This document shows, in pieces, positions 1 to 64,000 of a stretch of 64,000 bases of DNA. The notes under the pieces were generated by a model. The model was not told where the DNA came from and did no database searches. It saw only the letters and a program-made list of their open reading frames with translations. Each line of letters starts with the position of its first letter. Position 1 is the first letter of the stretch. The stretch is from Methanobacteriota archaeon (GTDB taxonomy: Archaea > Thermoplasmatota > Poseidoniia > Poseidoniales > Thalassarchaeaceae): positions 100,437-164,436 of the forward strand of contig JABIKU010000025.1 in the NCBI GenBank assembly GCA_018654845.1. The letters run 5' to 3'. The translations under genes were made by a program, and so were the position numbers.

Positions 1-1
1 T

Positions 2-1060
2 GAATTTAAAAATTTAGCAGCTGAAACAGGTAAAACAAATCGAGAAGAGTTTATGAAACTAGCAAAAACTCAATTTGAAGTTGAGCAAAAAGAAGCAGAA
101 AATTCACTTATTTTGCGCAAGGAAGAAATTAACAGATTAGTTGAGCCAATTAAAAAAGAAATGGCAAATATGGCAAAATCTAATATTGACATTGAGAAAG
201 AACGGGAATCTGCTTACCAAGGAATAAAACGACAGTTGAAAGAATTGGGAGATAAAGCAGAAACACTTGGAGACAGAACCACTGCTCTATCTACTGCACT
301 AACTACATCAGGTCAGGCTCGTGGTAATTGGGGAGAAGTCAAACTCCGCCGACTCTTTGAAATTGCAGGTCTTACTGAAAATATCGATTTTACCGAACAA
401 GAAACAGTATCAAGTGGTGGAAGACCGGATTTTATTGTTCGATTACCCGACATGGGGGTTCTGCCCATTGACTCAAAGGCGGTTGGAGGGAATTTCTTAC
501 AAGCGGTCGAATTAGATCCTGGACCTGAGCAAGAGGCCAAATTGTCTAAACACGCAATTGCAGTAAAAGAGAGAATCAAAGACTTAGCAAAAAAATCATA
601 TCAGGAATCAATCGAAGGTGATTTCGACCATGTAATAATGTTCATTCCTAGTGAATCAATGGCTGCTGCAGCATTTCAGCAAGATCCAAATTTGCTTGAA
701 TTCGCTATGAAAAACAGCGTAATTGTAACCACGCCAATGACAATGTTAGGTTTATTGAGAACGATTGCATTGTATTGGCAGCAACATGCATTAGCTGAAG
801 GTGCTGGTGAAATATATGAAGTTACAAGAGAGATGTATAAGCGAATCAATACAATGATTGAACACATGTTGAAAGTTGGCTCACATATCGAAAAAGCCGT
901 TGGATCATATAACGATGCTATGCGCTCCTATGAAAGCCGAGTATTACCACAAGGACGCCGTTTAGATGACCTGAAAGTTTCCGATACCTTACAAAAAATA
1001 TTACCCAAACCGAAAGAGGTTAATGTCCTTCCAGCGAAAACATCTTCAGAAGAGGAATGA
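2..1060 (+). CDS. rmuC: RmuC family DNA recombination protein (5' partial)
   Basis: This is the C-terminal part of an RmuC-family protein, a nuclease-fold protein linked in bacteria to limiting DNA inversion and recombination. The frame is open to the first bases of the window, so the true start lies upstream; the first internal ATG is at 53. The visible part begins with a charged, probably coiled-coil region, as is usual in RmuC. The nuclease-like core follows, with the family signatures RGNWGEVKLRRLFE, GGRPDFIVRLP and PIDSKA at roughly residues 90-145 counted from position 53. The C-terminus is short and acidic (SSEEE). The next gene starts 26 bp downstream on the same strand. The family assignment is firm; the role in archaea is inferred. 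Confidence 0.9.
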   Translation, partial: EFKNLAAETGKTNREEFMKLAKTQFEVEQKEAENSLILRKEEINRLVEPIKKEMANMAKSNIDIEKERESAYQGIKRQLKELGDKAETLGDRTTALSTALTTSGQARGNWGEVKLRRLFEIAGLTENIDFTEQETVSSGGRPDFIVRLPDMGVLPIDSKAVGGNFLQAVELDPGPEQEAKLSKHAIAVKERIKDLAKKSYQESIEGDFDHVIMFIPSESMAAAAFQQDPNLLEFAMKNSVIVTTPMTMLGLLRTIALYWQQHALAEGAGEIYEVTREMYKRINTMIEHMLKVGSHIEKAVGSYNDAMRSYESRVLPQGRRLDDLKVSDTLQKILPKPKEVNVLPAKTSSEEE

Positions 1061-1085
1061 ACAAGGAATACCTCCTCCGCGAATC

Positions 1086-1667
1086 ATGGTCGACTGGGAA
1101 TCATATCAATTTCATCCAGTCGTCCATCTTCCAGATGAGTACGAAGTGCGGGACTTCACATCGGGCGACGACTCGCCCTCAAAGTACGAATATGACATCG
1201 GGCGATATGACGAACTGCGCCCGGGGATGTATTCGACCGATCTCTTTGCAGGAAGCCGGTTCCTCCACATAGGAATCGATATCGGTGCGCCTGTCGGCAC
1301 ACCATGTATGGCATTCGAAGATGGTGAAATTTCTCACTTCGGATACAATCCTGCTGACGGAGATTATGGATATGTAGTAATCACAAAACATATCATCGAC
1401 GGTTTGCCTATTTGGGCACTATATGGTCATCTCGATTCCGCTTCTGTTGCCGGGAAATTCATTGGCCAAAAAATCACTGCTGGTGAAGAAATTTGTTGGA
1501 TGGGAGATAAACACGAAAACGGGGGTTGGGAACCACACCTTCACTTCCAACTCTCATTTGAGGAACCACAAAGCCATGATATGCCAGGCGTAGTAGCTCC
1601 GGAAAATCGAGAAAAATATCTCGCAATTCACCCAGACCCTAGGCTAGTCCTCGGGCCAATTTACTGA
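1086..1667 (+). CDS. M23 family peptidase homologue (LytM/Peptidase_M23)
   Basis: Small protein of 193 residues carrying the M23 metallopeptidase fold. The zinc-site motifs are present: HIGIDIGAPVGTP (first His and Asp), GHLD and the HLHFQ motif near the C-terminus. I chose the ATG at 1086 because the longer open frame from 1023 runs back into rmuC. No signal peptide or membrane helix is visible, so the product appears cytoplasmic. M23 enzymes normally cut peptidoglycan cross-links, which this cell probably lacks, so the substrate is unknown; proteins or peptides are possible. The 3' end overlaps the convergent PGI/PMI gene by 7 bp. Confidence 0.85.
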   Translation: MVDWESYQFHPVVHLPDEYEVRDFTSGDDSPSKYEYDIGRYDELRPGMYSTDLFAGSRFLHIGIDIGAPVGTPCMAFEDGEISHFGYNPADGDYGYVVITKHIIDGLPIWALYGHLDSASVAGKFIGQKITAGEEICWMGDKHENGGWEPHLHFQLSFEEPQSHDMPGVVAPENREKYLAIHPDPRLVLGPIY

Positions 1668-2728
1668 AGCGAAGATAAATGGGCTTTCAGAGAATCTATC
1701 GAACCCATCTCTGATGGGTCGACACCTCCAATAAGGGCAAGAGCAATACTAATCCAATCTGTCAAATGCGCGGCATAAAGCAAATTTTCGAGTAAACTCT
1801 CACCTTCACAATCGATAATCCATGACGACTCGACATCGATATTCTCTAGCATCCAATCCATACGCGAGGAAACTCGCGAATGAATTCCAGAACATGATAG
1901 ATAGAGTAAAGCATGTTTTGTAGAATCTGCTGAAGCCCAAGCGACTATCTCATTATGATTCATCTCAGGCAGACTTGCATGCCGAGCAAAACTGTCTGAA
2001 TTTTCATTCAATTGATTCGCAAAACGCCGTCCAGCTGCATCCAACATTGATGGTGCGATGATTCCGATTTGTTTGTCAGCAAAAGATTCAGCGATGGCAA
2101 CAGTCATTCCGTTACCACCACTCAAATCGGCTTCGATAGAAGCAGCGCGCAACCTCGAAAACATCGCTGATAATTCATCAGGACTAGGGCGTCCCAACAA
2201 TCCAATCGCCCAACAAGCGGCGAGTTGAGAGCCGAACAAATGTCCGAAAGCAGAGCGAGGCATTTGGCCACTAGGAACGTTTAGACAAATAGAATCATCA
2301 GAATTTTCAAGAATTTCTTGTAATTCTCCACCAGAGCAGATTCCGACCACCGTTCCGCCATTTTCGAGAGCCTCTTGAACTCCGTCAAGAGTCTCTTCGG
2401 TATTTCCTGAATATGATGTTGCGATAACCAGCCAATCTGGACCCCACCACGAAGGTAAGCCATAATCACGCCAAATAATGAAAGGCATCCCACCATTTTG
2501 ATCAGTTAGGGAAGATAGGAACATACCGCCCGCGCCTGAGCCACCCATGCCGAGGAAAACCACTCCTGTCCAATCATCATCCGCTTCGACATCGACTGTT
2601 TGTGAAATCGCTTTTTCGAAATCGTCAATAAAATTACGAGTGAAACCGGCCATATCTCGGCTATCAAGTTCAGACAAAAGAGCCGCTATATCCGACTCGT
2701 TCAATCTCTTTCTAAGATTCTCACTCAT
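1661..2728 (-). CDS. Bifunctional phosphoglucose/phosphomannose isomerase
   Basis: A protein of 355 residues of the archaeal/crenarchaeal-type PGI/PMI family, which interconverts glucose-6-P and mannose-6-P with fructose-6-P. Two SIS sugar-isomerase domains are expected. The glycine-rich GMGGSGAGG is at residues 60-68, the phosphate-binding SYSGNTEET at 105-113, and the later NENSDSF and PEMNHNE stretches carry the conserved active-site Glu and His region of the family. Length is typical. The start ATG overlaps the stop of nmd3 by 4 bp (ATGA), so it is probably translated from the same transcript. The family assignment is confident; which sugar dominates in vivo cannot be read from the sequence. 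Confidence 0.9.
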   Translation of the reverse strand: MSENLRKRLNESDIAALLSELDSRDMAGFTRNFIDDFEKAISQTVDVEADDDWTGVVFLGMGGSGAGGMFLSSLTDQNGGMPFIIWRDYGLPSWWGPDWLVIATSYSGNTEETLDGVQEALENGGTVVGICSGGELQEILENSDDSICLNVPSGQMPRSAFGHLFGSQLAACWAIGLLGRPSPDELSAMFSRLRAASIEADLSGGNGMTVAIAESFADKQIGIIAPSMLDAAGRRFANQLNENSDSFARHASLPEMNHNEIVAWASADSTKHALLYLSCSGIHSRVSSRMDWMLENIDVESSWIIDCEGESLLENLLYAAHLTDWISIALALIGGVDPSEMGSIDSLKAHLSSLQ

Positions 2729-3783
2729 TTGCTATCCTCCACACTGATTCCGGGCATCGCTACCCAGTTATCTTCTATCAAAGCGATGCGCATTTTCGTC
2801 GTTTTACCGTCATCATCGTATGGTAATCCTACCGTCACCATCCGATAATCAATCGGATCCATCACCTCTGCAGCCGAACTATCTCGATTGAGAATATCTA
2901 CTGTATGCTGTTCTGCTACGGGACAAATGATTCGAGCCTTTTCCATGTCTCTCCACGATGCGCCGGTACGTTCAAAAAATTTCATACGGCGCAAAATAGG
3001 TCCGTCTTTTTGCCAAGAATCAATCATCCAATAATGATTTTTGAGTTTCATTACATCACCGATATCATAAGCGGGTTTTCTATAACTCACAGTTAGTCGA
3101 GTAATTTCAATCCCATCTTTCATTCCAACTGTAGTATTGGTTTCTTTGATGGTGCCACCAAATTGCTTCACCAATATTCTACCCCACATTCTTGCCATAG
3201 CTTTCGAACCTAGTTGAAGATCCCATCCGCCGGTAACTGGACCTTCTTTGGTGATGAAAAACATCGTATCTGCCTCCATGCCAGCCAACATTTGATCCAA
3301 GGTTGAGCGAAGTAATTTCAATTCATCTTTATCGAGTCGACGACCGGCAGAACGCAGTTGGACTATCGCCTCGAAATATGCACCATCCTTTCGAGTGCAA
3401 GGTAAGCAAATCGCATTACTAGTCTGAAGTAGAACCTCATGTGAATCTGCGAAATCAAAAGTCTCGATTTCACCGGAAACGTCGATATGAATACGATTGG
3501 TTCGCTCATCAATAATTTCAACAGCGAATCCAATGTTGAGATTTTCAGCACGGGAATCGATTTCTAATGCATCTCGAACCCGTAAATCAGCAATAGGCTC
3601 TGTCTCCATCTTTGACCATCGGCCGTGAATATCGTAAGCGCTGCATTTTGGGCAACGGTGCTGTTGAATCACTTCGGGAATTTTTGACAATATTACTCGT
3701 TTGCGGAGACATTCTTCACACATTCTGTCACTTGTAAGTGGAGGTTCTCCTCCGCAAACGATGCAAAAAGCGGCCGATGACAT
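2725..3783 (-). CDS. nmd3: NMD3 family protein (large ribosomal subunit maturation)
   Basis: Archaeal homologue of eukaryotic NMD3, the 60S export and maturation adaptor; in archaea it is thought to act in 50S assembly. The N-terminus holds the characteristic paired zinc-binding cysteines: C7/C10, C22/C25, then C44/C47 in RCPKC, and a further CLPC. A beta-rich core follows, matching the NMD3 OB-like and SH3-like region. At 352 residues it has the normal archaeal length, without the eukaryotic export signals. It overlaps the PGI/PMI start by 4 bp and lies 77 bp downstream of the ccmD-like gene in a minus-strand run of genes. Confidence 0.9.
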   Translation of the reverse strand: MSSAAFCIVCGGEPPLTSDRMCEECLRKRVILSKIPEVIQQHRCPKCSAYDIHGRWSKMETEPIADLRVRDALEIDSRAENLNIGFAVEIIDERTNRIHIDVSGEIETFDFADSHEVLLQTSNAICLPCTRKDGAYFEAIVQLRSAGRRLDKDELKLLRSTLDQMLAGMEADTMFFITKEGPVTGGWDLQLGSKAMARMWGRILVKQFGGTIKETNTTVGMKDGIEITRLTVSYRKPAYDIGDVMKLKNHYWMIDSWQKDGPILRRMKFFERTGASWRDMEKARIICPVAEQHTVDILNRDSSAAEVMDPIDYRMVTVGLPYDDDGKTTKMRIALIEDNWVAMPGISVEDSK

Positions 3784-3859
3784 GTGACTCCCCCGGCTTT
3801 TCCGCTCAACGCTTCCATTAGAAGGGTTCGCGCTGAGAAAAACAACACATCGATGCTAC

Positions 3860-3991
3860 TCATTCATCTTCTAGACGAAGAGTTGCATCGACTATTCGAT
3901 TTTCTAGATTCACAAGACGGTTGTGCAAAGTCCAGACATATCGTACCAATAATCCCCCCAAAGTCAAGTAAACTACGATATATGAGCCCAT
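3860..3991 (-). CDS. ccmD: CcmD-like single-helix membrane microprotein
   Basis: A 43-residue reading frame beginning 5 nt after the ccmC stop codon. It starts MGSYIVVYLTLGGLLVRYVW, one predicted transmembrane helix, followed by a short basic then acidic, helical tail (RLVNLENRIVDATLRLEDE). This is the size, topology and genomic position of CcmD, the small protein that in system I cytochrome c maturation helps release haem-loaded CcmE from the CcmABC complex. It is too short for most gene callers. CcmD is poorly conserved, so the evidence is layout and topology, not a sequence match. The frame from ATG to TGA is uninterrupted and fills most of the gap between ccmC and nmd3. Confidence 0.65.
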   Translation of the reverse strand: MGSYIVVYLTLGGLLVRYVWTLHNRLVNLENRIVDATLRLEDE

Positions 3992-3996
3992 TCCGT

Positions 3997-4722
3997 TCAA
4001 TGTACCACCTCGTCAAGACGTTGTTGTAATTCGACCAATTCAGCATGTAATCGATAAGATAATTCTGTTAATATTGACAAACCAATCATCAATAGGGAAA
4101 ATGATAACACTCCAATTAATAAAACTCTGCTAATTTCTGGATCGAGACCTGAATCCTCCGATTTTACGATAACAACACCTGGATGACGTTCACGGTACAG
4201 AGTAGTAGCAAGAGCTGTTATTGGCACCAAAGCAAAGCCAAATAATCCGACAGTAGAAAGAGTATCACGAGTATCTATTCCATCGGGTTGTGATCGGCGT
4301 GAGAGAACAATAAACAGCGCCACGCCGGTCAACAAAGCGTATGTATTCAGACGCAAGTCACCCCAATCCCAAGGGACACCCCATTCGGCAGCACCCCAAA
4401 TCGGGCCGGAAATTACTACTCCGAGTCCAAATAATAGACCAAGATCTGAGCCTGTCGCGACCAAGCGCCATCCCCATTCTTTACGTCGGGCATACCATGC
4501 AATCGAGCCAACGAACAAAATTGTATAAGCGACAAATGAGGTCCATGCAAAAGGTACGTGCCAGAACAAAATCCGGTAGGCTTCGGGAGCATTCCAAGCT
4601 TCAGGATCTACTCCTGGAGCGTATGTATAACTCAAAATTGCGGTAATTATTGCACCGAGCGACCCGAGTCCGGTAAACGCCCAACCGACTTGTTTGCGTG
4701 AAATCACAACGATGCCAAACAT
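3997..4722 (-). CDS. ccmC: Haem exporter / cytochrome c biogenesis protein CcmC
   Basis: Six-helix membrane protein of 241 residues in the haem-handling CcmC/CcmF/CcsA superfamily. It delivers haem to the chaperone CcmE in system I cytochrome c maturation. The tryptophan-rich haem-binding signature is clear as WGAAEWGVPWDWGDLR at about residues 112-127, and histidines flank it, for example in FWHVPFAW near residue 54. It lies 22 bp downstream of the ccmA-ccmB fusion and directly before the ccmD-like gene, so an entire CcmABCD unit is encoded here. CcmE, CcmF and CcmH are not in the window. Confidence 0.9.
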   Translation of the reverse strand: MFGIVVISRKQVGWAFTGLGSLGAIITAILSYTYAPGVDPEAWNAPEAYRILFWHVPFAWTSFVAYTILFVGSIAWYARRKEWGWRLVATGSDLGLLFGLGVVISGPIWGAAEWGVPWDWGDLRLNTYALLTGVALFIVLSRRSQPDGIDTRDTLSTVGLFGFALVPITALATTLYRERHPGVVIVKSEDSGLDPEISRVLLIGVLSFSLLMIGLSILTELSYRLHAELVELQQRLDEVVH

Positions 4723-4744
4723 CGCTTATTCAAGAAGGCTATTC

Positions 4745-6160
4745 TCAAACATCCGGCAAAAATACTGCAACTAACCAAATCAAAACACTTGTTAAACTCG
4801 CCAATAAAATCATCGTGAACGGCTCTTCCATCCCCAATCCAAATGTCATTCCATCATTGAGAATAATTGTAAGTGCGTCTGTTAATTCGATGAATGGCCA
4901 GACAAGGATAAGCAGTAAGAGAGAGGCTGCGGCGGCATTTGAGCGATGTAAATCCGCAACCAAAAGATGAACGGCAGCAGCAGCGATAGCGACGTCAATC
5001 AATGATAAACCGATAATCCAAATTGATTTGAGAACATCTTGGGAAGTCTCTGCTGGAGCGGTGTCACCGAGAATTAACCATGAAATGTATATCAATGGAA
5101 GTGGTAAGATTAGTGATGCGCCTATGAAAGATGATGAAATTCGATGCATCGGTCCAAGCAATGCAGACCACCAGCGCCCACAATCCGCTTCTGCATAGCG
5201 TTTGATCAGTGCGGGTCCAACAAGAACCGAAATGAAAGCCGGTGCGATAATTAATGCGGCGAGAAAATCATTACCTGAGACTAGTATTTCTTTCTCTCCG
5301 ACAAAAGTGTGGATGAGGAGGAGTGAAATTAACGCTGGAAGTAGGCGACTAATCGTATCGATTGGATTGCGCACTTCCATTCGAAATGCCCAACGCAAAT
5401 GACTAGCAAGGGGATTTGGTTCAATCGCAGGGCAAGGGTCTGGAAGTTCGCCTGCGAAAGCAAGGCAATCTTGAGTTTCGCTGCTCAACGTACCGTTCTC
5501 AAGAACGGAAACGATTCTGTCTGAAGCTGCAATCATCTCAGGGTCATGGGTTGCAATTAGAATTCCATGCCCCTGAGCGGCGAGGGCTCGCATCCAATTT
5601 ACCAATAATCCTCTCGCAGATTCATCGAGTCCTTCAGATGGCTCATCGAGAAGAAGCGCGCGAGAATTTGCAGACATTACCGCTGGAGATAATCCGCAAA
5701 GAACTGCTAATCGACGACGTAAACCACCGGAAAGCTGAGAGATGCGATCAACGGCGCGATGTTCTAATCCCCAAGCAGATAACATCTGGTTGAGGTCTGA
5801 AGAAGATGGAGCGCACCCGCTAATCGAGAGTGCGGTGCTCAATCGCTCTTCAATGGTTTCTTCGCCACAAATTCCATCCTTCTGCAAGGTCAATCCCATC
5901 GGTGGCAATCTTTTGCGGCGACCTTCAAAGTCACGAACAATTCGAACATCACCATTCTCATCTCGCCATGCGACCTTGCCCGAAGTCATTCTATGCATTC
6001 CGGCACAAGATTCCAGTAAAGTCGTCTTTCCACTACCATTAGGTCCGACCAGAGCGACAACCTCTCCTTCGTTCAAACTCAATTCAACATTTGACAAAAC
6101 CAATCGGTTACCTCGATAGACGTCAAGGTTGGAAGCAGAGAGCAATTTCGCCGCATCCAT
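4745..6160 (-). CDS. ccmA: CcmA-CcmB fusion, haem-exporter ABC transporter
   Basis: One 471-residue chain joins the two halves of the Ccm ABC transporter. The N-terminal ATPase has Walker A GPNGSGKT (39-46), signature LSGGLRRRL and Walker B ALLLDEPSEGLD, followed by the THD switch histidine; this half is CcmA. From about residue 245 (LRWAFRMEVRNP) the chain becomes a six-helix membrane domain resembling CcmB. In bacteria these are usually separate genes. The complex uses ATP to extract haem from CcmE in cytochrome c maturation. The ATPase half is confidently recognised; the CcmB call for the membrane half rests on its N-terminal motif, helix pattern and the adjacent ccmC. Confidence 0.85.
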   Translation of the reverse strand: MDAAKLLSASNLDVYRGNRLVLSNVELSLNEGEVVALVGPNGSGKTTLLESCAGMHRMTSGKVAWRDENGDVRIVRDFEGRRKRLPPMGLTLQKDGICGEETIEERLSTALSISGCAPSSSDLNQMLSAWGLEHRAVDRISQLSGGLRRRLAVLCGLSPAVMSANSRALLLDEPSEGLDESARGLLVNWMRALAAQGHGILIATHDPEMIAASDRIVSVLENGTLSSETQDCLAFAGELPDPCPAIEPNPLASHLRWAFRMEVRNPIDTISRLLPALISLLLIHTFVGEKEILVSGNDFLAALIIAPAFISVLVGPALIKRYAEADCGRWWSALLGPMHRISSSFIGASLILPLPLIYISWLILGDTAPAETSQDVLKSIWIIGLSLIDVAIAAAAVHLLVADLHRSNAAAASLLLLILVWPFIELTDALTIILNDGMTFGLGMEEPFTMILLASLTSVLIWLVAVFLPDV

Positions 6161-6214
6161 GCTACATCGGATACTGCATCATCGTTTGAGTCGTTCGTCA
6201 GCGCAGGGAAGCGG

Positions 6215-6241
6215 CTATGCACTAAGACCGAGCGTGCATAG
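6215..6241. repeat. Inverted repeat in the ccmAB / rhomboid divergent promoter
   Basis: Perfect 8-bp arms CTATGCAC and GTGCATAG are separated by 11 nt and end 2 nt before the GTG start of the rhomboid gene. It could be a protein-binding site or a leader hairpin that covers the translation start. Confidence 0.5.
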
Positions 6242-6243
6242 GT

Positions 6244-7296
6244 GTGGGAGAGTCGGTTGACCTTGATGTGTTATGGTCGCAATTGGAAGCGACCGACTAT
6301 GTTTGGGTAGCAATTTTCATCGGTGTAGCATCAGCACCATTCTTTTCCGCATGGAAGCAAAAAACTAGTCTAGCTTTAGCGATGATTCTTTCAACTATGC
6401 TCATAATGTTCTTGAGGTTTTTTCTCGACACCATCAATATTTTCGGATTCGAAGAAATTCATCTATTTGCAATGATACCTGCTTTAGCAACAGAACCTGA
6501 CCAATTTCATAGATTCATTACTGCCGCTTGGCTTCACTCTAATTGGCTTCATGTACTCTCAAATATCATAGTTATCGGCCTCGTAGGCGTCCCATTAGAA
6601 CAACGATTAGGTGGAAAAAGATGGCTGGCGGTTTACTTTCTCGGATTGCTCGGTGGTAACATTGCTTGGGTTGCCGCGCATCCGAATTCATTTGTTCCAG
6701 CTCTTGGCGCCAGTGGTGCCGCATTCGGCCTATTGGGAGCCTATATGGCGTGTTGGCCGAATGATGAAGTCGAGTTTCCACTTCTATTTTTTATTCGACC
6801 CTGGCCGATATGGATTATTGTTGCAGTTCGACTCGGACTTGAAATCTATCAAATGTATTCTATTGAAGCAGGAACTGCCGGCTCAACTAACATCGCTCAC
6901 TTAGCACATGTTGGTGGATTCTTCCTAGCATATGCTCTTGCTAGACCAATAGCAAAAGGAGCACCAAGTTCACTCGATTCAATTACAAAAACCGGCATGA
7001 GTTCGGGATTGGAATCCAGTGCTGAATCGATTCGTAAGCAAGCCCGAGAAAAGATGGGGAGCCTCGATAATGATCCGTGGATGGAGGCAGGAAAACCGTT
7101 GCAGGCAGAGGCTGCTCGAATTCTAGAAAGGCTAAGAGCGGAGGGGGACGAACTCGAAACTAGACAAGCTTGGTTAGAAGAGTTGGCAGAACAGACGATT
7201 TGCCCGATTTGTGAAGGTGAGATTTTTACAGAGATGAATGGTGAGATTTGCCGATTAAAATGTAGCCTTTCGAATGTACACATCAAGTGGCCATAA
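6244..7296 (+). CDS. Rhomboid family intramembrane serine protease with C-terminal zinc-ribbon-like tail
   Basis: Membrane protease that cuts transmembrane helices of client proteins. The catalytic serine is S157 in GASGAAFG and the catalytic histidine is H222 in AHVGG; the oxyanion HxxxN motif is HVLSN (103-107). Six or seven helices are visible between residues 20 and 235. A soluble tail follows, with a charged helical stretch and a terminal Cys cluster (C320, C323, C336, C340) resembling a zinc ribbon, an uncommon addition to rhomboids. The start is GTG at 6244; no ATG lies near. The next gene encodes a large membrane-anchored subtilase that also ends in a cytoplasmic Cys-rich ribbon, so a functional pairing is possible. 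Confidence 0.9.
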   Translation: MGESVDLDVLWSQLEATDYVWVAIFIGVASAPFFSAWKQKTSLALAMILSTMLIMFLRFFLDTINIFGFEEIHLFAMIPALATEPDQFHRFITAAWLHSNWLHVLSNIIVIGLVGVPLEQRLGGKRWLAVYFLGLLGGNIAWVAAHPNSFVPALGASGAAFGLLGAYMACWPNDEVEFPLLFFIRPWPIWIIVAVRLGLEIYQMYSIEAGTAGSTNIAHLAHVGGFFLAYALARPIAKGAPSSLDSITKTGMSSGLESSAESIRKQAREKMGSLDNDPWMEAGKPLQAEAARILERLRAEGDELETRQAWLEELAEQTICPICEGEIFTEMNGEICRLKCSLSNVHIKWP

Positions 7297-7355
7297 GACC
7301 GAAACAACGATATCCCCACCGGTTCAAATTATACCCGATGTGAGATTGGCTCTCT

Positions 7356-10300
7356 ATGAGAGCCATGAGTCGACGAGCGATTCCAACAAGTCCACTGCTT
7401 ATTTTGGCGATATTGCTGATAATGGATTTTTCAATCGGCGCTGCAGCGATGATACCTGCAGACTCATTCTCCGAGAAAGACGCTGATATAGAAACTGAAC
7501 CAGATTCAAGGTTCCCGCCCGTCATGAGATGTGGAGAAGTAATCTGTGCCCCAATCGATCGAACGCCGGGATTCCCATCTTGGGATGCAGGCCTTCCCGT
7601 TGAAGATGTAAATTGGTGGTTCAATTATTGGTATGATTTGGATTCCGACGGCATGGATGACCGGCTCCAGCGGATAATTGCTGGTGAAACTGAATCGGTT
7701 TCTTTGAATCAAATTACAGGTGAAGATGGAAGAAAAACAGTTGCGATAATTATCGATTATTCTTGGCATGCCGGCCCAAGTGATGAAGAAGCATTGATGG
7801 GGGTATTAGTCAATCATGGATGGGAGCGAGAAGGATCTTGGTTCTTCCCAATGGAGATTTTGGATTCTATCGTAGTCGACCATGTGCCGATTAGTGCTCT
7901 CGTAGAAATTTGGCAACTCGACGGAGTAGTCATGGTTGAACAACAGAACGTCATCGTCCCATTCCTATCTGAAGCAACTCGTGGCTCAAAGGTTCGTGAT
8001 TCATCAATTTATGATGAAACGATGAGAGATTTCGGCTATGATGGATCAGGAGTAGTCATCGCAGTCATCGATTCAGGAGTTGATAATGAGCATTTTTCTC
8101 TCGATGATTTTTCTGATGATAATACAGATAATACAAACGAACCAAATGATTTAACTGACCCAAAATGGCTCGGTGGTTGTGATGCTACATCGTGGAATTC
8201 AGATGATTGTAACGATGGTACTTACGACCCTGACGATGGAGCAGGTCATGGCACTCACGTAGCAGGAATTGCTCTCGGAACTGGCGACTCACGTCGGATA
8301 AATCAAGGATATGCTCCTGGCGCTTACCTAGTCGATGTCAAGGTGATGACGGATGCAGGTGGAGGTAATTCAGGTCAAATTTTGAGAGGACTCGAATGGG
8401 TAGTCCTGAATGTCAATACAGATTGGGGGAATAATGATTCCAGCCGAGGTATTGACGTTATGACAATGTCATTTGGCAGTACTGGTTCAGTAACCGGAGA
8501 AGATCCGGGCGACAACGGAACCAATGCTGAGGCTCGTGCGGTCAATCAAGCAGCAGAAGCTGGAATCGTTCCGATTGCAGCTATCGGTAATGATGGATAT
8601 CGTCGTGTTACTTCTGTTGGAGCGGCGGATTCGGCGATTACCGTTGGTGCAATTGAGGATAAAAATACAATTCTCCGAGATGATGATGAAATTGCTAGCT
8701 ACTCAAATTCCGGACCGAGAGAGGATGATGGCGACGATAATCAATGGGACGAATTGAAGCCTGATGTTGTTTCTCCTGGCTCTTCGATGATGTCTGCTCA
8801 ACACGCTGCTTCTGCTTCCCCTATTCCAGGTCAAGGCTCATCTGATCTTGCTGATGATGATTATGTCAACATGGATGGAACCAGTATGGCCTGTCCTGCT
8901 GTTGCGGGATTGGTTGCGGTGATATTAGAGATTGATGAGGACTTGTCTCCTCAAGAAGTCAAGGACCTCTTGAGAAATAATTCAGAAATGCGCGGCAGTG
9001 CATCGAAGCCGGAAGTCACTGATAAGTGGAATGACAAGTACGGCTTCGGCATCGTCGATGGAAATCTCTTGCTCCAGGAATTGATTGGTGACGGCGGCGG
9101 GGGAGGTGGTGGAAACAACTCTACTGAACCCCCACCACCAACTGGAGCTGGAGATTGGGCCGTTTTCGAAAACCCAACAGGCGATTGGGTTATAGAAGGT
9201 GAAGTTTACAATATCCGCGGCCATATTACCGATGCTGCTGAAGAAAATGGTTCGACTGAAGAAGTACATCTTCGAGTGACCTATAAATATCGGCCAAGTG
9301 ATGGGGGTCCGCTCTCAAATAGCGTCCTCGTAGATTGGCACAAAACATATGGAAAAGTCAATTGGTCAACCCCGATAAATCTACCAAATTTTGCAGATGA
9401 TGATATTGAAACTGAATCGATTACAATCGAAGTGAAAGTCAAAAATGAATTCGACCAATGGAGTAATACCACGAAACGCACATACTTTGTAGGGCGCGTA
9501 ACTATCACTCTCAATGCTCCAAGTGGACAAAATGCGATTAGCGGTGATGTTCAAGTCCACGGCTCTTTAGAAACGGTAAACGGGGCTCAATTACAATGGA
9601 GAATTGGAACCGACCCCTGGGAGAATCTGACCAATTATTGGGGCAATAGTGCCGAAGAAATGGATTGGTCTCACGTATGGGATACTACGACACTACTCGA
9701 TGGGATTCATCGATTCTCAGTCCGCTTTGTCAGTGGGGTCGAGGTCATCTCCGAGGAGATTAGAACAACTGTCGAAATCGACAATAATCCACCTTCTGCT
9801 GATCTAATGTTCAGAAGTGGATTATCGGTCCAAGAATTTGGAGTTCCAATTTCTGAATCTTATGTCAATACATTCCTTGAAGTAAAAACTCAAATCCGAA
9901 ACATAGGAGATATTTCTGCTGAAGATTTCAAAATTTACCTTCTCGAAGATGGTGCAAGAAAGGATGAAGTTTTGGTTCAATTTATCGGTAGTGGCGATAT
10001 TATGGAAATCTCATTATCATGGAATCCAACTACTTTTGGTGACAAATTAATCACAATCTCATTAGATCCTGGTTTTCAAATCAACGAAACAGATGAGACC
10101 GATAACGATCAATCGATCACATTCCCAGTATTAGCTCGACCGCAAGGAATTGACTTGGCGTTCCGTGAAGGGGCAATACGTACCGAACCCTCAATACCTC
10201 GACCAAACGAACAATTCCTCATAACCGCACGAATAGATAACCTTGGCTCGACCGATGCAACCTCTGTCGAAGCGATACTCGAATTCAACACCGAACGCGG

Positions 10301-12140
10301 TTGGGAAACGGTGCAATCGACGACGATTTCCCTCGTCGTCGGTCAAGGTGCATCACAAATTTCCTTCGCCCACAGAGCAACTGAATCTGGACCCCTTGAG
10401 ATGAGAGTATCCGTTCAGGGCGAAGCTTTAGCCGACCTAAATTGGGAAAACAATGAAATTGAGGGAACAATTTTGGTCGATGAATCAACACTTTCTGGAA
10501 TCAGAGAAACTACTTTCAGTTATGGAGAAAATCCAATTGAGATTATCGAATTAGGTGAAGAAGGTTTGGTAATTAGTGAGAAAGATGGGGGGTTGGCTCT
10601 CTATAGATTAAATTCGAATCGAGCCTTAACTGCCTGCACTAATATGCTTGAAGAAATGTGGACCGGAGATTTATCAACATGGAGCACTGATGATGGAATC
10701 TCTCATATCGTTTGGACTCGAAGATACATCGATAATGATGGTTATTTCCAACAAACCGTTAGTTATTCTACAATAGATGCAACTTGTACAATGACACCAA
10801 TTCAAGATTTGATGGAACCGATATTACTCTCTGATGGAAAATATTTCGGAATCGATATTGACAAACAAGGAGATGACCTCTTAGTTGCAGGGTATCATCG
10901 TGATATTACGACAGGTGGTACCTTCCAAGACCAAACGAGTATTTTCTTGCTAAGCGCTGATGCGCCTACCAAATCATCGGATTGGAAATATACACCGAAT
11001 GTTATCGGCGAGATTGAAATTAGTTCGTCAGTAGCCGACCCACTCGTAGTCGAATTTGGTGATGATGGTGCACATCTTCTCTATCAATCGGTGAGGAATG
11101 ATACAACAGGAACCGATCGATTGGGACTTTGGTATGCTCATGGTGATGAACGCCAATCATCTTGGGCATACAAGAAAACTGTTGGCGATGAAGCTGGTTC
11201 CCAGAAAATGATTGTAAATGTGATTGATGGAGAAGAGCACCTAACCGTCGTCTGGCGAGAAGGTGTTCCTGCAGAAGCCGAATTGATTGCTAAAATTGTT
11301 GATTCGACATTTATGCCAATTGAAAATCATAGTTTGCAAATTCCTGCACGTGGATTGAATTCTATTGTACTTATCGAAACATTTCGTGGCGCACAACTAT
11401 TCTACGATTTCGTTGGCCCGAGCGGCACTCAAATTCAATATGGAATAATTAATGCAGAAGATGGTTGGATTGGGCTTTCAAATCGGATAACTACCAGTAA
11501 AACTCACTTAGGTGCTGCCGACAGAAGTCCAGGGAGTGACGAAGTAATCATCCTCTCTTGGCATGAGACATCGGGGTGGCAAATTCGGGCGTTAATCGAT
11601 GATAGTGATTTGAACAATGAAAATGCTCCAATAAGTGAACAATTGCGAATTGCACTTGGATTGGATGAGCAAAATTTCAAAATATTAGCTGCCGGAGTTG
11701 CAATAGCAATTCTATTGCTCAGTAGCCTAGTTTTGTTGATGCTTTCAATTCGAGCTATTAGATACCTCGGAAAACGAAAAGGGCGAGTCGTTACGGCTAC
11801 GGTTATGCTCGAGGAAGATGTTGTCGATGTAATTGAGGAGACAGATATTACTGTTAAATCAAGTGAGGTTGAGCTGGTTGAACCAGAATTATCTGAAGGT
11901 GCAAGTGAAAGAAAGAAACGCCGAGAGACGCGAAGTCATGCAACGATAATGGCGGACTCATTACCCGACATGCCGATGCCAGCATTGCCAGCAATACCAA
12001 CCCCTGGAACCTCTCAAATGCCAGCACTCCCTACAATGAATCAACCTGTAATTTGCAATGAGTGTAATGGTCGATTCGAAGTAGGGTCTAACCTGAAAAT
12101 GGTGAAATGCCCAATTTGTAATGAACGAATAGACCTCTAG
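7356..12140 (+). CDS. Cell-surface subtilisin-like serine protease (S8) with CARDB domains and membrane anchor
   Basis: Giant secreted protease of 1594 residues. Order: a signal peptide (hydrophobic stretch about 12-32); a propeptide-like region; a subtilase domain with catalytic D239 (VIDSG), H298 (GHGTH), oxyanion N412 and S510 (GTSMACP); a glycine/proline linker near 580-600; a beta-rich region; two CARDB-like Ig domains at about 820-1050; a further beta-rich region; one transmembrane helix near 1445-1475; and a cytoplasmic tail ending in a CxxC...CPIC zinc-ribbon motif. The anchor keeps the enzyme on the cell surface, which suits protein scavenging. An ATG at 7365 is an alternative start. 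The stop codon touches the next gene's GTG, suggesting cotranscription with maf. Confidence 0.92.
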   Translation: MRAMSRRAIPTSPLLILAILLIMDFSIGAAAMIPADSFSEKDADIETEPDSRFPPVMRCGEVICAPIDRTPGFPSWDAGLPVEDVNWWFNYWYDLDSDGMDDRLQRIIAGETESVSLNQITGEDGRKTVAIIIDYSWHAGPSDEEALMGVLVNHGWEREGSWFFPMEILDSIVVDHVPISALVEIWQLDGVVMVEQQNVIVPFLSEATRGSKVRDSSIYDETMRDFGYDGSGVVIAVIDSGVDNEHFSLDDFSDDNTDNTNEPNDLTDPKWLGGCDATSWNSDDCNDGTYDPDDGAGHGTHVAGIALGTGDSRRINQGYAPGAYLVDVKVMTDAGGGNSGQILRGLEWVVLNVNTDWGNNDSSRGIDVMTMSFGSTGSVTGEDPGDNGTNAEARAVNQAAEAGIVPIAAIGNDGYRRVTSVGAADSAITVGAIEDKNTILRDDDEIASYSNSGPREDDGDDNQWDELKPDVVSPGSSMMSAQHAASASPIPGQGSSDLADDDYVNMDGTSMACPAVAGLVAVILEIDEDLSPQEVKDLLRNNSEMRGSASKPEVTDKWNDKYGFGIVDGNLLLQELIGDGGGGGGGNNSTEPPPPTGAGDWAVFENPTGDWVIEGEVYNIRGHITDAAEENGSTEEVHLRVTYKYRPSDGGPLSNSVLVDWHKTYGKVNWSTPINLPNFADDDIETESITIEVKVKNEFDQWSNTTKRTYFVGRVTITLNAPSGQNAISGDVQVHGSLETVNGAQLQWRIGTDPWENLTNYWGNSAEEMDWSHVWDTTTLLDGIHRFSVRFVSGVEVISEEIRTTVEIDNNPPSADLMFRSGLSVQEFGVPISESYVNTFLEVKTQIRNIGDISAEDFKIYLLEDGARKDEVLVQFIGSGDIMEISLSWNPTTFGDKLITISLDPGFQINETDETDNDQSITFPVLARPQGIDLAFREGAIRTEPSIPRPNEQFLITARIDNLGSTDATSVEAILEFNTERGWETVQSTTISLVVGQGASQISFAHRATESGPLEMRVSVQGEALADLNWENNEIEGTILVDESTLSGIRETTFSYGENPIEIIELGEEGLVISEKDGGLALYRLNSNRALTACTNMLEEMWTGDLSTWSTDDGISHIVWTRRYIDNDGYFQQTVSYSTIDATCTMTPIQDLMEPILLSDGKYFGIDIDKQGDDLLVAGYHRDITTGGTFQDQTSIFLLSADAPTKSSDWKYTPNVIGEIEISSSVADPLVVEFGDDGAHLLYQSVRNDTTGTDRLGLWYAHGDERQSSWAYKKTVGDEAGSQKMIVNVIDGEEHLTVVWREGVPAEAELIAKIVDSTFMPIENHSLQIPARGLNSIVLIETFRGAQLFYDFVGPSGTQIQYGIINAEDGWIGLSNRITTSKTHLGAADRSPGSDEVIILSWHETSGWQIRALIDDSDLNNENAPISEQLRIALGLDEQNFKILAAGVAIAILLLSSLVLLMLSIRAIRYLGKRKGRVVTATVMLEEDVVDVIEETDITVKSSEVELVEPELSEGASERKKRRETRSHATIMADSLPDMPMPALPAIPTPGTSQMPALPTMNQPVICNECNGRFEVGSNLKMVKCPICNERIDL

Positions 12141-12794
12141 GTGCCAAAAATGCGGATTCTATTGGCATCCGCATCGCGAAGGCGACAAGATTGGTTACAG
12201 AAACATTTGGAATACATTAGCGACGTCTCTGTTTCAACAAGGGCTTTACTAACAGAAGAAACCGAATTAATTGTAGGAATAGATGTTGGAGAACAAACTG
12301 AGGCCACCTGCTTATTCAAGGCACGGGCAGCAGTCATGGAATGGATTATTCACTCCCAAAGTGGAGAAGAAAATCCGGACTATATTCTTGTTGCAGATAC
12401 TGTTGTTGAAGATCCAGATGATTCAAAAGTCCCTTTGGGTAAACCAATTAATGCTGCTTCTGCTGCGATAATGTTGTTACGATTATCAGATAGTCGACAC
12501 AGGGTTTGGTCTTCGACGGCAATTATTTATCCAAATGATAATAGGGGATCTGAAAGACTTCACGGAGGATGGAGTGCAGACATTTGGACAGAATCTGCCC
12601 TTGTTGAATTCGAAAAATTATCTGAAGATAATCTGGTTAGACTCATTGAAAATAATTCATGGGAAGGAAAGGCAGGAGCCTATGACTTGGCAGGACCAGC
12701 CGGCCAATTTGCAACACTTATCGAAGGAGAGGAAGTCACAGTCTTAGGATTGTCCCCTTCCGCAGTAAGATCATTAGTTCAACAACTTGTATGA
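12141..12794 (+). CDS. maf: Maf/YhdE-like nucleotide pyrophosphatase
   Basis: Maf proteins hydrolyse non-canonical or surplus nucleoside triphosphates to monophosphates. The N-terminal substrate loop reads LASASRRR (family consensus SASPRR). Further family motifs are ADTVV, LGKP, and the C-terminal GKAGAYDLAGPAGQF. Length of 217 residues is slightly above the usual 190-200, with an insert around residues 60-70. The GTG at 12141 follows the protease stop codon without a gap; an ATG at 12150 is the other plausible start. The end faces the convergent NifU-like gene with 6 bp between them. Confidence 0.85.
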   Translation: MPKMRILLASASRRRQDWLQKHLEYISDVSVSTRALLTEETELIVGIDVGEQTEATCLFKARAAVMEWIIHSQSGEENPDYILVADTVVEDPDDSKVPLGKPINAASAAIMLLRLSDSRHRVWSSTAIIYPNDNRGSERLHGGWSADIWTESALVEFEKLSEDNLVRLIENNSWEGKAGAYDLAGPAGQFATLIEGEEVTVLGLSPSAVRSLVQQLV

Positions 12795-12800
12795 ACATAA

Positions 12801-13301
12801 TCAAACGAATGTGACGCCGCCATGAACGAGAACAAATTCTCGTTGTAATTCATCGAACCAATCCAACATCGAGGCAGCGAATCGTACAGAAATTACTTCA
12901 CCATCTATCAATAAATCATCTTGAATTCCACGCAGAGTCCCAGGTGCAGCGCCACATGATACACATGCACCATCGAGATCGAGAATCAGTGAAAGTGCCT
13001 CCTTGCCATTATTCATTTTTTCAATTTCAGCATCGGTAACAATCAATCCGCCACCATGACCATCTAATGCAGCACGAACAGGCCCTAAACGAGCCATCAA
13101 AGAAGGAATAATTTCCGGGTCATTAGAATTGAATAAATCGATTAGAGATAAGCTTCGAAGTCTCTCGAGTTCGATAGGGTCATGATTCTCAGTAATGCGA
13201 CGTTCAGATTCAGCTTTCATCGCCGCATCAATTTGTTGACGGTATGACTCAGTTAACTCATCAGCGAGTGGTGATCTGTTGGCTATTTCCTTCTCCATCA
13301 C
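12801..13301 (-). CDS. NifU-like C-terminal domain protein (Fe-S cluster carrier)
   Basis: A protein of 166 residues whose C-terminal half is a NifU/Nfu domain: the HGGGLIV strand, then GACVSCGAAPGT with the cluster-binding pair C113 and C116, four residues from end to end as expected for Nfu. The N-terminal 60 residues are charged and helical and are not recognised. Nfu proteins carry a 4Fe-4S cluster from the Suf scaffold to client enzymes. The gene diverges from sufC with 123 bp between starts, and the shared region contains a palindrome, so coordinated expression with sufCBD is likely (inferred). Confidence 0.85.
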   Translation of the reverse strand: MMEKEIANRSPLADELTESYRQQIDAAMKAESERRITENHDPIELERLRSLSLIDLFNSNDPEIIPSLMARLGPVRAALDGHGGGLIVTDAEIEKMNNGKEALSLILDLDGACVSCGAAPGTLRGIQDDLLIDGEVISVRFAASMLDWFDELQREFVLVHGGVTFV

Positions 13302-13356
13302 TCAGCCGAACCGGCAATCTCACTTGAGGATGCCCGATGATTATTCAATAAACAAA

Positions 13357-13374
13357 GTTTAGGGCTACCTAAAC
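13357..13374. promoter_or_regulatory. Palindromic candidate operator upstream of sufC
   Basis: Perfect inverted repeat GTTTAGG, spacer GCTA, CCTAAAC, followed at 13376-13385 by a further half-site-like ATAGGTCTAA. It lies 51 bp before the sufC ATG and 56 bp from the NifU-like start. The TTAGG/CCTAA arms resemble half-sites of DtxR/IdeR-type metal repressors, which would fit iron control of Fe-S assembly. The regulator's identity is a guess. Confidence 0.5.
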
Positions 13375-13424
13375 ATAGGTCTAAATTGATAAGCAGAACA
13401 CCTTCGCAAGGCCGAGTTGAGAGC

Positions 13425-14231
13425 ATGAGTTCAAACACTAATTTACTAGAGATTCATAATCTACATGCGGGTATTGATGAAACGCCAATTTTGAATGGGG
13501 TTAATATTGAAATTAAACCGGGTGAAATTCACGCAATAATGGGTCGAAATGGTAGTGGAAAAACTACTACTGCGAACATTATTATGGGACATCCGGATTA
13601 CGAGGTCACTGCGGGTTCAGTCAATCTTAACGGTCAAGATTTACTTGAAATGGAAACTTGGGAGCGATCTCGATTGGGTGTATTCCTCTCTTTCCAATAT
13701 CCTCAAGCAGTACCTGGCTTACAAGTTGGAAATTTTTTGAGAAAATCGGTCGCTGCAATCCGAGGAGAAGATGTAGCAAAAGGACCTGATTTTCGAAAAA
13801 GTCTCAAAGATGCAATGAAAGAACTTGACATTCCTCGCTCCTTCCTCGGACGCTACGTTAATGATGGATTTAGTGGTGGAGAAAAGAAGCGCTTTGAAAT
13901 ATTACAATTGATGTTACTTGAACCAAAACTAGCAATTCTTGACGAGACCGATTCTGGCCTTGATATCGATGGAATTAGAACTGTTGCAAAAGGTATCAAC
14001 ACAGCGATTCGTGGAACCGACTCAGGTGCGTTGATTATCACACATTATTCAAGAATACTTGAGCATGTCCAACCGGATAAAATTCATGTTTTAATCAAGG
14101 GGAAAATTGTCAAAACGGGTGGCCCTGAATTGGCTCTCGAATTGGAAGAACGCGGTTATGAATGGCTTGATAACGGTGGAAATTATGCTGACTCAGAAGA
14201 AAGTAATTCGGCTGTGAATACCACAGATTGA
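13425..14231 (+). CDS. sufC: Fe-S cluster assembly ATPase SufC
   Basis: ABC-type ATPase that powers the SufBCD scaffold. Walker A GRNGSGKT is at 40-47, the Q-loop LSFQYP near 89, the SGGEKKR signature at 150-156 (the KKR form is characteristic of SufC), and Walker B LAILDETDSGLD at 169-180. I chose ATG 13425 (268 residues); an upstream in-frame TTG at 13386 would add 13 residues lying over the promoter. It is the first gene of sufC-sufB-sufD, with a 32 bp gap to sufB. Confident assignment. Confidence 0.95.
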   Translation: MSSNTNLLEIHNLHAGIDETPILNGVNIEIKPGEIHAIMGRNGSGKTTTANIIMGHPDYEVTAGSVNLNGQDLLEMETWERSRLGVFLSFQYPQAVPGLQVGNFLRKSVAAIRGEDVAKGPDFRKSLKDAMKELDIPRSFLGRYVNDGFSGGEKKRFEILQLMLLEPKLAILDETDSGLDIDGIRTVAKGINTAIRGTDSGALIITHYSRILEHVQPDKIHVLIKGKIVKTGGPELALELEERGYEWLDNGGNYADSEESNSAVNTTD

Positions 14232-14263
14232 ATTCTGGATAGATGAAGATAGAAGGTGAAAAA

Positions 14264-15673
14264 ATGGAAAATTCGGATGCACGTGGGGTTGTCGGCGATT
14301 ACAAGGCAGGTTGGCACGATCCTGAAAACGCCACTATTCGCTTCGATTTCGGCTTGAATGAACAGGTTGTTCGAGATATTTCTGCGCTAAAAAACGAACC
14401 GGAATGGATGACGGATATGCGGGTCAAGGCCTTTCTACACTACGAGAGCCGGCCGATGCCAACTTGGGGAAATATGTCGATGCTAGAGCAAATTGATTTC
14501 GAAAGCATTTGTTATTTCCTACGTTCTTCTAAAGGCACCGAGAAAAATTGGGAAGATGTACCTGAAGACATCCGGAACACATTCGACAAATTAGGAATTC
14601 CAGCGGCAGAACAAAAATGGTTGTCAGGAGTAACCGCACAGTACGAATCGGAAGCTGTTTACCATTCAATTCGTGAAGATTTAGAAAAACAGGGAGTGAT
14701 ATTCCTAGATATGGATTCAGGTCTTCGAGAATATCCAGAAATTGTCAAAAAATGGTTCTGTACCGTCGTCCCTTATTCTGACAATAAATTTGCTGCCCTA
14801 AACACTGCTGTTTGGTCGGGTGGATCTTTTCTATATATTCCAAAAGGCGTACATGTAGAGATGCCTGTTCAAGCATACTTTAGAATCAATGCAAAGAATA
14901 TGGGACAATTTGAGAGAACATTGATTATCGCCGACGAAGGAAGTTCAATTCACTATGTAGAAGGTTGTACTGCTCCGACTTACTCGACCGATTCATTACA
15001 CTCCGCAGTTGTGGAACTCATTGCACTACCTGGGGCTCACATTCGCTATAGCACTGTGCAGAATTGGAGCGCGAATGTCTACAATTTGGTGACCAAGCGC
15101 GGCATCGCCCATGAGAACTCCAAGATAGAATGGGTCGATGGAAACATTGGCTCAAAATTGACGATGAAATACCCATCTGTAATTTTGAAAGGTGAAGGAG
15201 CTCATGCAGAAGTGATCTCCGTCGCTTATGCAGGTAAAGGACAGCACCAAGATACCGGGGCAAAAATTCATCATTTGGCAGACAATACGACAAGCACTAT
15301 CCTTTCCAAATCGATTTCAAAAGACGGTGGTCGCGGTTCGTATCGCGGAATGGTAACTGTTTCGCCGAAAGCAAAAAATTGCAAAGTGAATGTTGTTTGT
15401 GATGCATTAATCCTCGATGAAGTTAGTCGTAGTGACACCTATCCGACTATGGAGGTGGCAAATAAAAGCGCACGTTGTGAACATGAGGCGAGCGTTTCGA
15501 AAGTGAGTGATGATCAATTATTCTATTTGATGAGTCGTGGCCATACTGAAAGCGAATCTTTGGCGATGATTATCAATGGATTTTTCGAGCCGTTCACCCG
15601 CGAACTACCAATGGAGTATGCCGTTGAATTAAACAAATTAATGGCTTTTGAAATGGAAGGTAGCATTGGCTAA
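14264..15673 (+). CDS. sufB: Fe-S cluster assembly scaffold SufB
   Basis: Core scaffold protein of the SUF pathway, on which Fe-S clusters are built with SufC and SufD. Typical SufB blocks are visible: [10 protein letters not shown] near the start, [27 protein letters not shown] with a conserved cysteine, [14 protein letters not shown], and the C-terminal [20 protein letters not shown]. At 469 residues the length is normal. ATG 14264 is preferred over ATG 14243 because GGTGA lies 4 nt upstream of it. The sufD start follows 12 bp after the stop. Confidence 0.95.
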
Positions 15674-15685
15674 TATGGTGAGGAA

Positions 15686-16789
15686 ATGGATTCTGCAGAA
15701 ACATATCTCATGGTAAATTCGCCAAAGAAGGCAAATCACCTTTGGCGATATACCCCTTGGCGCCGAGTGCATCCAACAGGGAATATCGACGAAGTTCCCG
15801 AAGATATTATTGCACCAAAATTGAGTATGACAATGTTGGATGGAACACCGGTACCAGCTGGTATCGGAATTGAAACCGGCGCTAAGGTTGAAATCGACGA
15901 TCGAAATGACCCAGTTTCAGTGAATTTTCTGCGTGCAGTCACCAAGAACTCAACCTTTACTCTGAAGGTAGAAAATAACTTCACAAGTGAGCAGCCTATC
16001 ATTCTCCAAATTCAAACTGATGATGTAAATTGTGGACTACATCTATCTTTAGATATTGGCCGACATTGTGAATTTGAAATTGTTACAATAATTATTGGTG
16101 CAGCACCATGGTTTGGAATTTTACGAAGCGGTCGTGTAGGTGATGGGACAATCCTCAATGATGTCATGGTAGGTAGTACCGATTCTGGAATGTTACTCCG
16201 CGTCGATGCAATCAATATTGGGCGTGATGCGCAAGTGAAGGTCGGAACGATTAGTTCCGGGTCAGAACGGACAAAATCCGACTTGCGTTACATGATGGAC
16301 GAACCAGGGGGACATTTGCGAGTTTTAGGTTCGATATTAAGCACTAGAAAAATGCAAATCGACCATCACATCGAAATTCTCCATCACGCACCGGAAACCT
16401 ATAGCAGATTGAATTGGCATTCAGCTTGTGATGGAAATAGTCGTACCATTGGCACCGGAATGCTAAGAGTAGCAAAAGGTGCAAGAGGTGCGGATGCAGG
16501 TCAGTTATTCCACAATTTATTATTGTCAGATAAAGCGGAAGCGGACAGCATTCCAGAACTTGAAGTCAGTGAACATGATGTTGTTGGTTGTGGGCACGGT
16601 ACGGCGAATGGACCGGTTGATGAGGATCAATTATTTTACCTCGAATCGAGAGGCTTTCACCCTGATGAAGCAAAATTAGCATTAATCTCAGCATTCTTGA
16701 ATTCGACGCTTTGTGAGATGGGAAGCATTACACTTCACCACTGGTTGGCCAAACAATTAGAGAATGGAAAATATCAATCACTTCTCTGA
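15686..16789 (+). CDS. sufD: Fe-S cluster assembly protein SufD
   Basis: Paralogue of SufB that completes the SufBC2D complex; it is thought to help iron entry and cluster formation. The N-terminus has the typical WRYTPWRR motif. The beta-helix core is followed by the family's conserved histidine (SEHDVVGCGHG) and the DEDQLFYLESRG block that is also found in SufB. Length is 367 residues. GGTGAGG lies just upstream of ATG 15686, spaced for translation. It ends the suf operon, facing the convergent Smr-domain gene. Confidence 0.93.
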   Translation: MDSAETYLMVNSPKKANHLWRYTPWRRVHPTGNIDEVPEDIIAPKLSMTMLDGTPVPAGIGIETGAKVEIDDRNDPVSVNFLRAVTKNSTFTLKVENNFTSEQPIILQIQTDDVNCGLHLSLDIGRHCEFEIVTIIIGAAPWFGILRSGRVGDGTILNDVMVGSTDSGMLLRVDAINIGRDAQVKVGTISSGSERTKSDLRYMMDEPGGHLRVLGSILSTRKMQIDHHIEILHHAPETYSRLNWHSACDGNSRTIGTGMLRVAKGARGADAGQLFHNLLLSDKAEADSIPELEVSEHDVVGCGHGTANGPVDEDQLFYLESRGFHPDEAKLALISAFLNSTLCEMGSITLHHWLAKQLENGKYQSLL

Positions 16790-16808
16790 AAAGCGAAAAA
16801 CACTCCAA

Positions 16809-17597
16809 TTAAGGTCGACGATCTCTGTGTGATGCGACCAATGCGGTCATTAACAATCCACCGCCAATTCCAAAATATAATCCTTCATTGCCAACGCCTT
16901 TTCCTGCTAAATCCTGAAAGGCTAAACCCATTATACCGGTAATTGGAATCGAATATATCACAAATCGCCCAATCCAAATTCTTGGCGTAGGTGCAATTCC
17001 CATCGGCCGCAAAACTACCGAACTCGATCTGATAATTACTTGCCAATCAACTCTAGTTGCACCAATTTGTAGTCTTTGTAATACGATAGGTCTGATTCCA
17101 GGATCCGCTGAATCCTCATGGTGAGATTCACCTCGACCGGTAATCAATCGTAATCGGCTGAGATCAGAACGGCGCTCAAGCAACCTTTCGGTTAACGCCG
17201 CAGCTGAAGGAGGATCCAATCCATGCAAATCAATATTGAGCACTCCACGCTCTCGAAATACTTTCTCAGAGACTTGCCAGATTGGCTCACCCGCAGTATC
17301 AGACGGCCCACGATCTTCTATCGATGCTAAAATTGCTTGAGTTCGTTCCAATTCCACACGTTTGATTTCTGTTGGATTTTTTTCATTAATTGAAAGATTT
17401 CTTAATCTTATCAAGGCCAAAGAGGCAACTATGACAAAACTGATGCCACCTGCAGTTAACCCCAGCTGTATGGTTTGAGGAATATCTGGTTCTACCATGT
17501 CGGTAGCAATAATTGTGATGATTGAAGCCATGACAGTTACCATCGCGCTTACAACAAGTGCTAGCATGAAAGCATCGCCTACACCTACCCGAGCCAT
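16809..17597 (-). CDS. Membrane protein with central Smr domain
   Basis: A protein of 262 residues with two transmembrane helices at about 10-32 and 42-64, a soluble middle, and two more helices near 205-255. The middle contains a recognisable Smr (small MutS-related) domain: LNIDLHG at 120-126 and LITGRGESHH at 151-160, the two conserved motifs of this nicking/RNase-type domain. Smr domains are normally soluble or fused to MutS2, so placement between membrane helices is unusual. The predicted topology puts the domain in the cytoplasm. Function is unknown; membrane-tethered nucleic acid cleavage or binding is possible. Confidence 0.7.
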   Translation of the reverse strand: MARVGVGDAFMLALVVSAMVTVMASIITIIATDMVEPDIPQTIQLGLTAGGISFVIVASLALIRLRNLSINEKNPTEIKRVELERTQAILASIEDRGPSDTAGEPIWQVSEKVFRERGVLNIDLHGLDPPSAAALTERLLERRSDLSRLRLITGRGESHHEDSADPGIRPIVLQRLQIGATRVDWQVIIRSSSVVLRPMGIAPTPRIWIGRFVIYSIPITGIMGLAFQDLAGKGVGNEGLYFGIGGGLLMTALVASHRDRRP

Positions 17598-17735
17598 GTA
17601 TAGCGCAAGACAGGTCGTTCAATATACCAATGGTGCTGAATTGAATTAAATTACGAAATGTGACAGCGTATATTCAAGGTGCTGGCGATATCAATTTGAA
17701 GAAGCATTGATGACGAGAATTGCTTTGAAAGTATC

Positions 17736-18491
17736 ATGGGGACTCTAGCGAATGGTCGATTTGAGCGCAAGCGTGAAGAAAAAATTGGCCGAATAATCGC
17801 TGGAGTTATCGGTGCTTATCTATTATTGATAGTAATAATTCCACTTGTTTTGCCAACGAATTCAATTCCAGAATTATCCGGTCGAGCAAACCAATTTGAC
17901 TATGCGACCCAAGACGATTGGGCATCATGGGGGAATAATGACAATGGTGAAAATTCCAAAGTAGGGCATGATCAATCGATTCACGGCGGCGACTTTGCTT
18001 GGTCTGAACTCAATCCAGTCGCAGCATTCGTATACGCTTTCGGTGATTTGAATTGTCATCAAAAACATACACGATCTTGGGAATTAAATGGTAATCAACT
18101 AGCGATGTGTACTCGAGATATCGGAATTATGCTCGGTGTAGTCGTAGGGGCGTTAATTTGGAGCCGCCGAGGATTGAATCGATGGACTACTAGAGATAGC
18201 TTCCTTTCGATTTTTCAGGATCAAACGATAGAGGATTTTTACCATAAGGATCAACGCTTACTAGCAATGATTGGACTTTGTGGAATAGGACTTATTCCTA
18301 TGGCAATCGATGGTTTTACCCAATTACTCACTGACTATGAATCGACAAATTTCATCAGAGTTATTACAGGTTTCGGCGCAGGATTAGTCGCCGGCTGGTG
18401 GTTCTCTGCTTCATTCAGTTCGCGTTCACAATATTTTGAAGGACCCGAACAAGTACAATTACCGGCAAATGCAAAATTAGTAGTTAAATAA
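17736..18491 (+). CDS. DUF2085-like membrane protein
   Basis: A protein of 251 residues with about five transmembrane helices: 22-42, one near 127-147, 170-190, and two near the C-terminus. The stretch FGDLNCHQKHTRSWELNGNQLAMCTRDIGIMLG matches the DUF2085 signature (CHQ, then a Cys-rich turn before a helix). The family is widespread in archaea and bacteria and has no established function; the Cys and His residues could bind a metal. It converges on, and directly abuts, the thymidylate kinase gene. Confidence 0.7.
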   Translation: MGTLANGRFERKREEKIGRIIAGVIGAYLLLIVIIPLVLPTNSIPELSGRANQFDYATQDDWASWGNNDNGENSKVGHDQSIHGGDFAWSELNPVAAFVYAFGDLNCHQKHTRSWELNGNQLAMCTRDIGIMLGVVVGALIWSRRGLNRWTTRDSFLSIFQDQTIEDFYHKDQRLLAMIGLCGIGLIPMAIDGFTQLLTDYESTNFIRVITGFGAGLVAGWWFSASFSSRSQYFEGPEQVQLPANAKLVVK

Positions 18492-19832
18492 TCACAGTGA
18501 ACCTTGCCACCATTCTACCAATTCCTTCGTTGTTGTTGGTAATTTTCCGTTAGATTTCCCCGCACCAAGAATCGCTAAACGTTGCATCGTATTTTCAACC
18601 GCAACCGAATGTTGTTGAGAACGAATAATTTGACCTATCACAAAACGAAGGTGGGTGTTTGGGTTGACGATTTGCCACTTTCGGATAGCATTTCGCAATG
18701 GCCAAATCACCAAAGAAAGAATCCCAAAGGGCTGAACTGGATCCTTCAATTGATTGCGTGTTGAATCTCGTCCCAATAGAGATTTATGCTGATGAATCCA
18801 ATCCAATTCCTCTGCAAGATATCGAACGATTTTGTGAGAATGACTCTCTGAAACTGCACGCACTGGCCCTTGCCCTGCGCGCAGGTCGCCGATATTTGCT
18901 GACGATAATAAAGAAAGAGTTCCACAGATAGATGAAATAGAGTGTGCAAGAACACTCTTCGGTACGTCTATCCGTCCACCCTCGCGTGTTCTCGACAAAT
19001 TTTGATGCAATTTTTCAGCACCATTGAGAACTTGCCATGGTTTGCTGCCAGCCAACCAATCAGAGTGATTGACAGCTGGTTTTACACCTAATCCAGTAAG
19101 CATAGTCTGACCTTTTGCAACCTGTAACAATTTTCTGATTAAGTGCTGCTCAACGATTTCCGTATCTACGTTCAAAGGTGATGGGTGTGAGTGGATAAAA
19201 CGCCTAATTCTAAGTTTTAATTTTCGCTTGAATTCATCCTCGGTTCCTTCATTCAAAACCGGACCGATAACCGCACCCATATCGAATGGGGTCGGCATCT
19301 CAATCTTACCCGAGAGGAGTTGTTGATAACCAGCACGGATTTGTTTTTGCAACTCGCTGGTTTCAAAGTATTCTTCTTTTTCAGAATGAACTCTTAGCGT
19401 GCCACTTTTGATGCGATTTAATGCAACCTCAGGGTCGCAATCAACCCAGACACAAAGATCAGGAATAAGGGCTGCAGAATTCATGTGTGCGACCCTATCT
19501 ACGCCAAGATTCCCGACTATTCCTTGGTAAACTAATGATGAGTGTACATTACGTTCTGAAACCACGATTTTCCCCTCCTCAAGTCGAGGTAAAATCCAGC
19601 TATGTGAATGGTCGACTCTGTCGGCTGCGAATAGTCCAGCCTCACCTTCTGGCGTCGTGGTTTTTGTCCGAACTGCATCGATAGCAAGCCGTCCAAGAGG
19701 GTGCTCTCGGCGAGGCTCGCTAGTGACATCGACAGAAGTGAAGCAAAATTCCTTTTCGAGAACTTCTGCAATCACTTTCGTAGCGAGACCTTTTCCGCTA
19801 CCATCGCCACCTTCAACCGTGATTAAATACAT
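18492..19832 (-). CDS. tmk: Thymidylate kinase with an unexplained C-terminal extension
   Basis: The N-terminal 205 residues are a dTMP kinase: P-loop GGDGSGKG (8-15), the DR(V) of FAADRVDHSH, SERNVHSSLVYQG, and a LID-like basic stretch. It phosphorylates dTMP to dTDP for DNA synthesis. The chain then continues for about 240 residues with no domain I recognise; it is helical, rich in His and Arg, and has no membrane helix. Typical Tmk is about 200-215 residues, so this is roughly double length. GGTGA lies 5 nt before the ATG. The gene follows a membrane protein gene by 8 bp on the same strand. Confidence 0.85.
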   Translation of the reverse strand: MYLITVEGGDGSGKGLATKVIAEVLEKEFCFTSVDVTSEPRREHPLGRLAIDAVRTKTTTPEGEAGLFAADRVDHSHSWILPRLEEGKIVVSERNVHSSLVYQGIVGNLGVDRVAHMNSAALIPDLCVWVDCDPEVALNRIKSGTLRVHSEKEEYFETSELQKQIRAGYQQLLSGKIEMPTPFDMGAVIGPVLNEGTEDEFKRKLKLRIRRFIHSHPSPLNVDTEIVEQHLIRKLLQVAKGQTMLTGLGVKPAVNHSDWLAGSKPWQVLNGAEKLHQNLSRTREGGRIDVPKSVLAHSISSICGTLSLLSSANIGDLRAGQGPVRAVSESHSHKIVRYLAEELDWIHQHKSLLGRDSTRNQLKDPVQPFGILSLVIWPLRNAIRKWQIVNPNTHLRFVIGQIIRSQQHSVAVENTMQRLAILGAGKSNGKLPTTTKELVEWWQGSL

Positions 19833-19840
19833 ATTTCACC

Positions 19841-20584
19841 TCAGTCGGTAACCGGATTATAATCGGTGAATTGATCACGACAAAGATAGATCATACCAAG
19901 CCCGAGAAGAATAAAAAGTGGACCGATAAAAATCATCCCTCGACTAAATAGTCCAAAGAAAGTCAACCACCAAGCTCGACGGTAATGATCGCCACTATAT
20001 GCTGCGAAGCCACCGGCGATTCCAGCTAATCCGGCAAGTAAAGTAATGACAGCAATAAATGTACCAATAAATACAGACTCACCTAAATGGCTTTCACCTC
20101 GCATATCTTTCTCAATAAGACCTGAGCCGGGCGTCAATGTAATTGGAATTTGAGCGTGGTCACCCGGAATAAGAAGAATCTCGACAGTAATATTACCAGG
20201 ATGTTCAACTAGTATTATCGAAGAATGGCGAGCGATTTCATCGAATGAAAAACGGCCTCCTGAGTCGGTCGTATCTTGAGAAATTTCAAGCCGGTTCATA
20301 TCAAGAATTTTGACGACTACGCCCTCGATAGGATCTCCGCCTGAACTATTATCAAGCAAGGCAGAGATCACCAATCCGTCAACATCAGATGTGCCCTCAG
20401 AATCATCAATCGTACCGAGAACATCTGACGGATCGGCCGAAATCAATAAGATCCCAAGCATAGCACCGAGTGCACTGCCCATAATGATCAGAAGTGCGCC
20501 GGCAACACGGGTTGCAGGATCGAGTGAAAGGTCGTAAAGCCATAATTCGGTACGCGAATGGCGAGAAAAATCATCATCATCCAT
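19841..20584 (-). CDS. Membrane protein with carboxypeptidase-regulatory-like beta domain
   Basis: A protein of 247 residues. It has one transmembrane helix near 25-48, an extracellular beta domain at about 65-150 that fits the CarboxypepD_reg/transthyretin-like fold (GVVVKILD..., DTTDSGGRFSFDEI), and two further helices near 170-195 and 212-237. Such domains usually serve as spacers or ligand-binding modules on the cell surface. No enzymatic motif is visible. It lies 8 bp upstream of tmk and 12 bp downstream of the cyclotransferase-like gene on the same strand. Confidence 0.6.
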   Translation of the reverse strand: MDDDDFSRHSRTELWLYDLSLDPATRVAGALLIIMGSALGAMLGILLISADPSDVLGTIDDSEGTSDVDGLVISALLDNSSGGDPIEGVVVKILDMNRLEISQDTTDSGGRFSFDEIARHSSIILVEHPGNITVEILLIPGDHAQIPITLTPGSGLIEKDMRGESHLGESVFIGTFIAVITLLAGLAGIAGGFAAYSGDHYRRAWWLTFFGLFSRGMIFIGPLFILLGLGMIYLCRDQFTDYNPVTD

Positions 20585-20596
20585 GGCTACGCCTCC

Positions 20597-21595
20597 CTAC
20601 TCCTTTCCATCCCTAGGTGAAGAAGGCTTCTCAGTTTGTTGTCTAGTGATTATCAATAAAATGAATCGTGCGATTACGCTCATAAGACGCATGGAACTCA
20701 GGAAAATGATTACGACTGTAATCAGGAAAATCGGCAATAGCCCCATAAGAATGCTCGACGGTATATATTTTGAGTTATTATCGTCAGAGGGGGTCTGAGA
20801 GTTATCAAACGAAACTAGATGCATCGAGGTCCAGTTCTTGCCGGTAATCAGGAATGCGTCTCGCTCAGGGAAGTAGGCTATCCCATTCAACACGTCATTG
20901 TACCCGTCGGACTCGTTCTCGGCTAAAACTGAGGCGTCTATGGTCGATTCGACCTCGCCGGTGGTCTTGTTGATTGCGATGATAGAATTGCTGCCCCAGA
21001 CGTTTGCATATACCGTCTGGGCGACGCACTCTAGCTCGTTAAGCAAATCCACCTCGATTCCCTGATCAGTTACGGAAAGTGTTGCTTCAACGGAGAAGTC
21101 GAAAGGGTTCCTGAAAGTCAGATCTGAAGTACCGTTGGACATTACCAAATGATTTCCGTCGTAACACAGCCCCCAGCCTTCACCGGAGAACGTGTGATTA
21201 GCGATGATCTCGAGCGTCCCAATGTCGAAAACCAAGGCTATCTCCTCCCTCCAAGTGAGCATCACGATAGTATCTCCGACAACGGTGATGCCCTCTCCGA
21301 ACAGGCTCTGGTCGAGTTGTGTCTGCCGCAGCACCTCTCCGCTCGATGGGTCCACTTCCCTAAGGCTGGAACTACCGTACAGACCCGTGCTCTCGTAAAG
21401 TGAACCATCGTGCATCTCTAACCCCTGGGTGAACGCCCCCTCGTCGTGGGAATGAGATGAAATAACGTGCAATTCAGTTACTTTTGAGACACCTTCAGCA
21501 GCGACGGGTGCGAATGTCAGAAGCAGTACGACCAGCATAACCGGGAATACGCGTGACGCCGGGCCGGGCTCAATCATGTACGAACGATGCTCCAT
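20597..21595 (-). CDS. Glutamine cyclotransferase-like beta-propeller, membrane anchored
   Basis: Secreted protein resembling the bacterial/plant-type glutaminyl-peptide cyclotransferase family, which forms N-terminal pyroglutamate. The diagnostic start of the propeller, HDEGAFTQGLEMHDGSLYESTGLYGSS, is followed by FGEGI, LTWRE and LNGIAYFPERDAFLITGKNW. A signal peptide (PVMLVVLLLTFAPVAAEG) precedes it and a C-terminal helix with a basic tail anchors it. The open frame extends to 21781, but that would overlap the divergent gene's signal sequence, so I chose ATG 21595; ATG 21577 is also possible. Two 60-base lines counted by hand inside the gene are 52% and 63% G+C, against 37-43% in lines from its flanks, which hints at recent acquisition. 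Confidence 0.82.
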   Translation of the reverse strand: MEHRSYMIEPGPASRVFPVMLVVLLLTFAPVAAEGVSKVTELHVISSHSHDEGAFTQGLEMHDGSLYESTGLYGSSSLREVDPSSGEVLRQTQLDQSLFGEGITVVGDTIVMLTWREEIALVFDIGTLEIIANHTFSGEGWGLCYDGNHLVMSNGTSDLTFRNPFDFSVEATLSVTDQGIEVDLLNELECVAQTVYANVWGSNSIIAINKTTGEVESTIDASVLAENESDGYNDVLNGIAYFPERDAFLITGKNWTSMHLVSFDNSQTPSDDNNSKYIPSSILMGLLPIFLITVVIIFLSSMRLMSVIARFILLIITRQQTEKPSSPRDGKE

Positions 21596-21653
21596 CGATG
21601 TTAAAATAGGTCTCAAACGGGCTTGAACTTGTTCTGAACACGAAGTGTTACCC

Positions 21654-24600
21654 ATGTTGACCGCACCCACCACTCGACGCACAACAACTACGTTGTTGCT
21701 AGTCTCGTTGATGTTAGTGGCTAGTTTGTCTCCGATGGCATTGGCTGTGCCGGTCAGTGATGAGGCGGTTTCAGAGTTCATGGCGGGCGATTTGGATGAA
21801 TTCGATGCAACACTTGAAGGTAATCAATACATGTTCACCGACGATAAAGAACCAGTCTTTTCGGCTACCAGTTACCTGAAAAAGCAATGGGTTGAAGCCG
21901 GCTACCCAAACCTAATTTTACCATTTTCGCAGTCGTACAGTAATTCTCGATCTACTGCGAGAAATTGCACAAATGCTTGGAGTCAAGGCGATACAGATAC
22001 GATTCCAACCGCCAGTGGTACCGTTGATGCAACAGTGCAAAAAATCTCGACTAATTCAGCGATTTTTGTCCAAAATGGACAAGTTATTCCAGCAACAACT
22101 CTCAACGACATTGCTTCAACTTTTGAATCGACGATTTATCCTACGGACACAACATATTTCGGAACACCTCCGGATGTGGACAATAATTGTCAGGTTGAAA
22201 TAGTAATCATCACAATGGATGGAGCTGGTGGCACCGGAGGTTATTTTTCGCCTGGTGTAGCGTCGAGTAGAGAATCAGTTTTCATCGATGCTGACGACAT
22301 GAATTGGCGCAATACAATTTTATCTCACGAACTTGAACATCTTTTGCACAATGCTCGTGATCCTTACGAACATTTGTGGATTGATGAAGGAGCAGCCGAC
22401 ATGGCCGCTTACCTCTGTTTCGGTGTGACCAGTACCTTGACTGGCCATGCAAATGAATGGTCGGAAAATTCCAATCTTAGCGTCCGCTGGTGGAATCAAC
22501 GACTCGCAGATTATGGTGCTGGTTTCATGTTCATGATGTATCTAGCTGACAAATTGGGCGGTGGTGCAGCGATTGCTAGTTTGGTTGCAGACACATCTAC
22601 GGGCGGAGCGGGAATTGTCAATCTCGCAGCCAATCCACAACCAGGGTCGACTGCTATTGGAACGACCATGAGCGAGATTTATGCGAATTTCAGTGTAGCA
22701 GTCACTCTCGATAGTGCACAAGGAGCATTTGGATTTTCAAATCTTGATCTCGCATCGTCCTGTACCGCTTCACAGGTTTGTAAAGTTCAAATGAGCGGTT
22801 TCAACGACCAGTGGGTTAACGATTGGTCGAGCGGTTCTCAATCTATCGAAGGGTGGGGGATGCGCTCATACAAATTCTCTCAAGGTTCAGGAGCGCCTCT
22901 CAATATGATGGTTTCACCGACTCAATTCGGTTTTGAAGGATTGATCTTGCAGAAAGAATCAGCAACGGGAACATGGAGTATGGAACGACTTCGAATCGAC
23001 CCGGCTAGTGGTGCTGCAACAGGCCTCGTTCATGGGTTTGGAAATGTTACCGATGAGGTTTGGTTGATTACTTGGTACGAATCACTGGTAGATGATTGTG
23101 ATTACAATTTTGCAAGCTGTGGAATCACAACTGGCTCTTATCCAGAAGCAGCAATAACAGTTCAAGCTGGATTGATTACTAATCCTGCAGAAATCCAAAT
23201 AGATTCTGTGATTCCATTCGATAGAGATGGAAATCTTCTCGATGATAGTATTGAAATCCAACTTGAAGTGACTTCAAATGCTTTCTTTGAAATCCTTGAA
23301 GTTGAGGTCGAAGCATTCCTCAATAATACACTAAAAGATACAGTAACTTTCGACATTACTGCAGGAAATAGCATCGCATCGGAGAAAAGTGTATGGTTTA
23401 CACCGCCTGAAACAGGTGACTGGACCTTTGGAGTAAGCATCACAGACGTTACTGGTGCGCTCGTTGACCAAGCATTTGCACTACCAATAAATCTAGCAAA
23501 TATGGAGCCGGTCGCATCAGGTTCACTCTCGACAAATATGACTCAAACTTGGCTGCCAATCAGTATGTTTGGTTCAGGATATGATGCTTGGGGTTTCTCG
23601 CAATTAAATGGAACCTTTAGCCATAATGAAACACCGATGGCATATTTCTGGGATCTCGGTGATAACACCAGTTCAGGTCTAAAGAACCCGGTTCACTCTT
23701 ACATCAATGCTGGTCAATATGTCGTTGTCCTAACCATACAAGATCAAGGTGGATATTTCTCTGAACCACAATCCTGGACAATCGATGTCGATGACACCTC
23801 TGAACCGATTCCAATTATCTCCGTCGATGGAATAGTCCAAACGGATGAATTAGTTTTGAAAACGAACCAACGAGTTCAATTTTCTGCTCATGATACAATT
23901 GACAACGTGCCTACAGACGAACTTCAATTCACTTGGGATTGGGGAGATAGTAATATCGAAACAGGACAAGGTTTAGTCGAGATTGGGCATGCTTGGGTCG
24001 ACGGAAGTGCAGACGGAATTATCTACACACTGACTCTAACCGTCGATGATGGAACATATTTTGTTGAACACACACTTTACATCAGAATTCTAAACCGTGT
24101 TCCTTTACAAATATTCGATGAAACATTACAAACATTCACTTTGACTCCTCTTGAAATGCCAGATGTTTTTGAAGATCTCGATGGATTGATTGTCGAGTAC
24201 CGATGGACCTTTGAAGGTGGTGTTAATCTCGAAGGATCTGGAATGACAATTACCTCCGAATTCTCTGCAACCGAATCTTTTGAAATGAATCCAATTGTCG
24301 GTTGGAAAACACCTGGAATCAAGAATATCACACTCGAGGTTACCGATGACGATGGAAATTCATCGTTTGCAATCCTCGAGATCCATGTGACAAATCAGCG
24401 ACCAGTCGCTGTTTTCGCCCGTCCAGCCGACGGGACGATTGATACCGAATATCTATTCGAAAGCATCTCATTTGATCCGGATGGAGATACTTCACTACTG
24501 GAGACAATTTGGAACATTTCTAGCCTCGATGAACCAATATATAACATCTCATCGGTCCACCATACATTCCTTGAACCTGGCCTTTACACAGTGAGCTTAG

Positions 24601-25760
24601 TTGTCGTAGATGAGAGGGGAACTTCATCGGCAGTAAAATCTTACTCGATTAGAATAGCCAATCCACTTCCAGTTCCTATGCTAGATTTCAGACAACCAAG
24701 CATTAATGGATCCATCATTGATTACATCCCTTCTGACGAATCGACTGTATCTTGGCAAGTACCTCATACCGAGTTAGGAAATGCATTTATCGCTCCGGGA
24801 ATGCCACTACAATTCGATGGCTCAAAGAGTTATGATGCCGACCCACTTTTCGTCGGCAGAACATCCACAGAACAAACCGATTCTGAATGGAATGGAATAA
24901 CTAGATGGATTTGGGACTTCGGGGATGCATCTCCACAAGTCGAAGGTCCAACGGTTTGGCATCATTACGAATTATCAGGAACATATCGCGTTACATTGAC
25001 TGTTATTGATGGATTTGAAGCTGGCGAAACCAATTCCACGACAATATTAGTTCATGTTTCGCACGCACCGGAAATAATTACTACTGATCCTATCGGCGCG
25101 GATTATGTTATCGTCAATGATCTAGTTCTGCTCGATTCAGAAGCAATCGACCCGGACTTAGAAAATGGCATCTTAGCATGGATGGATATTGATGCGAATG
25201 ATGATTCAGATGGAGATGGAAATCCTGCGAATGATCAAGATCGTTTCCTTTCATCTAATTTGACGATTCGCTGGGATTTGAACAGTTTAATCGATTCCAA
25301 TCTAGATGGTAATATGCGTAACGATTTCATCTGGGGAGAGCAAACATGGACGAAACCAGGTGAGATTCGAATCATCATGGAAGTTTGTGACGGAGTAGGA
25401 GTTTGTACATCTGAAGATTTCGTAGTTACTATTCTCGGAATACAAGAAGTGGATAATAAGATTACACTCGCTGATTTGACATGGCAAGATTTAGTTCCCA
25501 ACGCCAGCAGTGCAGGTTTACTGGCATTGGTAGCAGCAGTTCTTCTTCTTGGCTGGTTCATTATGAAACAAAAAGATGAAGAGGAACTTGACGCCGAAAA
25601 CATGCAAGAAACCTATGATGTTCAAGAGGTTGTTGTAGAAGGAAACTTACCAGGAATGGATCAACATTTGCCACCTCCACAACCTAAGTATTTGACAGTC
25701 GAAGAGCGAAGGGATAAGGAATCAGGATATATCCGCCCAATTCGTACGAGGAGACGATGA
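21654..25760 (+). CDS. Secreted zinc metalloprotease with PKD repeats and membrane anchor
   Basis: Surface protein of 1368 residues. A signal peptide ends near residue 33 (LSPMALA). A gluzincin-type site follows: HELEH at 225-229 with a probable third ligand E245 in WIDEGAADMAAYL, closest in layout to hyicolysin-like (M30) peptidases. Several PKD/Ig-like beta domains follow, seen from FWDLGDNTSSG, FTWDWGDS and IWDFGDASP, each with the later Y/W-x-V-x-L-T-V strand. A single transmembrane helix (LLALVAAVLLLGWFIM) lies near the end with a short cytoplasmic tail. ATG 21654 is preferred over GTG 21645. It probably degrades extracellular protein; the exact peptidase family is uncertain. It overlaps the next gene by 4 bp. 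Confidence 0.85.
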   Translation: MLTAPTTRRTTTTLLLVSLMLVASLSPMALAVPVSDEAVSEFMAGDLDEFDATLEGNQYMFTDDKEPVFSATSYLKKQWVEAGYPNLILPFSQSYSNSRSTARNCTNAWSQGDTDTIPTASGTVDATVQKISTNSAIFVQNGQVIPATTLNDIASTFESTIYPTDTTYFGTPPDVDNNCQVEIVIITMDGAGGTGGYFSPGVASSRESVFIDADDMNWRNTILSHELEHLLHNARDPYEHLWIDEGAADMAAYLCFGVTSTLTGHANEWSENSNLSVRWWNQRLADYGAGFMFMMYLADKLGGGAAIASLVADTSTGGAGIVNLAANPQPGSTAIGTTMSEIYANFSVAVTLDSAQGAFGFSNLDLASSCTASQVCKVQMSGFNDQWVNDWSSGSQSIEGWGMRSYKFSQGSGAPLNMMVSPTQFGFEGLILQKESATGTWSMERLRIDPASGAATGLVHGFGNVTDEVWLITWYESLVDDCDYNFASCGITTGSYPEAAITVQAGLITNPAEIQIDSVIPFDRDGNLLDDSIEIQLEVTSNAFFEILEVEVEAFLNNTLKDTVTFDITAGNSIASEKSVWFTPPETGDWTFGVSITDVTGALVDQAFALPINLANMEPVASGSLSTNMTQTWLPISMFGSGYDAWGFSQLNGTFSHNETPMAYFWDLGDNTSSGLKNPVHSYINAGQYVVVLTIQDQGGYFSEPQSWTIDVDDTSEPIPIISVDGIVQTDELVLKTNQRVQFSAHDTIDNVPTDELQFTWDWGDSNIETGQGLVEIGHAWVDGSADGIIYTLTLTVDDGTYFVEHTLYIRILNRVPLQIFDETLQTFTLTPLEMPDVFEDLDGLIVEYRWTFEGGVNLEGSGMTITSEFSATESFEMNPIVGWKTPGIKNITLEVTDDDGNSSFAILEIHVTNQRPVAVFARPADGTIDTEYLFESISFDPDGDTSLLETIWNISSLDEPIYNISSVHHTFLEPGLYTVSLVVVDERGTSSAVKSYSIRIANPLPVPMLDFRQPSINGSIIDYIPSDESTVSWQVPHTELGNAFIAPGMPLQFDGSKSYDADPLFVGRTSTEQTDSEWNGITRWIWDFGDASPQVEGPTVWHHYELSGTYRVTLTVIDGFEAGETNSTTILVHVSHAPEIITTDPIGADYVIVNDLVLLDSEAIDPDLENGILAWMDIDANDDSDGDGNPANDQDRFLSSNLTIRWDLNSLIDSNLDGNMRNDFIWGEQTWTKPGEIRIIMEVCDGVGVCTSEDFVVTILGIQEVDNKITLADLTWQDLVPNASSAGLLALVAAVLLLGWFIMKQKDEEELDAENMQETYDVQEVVVEGNLPGMDQHLPPPQPKYLTVEERRDKESGYIRPIRTRRR

Positions 25761-26683
25761 TGAAAGACGGGTTCCAGAAAAAATCAGTTGCCCTCTTTCT
25801 CAATACTTGTTTGATGACGCCAATATTCGCAGTTGTTATTGCAATTTTAGTCGTTCCAGCAGCCTCAGCGGACAGTAGTTGTCAAGTTCCAGCAAGCAAT
25901 GATTGGGACATATACACATCTGTTAGCACCCATCGTGTCGGCCAAACATCATGGTTTGATAATTGGGAGACTTTTGATGATGAGGGAAATTCACAAAGCC
26001 CTGTTGCTTTGTCCAGAGATCTCAGCGTTGAAATGGAATTAAAAAATGACTCTGGACAGGCTTTGAGTATGTATTTATCTACCGGTTTTTCATACACATT
26101 CTGTATAACTTTCAGCCCAGATTCGAGTAACCCACCATTGAAAGGTTCCGAAGGTGATGTATATCTTTTATCGAGTGCAAATTGGGATAGATATAATGCA
26201 GATTATGATATGAGAAATGAAGATTGGAGCGATTTTCTTGATCTAAAAACAATCCCAGTAGAATGGAGAGACATGATCATGTGGCTACCCTTTCGAGATG
26301 TGCACGCATATGAAGATCGTCAAACAGTAGAATTTTCAGTCGCAATCGATACTGAAGGCTCTGTTTGGAAAACTGGTTGGTATAATGCAAATCCAATGTA
26401 TTATCTCGTTTTCGACAATTGGGATAACACAAGACATACCGATGCAAGCACAGCAGGAGGCGATATGAATGTCGAGGTACTCATCGATGTCGAGAAGAGA
26501 TTGACATTACCAAAATTTACAGCCTATATTTTGATTAGTATACTGCCACTTTCCTGCCTCATTATACCGATGGTTCTCCACAATCGATATCATGCATTTG
26601 GGCTTGATGAAAGTGCAGAAGAGGTAATTTCTGTGCCATTGTTGGAACAACACGAAGGCGAAGCAGAAAAACTGGAAGATTAG
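25757..26683 (+). CDS. Secreted, C-terminally anchored protein of unknown function
   Basis: I do not recognise this family. The 308-residue product has a signal peptide (hydrophobic residues about 18-38, ending in ASA), an extracellular domain of about 220 residues rich in Trp, Tyr and Asp with few cysteines, and one transmembrane helix near 257-280 followed by a short acidic cytoplasmic tail. The start ATG overlaps the stop of the PKD metalloprotease (ATGATG at 25757-25762), so the two are very likely translated together. A partner, chaperone or substrate-binding role for the protease is possible but is inferred only from position. Confidence 0.75.
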   Translation: MMKDGFQKKSVALFLNTCLMTPIFAVVIAILVVPAASADSSCQVPASNDWDIYTSVSTHRVGQTSWFDNWETFDDEGNSQSPVALSRDLSVEMELKNDSGQALSMYLSTGFSYTFCITFSPDSSNPPLKGSEGDVYLLSSANWDRYNADYDMRNEDWSDFLDLKTIPVEWRDMIMWLPFRDVHAYEDRQTVEFSVAIDTEGSVWKTGWYNANPMYYLVFDNWDNTRHTDASTAGGDMNVEVLIDVEKRLTLPKFTAYILISILPLSCLIIPMVLHNRYHAFGLDESAEEVISVPLLEQHEGEAEKLED

Positions 26684-26685
26684 AA

Positions 26686-27495
26686 TCAAGAATATTCTAA
26701 TAATTTCCAAGCAGTTTTCAAATCGCTTGCATTAATTCGGCCTTCGTGTGAAAGATGCCAACCTGTTTCCATTGTTGTATAAACCAAATGTTGGCCGAGG
26801 AGAGGCGCATGAATTCGACTCCAATCTCCACCTAAACCACTACCCATTATCGCAGTTTTAATCTCTGATTCTTTGAAATTCCATGCCGCGTTGAAGAGTC
26901 GAAGACCATCGTTTTTCCCTGTACTTTTGAAACAAATTTTGATTACTTCGCCAGCGGATTGATTCTCTTCAATTTCTTGAATTATCTCATCGGATGAAAA
27001 CACGGATGCATCAGAATGAAGTGAAGCGATGATGCTGGTATTTTTCCCCGCTAATTTCATCAATTTCTTGCGAACTTTAGAATCGATATCAATCTCTAGA
27101 TCTACCCAACTTACACCACTTGTTATCGCCTTGGTTAGAACTTCAATTCGTTCTTCTTCCGTACCTGGGAAATAACCATCTTGACGGTCGGGTCGACAGG
27201 TCATAATAACTGGCAATTCGATACCGGTTTTGAATGAAATAATTGCTGAATCAAGATCTACTGAATCCATGGATTGAGGAGTGAATTCTGGAGCGACATA
27301 AACTGGACGAGGACGAGGATTTCTTAGAGTCGGAACAATTTTCTCAACCGGATCAGGTTGTTGCTTCACTACCCACAACTTATCGAGACGTACTTCGACT
27401 AAATCAGCGCCAACAGCAGTTGCTCGAGCTGCATCCTTCAACATCTCGTCGACTGTGCAGCCGGAGAGTGTGACGCAGGTGAGAGGTAGACCCAT
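26686..27495 (-). CDS. aroD: Type I 3-dehydroquinate dehydratase
   Basis: Catalyses the third step of the shikimate pathway, forming 3-dehydroshikimate through a Schiff base. Class I signatures are visible: EVRLD near residue 35, IMTCRP, WVDLEID, the SLHSD segment at the position of the catalytic histidine, and IKICFKS containing the likely Schiff-base lysine. The C-terminal SRIHAPLLGQHLVY matches the family's substrate loop. Length is 269 residues. It is not next to the other shikimate gene here (aroA at 33.5 kb). It converges on the secreted-protein gene, with 2 bp between the stop codons. Confidence 0.9.
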   Translation of the reverse strand: MGLPLTCVTLSGCTVDEMLKDAARATAVGADLVEVRLDKLWVVKQQPDPVEKIVPTLRNPRPRPVYVAPEFTPQSMDSVDLDSAIISFKTGIELPVIMTCRPDRQDGYFPGTEEERIEVLTKAITSGVSWVDLEIDIDSKVRKKLMKLAGKNTSIIASLHSDASVFSSDEIIQEIEENQSAGEVIKICFKSTGKNDGLRLFNAAWNFKESEIKTAIMGSGLGGDWSRIHAPLLGQHLVYTTMETGWHLSHEGRINASDLKTAWKLLEYS

Positions 27496-27651
27496 TCGGC
27501 CGAGGCAGAATCGTAGTCTGTTTAATCGTGTCGAGTCAATTGTCCTGAATAAATGAACATGATATCTCCAAAAACTGCTAATTTAGCCATTTCCAAACCC
27601 CCAATTAGAAGCATTCAATAACCCTCAACGTCAGCCATTAAGTAGAGTGAT

Positions 27652-32380
<4,729 letters not shown>

Positions 32381-32426
32381 AGTCTACCGTTTCGCTTAAG
32401 CGAGAATCGCGGGTGGGCGGGTCACT

Positions 32427-32513
32427 GCGGCAGTCGCATAGCCTGGCCATTGCGCTGGATTGCTAATCCAGTGGTGTTTCACCTCGGGAGTTCGAATCTC
32501 CCCTGCCGCGCCA
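32427..32513 (+). tRNA. tRNA-Ser (anticodon GCT)
   Basis: Acceptor strands GCGGCAG and CTGCCGC pair fully, followed by discriminator G and an encoded CCA at 32511-32513. The anticodon arm is CTGGA, TTGCTAA, TCCAG with anticodon GCT at 32462-32464. A long variable arm of about 14 nt marks a class II tRNA. The T arm is GGGAG, TTCGAAT, CTCCC. No intron is seen. It reads AGC/AGT codons. Confidence 0.95.
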
Positions 32514-32579
32514 TCTATCCCATTCCTAAGCAGCGACTAAACAAGCAAACTTATTCTCATATTGTGGCTTAGATAAGTC

Positions 32580-33446
32580 GTGAATACGCCCACTTGGCTC
32601 ACCCCCCTTCTCACAAATATACTTCTGTTGGCCATTTTTATCGCCATTCTCTTCGGAATTATTTGGATTATGAAATTCCTTAGATTGAAGCCTTCAAATG
32701 ATCGGAGTTGGGTAAACGACAATGCACACACTGCTAGAGTTGAATTTGATGGAGATCAAGTAACAATTATTAATTTACGAGATTTTAACTGGCGAACGAC
32801 TCGAGATTATGACGAAAAATGGATTGTTGAGTCGTTCGACCTCTGCGCTGTCAAAAAAATTTGGCTAGTGCTAGAATATTTTGAACCAAAATATCCCCAA
32901 ATGGCTCATACCATCCTTTCATTCGAGTTTGAAGATGGTAGAAGAATTGCCTGTTCAATCGAGGTTAGAAGAGAAAAAGGAGAAAAATATCATCCAATTA
33001 ATGGTTTATTCAGAGAGTATGAATTAATCTATGTATGGGCGAAAGAGGAAGATATTATCGGCGTACGTAGCCGCTGTCGATCAAAATCTGTGACACATTT
33101 ATTCGAAGGTGTTGTCCTAGGAGAAAACAATCATCGAAACCTCTTAGAATCATACTTGAATAGAACCAATAAACTCGCAGAATCACCAGAGTGGTACAAT
33201 ACCCTAACCAATACCTGTACGACTAATATAGTTCAACATGTTAACGAGGTTTATCCCAAGCGAGTTCCCGGATTTATCTCCGTTCTAATGCCTGGGCTGA
33301 GTCCGAAAATGCTAGCGAAACAGAATTTAATTGTATTAAATGGAACTTTGGAAGAAACGCTTCTTCATAGTAAAATTGATGATAGAGCCGCATTGTGGGA
33401 TGAGACTTCAGATTTTGGTAATTTTATTCGCAATGTGGATGCTTGA
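32580..33446 (+). CDS. DUF4105-like membrane-anchored protein
   Basis: A protein of 288 residues with one N-terminal transmembrane helix (about 10-32) and a soluble domain resembling DUF4105 (Lnb N-terminal periplasmic domain). Family-like blocks are DNAHTARVEFDGDQVTIINLRDFNWR, MAHTILSFEFEDGRRIACSIEVRREKGE and GLFREYELIYVWAKEEDIIGVR. These contain conserved His, Ser and Glu residues that could be catalytic, but no mechanism is established. The start is GTG at 32580. It lies between tRNA-Ser and aroA, with 18 bp to aroA. Confidence 0.75.
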   Translation: MNTPTWLTPLLTNILLLAIFIAILFGIIWIMKFLRLKPSNDRSWVNDNAHTARVEFDGDQVTIINLRDFNWRTTRDYDEKWIVESFDLCAVKKIWLVLEYFEPKYPQMAHTILSFEFEDGRRIACSIEVRREKGEKYHPINGLFREYELIYVWAKEEDIIGVRSRCRSKSVTHLFEGVVLGENNHRNLLESYLNRTNKLAESPEWYNTLTNTCTTNIVQHVNEVYPKRVPGFISVLMPGLSPKMLAKQNLIVLNGTLEETLLHSKIDDRAALWDETSDFGNFIRNVDA

Positions 33447-33464
33447 AGCGAGGATTCAACATAT

Positions 33465-34679
33465 ATGGCTCGATGCCGAGTTGTGTTAAGCATCGAGCCG
33501 ATTTCACCGAGTGGTGAATTCTTCTATTCTCTACCACCTTCGAAAAGTCATATGATTAGATTTATGGCGATGGCAGCACAAGGAAAAAAAACACTGAAAA
33601 TTGAAATCGATAGTGAGCCGGGAGAAGATATTCACTCGATGGCGAATTGCTTGGAAAAGATGGGTGTGGAAATTGAGAGGGGGGTCACAGAATGGTTGAT
33701 TCAACCACCAAAAGGTGGTTTAACCGTTCCTGATTCTACATTGAATTGTGGAAATTCAGGCACAGTTGCTAGAATAATGACTGCTATTGCAGCTTGTTTC
33801 GATGAAGAAATTACCATTGATGGCGATGAATCTCTTAGATTACGAGAATGCCCTGAATTGACTTTCGCTTTACGTGAACTAGGTGCTGAAGTTTCATCTA
33901 CAAATTTACCTTGTACGGTCTGCGGACCGATTTCAGGAGGCGAAATTAAGCTTGAGATGGGACGATCAAGCCAGCCGCTAACCGCATTGATTTTCGCCTC
34001 ACCTAAATTTTCTGAAGAAGTTGTAATCGATTGTATCGGAGAATCGGTAAGCAGGGGTTATCTAGAGATAACAGGACTTACCGCAGGGATTTTCGGAAGT
34101 CCTATCACCAAAACGAATGAAAAAATATCGATTAATGGTTTTGACCCGAGTGGCCCTGAATCATTGGGGATACCTCCTGAATTGAGCCTATATCCGATGG
34201 GGATATTGTGTGCAGAATTGCACCATGAGCTTGATGTCCAAATGGAAATATATCCCTATGACCAATCGATGATTGACTCTTTTGACCTACTCACACATTT
34301 AGATGGAGGTGAGTTAAATCTACAACATGCCAGTGACATTATTTCCCCTGCTGCTGCATTTTTAGCTCTAAAAAATGGTGGAAAACTTACAGATGTTGCT
34401 CATGCTCGTGGCAAAGAATCAAATCGAATATTGAAAACTGTTGAATTGCTAAATAAATTCGGGCTGTTTTGTAAATCGACCGCTGATGGATTAGTTATCG
34501 CAGGGGGACAGCGACCGAAGCGACCGACGGAGCCGGTTGAAACACATGGAGACCATCGTTTAGCGATGACCGCTGTACTGCTAGCCACTTCATGCGGAGG
34601 AGAAATTAACAATCCAGAAGTATCTGCAGTCACACATCCGGAATTTTTAGGCCAGATTGGAGTCTTGTCATCATTGTGA
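33465..34679 (+). CDS. aroA: 5-enolpyruvylshikimate-3-phosphate synthase
   Basis: Sixth step of the shikimate pathway: transfer of enolpyruvyl from PEP to shikimate-3-phosphate. Motifs include PPSKSHMIR near the N-terminus (substrate-binding Lys and Ser), NCGNSGTVARIM at about residue 89, DGDESLRLRECP (the usual RxRP reads RLRECP), SSQPLTALIFASP and GDHRLAMT near the C-terminus. At 404 residues it is slightly shorter than typical bacterial enzymes and close to archaeal ones. It converges on mutL with 9 bp between stop codons. Confidence 0.92.
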   Translation: MARCRVVLSIEPISPSGEFFYSLPPSKSHMIRFMAMAAQGKKTLKIEIDSEPGEDIHSMANCLEKMGVEIERGVTEWLIQPPKGGLTVPDSTLNCGNSGTVARIMTAIAACFDEEITIDGDESLRLRECPELTFALRELGAEVSSTNLPCTVCGPISGGEIKLEMGRSSQPLTALIFASPKFSEEVVIDCIGESVSRGYLEITGLTAGIFGSPITKTNEKISINGFDPSGPESLGIPPELSLYPMGILCAELHHELDVQMEIYPYDQSMIDSFDLLTHLDGGELNLQHASDIISPAAAFLALKNGGKLTDVAHARGKESNRILKTVELLNKFGLFCKSTADGLVIAGGQRPKRPTEPVETHGDHRLAMTAVLLATSCGGEINNPEVSAVTHPEFLGQIGVLSSL

Positions 34680-34688
34680 TAGGGAACA

Positions 34689-36644
34689 TTAGCCATGACG
34701 ACCGAAATGCTTGTCGAGATGATCTAAACTCAATCGTAGAATTGTAGGGCGGCCATGAACACAAGCCCAAGGATTCGCTACCGTTCTCATATCAGCGAGC
34801 AGGCGCCTCATCTCTGCAAGATTGAGTTTTTGATTTGCCTTCACAGCACCCCTACAAGAGCGCATAAAAGCAACTTTGTCGCGTAGATTCTCTACTGCAT
34901 CAACTCCACTAGATTCTGGTCGGCTGGAAATTTCAATCAACAAATCGTGGACAAAATCCTCAACTGAATTCTTTCCAATGAGTACTTCGGGCAGTGAATG
35001 AATTACCAAACCTTTCGCCGATTCACTGAAAGAAATCCCCAATTCAGTAAGTCGAGCAGATTGAGAACGAGCGGCGGCGGCCTCACGTGCTCCTAAAGAA
35101 ATATGTAGAGGTGTAACCAATTGTTGGCCATCCCAACTTACCATTTGCGAGCGCAATCGTTCATAGCGAATGCGCTCGTGTAAAGCATGCTGATCAATGA
35201 TGAATAATTCATCATCACCTTCTGCTAAAATGTAAGAATCAGCAAACTGCCCCAATGGAATCATTTCGGGCAGTTCGGGAATCACCGCTGACTCAGGAGC
35301 CGGCTCATCCAGTGGTGAACTCATTTCTCCGAGAGCGGATAGGCGATGTAAAGTCCTCTCTTCAGATGAAAGTGAAGAGGTGATTGGAGTGGGATTTAAT
35401 CCAGGTAAAGTAGATTGTTCAGTTTGCATTTCGACCGGTTGGCGTAGGGTTGCTGCAGGTGTTTTTTCAACAGCATGTCGTAGAGAGCTGAAATGGGTTT
35501 GAGTCGTTTCATGAGGGATTGCTTCAGCCCAACTTGGTCGGATTTCATCAGTGATTTTCTCTTCAATTTTTTCTTCATCTATGCCTTCTAATATCGTATT
35601 TTCAGCAGCTTCTGGTTGTGTCGCAACTTTGCTCAATGTATGCTTTATCGCACGCTCTAATCTCTCCAATACCCGCCACGAATTTCGCAGTCGCACCTCT
35701 CTTTTTGTTGGATGCACATTGACATCAACCTCGTCGGCTGGCAAATTAAGTGAAAGTACTCCGATTGGATGCCGGCCTACCATCAAGCGACTATGATACC
35801 CTCTACGAACGGCTTGCAAAAATGGACCGGGTGAAACCGGTCGGCCGTTAACAATAACATGAATGTCGTCCGAGCGTGAACGGGTCAATCCAGGTGGTGA
35901 AAGCCACCCAGTCCAGCGTTCTTCACCGGGTGCCTGGCTATCGACAGATGAGGATTCAAGCTCGATTAATTTCGCTGAAGTAGCTCCGAATAAATCGTAA
36001 AGCCGATCTTCCATTTCAGCACTAGGTGGACAATCAAGAACGGTTCTACCATCGACTTCGATGATTATTCCAGCACCTGGTTCACTCAATGCCAATGAAA
36101 TTCCTACATCGATAATTGCAGCCGTTTCTGTAGCTGGACGGCGTTGAAATGAAAGCCTGGCTGGAACTTTTTTGAAGAGATTAACGACATCGATTCGAGT
36201 ACCAGGAGCAATTCCAGCAGGCTCGGTAGAACTGATGATACCATTATCGACAATAATTGAGTTTCCAACCGAACCGGAGGGGCGGCTGGAAACTGTAAGT
36301 TCACTAACAGAGCCGATTGAGGCTAAGGCTTCTCCACGGAATCCTTTAGTCATAATTTTCGCTAAATCTTCAGGTCCTGATAATTTGCTCGTCGCATGAC
36401 GAGTGATCGCTAAATTCAATTCATCAACTGGGATTCCGTGACCATCATCAATTACTGTGATTCTGTCGAATCCGCCACGAGTGATTTCAACACGGATTCG
36501 ATGCGCACCTGCATCAATAGAATTTTCGACTAATTCTTTCACAACTTGTGCAGGGCGCTCGACGACCTCACCAGCAGCGATTTGGCCGATGGTGATATCG
36601 TCCAATTGCTGAATTTCCGATCGTGTAAGTTCAAGCTCGGCCAA
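34689..36644 (-). CDS. mutL: DNA mismatch repair protein MutL
   Basis: Mismatch-repair coordinator of 651 residues. The N-terminal GHKL ATPase has ELVENSIDAGA, DDGHGI and GFRGEALASI. A flexible linker follows (about 340-455). The C-terminal domain holds DQHALHERIRYE at 484-495, which matches the DQHA(X)2E(X)4E metal site of nicking MutL proteins, plus SCRGAVKA and CVHGRPT. It should therefore be an endonuclease-active MutL, unlike E. coli MutL. It sits 2 bp downstream of mutS and is probably cotranscribed. Confidence 0.95.
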   Translation of the reverse strand: MAELELTRSEIQQLDDITIGQIAAGEVVERPAQVVKELVENSIDAGAHRIRVEITRGGFDRITVIDDGHGIPVDELNLAITRHATSKLSGPEDLAKIMTKGFRGEALASIGSVSELTVSSRPSGSVGNSIIVDNGIISSTEPAGIAPGTRIDVVNLFKKVPARLSFQRRPATETAAIIDVGISLALSEPGAGIIIEVDGRTVLDCPPSAEMEDRLYDLFGATSAKLIELESSSVDSQAPGEERWTGWLSPPGLTRSRSDDIHVIVNGRPVSPGPFLQAVRRGYHSRLMVGRHPIGVLSLNLPADEVDVNVHPTKREVRLRNSWRVLERLERAIKHTLSKVATQPEAAENTILEGIDEEKIEEKITDEIRPSWAEAIPHETTQTHFSSLRHAVEKTPAATLRQPVEMQTEQSTLPGLNPTPITSSLSSEERTLHRLSALGEMSSPLDEPAPESAVIPELPEMIPLGQFADSYILAEGDDELFIIDQHALHERIRYERLRSQMVSWDGQQLVTPLHISLGAREAAAARSQSARLTELGISFSESAKGLVIHSLPEVLIGKNSVEDFVHDLLIEISSRPESSGVDAVENLRDKVAFMRSCRGAVKANQKLNLAEMRRLLADMRTVANPWACVHGRPTILRLSLDHLDKHFGRHG

Positions 36645-36646
36645 TT

Positions 36647-39343
36647 TCAGTCCTCCAAATGTTTGGATTGCTCGGTATTTTCGAGAGCATTTCTCATGGC
36701 GTAGAGAGCCTCAAGAGCATCGCGTGGGCTAAGCGAATCTGGATTCAAAGTGCGTAAGCGTTCAGCAATTTCTTGCAAAATTGGGTCATCTCGGATAATT
36801 ATTTCAGGTTTTTGAACCTCACTTGATTCAATATTTTCTGAATCTGAAAACGATGCAGGAGAAGAAAGCATCCAGCCATATAGGCTCGACTGACCTTCAG
36901 GACGTGAATCGGGAGAATCACTAGAGCCTGCTTTGGCACCTCTAGCCTGACCTTCGAGGAATATTAGCAAATCACGTGCACGCTCGACAACGCCACTCGG
37001 TAAACCCGCTAATGCAGCGACTTGAACCCCATAGGAATCATCGCAAGGGCCATCTGAAATCGTGTGTAAAAAGTGAATTTCACCGTTGACATCGGCGACT
37101 TGGACATGGATATTTCGTAAATTACTCAATTCTGCTTCGAGTCCGACCAATTGATGGTAATGAGTTGCAAAAAGTGTTCTCGCACCCAATCTGCTGCAGA
37201 TATCCTCCGTAACAGACCAGGCTATCGCTAAACCATCGAAAGTCGAGGTCCCACGACCTATTTCGTCGAGCAAAATTAGGCTACGATCGGTTGCTCGACG
37301 CAAAATGTGAGCAACCTCGATCATTTCCATCATGAAAGTTGAACGCCCACGACGAAGATCATCGTGCGCTCCGACGCGTGTGAAAATACGGTCAATTAAA
37401 CCAATTTTGGCTTTATCTGCTGGTACATAAGAGCCGGCTTGCGCCAGAATCGCAATCAATGCATTCTGGCGTAAATATGTCGATTTACCACCCATATTTG
37501 GGCCAGTGAGTAATAGGAATCGACGTTTTTTATCGAAAGTGATGTCATTAGGAACAAACCTTCCATCTGTTTCGAGAACAGGATGTCTTCCACCGATAAT
37601 TTCCATTCTGACATCATCGGTAACCTCTGGACGTGTCCAAGAATTTTTTCGCGCATGGAAGGCAAAAGAAGCAACTACATCAGCGGTGGAGACCTTTCTT
37701 GCTAACTCTGCTAAGGCTGGAGAATGGTTGGCTACTTCAGCCCTCAGTTGCACGAATAATTCGTTTTCAAGTGCCTTAGATCGGTCATCAGCTGTGAGAA
37801 TTATCTCTTCCCATTCACCTAATTCATCAGTTGTAAATCGCTCGGCATTAGTCATCGTTTGACGACGTCGATACTCCTCAGGTACCTTATCGATATGAGT
37901 TTTAGTAATCTCAATAAAAAAGCCAAATTGTCGATTATGTTTTATCTTCAAACTGGGGATATCAAGACGTTCACGCTCCTGAGTTTCATAACCCTTCAAC
38001 CAGGTTGTACCTTCTCCAGCTTTTTGCCTTAAATCATCGAGTTTTTCATCAATACCTACGCGAATAATCCCTCCATCTCTAATGGTTGGTGGTGGTTCAT
38101 CGACGACACTAGATGAAATGTGGTGCATTATCGGTTCGAGGCTTGTCATACCTTCAGCACATTCGTTTAATAAATCCGAATTCCCTTCACTCAATAAGGA
38201 TTGAAGTTTTTCCATTCGTGCCAAACAATCAGCAACTGCAACAAGATCTCTAGCATTTGCTCGGCCATAAGCTAAGCGGGTTGCTAATCGCTCCAAATCC
38301 CTCATTGATTTCAGAGTTTCACGAATTGAATCGAGCCGCCGCGGAGCCTTCACAAGATTTGCAACCGCAGAGTGGCGGGATGCGATTTGCTCACGACTCG
38401 TCAATGGTCGCATCACCCATTCTTTGAGGAGGCGGCGACCCATCCATGTTCGCGTAGAATCAATAGATTGAAGCAATGATCCTTCTTTTTCACCAACTAG
38501 AGTATGGCTCAATTCGAGATTCCGTAATGTTGTCTGATCGAGAACCATATGACCTTCATCTGCATCTAAGTGAACCTCGCGTAACGGAACCACATCGATA
38601 AGATGCAGGCGAGCAACATAACTTGCTGCAAGTCCGCACGCCTGTAATCCAAGTGGCTTTGAATCTAAATCGACCGAGCCTAAATCAGAGACTTTGAGAT
38701 GCTCGCGAACAGCCTGAAGACGCTGTTCAATATCAGCTTCATGAATGCTCAAAATTACGCGATCCAAATCTGCTAACAAACCTGAAATTTGCTCGCTTTC
38801 AGCATCTTTACGGCCGACTACAATTTCACTGGGGGACCAACGCTGTAATTCATCCTTAACACGCTCCCAGCGACCGGGGCCTGTATGCTCTTGCACCCAT
38901 GAACGGCCAGTCGAAGAATCCAACAGCGCCAAGCCTACCGAATCTCCCTTTGGTGCTATTGCAGCAAGTAAACTGGAACCATCTTCGCCAATCAAATTCT
39001 CTTCATAGAGTGAGCCAGGTGTATAAACACGAGTGACAACCCGTTCAAGAATTTTCGAACCGGGGCGAAGTTCATCTTCTTGCTCGCAAAGAGTAACCTT
39101 GTGCCCGGCTCTAAGCATCGCTTGCAGATAGCCTTCAACTGAATGCCATGGCACACCAGCCATCGGCACAGGATTATCCGATTTCTTATCTCGACTAGTT
39201 AGTGTAATTCCTAATACATCTGCCGCTAATACTGCATCGTCGTGAAACATCTCATAGAAATCTCCCATCCTGAAAAATAGCACAGTATCGGGGTGCTGAG
39301 CCTTGATTTCGGAGAATTGATCGAGCATACCCCGCTTTGACAT
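36647..39343 (-). CDS. mutS: DNA mismatch repair protein MutS
   Basis: Mismatch recognition ATPase of 898 residues. The mismatch-binding Phe-X-Glu is F29-Y30-E31 within FFRMGDFYEMF. Further signatures are the core domain, the clamp, Walker A GPNMGGKST, the ILLDEIGRGTSTFDG Walker B block and the THYHQL motif. The protein is of the repair-competent MutS1 type. A repeated GGTGAG Shine-Dalgarno lies just before ATG 39343. The promoter region shows GTATATC about 35 bp upstream. Like gyrase, MutSL in archaea is considered bacterial in origin. Confidence 0.96.
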   Translation of the reverse strand: MSKRGMLDQFSEIKAQHPDTVLFFRMGDFYEMFHDDAVLAADVLGITLTSRDKKSDNPVPMAGVPWHSVEGYLQAMLRAGHKVTLCEQEDELRPGSKILERVVTRVYTPGSLYEENLIGEDGSSLLAAIAPKGDSVGLALLDSSTGRSWVQEHTGPGRWERVKDELQRWSPSEIVVGRKDAESEQISGLLADLDRVILSIHEADIEQRLQAVREHLKVSDLGSVDLDSKPLGLQACGLAASYVARLHLIDVVPLREVHLDADEGHMVLDQTTLRNLELSHTLVGEKEGSLLQSIDSTRTWMGRRLLKEWVMRPLTSREQIASRHSAVANLVKAPRRLDSIRETLKSMRDLERLATRLAYGRANARDLVAVADCLARMEKLQSLLSEGNSDLLNECAEGMTSLEPIMHHISSSVVDEPPPTIRDGGIIRVGIDEKLDDLRQKAGEGTTWLKGYETQERERLDIPSLKIKHNRQFGFFIEITKTHIDKVPEEYRRRQTMTNAERFTTDELGEWEEIILTADDRSKALENELFVQLRAEVANHSPALAELARKVSTADVVASFAFHARKNSWTRPEVTDDVRMEIIGGRHPVLETDGRFVPNDITFDKKRRFLLLTGPNMGGKSTYLRQNALIAILAQAGSYVPADKAKIGLIDRIFTRVGAHDDLRRGRSTFMMEMIEVAHILRRATDRSLILLDEIGRGTSTFDGLAIAWSVTEDICSRLGARTLFATHYHQLVGLEAELSNLRNIHVQVADVNGEIHFLHTISDGPCDDSYGVQVAALAGLPSGVVERARDLLIFLEGQARGAKAGSSDSPDSRPEGQSSLYGWMLSSPASFSDSENIESSEVQKPEIIIRDDPILQEIAERLRTLNPDSLSPRDALEALYAMRNALENTEQSKHLED

Positions 39344-39376
39344 CTCACCTCACCTCCATCGCTTACGCTGCGCGTA

Positions 39377-39383
39377 GATATAC
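39377..39383 (-). promoter_or_regulatory. Candidate TATA box for mutS
   Basis: GTATATC on the minus strand, about 34-40 nt before the mutS ATG, suits an archaeal TATA element with a short leader. A conserved-looking CAGCGCAGG...TAAGACC element lies immediately upstream of it at 39387-39409. Confidence 0.4.
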
Positions 39384-39455
39384 TCACAGCGCAGGCGGTG
39401 CATAAGACCTACTACCATCTTTGCAAGCCGGCACTGAAAAGTCGATTACAATCGG

Positions 39456-39464
39456 TATAATTTA
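39456..39464 (+). promoter_or_regulatory. Candidate TATA box for the DMT transporter gene
   Basis: TATAATTTA lies about 35-43 nt before ATG 39499. Its position argues for that start over an in-frame TTG at 39421. Confidence 0.4.
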
Positions 39465-39498
39465 CTTTGATGGTTCGGGAGCATCTGAGGAGAGAGAG

Positions 39499-40440
39499 AT
39501 GTCGGCAGAGAAGCAGTACAAAACTCACGCACTGATGATGCTCGTCGCCCTGATTTGGGGTCTATCTTGGCCGGTCGGCAAAATGCTAGCCCTTGGTTTA
39601 CCGCCGATGACCGGCGCTTGGATGCGATATGTTTTGACGATGATTATTTTCTATTCCTGGTTCGCTTATCAGGCCGCTAATGGCGAGTCGGTTCAATGGT
39701 TTACTCGTGATAAAAAGTCCTTGAAAACAGTGACAATTCTTGCGCTCACCGGCGTTTTAGGATACCAATTATTTTTCATGCACGGTGTATATTACACCGC
39801 AGCTAGCGATGCATCGCTAATCATCACATTCAACCCCATCTTCACAGTATTACTCGCAGCCCCTCTCCTCGGTCAAAAAATATCGGCAAAAATGTTGGTA
39901 GGCTTAGCCTGCGGCTTTATTGGAGTGGCGATTGTAACGGGTTGGAGTCCAAATACTCATATCGAATTCGCCGATAGGGTTCTTGGCGATATTTTGATTA
40001 TGCTCGCTGCATTATCTTGGGCGATGACAACCAACATGACTAGGAGAATGATGGAGCAAAGAGGAGGTGAAGGACCTTCGACATCTCTTCAAATTGTAGT
40101 TTGGTATTCATTGATAGGCACCGTGTTGTTGACTCCTCTTGCTATATACGAAACATGGCAATTTGGTTTACCTGACCCTACAATACAGGACTGGTACGCT
40201 ATTTTCTATCTTGGAGCTCTCTCGACAGTTCTGGCATATTATTGGTTTGTGAAAGGGATCGAGAAATTAGGTGCAACCTCCGCTGCTTCCTACGTTTTCG
40301 TGGTTCCAGTTTTTGGAGTTCTGAGCAGCTGGTGGTTGCTCGATGAAAAAATTGGGATTTCTTTGGTAATCGGCTTCATCTTAATCGTTGCAGGCGTAAA
40401 GGTCGTAAGGGCGGAGAGTGAGCGGCTCAGAACCACTTGA
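39499..40440 (+). CDS. EamA/DMT superfamily transporter
   Basis: Ten-helix inner-membrane transporter of 313 residues made of two EamA repeats. Typical features are LIWGLSWPVGK in helix 1, the YYTAASDASLIITFNPIFTVLLAAPLL block ending repeat 1, and ATSAASYVFVVPVFGVLSSWWLLDEKI in repeat 2. The family exports metabolites or amino acids; the substrate cannot be predicted. The ATG 39499 start has GGAGAGAG upstream and a TATA box at a sensible distance. The ribosomal protein L10e gene follows after 70 bp. Confidence 0.88.
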   Translation: MSAEKQYKTHALMMLVALIWGLSWPVGKMLALGLPPMTGAWMRYVLTMIIFYSWFAYQAANGESVQWFTRDKKSLKTVTILALTGVLGYQLFFMHGVYYTAASDASLIITFNPIFTVLLAAPLLGQKISAKMLVGLACGFIGVAIVTGWSPNTHIEFADRVLGDILIMLAALSWAMTTNMTRRMMEQRGGEGPSTSLQIVVWYSLIGTVLLTPLAIYETWQFGLPDPTIQDWYAIFYLGALSTVLAYYWFVKGIEKLGATSAASYVFVVPVFGVLSSWWLLDEKIGISLVIGFILIVAGVKVVRAESERLRTT

Positions 40441-40468
40441 TTCCCCACCTAAGGTGGCTCACTCAGAA

Positions 40469-40475
40469 TTATATA
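40469..40475 (+). promoter_or_regulatory. TATA box of the L10e operon
   Basis: TTATATA, about 40 nt before ATG 40511, is the clearest archaeal TATA element in the window. A near-perfect palindrome CCACCT-A-AGGTGG lies at 40445-40457, just after the transporter stop, and could be an operator or a weak terminator stem. Confidence 0.5.
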
Positions 40476-40510
40476 CGGCAGGCAGGTCGGCCGAGTCCGA
40501 GGTAATTCAG

Positions 40511-41053
40511 ATGGCACGCAAGCCGGCAAAGATGTACCGCCAAATTAAGGGTCAGGCATTTACTCGACGTCAGTACACCGGTGGTGTGCCAAATAACCGA
40601 ATTCTTCGTTATTTTATGGGTAATAGAGTCAAGGCTGAAGCAGGAGAATTTCCAGTTCGCCTTGAGTTAACCGCAGATAACCCATGTCAAATTAGAGACT
40701 CGGCTCTAGAGGCAGCACGTCAGGTTGCAAACGCGACCATCAGAACTGCTGCTGGTGAGCAATATGCACTTCGAATGCACACCTACCCTCACCAAATTTT
40801 GCGAGAAAATAAGCAAGCGACCGGTGCTGGAGCAGACCGTGTTTCACAAGGTATGCGTCTTTCCTTTGGGAAAAATGTCGGAACCGCAGCTCGTGTTCAA
40901 CGAAACCAAGTAGTGGTTTCGATTGTCACTCAACCTGAATTCTATGTTCAAGCACGTGATGCACTTCGTAAGGCAACTTGTAAATTCCCTACCCCTTGTA
41001 CAATCCATGTGGCGGAAGGAACTGAACACTTACGAGCAAAGGGCCTAATCTGA
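40511..41053 (+). CDS. rpl10e: 50S ribosomal protein L10e (uL16)
   Basis: Archaeal uL16/L10e, 180 residues, a late-assembling protein near the peptidyl-transferase centre and tRNA acceptor arm. The N-terminus MARKPAKMYRQIKGQAFTRR and the internal HTYPHQILRENKQATGAGADRVSQGMRLSFGK are characteristic; the latter holds the conserved loop near the tRNA. The longer open frame from 40418 would overlap the transporter gene, so ATG 40511 is the start. It is followed by the phosphoribosyltransferase gene after 12 bp. Confidence 0.95.
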   Translation: MARKPAKMYRQIKGQAFTRRQYTGGVPNNRILRYFMGNRVKAEAGEFPVRLELTADNPCQIRDSALEAARQVANATIRTAAGEQYALRMHTYPHQILRENKQATGAGADRVSQGMRLSFGKNVGTAARVQRNQVVVSIVTQPEFYVQARDALRKATCKFPTPCTIHVAEGTEHLRAKGLI

Positions 41054-41065
41054 GAGTGGTCGGGA

Positions 41066-41644
41066 ATGACTCCCGGCGACCCACTATCAATCTTGCAAGA
41101 TTCACTTCGTGGGTCGCCAATAATTTGGAAAGGAGATTATCCTTACTTCATCCATCCGATTTCTGATGGAATACCTAGGATGGATGCCGATGTATTACGT
41201 GCAACTCGCGATTTGATTGTTGCTAGCGTAGATTGGTCAGAAGTTGATTTGATTGTAACAGTTGAAGCGATGGGTTTGCCACTTCTGGCTGCAGTCGGTG
41301 ATGCGACTGGAAAGCCGACTGTTGTCATCCGCAAGCGCTCGTATGGAATGGAGGGTGAAGTGGAGGTAAACGTCGCTACTGGTTACTCTCAATCCACCGT
41401 TTACATCAATGATATTCACCCAGGTGACCGGATTGTTATCGTCGATGATGTAATCTCTACTGGTGGAACTTTAGAGCCTTTGTTAGAGAAATTAGAAGAG
41501 ATGGGAGTCATCCTGAAGGATGTTGTAATCGCCATCGAGAAGGGCGAAGGACGAGAGCGATTGAATCGCGAGCGCCCGGAGTGGCCTGTTCGCTCCCTTG
41601 CACGCATCGATATCATTGATGGTAAGGTCGATATTCTCGAGTAA
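41066..41644 (+). CDS. hpt: Purine phosphoribosyltransferase (archaeal hypoxanthine/guanine type)
   Basis: Salvage enzyme joining a purine base to PRPP. The PRPP loop VIVDDVISTGGT is at 124-135, preceded by the TVEAMGLPLLAAV base-binding segment and PTVVIRKRSYG. At 192 residues it fits the archaeal Hpt group, which is related to adenine phosphoribosyltransferases, so the base preference (hypoxanthine and guanine, or adenine) is not certain from the sequence alone. It is probably cotranscribed with the L10e gene. Confidence 0.8.
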   Translation: MTPGDPLSILQDSLRGSPIIWKGDYPYFIHPISDGIPRMDADVLRATRDLIVASVDWSEVDLIVTVEAMGLPLLAAVGDATGKPTVVIRKRSYGMEGEVEVNVATGYSQSTVYINDIHPGDRIVIVDDVISTGGTLEPLLEKLEEMGVILKDVVIAIEKGEGRERLNRERPEWPVRSLARIDIIDGKVDILE

Positions 41645-41740
41645 TCTTTTGTTTTCTACACTCTTATCCACAAATCACCAATAGCAGCAACAACGGGAAT
41701 ACTTGTTTGTTTAAATCCCAAGCCACGTCGGTAGTAGATA

Positions 41741-42775
41741 ATGGCAGATATGGAATTTGGATTACACACCTTCGGCGATGCCACAAATGGGTCTTCGAAT
41801 CAGTTGCTTGATGATGCCCAGGTTCTAAGAAATGTGCTCGAACAGGCAGTACTAGCAGACAGTCTAGGAGTAGATTGCTTTGGAGTGGGAGAACATCACC
41901 GAGAGGATTTCGTGATCTCAGCGCCGGAGACTATGCTCGCTGGAATCGCTACAAGGACTGAAAAAATTAGACTTAATTCCGCCGTTACTGTGCTCAGCAC
42001 TGATGACCCAGTGAGAGTGTATCAGCGCTTCGCTACCATAGATGCTCTCTCGAACGGGAGGGCTGAACCAATTCTCGGAAGGGGGTCTTTCACCGAGTCG
42101 TACCCCCTGTTCGGATTCGAACTCAAAGACTATGATGAATTATTCGAAGATAGATTACAAATTTTCTCCCAATTGAGAGATGGTGCCCCGGTTACATGGC
42201 AAGGACGCACGCGCTCACCTCTTCAGAATCAAGTTGTCTATCCCAGACTTGAACGACCTCAAATGAAATCATGGGTAGGAGTCGGAGGTAGTCAGGAGTC
42301 GGTCATCCGAGCCGCCAGATATGATTTTCCGTTAATGCTCGCTATCATAGGTGGCTCGCCTACTCGGTTCACCTCTTTCATCGACCAATATCAAAACTCC
42401 CGAAAGCAGTTCAATCTACCTGTAGGCGAGGTGGCGATTCACTGCCCAGGACATATTGCAGAGACCGATGAAAAGGCGAAACAGACAGTCTGGCCACACC
42501 TACAAGGGATGTATGCCAAGATTGGACGTGAGAGAGGTTGGCCACCAATGAGATATGATCAATTCCAGTTCGGAACTAGTCCAGATGGTGCAATGTTCAT
42601 CGGTTCTCCTGATACAGTAGCAAGAAAAATTGTAGATGTCACCAATCTACTGGGAGTTGATAGATTCGACATGAAATATAGCAACGGCACAATGCCTCAT
42701 GAAGATTGTATGGATTCAATCAAACTCTTTGCCACCGAGGTGATTCCACGTGTGCGAGAACTCCGCGAAGAATGA
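41741..42775 (+). CDS. LLM-class flavin-dependent monooxygenase
   Basis: Member of the bacterial luciferase-like superfamily, 344 residues, a TIM-barrel enzyme using reduced flavin. Typical features are the GLHTFGD start, the GVGEHHREDFVISAPETMLAGIATRTEKIRLNSAVTVLSTDDPVRVYQRFATIDALSNGRAEPILGRG segment (given here only by its key parts: EHH, VTVLS, DPVRVYQ, GRG), and GSPDTVARKI near the C-terminus, a position for the flavin phosphate. The substrate is unknown. The family is much more common in bacteria, so horizontal transfer is plausible but not shown. Confidence 0.85.
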   Translation: MADMEFGLHTFGDATNGSSNQLLDDAQVLRNVLEQAVLADSLGVDCFGVGEHHREDFVISAPETMLAGIATRTEKIRLNSAVTVLSTDDPVRVYQRFATIDALSNGRAEPILGRGSFTESYPLFGFELKDYDELFEDRLQIFSQLRDGAPVTWQGRTRSPLQNQVVYPRLERPQMKSWVGVGGSQESVIRAARYDFPLMLAIIGGSPTRFTSFIDQYQNSRKQFNLPVGEVAIHCPGHIAETDEKAKQTVWPHLQGMYAKIGRERGWPPMRYDQFQFGTSPDGAMFIGSPDTVARKIVDVTNLLGVDRFDMKYSNGTMPHEDCMDSIKLFATEVIPRVRELREE

Positions 42776-42851
42776 TTTGGGATGAAAGCACATCGCATTT
42801 CAGATGCAACCGCTCAAATACGGGTCCTCGGACGGCGGGTCGGTCATAACC

Positions 42852-43961
42852 ATGGATATGGAACGTCATGATTTCCAGCTCGATGATTTAGTCGAGAGAA
42901 TCAAAGAGAATGACCACCGTCTCGTGGCACTTCAGGTCCCAGAAGGCTTGAAGATGCAAGCCCTCGAAATGATGGATGCAATCGAAAATGATTCGGCAGC
43001 AAAGGTAGTTTTAGCCGCCGACCCATGTTATGGGGCATGTGATTTAGTACACGATAAGATGCGTATGATGGGTGTGGAGTTAGTGGCTCATATGGGACAC
43101 AGTGCAATGAATATCGATTCTGGTATGCCAACTCATTTCATTCCCGTAACCTACGATGGAGACCCTGAAATCGACCCTGTATTACCAATTCTAGCTCGTC
43201 ATAAAGCGATTGCAGAAGCGCGAATCGTCGAAGCAGAATCACCTATCGACCTCAGCGATGAAGCAGCACGCGAGCGTTTCGTAGATGCGGTTGGAAGAGT
43301 ATCTCCACTTACCGGAACAAAGTTAGGATTGGTTGGCTCGATTCAACACTTGCACCTATTGGAGGAATACAAGTTGCGGTTCGAAGCAGCAGGATTTGAA
43401 GTCACAATTCCAACAGGCGGCGCTCGTCTAACATTTCCAGGGCAGGTATTAGGCTGCAATTATTCGGGTGATGACCCATCAATTGGCCACTATCTTTTCC
43501 TCGGCTCAGGAGATTTTCATCCGATTGGTTTGGTTTTACATACCGGTAAACCACTGGCACTGCTCGATCCTTACGATGGTGGGGCGAGTGAAATGTCATT
43601 CGAAAGAATCGAGCGAATTTTACGTCAGCGAATGGGATTGATTTTCAGCATCGATGACGCAAAGACTTTTGGAATTTTGATTGGCGAGAAGCCAGGACAA
43701 ATGCGTCGTAATTTAGCGATTCGAATGAAGAAGCTTCTCGAAAAACATGGCAAGAAAGGATATCTTTTGGCTCTCGACCATGTCGGCCCAGACCTAATCG
43801 ATTTCTATCCTGTCGATGCTTTCGTCAACACCGCTTGCCCACGCATCGCTATCGATGACGCGGTGAAATATGCTAAGCCATTAATTACGCCGTTTGAACT
43901 TGAGGTCGCCCTTGGTGAAAAGCAATGGGAGAACGGCTACCAATTCGATGAAATCCCATGA
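42852..43961 (+). CDS. dph2: Diphthamide biosynthesis protein Dph2 (3-amino-3-carboxypropyl transferase)
   Basis: Catalyses the first step of diphthamide formation on elongation factor 2, using a 4Fe-4S cluster and non-classical radical SAM chemistry. Three cysteine positions expected to bind the cluster are visible: C59 in ADPCYGACD, one in VLGCNYSG, and one in NTACPRI. C59 falls at the same number as in the characterised Pyrococcus enzyme. The archaeal single-subunit form is 340-385 residues. I chose ATG 42852; the open frame extends to 42804 without homologous sequence. Confident assignment. Confidence 0.93.
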   Translation: MDMERHDFQLDDLVERIKENDHRLVALQVPEGLKMQALEMMDAIENDSAAKVVLAADPCYGACDLVHDKMRMMGVELVAHMGHSAMNIDSGMPTHFIPVTYDGDPEIDPVLPILARHKAIAEARIVEAESPIDLSDEAARERFVDAVGRVSPLTGTKLGLVGSIQHLHLLEEYKLRFEAAGFEVTIPTGGARLTFPGQVLGCNYSGDDPSIGHYLFLGSGDFHPIGLVLHTGKPLALLDPYDGGASEMSFERIERILRQRMGLIFSIDDAKTFGILIGEKPGQMRRNLAIRMKKLLEKHGKKGYLLALDHVGPDLIDFYPVDAFVNTACPRIAIDDAVKYAKPLITPFELEVALGEKQWENGYQFDEIP

Positions 43962-44014
43962 TATATTATCCGTTTTCTCCATTTCGAATTTTAGGGAATT
44001 TGATTCAATGACCC

Positions 44015-44048
44015 CGCGCGCGTGCACAGAGGCGTGTATACGCGCGCG
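44015..44048. repeat. GC-rich inverted repeat upstream of orc1/cdc6
   Basis: Arms CGCGCGCGT and ACGCGCGCG (9 bp, perfect) flank a 16-nt spacer, in an otherwise AT-leaning 132-bp gap between dph2 and orc1/cdc6. It could be part of a replication origin, an autoregulatory site of Cdc6, or a terminator stem for dph2. No canonical ORB sequence was recognised. Confidence 0.5.
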
Positions 44049-44093
44049 CTGCAGCAAATATCTCTAATAACGGCGAGAGCACGACTACAATGA

Positions 44094-45272
44094 ATGGCAG
44101 GATACCTCGACCGCATCGGCGCTGGCAAAATCCTTCGGGATAAAGCACCTTTTTCTTTCGATTGGACGCCGCCAGCTTTGGTCAGTCGAGACGACGAGTT
44201 GGAAGAACTCGCCGGTTTGTTTTCACATATCGGCAGTAATGGTTCCAGTGGGAGAGCAATCATCACCGGCCCTGTTGGAACTGGAAAAACGATTTTGACA
44301 AGAAAATTTGGTGAAGATTTGCACCGACATTTACACGAGGTTCGTAAAATCACACTTGCCCATGTAAATTGTAGGAACCATCCCTCTGCATCCCAAGTAC
44401 TGCAACAAATTGCTATATCTCTCGATTCTGGACATCCAGAGCGCGGACTGAGTTCTGGCGAAATTATTCAATCAATTCGCAGAAATCTGCTCGCGCACAA
44501 TTTGCATCTATTACTTGTACTAGATGAGGTTGATGTGCTAATTCGTCGTGATAATTCAGACCTCATTTACAAGCTTCTTCGAATCGATGAAGGCAAGGAA
44601 CACCAAGGGTCAATCTCACTTATTCTCGTCAGCCAAGACTCAACTCTGTTAACGTTATTCGAGCCAGCAATAATTTCACGGCTTGGTGCCAGTAATCTTC
44701 TCGAATTGGCGCCATATGATCAATCTGGACTCTCGGCTATCGCTCGTCAACGTGCCGACGCAGCTTGTATCACCGGCACGGTTGGTGAAGAAGTTCTGAC
44801 AAGAATCGGCGCGCTTGCTTCTGGCAGTGGAGATGCGCGTATTGCCATCGAGCTACTCGATGCCGCCGTTCGCCGCGCCGAAAAAGCAGGTCGTGGAGAG
44901 ATCACTATCGCGGATGTTTTGCCTAGTACACTTCGTTCTGCCTCACTCGAGCCGAGTCAGGTCGATTCACTTTCAAAAGATCAAAAATTAATCATGCTCG
45001 GCCTATGCAGACGGTTGAAAAAATCTGGTGAGATAACGAGTGGTGATGCAGGGAAATTATACGCATTAGTATGTGAGGAATTTGAAGTAAAACAACGAAG
45101 TTATACGACATTCTGGAAACACCTGAAGTTTCTTGAAAGTGAGGGATTAATTGAAACACGCAAGGCAAAATCAACAGTGGGAAGAGGGCGAACAACTCAC
45201 ATTACGATGAACAGCATTGCACCCGCTAATCTAGAAAGTAGAATTGAGAAAGATTTGCAACGAGGGATATAA
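44094..45272 (+). CDS. cdc6: Orc1/Cdc6 replication initiator
   Basis: Archaeal origin-binding AAA+ ATPase of 392 residues. Walker A GPVGTGKT is at 59-66, Walker B LLLVLDEVDVL at 139-149, sensor 1 LILVSQDS, and sensor 2 GSGDARIAIELL with its arginine. The C-terminal winged helix (about 300-385) ends in TVGRGRTTHITMN, which fits DNA contact. In archaea an origin often lies next to orc1/cdc6, and the upstream gap holds a striking GC palindrome. A short GC hairpin overlaps the stop codon. Confidence 0.95.
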   Translation: MAGYLDRIGAGKILRDKAPFSFDWTPPALVSRDDELEELAGLFSHIGSNGSSGRAIITGPVGTGKTILTRKFGEDLHRHLHEVRKITLAHVNCRNHPSASQVLQQIAISLDSGHPERGLSSGEIIQSIRRNLLAHNLHLLLVLDEVDVLIRRDNSDLIYKLLRIDEGKEHQGSISLILVSQDSTLLTLFEPAIISRLGASNLLELAPYDQSGLSAIARQRADAACITGTVGEEVLTRIGALASGSGDARIAIELLDAAVRRAEKAGRGEITIADVLPSTLRSASLEPSQVDSLSKDQKLIMLGLCRRLKKSGEITSGDAGKLYALVCEEFEVKQRSYTTFWKHLKFLESEGLIETRKAKSTVGRGRTTHITMNSIAPANLESRIEKDLQRGI

Positions 45273-45287
45273 GCCCCTAAGGGGCTT
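45271..45287 (+). terminator. Short hairpin at the cdc6 3' end
   Basis: AAGCCCC, TAA, GGGGCTT: seven perfect base pairs beginning inside the cdc6 stop codon. There is no strong T tract after it, so a terminator role is only tentative; it may instead limit read-through into the eS6 gene 54 bp further on. Confidence 0.35.
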
Positions 45288-45340
45288 CCGAACCGCTCTT
45301 ATAGGGGTCGTATCTCGGGATGCCGTCCAAGGTGACTAAC

Positions 45341-45835
45341 ATGGCAGGAGAACAAGCCTTCAAGGCAGTAATCAACGATACGAACCCGACCGCGGGTGGT
45401 CGAGCGTTTTCAGTAGAAATTACAGGTTCAAACTACAATCATTTCCTCGGAAAGAAGATTGGCGATAACGTCGATGGAATGTTTATCGGAGAAGGAGACC
45501 AATCACTTTCCGGATACAAATTGGAGATTACCGGCGGCTCGGATAAGACAGGTCGCCCAATGCGCGCAGATCTCGCTGGTGGTAACATCAAGTCTGTTTT
45601 GATAACAGCTGGCGTTGGTTACAAAGGTAAGAAATACGTAAGGAAAAATTCCAAGGTTTACCGATACAAGTACGATGGTCTTCGCCGCCGACGAAATCTC
45701 CGTGGTAACACAATCAGCACAGAAACTCGTCAATTGAATCTCAAGATTATCGAATCTGGAAACCGTACTCTCGGCACAATTTTTGGTGTTGAGGAATTTA
45801 CTCCTGTCGAGTCATCCACCTCCGAAGAGGAGTGA
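45341..45835 (+). CDS. rps6e: 30S ribosomal protein S6e (eS6)
   Basis: Archaeal/eukaryotic-specific small-subunit protein. Key blocks are KAVINDTNPTAGGRAFSVEI, FLGKKIGDNVDGMFIG and the basic KTGRPMRADL...YVRKNSKVYRYKYDGLRRRRNLRG segment. ATG 45341 is preferred because AAGGTGA sits 5 nt before it; ATG 45320 would add seven residues. At 164 residues it is longer than many archaeal eS6 proteins (about 125), the excess being a C-terminal tail that ends STSEEE. It is followed after 11 bp by the aIF2-gamma gene, a common archaeal order. Confidence 0.93.
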   Translation: MAGEQAFKAVINDTNPTAGGRAFSVEITGSNYNHFLGKKIGDNVDGMFIGEGDQSLSGYKLEITGGSDKTGRPMRADLAGGNIKSVLITAGVGYKGKKYVRKNSKVYRYKYDGLRRRRNLRGNTISTETRQLNLKIIESGNRTLGTIFGVEEFTPVESSTSEEE

Positions 45836-45846
45836 ATCGATAGGGG

Positions 45847-47094
45847 ATGATGCTTCTGGCTAAAGCGCAACGACAGCCCGAAGTAAATATCGGAATGGTC
45901 GGTCACGTCGACCATGGCAAAACCACTCTCACGCAAGCTCTGTCTGGAACTTGGACCGATACGCACTCCGAAGAGCGTAAGCGTGGAATCAGTATCAAAC
46001 TCGGTTACGCTGATACTGAATTTTATTCGACAAAAGATGGTGAGTTTTACGCTAAAGGAAAGCATCCTAAAGGTAAGAAAGACGATGCTAAAGAATACCT
46101 GCGCACAGTTTCTTTCGTCGATGCTCCAGGACACGAGACACTGATGGCAGTGATGATCTCAGGCGCATCGATTATGGATGGAGCGCTTCTATTGGTTTCA
46201 GCTACTGAAACCTGCCCACAACCACAAACCCGAGAGCACCTCGCTGCTCTCGAAATCGCTGGAATTGAGAATATTGTAATCGTTCAAAATAAAATCGATC
46301 TCGCTACTAGTGAGAAGGCAAAGCAGAATTACAAACAAATCAAGGCTTTCACAAAAGGGACAATTGCAGAGAATGCTCCAGTAATTCCAGTCTCTGCTCA
46401 TCACGATGTAAATTTGGATATTTTAATTCAAGCGATTGAAGAAATGATTCCTACACCAGACCGCTCTGAAGAAGAGAATGGTCTGATGTATGTCGCACGC
46501 TCTTTTGACACAAATCGACCTGGCACGCGACCAGAAAAGCTGACTGGTGGAATCCTCGGTGGGAGCATCGTCGAAGGATTCTTTTCTGTCGGCGACAAAA
46601 TTTTGATTGCTCCAGGTCGCCGAATCAAAAAAGGCAACAAATTCCTCTGGGAACCATTGCCAACAGTAATTGAGAGCATCAAGGGCGGAGGCAATGACTT
46701 GGAAAGTGCTCATGCAGGTGGACTCTGTGGAATCGCAACACCACTCGACCCTGTTGCAGCCAAGGCGGACGAATTATCGGGCCAGGTTATGGCAAGGGTG
46801 GGAGAATTACCCCCAACTTGGGAAAAATTAGGAATCAAACTCGAATTACTCGATAATATGGTCGCATCTGGAGCCGGAGAAGCAGAACCTGTGCGCAATT
46901 TACAATCGAATGAAATGTTGATGATTAATTCAGCAACGGCAACTTCTGTTGGAACCGTAACCTCAGTCAAGGGCAAGAAAGCAACCATGGAATTACGCAG
47001 ACCAATTTGTGCAAAAGAAGGCTCGAGAATCACACTTTCACGCCGTGTCGGAACACGTTGGCGATTGATTGGTCACGGTACCATCTCAGGGTGA
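45847..47094 (+). CDS. eif2g: Translation initiation factor aIF2 subunit gamma
   Basis: GTPase core of aIF2, which brings initiator Met-tRNA to the small subunit. G1 is GHVDHGKT (19-26), G2 lies in the switch around RGISIKLGY, G3 is DAPGHE, and G4 is QNKIDL. Domains II and III follow, with GGxxGGSIVEG and a C-terminal RRVGTRWRLIGHG end. Length of 415 residues is normal. ATG 45850 is an equally possible start. The PIN gene starts 5 bp after its stop. Confidence 0.95.
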   Translation: MMLLAKAQRQPEVNIGMVGHVDHGKTTLTQALSGTWTDTHSEERKRGISIKLGYADTEFYSTKDGEFYAKGKHPKGKKDDAKEYLRTVSFVDAPGHETLMAVMISGASIMDGALLLVSATETCPQPQTREHLAALEIAGIENIVIVQNKIDLATSEKAKQNYKQIKAFTKGTIAENAPVIPVSAHHDVNLDILIQAIEEMIPTPDRSEEENGLMYVARSFDTNRPGTRPEKLTGGILGGSIVEGFFSVGDKILIAPGRRIKKGNKFLWEPLPTVIESIKGGGNDLESAHAGGLCGIATPLDPVAAKADELSGQVMARVGELPPTWEKLGIKLELLDNMVASGAGEAEPVRNLQSNEMLMINSATATSVGTVTSVKGKKATMELRRPICAKEGSRITLSRRVGTRWRLIGHGTISG

Positions 47095-47099
47095 ATAAA

Positions 47100-47468
47100 A
47101 TGGTTAGCGTCCTTATCGACGCCTGCGGTTGGGCTGCATTGATTGATGCAGGATTGAATCTTGATGTTTCGATGCGCGATGTTCTAGGTAAGCCGGATTA
47201 CATTGTGCTCGACAAAGTTCAGGAAGAACTAGATTCATTAGCGCAGCAACGAAGAGGATTATTGTTGCCGCTTCTCGCCAAACGCGGAAAGCGAATGGAA
47301 AATCCGGAAGGAATTCGACATACGGATTTGATGCTAATCGAACTTTCACGGAAAAATCGATGGCCCGTTTTGACTGTTGATCGACGATTGAAAGAGCGAT
47401 TAATCGAAAATGGTGGCTCATATATCGAAGTCACTTCGAGACGAATTTTGAGACATGTTGAAAATTAA
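47100..47468 (+). CDS. PIN-domain protein, Fcf1/Utp24-like
   Basis: A 122-residue PIN nuclease of the archaeal group related to eukaryotic Fcf1/Utp24, which cut pre-rRNA at the 5' end of 18S. Acidic residues typical of the active site appear at D7 (VLIDACGW), in DKVQEELDSL, at DLMLIEL and in TVDRRLKERL. The position directly behind eS6 and aIF2-gamma is a conserved archaeal arrangement and supports a ribosome-maturation role over a toxin role; no antitoxin gene is adjacent. The longer open frame from 47007 overlaps the aIF2-gamma gene and is rejected. Confidence 0.82.
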   Translation: MVSVLIDACGWAALIDAGLNLDVSMRDVLGKPDYIVLDKVQEELDSLAQQRRGLLLPLLAKRGKRMENPEGIRHTDLMLIELSRKNRWPVLTVDRRLKERLIENGGSYIEVTSRRILRHVEN

Positions 47469-47499
47469 CATTAGTGGCCTCATTGGATACTGAGAAGAA

Positions 47500-47799
47500 T
47501 CAAGGTAGAGTGAATAATCTGTCATCGCCATGACCGTCCATCAATCCGATGCGCACGGCCGCATCTATCCATGCATGGGCGTAATTTATTGCTCCGAATG
47601 CACGAACTAAATCTCCTTCCTCCATGAAATGACGTGCATCGGATTGGTAATCATCACACATCCTCATCATCGAGGCAAGGCGAGTTGCATCCTCATCGCT
47701 TTGAGTGCTAGGTGTTGCCTTCGCTCTAGCTTCCGCAGTCAGTGCGAGATAACTCTCAATTTTTTCACGTGTAACTATTGAACCATCATCCGACATCAT
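47500..47799 (-). CDS. DUF357 family archaeal protein
   Basis: Small helical protein of 99 residues. The C-terminal half, MCDDYQSDARHFMEEGDLVRAFGAINYAHAWIDAAVRIGLM, is the DUF357 signature (YxxDxxHF, GD, AF, YAHAWxDA; shown here only as its key parts). The family is conserved in Euryarchaeota with no known function. GAGGTGAA precedes a double ATG, so the start could be 47799 or 47796. It lies 17 bp downstream of the AAA-wHTH gene on the same strand and converges on the PIN gene. Confidence 0.82.
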   Translation of the reverse strand: MMSDDGSIVTREKIESYLALTAEARAKATPSTQSDEDATRLASMMRMCDDYQSDARHFMEEGDLVRAFGAINYAHAWIDAAVRIGLMDGHGDDRLFTLP

Positions 47800-47816
47800 T
47801 TCACCTCATTTTTGAT

Positions 47817-49856
47817 CTAACTCATTCCGGCTGTAGCAGAAATTGCTGTGGCGGCCGCACCGCTGAGTTTGAAAAATCGGGTGCGGCCTTGCTTTCGAAC
47901 GGAAAGTATGCCAGCTTTTTGCAAGCCATTGTAAATTTGTGACAAGCGCGGTCGACCAACTTCCAAACGCGCTTGTAATTCATTATCGGAAGGAGAAATT
48001 TCACGCACAGATGCAGCTTCGAGAACCATTCTCTCAGAATCAGATAGTGTGTGGAATTTTTGCGGATTGAGAGGGAGGTCGTCATCCCAAAGTGGGGCGA
48101 ATGATAGAGGAGTCTGTACAGTTTGTCTTGGTTGTTCGATAACTCCGAACGGCAACTGAATCGGTTCAAGACGTTCTGGAATTGGTTGAACAGAAGGGAG
48201 CAATGGTATTTCAGGAGGGGGAGAAATCGGTTCATCACTGACAATTTCTTCAGTGTAATCTTCTTCGAATTGAGGTGTCTCTTCGATAATTTGCTCTTTT
48301 TCAGTTTCCATTTCTTCCTCATATGCCGACTTCAGATTCAAATCAGGTAAAGTATTTCCAAGCGATTGATCGACAAACCATTCAGCACTATCGCTTGAGA
48401 ATACATGTTCTTCAGCAATTTTCGTGATAGAACGGTCGAGTTTTGCTGGCATTTCATAACTTTCGGGTGGAGATTCAATTTCAAAATGACCCGGGGCTTC
48501 TTCGGTTTCAACAGTGTCGAGCGGTCTTTTTTGGTTTGGTGGTGGACTCGGTTGATTCCTAACATGGTCTGCATAGATGATTTCGGTCTCATCTAGTCCC
48601 TTCGGCATTTCGTCAGTTGTCTTAGCCAAACGTTTCCTCAAACCTCCAAATGAGCCACCCCCGTATACGCTAGCAGGGGGTTCGGTTCCAGATTGCATGA
48701 AAAGCTCGGTTTCTGGTTCAGGAACGTATGGCTCAGGCTCAGGATATTCATTTTCTAGAACTTCGATGCGGGATTCTTCATCATCTTCTTCGGTTTTCGA
48801 TTCGACTTTAGCATCGTCAATCCAATCAATTTCTGAATTGCCGAAATCATCAGTCCAATCGAGTAGTGTCGATTCATCCGGGGTATTTTCGCTCTCGTCT
48901 ATATCCCATAGATCATCTGGTTCTTCATCGATAAGCTCTTCTTCAGATTCCTCGGCAGAAGCAGGAGAAAAAGGCTCAGATATTTGCAAATCTTCTTCCT
49001 GAGATATTGATTCTGAAACAATTGGCTCAATGATTTGAGTAGGAGGATTGACTACTCTCCATGACATTAATTTAGCCAAGGTGCCCACCCTACCCAAATT
49101 TCGTCGTTCATCGACTAAATCACGAAGTAACTTCAGAACATCTCGCGGATTACCCCCCGTATGGTTATGAATTGCTTCTAGCAATATTGGTTTGATGTTC
49201 CACATCTCCCTCGATCGCGTCTTTGTTCTGATATTGACCATTTGTTGAATTTCGGCCTTTGAGAATCCTATCAATCGATCGGTGATATCGAATAGATCAA
49301 TCACCCCATCTCCGAGAGCATTGAGTTGAGAGGGAGTAATCGTGACTATGACGAAGGCGCGAAGACGAGAAAGGGTTGGAGCCATTAAGGGGAGAATTCT
49401 CCCAAGATCGATATGAGATGGGTAATCGAATGCGATTATCGGCAATGGACCAGAAATATCATCTAGACTAGAAATTAATTTTTGTGATAATAAATTCATT
49501 GAGCTTGGAATTTCAAAATCTCCGAAATGAATAGTCATCTCTTGTAAAATTGATTTAACTGGATCTTGCAACTCTGGATAATATTGAGAGATATAACGCT
49601 GAGTAGTTAGAGAAGAAACTGTGTTGACTATCGAAGTCCGTCCAGAACCAGGCTCACCAACTAACAATACCATTCTCGGTGAATGAGAATGAATATGGTC
49701 GCGCCACTTTGCTAGCAGAGGTTGGTGGCCAACTAGTTCGTGTGCACGAGAAGCTTCGATGGGGCGACCATCGAATGGGTTTCCCCGGAGAGGAGGTAGT
49801 TCGAGTAGATTTACTCCTCGCTCGTCCATATGCGCGTTGCGTAGCGGCGAGTACAT
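47817..49856 (-). CDS. AAA ATPase with long acidic linker and C-terminal winged helix
   Basis: Unrecognised architecture of about 679 residues. The N-terminal AAA domain has a Walker A-like GEPGSGRTS in which the essential lysine is arginine (position 73 from this start), a Walker B-like IIAFDYPS, and a sensor 2-like HTGGNPRDVLKLLRDL. This arrangement resembles Orc1/Cdc6-type proteins. Residues about 285-595 are very rich in Glu, Asp, Ser and Pro and probably disordered. The last 75 residues form a winged helix (SDSERMVLEAASVREISPSD, then RPRLSQIYNGLQKAGIL). Alternative starts are GTG 49865 and ATG 49829. Immediately upstream lies an array of TTAACGC sites, which this protein may bind (inferred). 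Role in replication, segregation or transcription is open. Confidence 0.72.
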   Translation of the reverse strand: MYSPLRNAHMDERGVNLLELPPLRGNPFDGRPIEASRAHELVGHQPLLAKWRDHIHSHSPRMVLLVGEPGSGRTSIVNTVSSLTTQRYISQYYPELQDPVKSILQEMTIHFGDFEIPSSMNLLSQKLISSLDDISGPLPIIAFDYPSHIDLGRILPLMAPTLSRLRAFVIVTITPSQLNALGDGVIDLFDITDRLIGFSKAEIQQMVNIRTKTRSREMWNIKPILLEAIHNHTGGNPRDVLKLLRDLVDERRNLGRVGTLAKLMSWRVVNPPTQIIEPIVSESISQEEDLQISEPFSPASAEESEEELIDEEPDDLWDIDESENTPDESTLLDWTDDFGNSEIDWIDDAKVESKTEEDDEESRIEVLENEYPEPEPYVPEPETELFMQSGTEPPASVYGGGSFGGLRKRLAKTTDEMPKGLDETEIIYADHVRNQPSPPPNQKRPLDTVETEEAPGHFEIESPPESYEMPAKLDRSITKIAEEHVFSSDSAEWFVDQSLGNTLPDLNLKSAYEEEMETEKEQIIEETPQFEEDYTEEIVSDEPISPPPEIPLLPSVQPIPERLEPIQLPFGVIEQPRQTVQTPLSFAPLWDDDLPLNPQKFHTLSDSERMVLEAASVREISPSDNELQARLEVGRPRLSQIYNGLQKAGILSVRKQGRTRFFKLSGAAATAISATAGMS

Positions 49857-49891
49857 AATGTTCACGCTTAATTACGCTTCTACAGGCCAAA

Positions 49892-50026
49892 TTAACGCTT
49901 TATTTATTCAGTGGAATTACAATAACGCTAAAATTTTGCTTAATTAAAGGATATTTTGCAATATTATTAACGCAATATTAACGCTTTACAGATGCGTTAA
50001 CGAAGCGTTAACGGCCATATTAACGC
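49892..50026. repeat. Array of TTAACGC sites between the AAA-wHTH gene and HMG-CoA reductase
   Basis: TTAACGC occurs forward at 49892, 49967, 49978 and 50020, and reversed (GCGTTAA) at 49994 and 50005. The forward pair and the reversed pair are each spaced by exactly 11 bp and face each other around 49989. Weaker relatives (ATTACGCT at 49871, ATAACGCT at 49922) extend the array towards the AAA gene. It occupies the longest non-coding stretch of the window (49857-50234), which is AT-rich and has no reading frame I can support. Confidence 0.8.
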
Positions 50027-50142
50027 ATTATTTGACAATAACCTTGGACTTTATTTCATGCATTCAACCCTTGATTTGGAAAAATACACAAGAATTAATC
50101 CAAAGTACCAACTACGCCTCACAGTAAATAATAGCCATTCCA

Positions 50143-50192
50143 TTGGATTCTAGGCCCACTTTGAACAATAGGTTACAATAGTGAGAATCCAA
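50143..50192. repeat. Inverted repeat in the HMG-CoA reductase leader
   Basis: Arms TTGGATTCT (50143-50151) and AGAATCCAA (50184-50192), nine perfect base pairs across a 32-nt spacer, end 42 bp before the mvaA ATG. This is a possible operator or leader structure. Confidence 0.45.
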
Positions 50193-50234
50193 AGAGATTA
50201 GAAATGAAATGGTGTGGCAAGGAGCGGTGGAAAC

Positions 50235-51530
50235 ATGCCCGTTGACAATAGTCGTTTGAAAGGATTCTACAAACTCTCTGTACCAGAACGAAGAGCTATG
50301 CTTGCAGAAATTGCAGAACTTAGTGATGAACAGGTTGCTGCTTGGGAGAATGCAGAACTAGACGAGGGCACTGCCGATCGAATGATTGAGAATGTCATTG
50401 GACGTTATTCCCTACCCATTGGAGTCGCTACTAATTTCATTATCGACGACGAACATTACCTAATTCCATTCGTAGTCGAAGAGGCTAGTGTTGTTGCTGC
50501 CGCTTCTAACATGGCAAAGAGGTGTCAAGCAAAAGGCGGGTTTACTTCCAATAATACAGACCCAGTTATGATTGGGCAAATTCAAATCGTCGGTTGTGAA
50601 AATCCCTCTGACTCTAGAGATGCGATTCTCGCCGCCAAGGATGAATTGATTCAATCATGTAATGATGTTGACCCAATCCTAGTCAAATTCGGCGGCGGTT
50701 GTAAAGACGTCGAAGTTCGTATTATCGAAACCATGTCGGGTCAGATGGTTATCGTCCACATCTTAGTAGATTGTCGAGATGCAATGGGGGCTAATGCAGT
50801 GAATACCATGGCAGAAACTATTGCTCCTCAAATCGAATCTATCTCCGGCGGAACAGTAATCCTTCGCATTATCAGTAACCTAGCAGTCCACAGACTTGCA
50901 CGCGTAAGTGCCACCTTTACACCCGAGGAGATGGCAGATACAGGAACTGATGCAACACGTGGCACCGAAGTAATCAATGGAGTGATTCAAGCCTATCATT
51001 TCGCTGCAGCTGACCCATTTCGAGCAACTACACATAACAAGGGTATCATGAATGCAATTTCACCAATCGCTATCGCTTGTGGACAAGATTGGCGAGCCAT
51101 TGAATCTGGCGCTCACTCTTATTGTGCATATGGAAGAGAATATGGCTCAATGACACATTGGGAAAAGGACGACGATGGCAACCTAGTCGGCTCTATTGAG
51201 ATACCAATGGCGGTCGGCCTCGTAGGTGGAGCGATTCGAATCCATCCAGGCGCCCAAGCAAATGTCGCCCTCCTCGGTATCAATTCCGCTGACCAATTAG
51301 CAAAATGTATGGCAGCTGCTGGATTAGCACAGAATCTCGGCGCTCTTCGTGCACTGGCTACGGTTGGGATTCAAGCAGGACACATGAAACTGCATCTTCG
51401 CAATATGTGTGCAAGCGCTGGCGCAGAAGAATCTGAAATCGAAGCTGTGGCAAATAAGGTTAGAGAAAGTGGCGAGCGAATCACCATGGCAGCTGTCGAA
51501 GCGGCTCTAAATTCAGTACGAGGCAACTGA
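50235..51530 (+). CDS. mvaA: Class II hydroxymethylglutaryl-CoA reductase
   Basis: Reduces HMG-CoA to mevalonate, the committed step to isoprenoid membrane lipids in archaea. The class II signature ENVIGRYSLPIGVATNF is at about residues 48-64; DCRDAMGANAVNTM carries catalytic residues, and the C-terminal GHMKLHLRNM holds the conserved histidine. Most archaea use class I; class II is the bacterial-type enzyme found in a few archaeal lineages including this group. ATG 50235 is preferred to GTG 50214 because an AAGGAG/GGTGG ribosome-binding region lies between them. Cofactor (NADH or NADPH) is not predictable here. Confidence 0.93.
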   Translation: MPVDNSRLKGFYKLSVPERRAMLAEIAELSDEQVAAWENAELDEGTADRMIENVIGRYSLPIGVATNFIIDDEHYLIPFVVEEASVVAAASNMAKRCQAKGGFTSNNTDPVMIGQIQIVGCENPSDSRDAILAAKDELIQSCNDVDPILVKFGGGCKDVEVRIIETMSGQMVIVHILVDCRDAMGANAVNTMAETIAPQIESISGGTVILRIISNLAVHRLARVSATFTPEEMADTGTDATRGTEVINGVIQAYHFAAADPFRATTHNKGIMNAISPIAIACGQDWRAIESGAHSYCAYGREYGSMTHWEKDDDGNLVGSIEIPMAVGLVGGAIRIHPGAQANVALLGINSADQLAKCMAAAGLAQNLGALRALATVGIQAGHMKLHLRNMCASAGAEESEIEAVANKVRESGERITMAAVEAALNSVRGN

Positions 51531-51571
51531 GTTACGAATCGTTCATGACAGCAGTTGCAGTTGGTTGAAGT

Positions 51572-52198
51572 CTATTCTTCAGATTGAGCACTAACTTCAG
51601 CCGTAGATCCCTCTTCTGCTGAGAATTCTGTAATTGTCATTTGCTCATCTGGTGCTAAAGAAGCTGCTAACTGTGCACTGGTCAATCCCATCTTAGCCGC
51701 CTCTGCCCTGAACCAAGTTCGAACGGCTCGATATTCAACCTCAGGACAACCAAAATATTCTGCAAATCGCCTAGTCGTCGTTAGTCTACGAGTTAAACCG
51801 TCACGACGACGATCTATCAATCCCAAATTCGCCAAATCTCGAACGTGATCATAAGCTCTCTGACCGAGCATTTCAACCAATTGGGATTGAGCCATCGGTT
51901 GATGATAAGCAATCAATGCAGCCGCTGGCAATAATCGCTGAGGAGTATCTGGTCGGAATGAGTCAGGCAAGTGCTCTGAGAGATTTGGTCTGACTTCGAA
52001 AATCCATCTCCCAGAAACCTCTGTTAATTGAAGAGCTGAATCTTGACGGCGTTTGATTCTTGCTTGAAGTTCAGATAGGGCTGCCTCAACTATTGCATTT
52101 GATTTTTCGACAATTACCGCTAATTCAGCAGTTGACATCGAGCGTCCAGATGTGAATAGAATTGCTTCTAGGATGACAGAGAGACTCACTTCAGACAT
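51572..52198 (-). CDS. scpB: Segregation and condensation protein ScpB
   Basis: Kleisin-associated subunit of the Smc-ScpAB complex that organises and segregates chromosomes. Two winged-helix domains are expected; visible family features are ILEAILFTSGRSMSTAELA at the N-terminus and PAAALIAYHQPMAQSQLVEMLG leading into RGLI-like NLGLIDRRRDGL...YFGCPE. About 208 residues. The ATG overlaps the scpA stop by 8 nt, so translation is coupled. The C-terminus is acidic and Ser-rich (SAQSEE). Confidence 0.9.
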   Translation of the reverse strand: MSEVSLSVILEAILFTSGRSMSTAELAVIVEKSNAIVEAALSELQARIKRRQDSALQLTEVSGRWIFEVRPNLSEHLPDSFRPDTPQRLLPAAALIAYHQPMAQSQLVEMLGQRAYDHVRDLANLGLIDRRRDGLTRRLTTTRRFAEYFGCPEVEYRAVRTWFRAEAAKMGLTSAQLAASLAPDEQMTITEFSAEEGSTAEVSAQSEE

Positions 52199-53204
52199 CT
52201 GCAATAACACCACCTAATAGGTCACTTTTCGGATTTAATCGCTCACTTAAGGCTAAGAAATCAGTATCACTTTGATGTAAATTTTGTAAAGAAATCATGC
52301 CGTTTTTCCCAGGTTCTTGAGTTAAATCAGCATAGCCTCGGAGAGTTAGAAATAACGAAGAAACCAATGCTGTAACCTGTGCTTCGGCTGATGCTTCATC
52401 ATCTGAAAATCCTTTTTCGATTGATTGTTGCTTTAATGATTCGACAATATCGCCGAGATTGACGATACCACTGTTTTCCATCGTCCTATCACGGAGAACA
52501 TTCCAAGTTCTGCAAAGATCTGCTTCCAAATCTTCGACGTGAATGCTACCTTTGAATCGGGCTCGAGCTTGCTCATGTGCTTCGCGTCGCTCTTTGGCGA
52601 TTTGCTCGCGCAATCGTTGTTGTTCCGAAAGGCGACCTGCTGCTTGTAATCCCATCAATAATTCACCCAAGGTAACTGGTCGACCTTCGTCACGATGAAT
52701 TCTGCCTTCAAACATCGATGGCAAAATATCTGAGGCTTGGCCAGAGAGGACTGTAGCCGAGAAATTGTAATCTTCATCTGAAAATTCTGTTTCCCAAGTA
52801 TCGTGGAAATCCCAGATGTCTTGTTCTTCTTCATCGAGGAGGGCTTTTTCTTGGCGCTCGATTAATGTCGATGCTTGGCCGCGAAGAATTGCCCAAGCCA
52901 TTCTGACAAGGCGACCGCATGTTGGTAAATCGATGTTTTCTGCCTCATCAATTCGCTTGTTGAACATCTTCAGAAAAGCGCTTAAATCAACATTCCAAGG
53001 GTCGAGGTCGCTCGATTGGAACATTTGGAATACTAGAGCGACAGAACGGTCGAACGGGTCGATGAGGAATTGATGCTCAGCCTCTTCGAGTTGAGAAAGT
53101 TCGACCAACCTGTCGAGATATTGACTAGTTTGAAGGTCGGCTTCGCCGATCATGAGTCGGGAAACTATGTCTTCCTTCATCGCTGTACCATCGAAAATTC
53201 CCAT
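52191..53204 (-). CDS. scpA: Segregation and condensation protein ScpA (kleisin)
   Basis: Kleisin that bridges the two heads of the Smc dimer. The N-terminal part contains the typical FDRSVALVFQMFQSSDLDPWNVDLSAFLKMF block, comparable to the bacterial F-x-G-PLDLLLxLI...IDIxxI region. The C-terminal winged helix is near residues 275-325. Length of 337 residues is longer than the bacterial average of about 250, with extra charged sequence around residues 140-210. It sits between smc (9 bp) and scpB (overlap) in one operon. Confidence 0.88.
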   Translation of the reverse strand: MGIFDGTAMKEDIVSRLMIGEADLQTSQYLDRLVELSQLEEAEHQFLIDPFDRSVALVFQMFQSSDLDPWNVDLSAFLKMFNKRIDEAENIDLPTCGRLVRMAWAILRGQASTLIERQEKALLDEEEQDIWDFHDTWETEFSDEDYNFSATVLSGQASDILPSMFEGRIHRDEGRPVTLGELLMGLQAAGRLSEQQRLREQIAKERREAHEQARARFKGSIHVEDLEADLCRTWNVLRDRTMENSGIVNLGDIVESLKQQSIEKGFSDDEASAEAQVTALVSSLFLTLRGYADLTQEPGKNGMISLQNLHQSDTDFLALSERLNPKSDLLGGVIADV

Positions 53205-53213
53205 ATTCTCAAC

Positions 53214-56200
53214 TCACTCTTTTTCAATTTCCGAGGAATCTGAATCTAGTACTTCGGCAATTTCTGATTGCGATTCAGTTTCGGATTGTTGTTCATCAAC
53301 TATTGCGTTTTGAACAACATCAGATTCCTCAAGGTCCTCTGACCATTCCTCTGTTCGCTCAATCAATGAATCGAATGCGCTCACTTCATCCACTGGAAGT
53401 TCGGTTCCAGTTTCAGCCTGAACCACTTGATCAGGTTCTGTAAGTGATTCCTCATCTAGATTGACGGGGTCTTCGGCATCAGCACCTGCTCTATCTGCCA
53501 ATCCACCGAGAGATTTCGGGGTGCCAAGAGCTTCGGGAACTCTTGGCATTGTATTAGGATCTGGCAAGACAAGTAATTCACGCTCCATATCAGATTGCTT
53601 CCGAGAACGCTCCTCACGTTCTAATTCCTCGCTCATCTCTACAGCAGCCACCCTGTCAAAGTCGGTAATTCGGCGACTGAGGCCATCTCCTGCGTGTGTG
53701 ATTCCAATGTGATGATCGGCGAGCATCAAACTGACTTTTCTCAAAGTGACCATGATGAATTGAGCACGTTGCGAGCGCATTCGACAAAGCGTTGCTATCC
53801 GTTCAGAATTGAATGGATCGAGATTTTGATCGACCTCATCGAAGTAATAGAATGGGCTTGGTTCGTAATCTTGTATCGCGAAAATCAGCGCAAGAGCCGC
53901 CATAGATTTTTCACCACCAGATAGTAAATTTCTGCGGGTTCGGCGACTCTTTCCAGGCGGGACACAATCCATTTCTAATCCGCCCTCGAACGGATTTTTC
54001 GGATTCTCTAATCTCAGACTACCAAATCCGTTTGGCTGCAAAATTTCGTAAACACGACTGAAGTTTTTGTTCACATGGTCGTAGACCAACAATAATCGTG
54101 ATTTCCTCTCGGCTTGCAATTTATCTACAATCGAGACCAAGTCCTCACGGCGTTGACGCAATAATTTTCCATCTTCCACTAATCCAGCAATTCTTTCTAC
54201 GGCGATATCGTACTGCTCGATTGCAAGCATATTGACATCGCCGAGATGACCGAGGCGGCGCTCTAGCCCCTGCACGCTCTTTTCCGCCTCGGCCACTGTA
54301 GGTAGTTGGATATCTGCTGCTGGCACCTCGATGTGCTCAGCAGCTAACTCAGCAACGATCTCATCGACCGCAAGCCGCTTTTGTTGAATTTGAATCGACA
54401 ATTCTTCGATTCTTGATGATAATGTTTGTCGCTTCTGCGACATAGTATCAAGTGAAGTTCGTAAACTCGCTCGCTCAGCGATAATTTCCTCTCTTCTATC
54501 GGTGAGAAGTTGTTGTTCTTCGTCGAATTGAGATGCTTGGCCTTTCAATTCGATCAATTCAATCTTTGATTTATTTATTGATTCAGTCAAAGACTGAACC
54601 ACAAGTATAGCGGATTCAATTACACCTTGAGAGCGTGAAATTTGTCGAGTAAGTTCACTTACCCGAGCATCAAGAATCCCCATTCTTTCCTTTTCTGTAG
54701 AAATAGATGCTTCGGAGGCGAAACGAGTTCGTTCGGATTCTGTTCGTGTTCGTTCCGCATTCCTGAGAATTTGTGAGAGGTGATCGGGCGTGTGATTTTG
54801 AAGTGCATTAGCTGCATTTGTTCTAGCAACCATAGCATCATCAAGAGCCTTTTTGGCAGATTCTGCTTGAAGTTTTGCAGAAGAAAATGCTTTCTCAAAA
54901 TTACCAAAATGCTTTCTTGCAGCAATTACTTTCTTACCAAGTTCATCAACATCTTTCTGAGCTCTCGACAAATCTGACTTCCACTCTCTTACCTTTACGG
55001 AATGATCGCTGTCATCTAATCCATTGATTTGGTTTCGTAAAATTTGCTGATTTGAACGCAGTTCACGTAGAGCGGCTTCGACTGTAGAATAAACTAAATT
55101 GGCTTCTTCAACTACTCGTTCAAGCTTTTCAAGACCGAGCTGATTTTGGCTACCACCACCAAAAGAAGAGCGATTAGATGAACTAGGAGAACCGCCAGTC
55201 ATGGCTCCTGAGCCTTCGATTACGTCACCCTTGAGTGTGACCATTCTGACACCACCCATATTTCTGCGGGCAACATCCATTGATTGAACGATTAGCGTAT
55301 TTCTCGATGCATACCTTACCGCCAAGTCAATTTCATCATCGTATTCAAGAAGATTTTGTGCAAATCCAATTACTCCAGGATTATTTGCTACAATTAATGT
55401 TCGACCTTGTGGCCGGCTGACACTCAATCGATTTAGTGGCAAGAAAGTTGCCCGGCCACCTCCATTCAATCTGAGCCATTTGATACAATTTGCTGCGACT
55501 TCATCATTGGTTACGACAATACTTCGAAGCCCTCCACCGAGGGCATTCGACAATGCATCTTCGTGAGCTGGGTCTTTCGGTGAACATAGTTCGCCAAGTG
55601 AACCAAGAATCCCTTTGACCTCACCACTTTGGCGAAGCTTGGTCAATGCAGCGAGAGTGATAGAGGATCCAGGGCGGCTTGAGCGGGCTTCGGCTCGGGC
55701 TCGAGCTTTTGCGAGGGCTACTTCTGAGTCACGGGCTCGAATTTCGGCGCGATCACGGTCTTCACGTAGGTTGTTTTCCTGCTTTGTCAAGCGACGCATT
55801 TCTTCCGCTAAGGATCCTCGATCAACGGTTTTGCCACCGTCCTGCAAATCCTCACCTACCAATTCAAGGTCGTCTCGAGCCATGGTAGCATCTTCATATT
55901 CCTCTTCTAAATCGGCAAGTTTTTCTGAGGCTAATTGAGTATTTTGTTCTGCACGGTCTGCTGCGAGTCTCGCCTCAGCATGTGCTATGTGTTTCTCATC
56001 GACCGCCTCATTCGCTTTGCCTAATGCACGATTCAAATCACGACCATGGCGGTCGCCAGATTCGATTGCATTTCTTGCCTCATCCTCGTCTTTTGCTGCT
56101 TGAATAGAGGCAGCATCGGCTGATTCCAAAGATTCACGAGCATTATTGAGACTATTTTCAGCAGCAGACTTCGCAGATTGAGCTGCTTCTAAATCATCGC

Positions 56201-57215
56201 CAATTTGTTCGATATCACCTTCAGCTTCAGAAATTGAACGATTATGGTCGCCAATCCTATCTGAATTCGTTTCGATATCGATTTCGTGTTGCCGAATTGT
56301 CTCAAGTAATTGTCGAGCATCGCCACTCATAATATCGTCAAGATCATTGCCAATCTGAACTAATTCTTCATCGTATTCACCGAGTTTAAGATTTCCAGAA
56401 TGAAGTTGCCCCTTCAGTTTCTCGACCTCATCCGTGTAATTTGAGCGCTCGTCGCCAAGCAACCTCACCTCATCGATTCGGTTACGATGTCTAGATTGAT
56501 GTAAGATAATTTTTGACGTATCGAGTTCGCCTTTGAGTTCCTTGAATTTTAGAGCTTGGGTGCGTTCCTTTTCCAATCCCTTCAAGCGCTTTTTTTGATC
56601 ATCTTCGAAAACATCGATCGTCTCGATATTATTTTCGACATGTTTTCTTTGATTATTCGCCCGGCGTATTTCATCATCATATGCCGTTACTCCAGCTACC
56701 TCTTCCAATACCCCACGGCGCTTGTGTGGCGTCATCGTTGCAAGTTTTGTTACATCTCCTTGCAAAACGATGTTGTATCCATCGCCATGTAATCCTGCTT
56801 CTGCTAAAATTCGGCGCATCTCCGTCGCAGTTGAGGGTTCGTCATTGATTCTGTAAGATGAAATTGGTTTACTCTTTCGATTAAGACGAACAGAGCGAGT
56901 AAATGAAACCTCATCAGTGTCGATTCTCAATCTGCGACGGCCATCTATTTCTGGTGAATTATAGAAAACTAATGTTGCAGACATATGTCGCGCTCCCTTA
57001 CCTTTGCTTCCACCATTGAAAATTAACTCGGTGACATTTGATGCCCGTAGTGTTCTTGTCGATTTTGGTCCGAGAACAAATTGTATTGCATCCCCGCAAT
57101 TCGACTTACCTGAGCCATTAGGACCGGTGATTGCAGTAAATCCTTCATCGAAGGGTATTGTAATTTCACCACCGAATGATTTGAAATTGTCCAATTCAAT
57201 TCGAATAAGATGCAT
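53214..57215 (-). CDS. smc: Chromosome segregation ATPase Smc with acidic C-terminal tail
   Basis: Structural maintenance of chromosomes protein, 1333 residues. The N-terminal head has Walker A GPNGSGKS (31-38), followed by the first coiled coil, a hinge beginning near GEVKGILGSLGELC and containing GGGLRSIVV, a second coiled coil, and the C-terminal head with LLSGGEKSMAALALIF and YYFDEVDQNLD. The normal Smc core ends near residue 1193. A further 140 residues follow that are strongly acidic, Ser-rich and probably disordered, which is not usual for Smc. It heads the smc-scpA-scpB operon and diverges from nadB across a 201-bp gap with no clear feature. Confidence 0.95.
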   Translation of the reverse strand: MHLIRIELDNFKSFGGEITIPFDEGFTAITGPNGSGKSNCGDAIQFVLGPKSTRTLRASNVTELIFNGGSKGKGARHMSATLVFYNSPEIDGRRRLRIDTDEVSFTRSVRLNRKSKPISSYRINDEPSTATEMRRILAEAGLHGDGYNIVLQGDVTKLATMTPHKRRGVLEEVAGVTAYDDEIRRANNQRKHVENNIETIDVFEDDQKKRLKGLEKERTQALKFKELKGELDTSKIILHQSRHRNRIDEVRLLGDERSNYTDEVEKLKGQLHSGNLKLGEYDEELVQIGNDLDDIMSGDARQLLETIRQHEIDIETNSDRIGDHNRSISEAEGDIEQIGDDLEAAQSAKSAAENSLNNARESLESADAASIQAAKDEDEARNAIESGDRHGRDLNRALGKANEAVDEKHIAHAEARLAADRAEQNTQLASEKLADLEEEYEDATMARDDLELVGEDLQDGGKTVDRGSLAEEMRRLTKQENNLREDRDRAEIRARDSEVALAKARARAEARSSRPGSSITLAALTKLRQSGEVKGILGSLGELCSPKDPAHEDALSNALGGGLRSIVVTNDEVAANCIKWLRLNGGGRATFLPLNRLSVSRPQGRTLIVANNPGVIGFAQNLLEYDDEIDLAVRYASRNTLIVQSMDVARRNMGGVRMVTLKGDVIEGSGAMTGGSPSSSNRSSFGGGSQNQLGLEKLERVVEEANLVYSTVEAALRELRSNQQILRNQINGLDDSDHSVKVREWKSDLSRAQKDVDELGKKVIAARKHFGNFEKAFSSAKLQAESAKKALDDAMVARTNAANALQNHTPDHLSQILRNAERTRTESERTRFASEASISTEKERMGILDARVSELTRQISRSQGVIESAILVVQSLTESINKSKIELIELKGQASQFDEEQQLLTDRREEIIAERASLRTSLDTMSQKRQTLSSRIEELSIQIQQKRLAVDEIVAELAAEHIEVPAADIQLPTVAEAEKSVQGLERRLGHLGDVNMLAIEQYDIAVERIAGLVEDGKLLRQRREDLVSIVDKLQAERKSRLLLVYDHVNKNFSRVYEILQPNGFGSLRLENPKNPFEGGLEMDCVPPGKSRRTRRNLLSGGEKSMAALALIFAIQDYEPSPFYYFDEVDQNLDPFNSERIATLCRMRSQRAQFIMVTLRKVSLMLADHHIGITHAGDGLSRRITDFDRVAAVEMSEELEREERSRKQSDMERELLVLPDPNTMPRVPEALGTPKSLGGLADRAGADAEDPVNLDEESLTEPDQVVQAETGTELPVDEVSAFDSLIERTEEWSEDLEESDVVQNAIVDEQQSETESQSEIAEVLDSDSSEIEKE

Positions 57216-57416
57216 CCCATCACCATTTTGTCGTACTGTTTTTCGCCGACGACATTCTCGTGCTCGCCACCAAACCGCCTATGAATGTTGAGGAATACAT
57301 TCTCGCAGCACAACGATTTCTAACCTCCAAAAAAAAAGCCAAATACCTCAACCATAATACTTTGAAAAAACGAAGAGATAGAGAAGATTCATTGCATTTT
57401 ACTATTTGGAGACCTC

Positions 57417-59054
57417 ATGGCGAACATGGATTCTGCTGAGCTTATGTCACCCGTTGACGTAATCGTCGTAGGTTCAGGCATCGCCGGCTTATTCCTGGCC
57501 CACCGCTGTGCTAGTGCCGGACTGAAAGTTGCGGTGGTGACAAAAAAATCAATTTCAACCTCTAGTACTAATTGGGCTCAAGGTGGAATTGCAGGTGTTC
57601 TCAATCCGGATGATTCGGAAGCACTCGCTACTCATGTCACTGATACGATTGCTTCCGGCGCCGGCTTATGCGACGAAGAAGTCGTTCGCTCAGTAGTCGC
57701 AGAAGCCGCAGATAGAATTCGTGATTTGGTAAAACACGGTGTGCGTTTCGACAAAGGTGAAGATGGAAAATACGACAAGGCGAGAGAAGGAGGTCATTCC
57801 GATCGTCGAATTTTGCACTCAAAAGATGCTACTGGAGCGGAGATTGAAAGAGCGTTGACAAAGCGTGCAAAGGACGAGATGGATTCTGATTTTTCTATCA
57901 ATGAAAATTGGATGGCAATTGACTTAATCCTGCGTGAACATGGCAATCCTAGTGCTGGAATTTGTGGGATTTGGTGCTTGTCTCCGGCAGGTAATGTACA
58001 CACTTTACCGGCTCGAGCCATCGTATTAGCGACAGGGGGGGCAGGTCATTTACATCGAGCAACTACTAATCCGGCAATTGCAACAGGTGACGGAGTCGGA
58101 ATGGCATATCGTGCCGGAGCCGATATCAAAGATATGGAATTCATTCAATTTCATCCTACATCGCTAGCGATTTCTGATACGAAACCGTTCTTGATTACAG
58201 AAGCGATGCGAGGACATGGTGCAATCTTGATGACAAAATCAAATTATTCCGATTGGAAGATTGCTGGTGATGGAGTTCTTCCAGAAAATTTTTCCTACAT
58301 GAAAACATACTCCCCGCTTGGATCACTGGGAACTAGAGATATCGTCGCTCGAGCCACTGATACCGAATTAAAACGGAGCGGAGATAGGAATGTGCTATTG
58401 GTTACAGAACATCTCGATACCGCAGATTTACGAGACCATTTTCCTATGATTGCAAATCACCTCACCTCACATGGAATTTCTCTAGGACCAGACCCTATCC
58501 CAGTCGTGCCGGCCGCCCACTACATGGTCGGCGGAATTGCTGTTGATGAAATTGGTCGAGCTCTAGTCAATGGCGTGAAAATGAGCGGTTTGTATGCGAT
58601 TGGCGAAGTTGCTTGCACCGGCCTTCACGGAGCAAATCGGCTCGCTTCAAATAGCCTGCTTGAAGCAGTGGTTTACTCCGAACGAGCTGCCAAAAACCTG
58701 ATTGAGCAGGCTGAAACTAATTCATTGCCAGAATTACGAGATGATTTACCACTTTGGCGAGCTGATCATCTCGATGTTCTCACTGAACATTCACCGCTTC
58801 GTGCCGACCTTGAGGCATTACGCTCGACAATGACACTCGATGTTGGTTTGGTCAAGAGTGACTCTAGATTGAAGCGTGCCAAACGTAGAATCACCCACCT
58901 TTCAGAAGAGGCTGAATTGGTTTGGCGTGCGTGTAAACCGACTCAAGATTTAGTCGAATTACGCAATCTTCTCGATGCGGCAAACTTGGTAGTCGACAGC
59001 TCCATCGCTCGCCGTGAAAATGTTGGTTTGCATTATAATTTAGATTTAGTTTAA
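57417..59054 (+). CDS. nadB: L-aspartate oxidase
   Basis: Flavoenzyme oxidising L-aspartate to iminoaspartate, the first step of de novo NAD synthesis. The FAD-binding GSGIAGLFLAHRCA is near residues 18-31. Further motifs are SSTNWAQGGIAGV, HSKDATGAEIERAL, FIQFHPTSLA, PAAHYMVGGIAVDE and GLHGANRLASNSLLEAVVYSERAA, given in part. Length of 545 residues is normal. GGAG lies before ATG 57417; ATG 57426 and 57444 are alternatives. The partner genes nadA and nadC are not in this window. It converges directly on panE. Confidence 0.93.
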   Translation: MANMDSAELMSPVDVIVVGSGIAGLFLAHRCASAGLKVAVVTKKSISTSSTNWAQGGIAGVLNPDDSEALATHVTDTIASGAGLCDEEVVRSVVAEAADRIRDLVKHGVRFDKGEDGKYDKAREGGHSDRRILHSKDATGAEIERALTKRAKDEMDSDFSINENWMAIDLILREHGNPSAGICGIWCLSPAGNVHTLPARAIVLATGGAGHLHRATTNPAIATGDGVGMAYRAGADIKDMEFIQFHPTSLAISDTKPFLITEAMRGHGAILMTKSNYSDWKIAGDGVLPENFSYMKTYSPLGSLGTRDIVARATDTELKRSGDRNVLLVTEHLDTADLRDHFPMIANHLTSHGISLGPDPIPVVPAAHYMVGGIAVDEIGRALVNGVKMSGLYAIGEVACTGLHGANRLASNSLLEAVVYSERAAKNLIEQAETNSLPELRDDLPLWRADHLDVLTEHSPLRADLEALRSTMTLDVGLVKSDSRLKRAKRRITHLSEEAELVWRACKPTQDLVELRNLLDAANLVVDSSIARRENVGLHYNLDLV

Positions 59055-60002
59055 TCAACCAAATTCAGGTGATTTTTCAATCCCCTTGACCAGACCGTGC
59101 AGCATTGCATTGAATGGAGTTGGAACTCCTTGGGCTTCTCCATTCAAAACAACAGCCCCACATAACGAATCGATTTCTGTCGGTCGACCAGCCATAACAT
59201 CCTGCAACATTGAGCAACGATTTTCGGCTGTTGCAATTACAACTTTTTGTAAATATCCCTCAAGATCAATATCCCCTAAATCAATTCCAGCCGCACGAGC
59301 AACAATCGCTGCCTCACGCATTGCTTGAACCGATTGTAACCATAAAGAATTGATTTCTAATAAAGCCCCATTTTTGACTCCTGCAATTGCACAAATTGGA
59401 TTAATCGCGACATTTAACAATAATTTACGCCAAATTATTCTCTGATAGTCTTCAACCCATGTAGCATTGAGATTTACTTCATTTAGGTAATCTACCAATG
59501 ATTCAACTTGATTCGGAATAACCTCACCCATCCCTCCAAAAATGACACTACCTCGCCCGACCCATTCGATTTCGCCTTCACTTCGGCGCATGGCTCCATG
59601 TGTAATCGAACCGACGAGCACTCGCTCGCGACCGATTTGATGTGCGAGGGCTTCCGCGTTACCGAGTCCATTTTGAATCGTCAGCGCGACACCATCGTCA
59701 GCAAGAATTTCTTTGGATATTTGAGCCAATAATGGCGTATCAACGGTTTTCCCGCAGACGATAGCCACATCACAGGTTCCGCGAATTTGTTCTGAAATTT
59801 GTGCCGCAGAATCTACTGTGATATATCTCTCAGGCGGCACAACCTCAATGCTTCCTTCAGGTGTGTGTAATACAAGCCCCATTTCAGAAAGAACAGCAGC
59901 ATTATTGCCTCTTGCAATAGCGATTAGGTCGGCTTCGCTATCGGCCAAAGAACCTAGCAGAATCCCACCGATTGAGCCGACGCCGACGATAGCAATACGC
60001 AT
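59055..60002 (-). CDS. panE: Ketopantoate reductase (2-dehydropantoate 2-reductase)
   Basis: NADPH-dependent enzyme of the pantothenate/CoA route. The Rossmann motif GVGSIGG lies at residues 7-13, followed by the IARGNNAAVL specificity segment, NGLGNAE with the conserved Asn, and the catalytic lysine in IWRKLLLNVAINPICA. About 315 residues. The start ATG at 60002 overlaps the stop of the upstream membrane-protein gene by ATGA, so the longer frame to 60026 is less likely. Substrate specificity within this family varies, so a related alpha-keto acid is possible. Confidence 0.88.
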   Translation of the reverse strand: MRIAIVGVGSIGGILLGSLADSEADLIAIARGNNAAVLSEMGLVLHTPEGSIEVVPPERYITVDSAAQISEQIRGTCDVAIVCGKTVDTPLLAQISKEILADDGVALTIQNGLGNAEALAHQIGRERVLVGSITHGAMRRSEGEIEWVGRGSVIFGGMGEVIPNQVESLVDYLNEVNLNATWVEDYQRIIWRKLLLNVAINPICAIAGVKNGALLEINSLWLQSVQAMREAAIVARAAGIDLGDIDLEGYLQKVVIATAENRCSMLQDVMAGRPTEIDSLCGAVVLNGEAQGVPTPFNAMLHGLVKGIEKSPEFG

Positions 60003-62416
60003 CAGGAACACCCGCTCAATGGACATCGAGAAGTAAGGTGAATCACGATTCCATTTTCATCAGCAGTCACCCACAAGATCCTCTCAATATCATCGCCACC
60101 AATGGTATCAATCTCAACCAAAGCGGTTTCATTCGCCCCTAATTCAGTTGGCGTGAATATCGAGAAAGCCTCACCCGAAGGAAGGTAATTTGTACTTTCA
60201 ACAGAGATTGGAATTGTGAAATTCTCTCGCGATGTGATTGTAAAATCGTATAATGGTAATCCTGAATCCATCATTGCAGCGCCTCGAACATCAATGTTCA
60301 ATCCGCTTTCGACAAATACAGCAACCGGTTTCGAATCACCACAAGTAATCATCCAACCAGATTCGGGGAGAATTAAGGCTGAACCAGCATAATTTCCATC
60401 GAGAGAAATTGGCATACCGGCAACCAAAGTGTGATTGAAAGTTATTGCAGAATCCAACAGTGGAATCGCATCACTAGTAGGACAGAAAGGAGAGCCATCC
60501 AATTCGGAATAAAAGGTATTAGAATGGGTTCCAAGTGGTATTTGATGCAATGGATTGGATGAAATATTGACATAAGAATCATCGATTGGTAATACCCAGA
60601 AATCAGTTTCACCATCATCGTAATCAAATATTAACATTGGACCTAGTCGATTCCCAGCAATATCCGAATCGAAACTGATCTCAAGAGATTCCCAACCACC
60701 TTCTTCAGCGAGCAAACAAACTCCATGCAAACCCTGAGGCAATTCGGATTCCCCTTCTAGAATCCAGAATGGGTTGCTATGAATCGACAAGTTACCAGTT
60801 TTATTCTCTGCCACATTGATTGCCGTACAGATTTTCTGGTTCGGCAAATCAACATCTCTAGTCCAAGCAGCAGAGGCTGGTGCAGTGACTTCAAAATGAC
60901 GAAGAGTCAGCACATGTTCTTCTCTAGAATTGTCTGTGATTACGATGAATCGAAGTTGCACCGGCGAGAAATTTGTTGACTGTAAATCAACTACTGTCAA
61001 ATTGAATGAAAGGTGATTACTTTGCGTAACCGAATCGAACCGACAAATATGAGATTCGACAAAACAATCAGAACCAATACTCCATCGATTCGCTTCACCT
61101 TCAACTAAAACTTGAATCCAACCGGATACGGGAAGGATACCGTCGGGAGCTAATTCAAACTCCAGAGTTTGACCTAACCAATCATCTCCAGTCAGTTCAT
61201 TCGGCCAAATGGAGGTGTCTAAATCACCATCCCACTCAGTCATTTCATAGACAGGATAAGATCCAGGGAAACCGAGCAAAAGCACGAATGCAGTGATTGC
61301 AACCAAGGCATTTCTTTGGGTATCTTCGATGCCAATTGCTTCATTGACGATAAATGGATTGGGGATGTGCTCGCCACTGAATCGGCGCCATGCAGCTAAA
61401 GAGGCGAGAATTAACCAAGGCCAATAGTCCGAAAATGCAAAAATAATCACCATCAATAATAATGTGAAAACAAAAATTCCTGTTTGCTTTTCACTAGAAA
61501 TAACCTGCTCTGGGCCGATTATGGCTTGCAGAATCCTATCTCCGGGCAAGCCAGGAATCGGCAAGAGTAGAATCCAACCGACCACTGAGAGACCGAGCCC
61601 AGCTAATCCTAGTGGATGGAGCCATTGGAGGCGAATACTCAGGTCGGCAGAAATGGAACTCGATGCAAGCCAATCGGTCAAAGGATTGAGTTGGAATGAA
61701 AGAGGATCCACGATATAGCTTGGAGGGTGGTCTGGAGTTAGTGAAAGGCCAGCCACGGTCAATATCATTCCAGAAAAGAATAGAATAAGAGGTGTTATGA
61801 GTTCAATAATTCCGAGAGCGAAGCGGTTTGGAATGGGTGCAGCATCGATTCTTTTCTGACCAAAAACTCCACCCAAACCAAAGGGCCACATCGGCGAAAT
61901 TACTGGGAAAATAATTGGAATTAAATTTCCTATTTCGACGTCGAAATGTGCAGCAACTCGCAATCGAGCATAATGAGCTATGGCCAAAACCAAAAATAAC
62001 GGTGCACTGTAATTTTTTATTGAATCGAGAACGACCGATATAGAAAATACAATTGTTTTCGATTCAAATTCATCAACCCATAAGCCGCCGAGTAAAGTAG
62101 CGAAACCAAACATCAAAACCCAGATAGAAATTTGTTGCCAAAATGCGATGTTGACCGGATCAATTGGGCGATGAGTTATACTGAGGACAGGGGGATTTCC
62201 TTCATCGAGTAGACTGATAAATCCAAGCGGTTTGAGATGCTTATTCAACGAAATTAAATTCTCGTCTAAATCTTCACCAAGCCTTGCATTAACCTGCCAA
62301 GCCGCGTCACCAATAGCTTCGGTTCCGAGGATAAAATAGCGATTACAGATTACTTCGAGAAATTCTCTTTGACCCCAAGTTTCGGTGTCGAGAATTATCG
62401 GTTCGGCATCCGTCAT
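60002..62416 (-). CDS. Site-2-protease-like (M50/EGY-type) membrane protein lacking the HExxH motif, with extracellular domain
   Basis: A protein of 804 residues. Residues about 1-85 form a soluble N-terminal domain, 90-395 hold eight or so membrane helices, and about 410-804 form an extracellular beta-rich domain. The membrane part follows the layout of M50 proteases of the EGY kind: helix LVLAIAHYARLRVAAHFDV stands where TLGVHELGHRLAARRHGV would be; WPFGLGGVFGQKRIDAAPIPNR matches the G-x-F-G...NR region; and LHPLGLAGLGLSV...LLPIPGLPGDRIL corresponds to the NLLPxGxLDGG helix. The zinc motif HExxH is reduced to H148 with Tyr, Ala and Leu in place of the rest, while D293 is kept. It is probably catalytically dead, possibly a membrane chaperone or trafficking factor (inferred). 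Confidence 0.65.
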   Translation of the reverse strand: MTDAEPIILDTETWGQREFLEVICNRYFILGTEAIGDAAWQVNARLGEDLDENLISLNKHLKPLGFISLLDEGNPPVLSITHRPIDPVNIAFWQQISIWVLMFGFATLLGGLWVDEFESKTIVFSISVVLDSIKNYSAPLFLVLAIAHYARLRVAAHFDVEIGNLIPIIFPVISPMWPFGLGGVFGQKRIDAAPIPNRFALGIIELITPLILFFSGMILTVAGLSLTPDHPPSYIVDPLSFQLNPLTDWLASSSISADLSIRLQWLHPLGLAGLGLSVVGWILLLPIPGLPGDRILQAIIGPEQVISSEKQTGIFVFTLLLMVIIFAFSDYWPWLILASLAAWRRFSGEHIPNPFIVNEAIGIEDTQRNALVAITAFVLLLGFPGSYPVYEMTEWDGDLDTSIWPNELTGDDWLGQTLEFELAPDGILPVSGWIQVLVEGEANRWSIGSDCFVESHICRFDSVTQSNHLSFNLTVVDLQSTNFSPVQLRFIVITDNSREEHVLTLRHFEVTAPASAAWTRDVDLPNQKICTAINVAENKTGNLSIHSNPFWILEGESELPQGLHGVCLLAEEGGWESLEISFDSDIAGNRLGPMLIFDYDDGETDFWVLPIDDSYVNISSNPLHQIPLGTHSNTFYSELDGSPFCPTSDAIPLLDSAITFNHTLVAGMPISLDGNYAGSALILPESGWMITCGDSKPVAVFVESGLNIDVRGAAMMDSGLPLYDFTITSRENFTIPISVESTNYLPSGEAFSIFTPTELGANETALVEIDTIGGDDIERILWVTADENGIVIHLTSRCPLSGCS

Positions 62417-62422
62417 AGCAAT

Positions 62423-62441
62423 TCACTACCTTTGGTAGTGA
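62423..62441. repeat. Inverted repeat before the M50-like gene
   Basis: TCACTACC, spacer TTT, GGTAGTGA: eight perfect base pairs, ending 7 bp upstream of the M50-like start (62416) and 88 bp beyond the atpD stop. It may be an operator of the minus-strand gene or a transcript-end hairpin of the ATPase operon. Confidence 0.45.
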
Positions 62442-62528
62442 CAGAGAGGGTGCCGCTCCTTATTCAAATCACGCACCGAAACAACACGCTTAACGAGAAT
62501 AATAATAATCTACTTCAATCAAAGTTGA

Positions 62529-63146
62529 TTATTTATTTTTGAATCTCTTCAACCGGAAAGTTTCCTCTCTTTCCATCTCTTCTAATCGTAGTTGGATGAA
62601 GGCTTGAGCCTCTTTCATCTCAGGAATAACAACGAATTCAAGGGCATTTACACGGCGCTTGGTCGCTTCGATTTCCGCTAGTAATCGCTTCAATGTTGCT
62701 TCCATTTCGGCCGCTTTAACAATCGCCTGAATCAAAGTCGAATAGGAATCTGCAGCTTCATCGATATACGGTGAGCCCCCAATCAATCCAGTCTGGCGAG
62801 ATTCCACAGTAGAAACCAAATTTGTACCTTCGACTTTCGGCACCACAACACCCATGATATTGCGTCGTGAAACTACAACTTCAGGATGTGTCAAAGCTGC
62901 AACTGCTGCGCTTTTTACTGCCATTCCACCTTCGATAGAGGAAGCTAATGCAATCGTCTCAAGAGATTCTCGATAAGTTCCGACGAGATCCTCTCGAGCT
63001 GCAATCATCTCAGAGAGTAAGGTTCGGAACTCGTGAAACAATCCATCTCGCTTCATCTTCAACAGATTATATCCGCTCGATGTTTGCTTGATACGACGCT
63101 TCAAATTGATGAGTTCCGACCGGGTCGGTTTGATGTCTAATGCCAT
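62529..63146 (-). CDS. atpD: A/V-type ATP synthase subunit D
   Basis: Central-stalk subunit of the archaeal A-type ATP synthase, a long alpha-helical coiled-coil hairpin inside the A3B3 hexamer. Typical start PTRSELINLKRRIKQTSSGYNLLKMKRDGL and end AEIEATKRRVNALEFVVIPEMK (key parts only) are clear. Length is 205 residues. GGTGA lies upstream of the ATG at a normal distance. It follows the subunit B gene by 33 bp on the same strand. Confidence 0.95.
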   Translation of the reverse strand: MALDIKPTRSELINLKRRIKQTSSGYNLLKMKRDGLFHEFRTLLSEMIAAREDLVGTYRESLETIALASSIEGGMAVKSAAVAALTHPEVVVSRRNIMGVVVPKVEGTNLVSTVESRQTGLIGGSPYIDEAADSYSTLIQAIVKAAEMEATLKRLLAEIEATKRRVNALEFVVIPEMKEAQAFIQLRLEEMEREETFRLKRFKNK

Positions 63147-63179
63147 CTTTTCTCACCTCTTTTTTTCTGTAAAACGAAT

Positions 63180-64000
63180 TCATTCCTTCTTGTCAGTGGG
63201 ATGGTACTTGTCAATCCACTTTTGGTCTAGGCGAACTAGATACTTTGTATCGATGTTCGACAATAATTCCCAAGCATAGTCAAGAGTTCCTTCGTTTATT
63301 GAACGATCTTCATCGCGTCCTTGGCGTAGGAATTGATTCTCGAAAATATCAGCGAACTTTAGTAACTGCAAATCGCGCTCGTTCAATGCATCTTCACCAA
63401 CGATTGCGACTAATCCACGCAGTTCTCGACCTTGTGCATATGCTGCATAAAGCTGGTCGGAAACAGATTTGTGATCTTCACGAGTCTTGCCTTCACCAAT
63501 ACCAGCGTTCATCAGACGGCTAAGCGAAGGAAGTACGTTGATTGGAGGGTAAATTCCCTTCTGATGTAATTCACGAGAGATAACAATCTGTCCTTCAGTA
63601 ATATATCCAGACAAGTCAGGAATCGGGTGAGTAATATCGTCACCAGGCATTGTCAAAATTGGGAATTGAGTGATTGAACCCTTCTTGCCCTTCACAAGAC
63701 CTGCGCGTTCATAGAGCATAGCCAAGTCGGTGTACATGTAACCTGGATAACCACGTCGACCAGGAACTTCTTCACGGGCTGCACCGATTTGACGCAATGA
63801 TTCACAATAATTTGTCATGTCAGTGTAAATGACGAGAACGTGATAATCGTGCTCGAATGCAAGGTATTCTGCTGCGGTCAGAGCTAGACGAGGAGTAATC
63901 AAACGCTCGACTGCTGGATCGTCAGCTAAGTTAACGAAAAGGCAAGCGTTCTCGAGTGCACCAGTTCGCTCCAAATCGTGAACGAAGAAATTGTACTCTT
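63180..64000 (-). CDS. atpB: A/V-type ATP synthase subunit B (5' partial)
   Basis: Non-catalytic nucleotide-binding subunit of the A3B3 head. The frame is open to the window edge (the residues [14 protein letters not shown] precede the first possible TTG start), so the N-terminal part is missing. Visible family blocks are [20 protein letters not shown], the [18 protein letters not shown] segment, [39 protein letters not shown] and [12 protein letters not shown]. The gene is part of an ATP synthase operon running leftward, with atpD next. Confidence 0.95.

Follow-up and report, generated by a model that had tools for sequence, protein, structure and literature searches.

We found that the gap between two divergent genes of a Poseidoniales archaeon carried an array of short TTAACGC boxes, and that this array was a real, phased and essentially single-locus element throughout the order Ca. 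Poseidoniales, also called Marine Group II archaea. The array lay in a window of 64,000 nucleotides, which was the whole stretch of DNA analyzed and was part of contig C26 of a genome that was 86% complete. One flanking gene encoded a protein, here called AAAw (47817..49829, minus strand), which consisted of an AAA+ domain, an acidic linker and a winged helix. The other, divergent to AAAw, was the HMG-CoA reductase gene (50235..51530, plus strand; Pfam PF00368, E 1e-104). The array was probably an autoregulatory or divergent operator bound cooperatively by AAAw.

Six exact copies of TTAACGC or its inverse GCGTTAA spanned 49892-50026, with five inside 60 bp and intervals of 11, 11 and 15 bp, and all were at the positions claimed in the original prediction. 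The copy at 49892..49898 (plus strand) had an orthologous site in most genomes of family f1. The main cluster contained two plus-strand copies 11 bp apart (49967..49973 and 49978..49984), two minus-strand copies 11 bp apart (49994..50000 and 50005..50011), and a last plus-strand copy (50020..50026). The array was bigger than these six copies, with degenerate boxes extending coverage to the AAAw side of the gap. Three such boxes were on the plus strand. TTCACGC (49861..49867) was directly upstream of the AAAw TATA-like element, in the BRE position, and was conserved in several f1 genera. ATTACGC (49871..49877), 10 bp from it, was conserved in relatives, and ATAACGC (49922..49928) was read in the intergenic sequence.

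The frequency of the motif was counted in the genome of the window. There were 82 TTAACGC copies in 1,546,747 bp, and the cluster was unique. The density of the other 76 copies predicted 0.0066 per 135 bp, which gave a probability of about 1e-16 for six or more. Chance clustering was ruled out by this count and by the shuffles described below, so the earlier claim that the cluster was not accidental stood, and the motif was not equally frequent elsewhere. The extended motif occurred at just two places outside the array in this genome, and a regulon-wide motif was therefore dismissed. An RNA element was also dismissed, because there was no Rfam match and the inverted boxes fitted DNA sites between divergent promoters better. 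A bacterial promoter scan gave nothing useful, its promoter models being for the wrong domain of life.

Conservation was then examined in related genomes. At least two sites were present in 63 of 63 orthologous loci and at least three in 62. The 63 intergenic regions held 404 boxes, where dinucleotide shuffles gave 43 ± 6. Pairs on the same strand 11 bp apart numbered 115, compared to 0.07 in the shuffles. These loci were not independent, being all related and in some cases one assembly present in two collections. The box spacings were 11, 22, 42 and 53 on the same strand, 5, 16, 27 and 38 for facing boxes, and 3, 15 and 26 for boxes back to back. These values fitted one 11-bp helical phase, which meant a single helix face, as had been predicted from the 11-bp spacing in the window. 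The consensus was RTTAACGCNTT in f1 and similar in family f2, and the TAACG core was invariant. When GCGTTAA-N2-4-GCGTTAA was searched in 60 genomes, 46 of 49 matches were at the AAAw locus, and a reversed control gave 2. The inspected paired-box matches away from the locus were at other loci, without an array and without the locus neighbors. The predicted clusters upstream of AAAw orthologues were present in every locus that spanned the gap. The array was down to two or three boxes in genus g8 (L220, L063), and in the GC-rich genus g16 (L221, L222) the first T of the box had drifted to G or C while TAACG was kept. A literature search by motif string returned no relevant match among the matches listed, and no paper in the collection searched mentioned Poseidoniales together with GC skew or with HMG-CoA reductase.

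The AAAw reading frame opened at 49865, and its conserved start was the ATG at 49829. AlphaFold modeled the AAA+ domain and the winged helix confidently and the linker as disordered. The AAA+ domain (residues 24-271; 49053..49796, minus strand) was delimited by AlphaFold, Foldseek and alignment. Its best Foldseek match was Cdc6/Orc1 (2qby, E 4e-8), with RuvB, RFC and TnsC close behind, and it had the fold and lid of the Orc1/Cdc6 type. In the Walker A motif (GxxGSGRTS), arginine (R76) replaced lysine to give GxxGSGR in at least 90% of orthologues. In Walker B, D147 was invariant and the next residue was not conserved as acidic. The acidic linker (48066..49052, minus strand; about 330 residues) had pLDDT mostly below 50. 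Two motifs, FGGLxxR with the invariant R412 and the invariant W496, were kept amid this disorder and might bind partners.

The C-terminal winged helix (47820..48065, minus strand) was ArsR-type by sequence and by fold, and its fold matches were the ArsR/MarR regulators HlyU, CzrA and SqrR. SPSD and the RxR(L/M)SQ recognition helix were invariant, compared to 22-46% identity over the rest of AAAw in most genera. The Cdc6_C, Cdc6_lid and TIGR02928 models did not match the AAAw protein. One of 19 AAAw winged helices matched Cdc6_C, at an E of only 0.006. AAAw shared the AAA+ fold of the Orc1/Cdc6 initiators, but their Cdc6-type winged helix, Walker A lysine and Walker B D-E pair were missing. The neighboring gene had been described as an Orc/Cdc6-like AAA-wHTH gene. 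This was right for the AAA+ fold but not for the ArsR-type winged helix and the substituted Walker A, and the true Orc1/Cdc6 gene of the locus was a different one (44094-45272). AAAw was an undescribed combination of an Orc1/Cdc6-like AAA+ domain with an ArsR-type winged helix. Because the recognition helix and the TAACG core were both invariant, covariation of motif and winged helix was uninformative. Such an invariant pair would be expected of a protein and site dedicated to each other, which is circumstantial support for AAAw as the binder.

We assigned the promoter elements by eye. A tentative TATA-like element (49852..49860, minus strand), conserved in sequence, preceded the conserved AAAw start by about 23-31 bp. 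A genome-wide A+T bump at -28..-25 (near -26) slightly favored this assignment. The AAAw start was 16 residues before an NPF motif in most f1 genomes and 15 in most f2 genomes. Boxes abutted the TATA-like element in several f1 genera (GCGTRA-N4-GCGTGAA) and were just upstream of it in f2. Conserved sites were therefore found at the regulator's own promoter, as looked for in an autoregulatory operator, with the TATA-like assignment being tentative. On the other side, the HMG-CoA reductase frame opened with a GTG at 50214, with an in-frame ATG at 50235, and the distance from the array to this gene varied from tens of bp to about 200 bp.

The array in Poseidoniales was always between AAAw and HMG-CoA reductase. 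In genus g5, the block of Cdc6, ribosomal protein S6e and eIF2-gamma, which lay on the AAAw side in the window, was inverted, and the order of AAAw, array and HMG-CoA reductase was unchanged. Of 60 relatives, 59 had an AAAw homologue. In a set of 244 genomes of the class, almost all Poseidoniales had one as well, and Marine Group III gave marginal matches only. This sister order had the HMG-CoA reductase gene, and the array was absent there. The block rearrangements and the absence from Marine Group III indicated that the array followed AAAw and, inside the order, HMG-CoA reductase. Twelve Poseidoniales genomes were without a convincing AAAw. Ten of them were also without HMG-CoA reductase, and in the remaining two the contigs began near or within the array, so these absences pointed to assembly gaps. 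The co-occurrence of regulator and sites held across genomes and represented one evolutionary gain only.

The original prediction had offered three functions for the array: a replication origin, a loading site for Smc-ScpAB and an autoregulatory operator. In the first of these, AAAw would be a dedicated initiator, as in oriC-cdc6 or Sulfolobus oriC3-whiP. Archaeal origins usually adjoin their initiator gene, and these genes are diverse (PMC4010727). The Poseidoniales array resembled orc1/cdc6 and oriC3-whiP origins in having repeated intergenic boxes beside an AAA+/winged-helix gene. There was one array per genome, the gene was single-copy with an AAA+ domain closest to Cdc6/Orc1, and an Orc1/Cdc6 gene was within about 5-9 kb throughout the order. 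However, that gene block inverted independently of the array, and AAAw was not a recognized Orc1/Cdc6. The boxes were also short and, unlike the haloarchaeal ORBs described in PMC4010727, had no G-run. A cumulative-skew check near 50 kb had been suggested; raw GC skew was too noisy, and third-codon-position AT asymmetry (AT3) was used. In G037, a single contig of 2.06 Mb, the array was at 0.695 Mb, and AT3 was -0.017 ± 0.005 before it and -0.028 ± 0.005 after it. The best change-points were at 0.08-0.10 and 1.22 Mb, so the array was within one asymmetry domain, with the same sign on either side and far from both. In G009 (354-kb contig), AT3 was near +0.04 on both flanks. In the genome of the window and several f2 genomes the asymmetry weakened toward the HMG-CoA reductase side, which was not independent evidence since the gene content was common to them. 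Neither G037 nor G009 thus had a reversal where the array lies, although a weak or secondary origin could go unnoticed in this test. A main origin at the array was therefore unlikely, and with the missing Walker A lysine and the ArsR-type winged helix, we considered the origin and initiator reading improbable as a whole. Some side observations were made on replication genes. The reversal of AT3 at about 1.22 Mb (G037:C1; L252, L253) was sharp and was the clearest replication-type landmark of that genome, and a search around it found no array-like repeats. Each Poseidoniales genome had two Orc1/Cdc6 genes, a divergent one at the AAAw locus and a better-conserved one elsewhere (G000:C35:47514-47717 in the genome of the window). 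In three f2 genomes (L174, L187, L188), a common GGGGGACTCGGACT stretch upstream of the better-conserved gene was a candidate regulatory or origin element.

Another possibility was that AAAw marks the array as a centromere-like site or as a place where Smc-ScpAB is loaded. Beyond HMG-CoA reductase lay ScpB, Smc and, between them, a gene occupying the place of ScpA. The middle gene (52191-53204) had no Pfam or NCBIfam match and was a candidate for a diverged ScpA. The three genes adjoined HMG-CoA reductase in most genomes, and the clustered sites at a single locus near Smc-ScpAB were laid out like bacterial parS clusters. However, this linkage was not constant. In L054, L058, L064 and L138, ScpAB-Smc was not adjacent, and AAAw, array and HMG-CoA reductase were unchanged, so the proposal was not supported. 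The sites were not a parS-type palindrome, a profile search found no ParB-like domain in AAAw, and the G037 array was far from either change-point. We regarded a loading site as very improbable. A broader version, in which AAAw and the array form an order-specific replicator-initiator or chromosome-organizing pair with one marked site per Poseidoniales chromosome, was unlikely, though less so than the others. The remaining alternative was that another regulator binds the array, chiefly for HMG-CoA reductase and the mevalonate pathway, and that AAAw is merely linked. The binder could be another protein because, inside the order, the array was linked no less constantly to HMG-CoA reductase than to AAAw. 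Against this, Marine Group III kept HMG-CoA reductase but had neither the array nor a convincing AAAw, and the conserved sites abutted the AAAw promoter whereas the distance to HMG-CoA reductase varied. These results suggested that control by another regulator was doubtful, to much the same degree as the origin.

The autoregulatory operator was thus the best reading of the three options, with conserved sites abutting the AAAw promoter. The phasing, conservation and co-occurrence also made a cooperative site of the neighboring AAA-winged-helix protein the best reading, as had been proposed, and the part concerning binding itself was kept as our inference. The winged helix of AAAw would bind the 7-bp boxes (RTTAACGCNTT, core TAACG) on one helix face, and AAAw would spread cooperatively along the 11-bp-phased boxes. 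Those abutting the AAAw TATA-like element would limit its own transcription, giving a putative autorepression. Binding at the main cluster may also determine how strongly HMG-CoA reductase is expressed, which was uncertain because the array distance was variable. The arrangement was similar to ArsR/MarR autoregulatory operators, as the winged helix had the ArsR fold and the sites were by its own promoter and a divergent gene. ArsR/MarR-type operators consist of one inverted repeat. In contrast, the Poseidoniales array had five to nine 11-bp-phased boxes, and AAAw added the Orc1/Cdc6-like AAA+ domain and the long linker to the winged helix. For an operator that serves simple autoregulation this number of boxes was large, and the genome of the window showed no further regulon. 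A plain repressor model left the Orc1/Cdc6-like AAA+ domain unexplained.

Poseidoniales are described as having no cultured representatives and as the most abundant archaea in the plankton of ocean surface waters (PMC6461757). In such an abundant and uncultured group, an order-wide array with a likely protein partner gives a handle on gene control. AAAw itself is unusual: its AAA+ domain is Orc1/Cdc6-like but has a substituted Walker A, its linker is long and acidic, and its DNA reader is of the ArsR type. An AAAw that marked an origin or a centromere would represent a new type of initiator. One that regulated HMG-CoA reductase would be a candidate controller of membrane-lipid synthesis in archaea.
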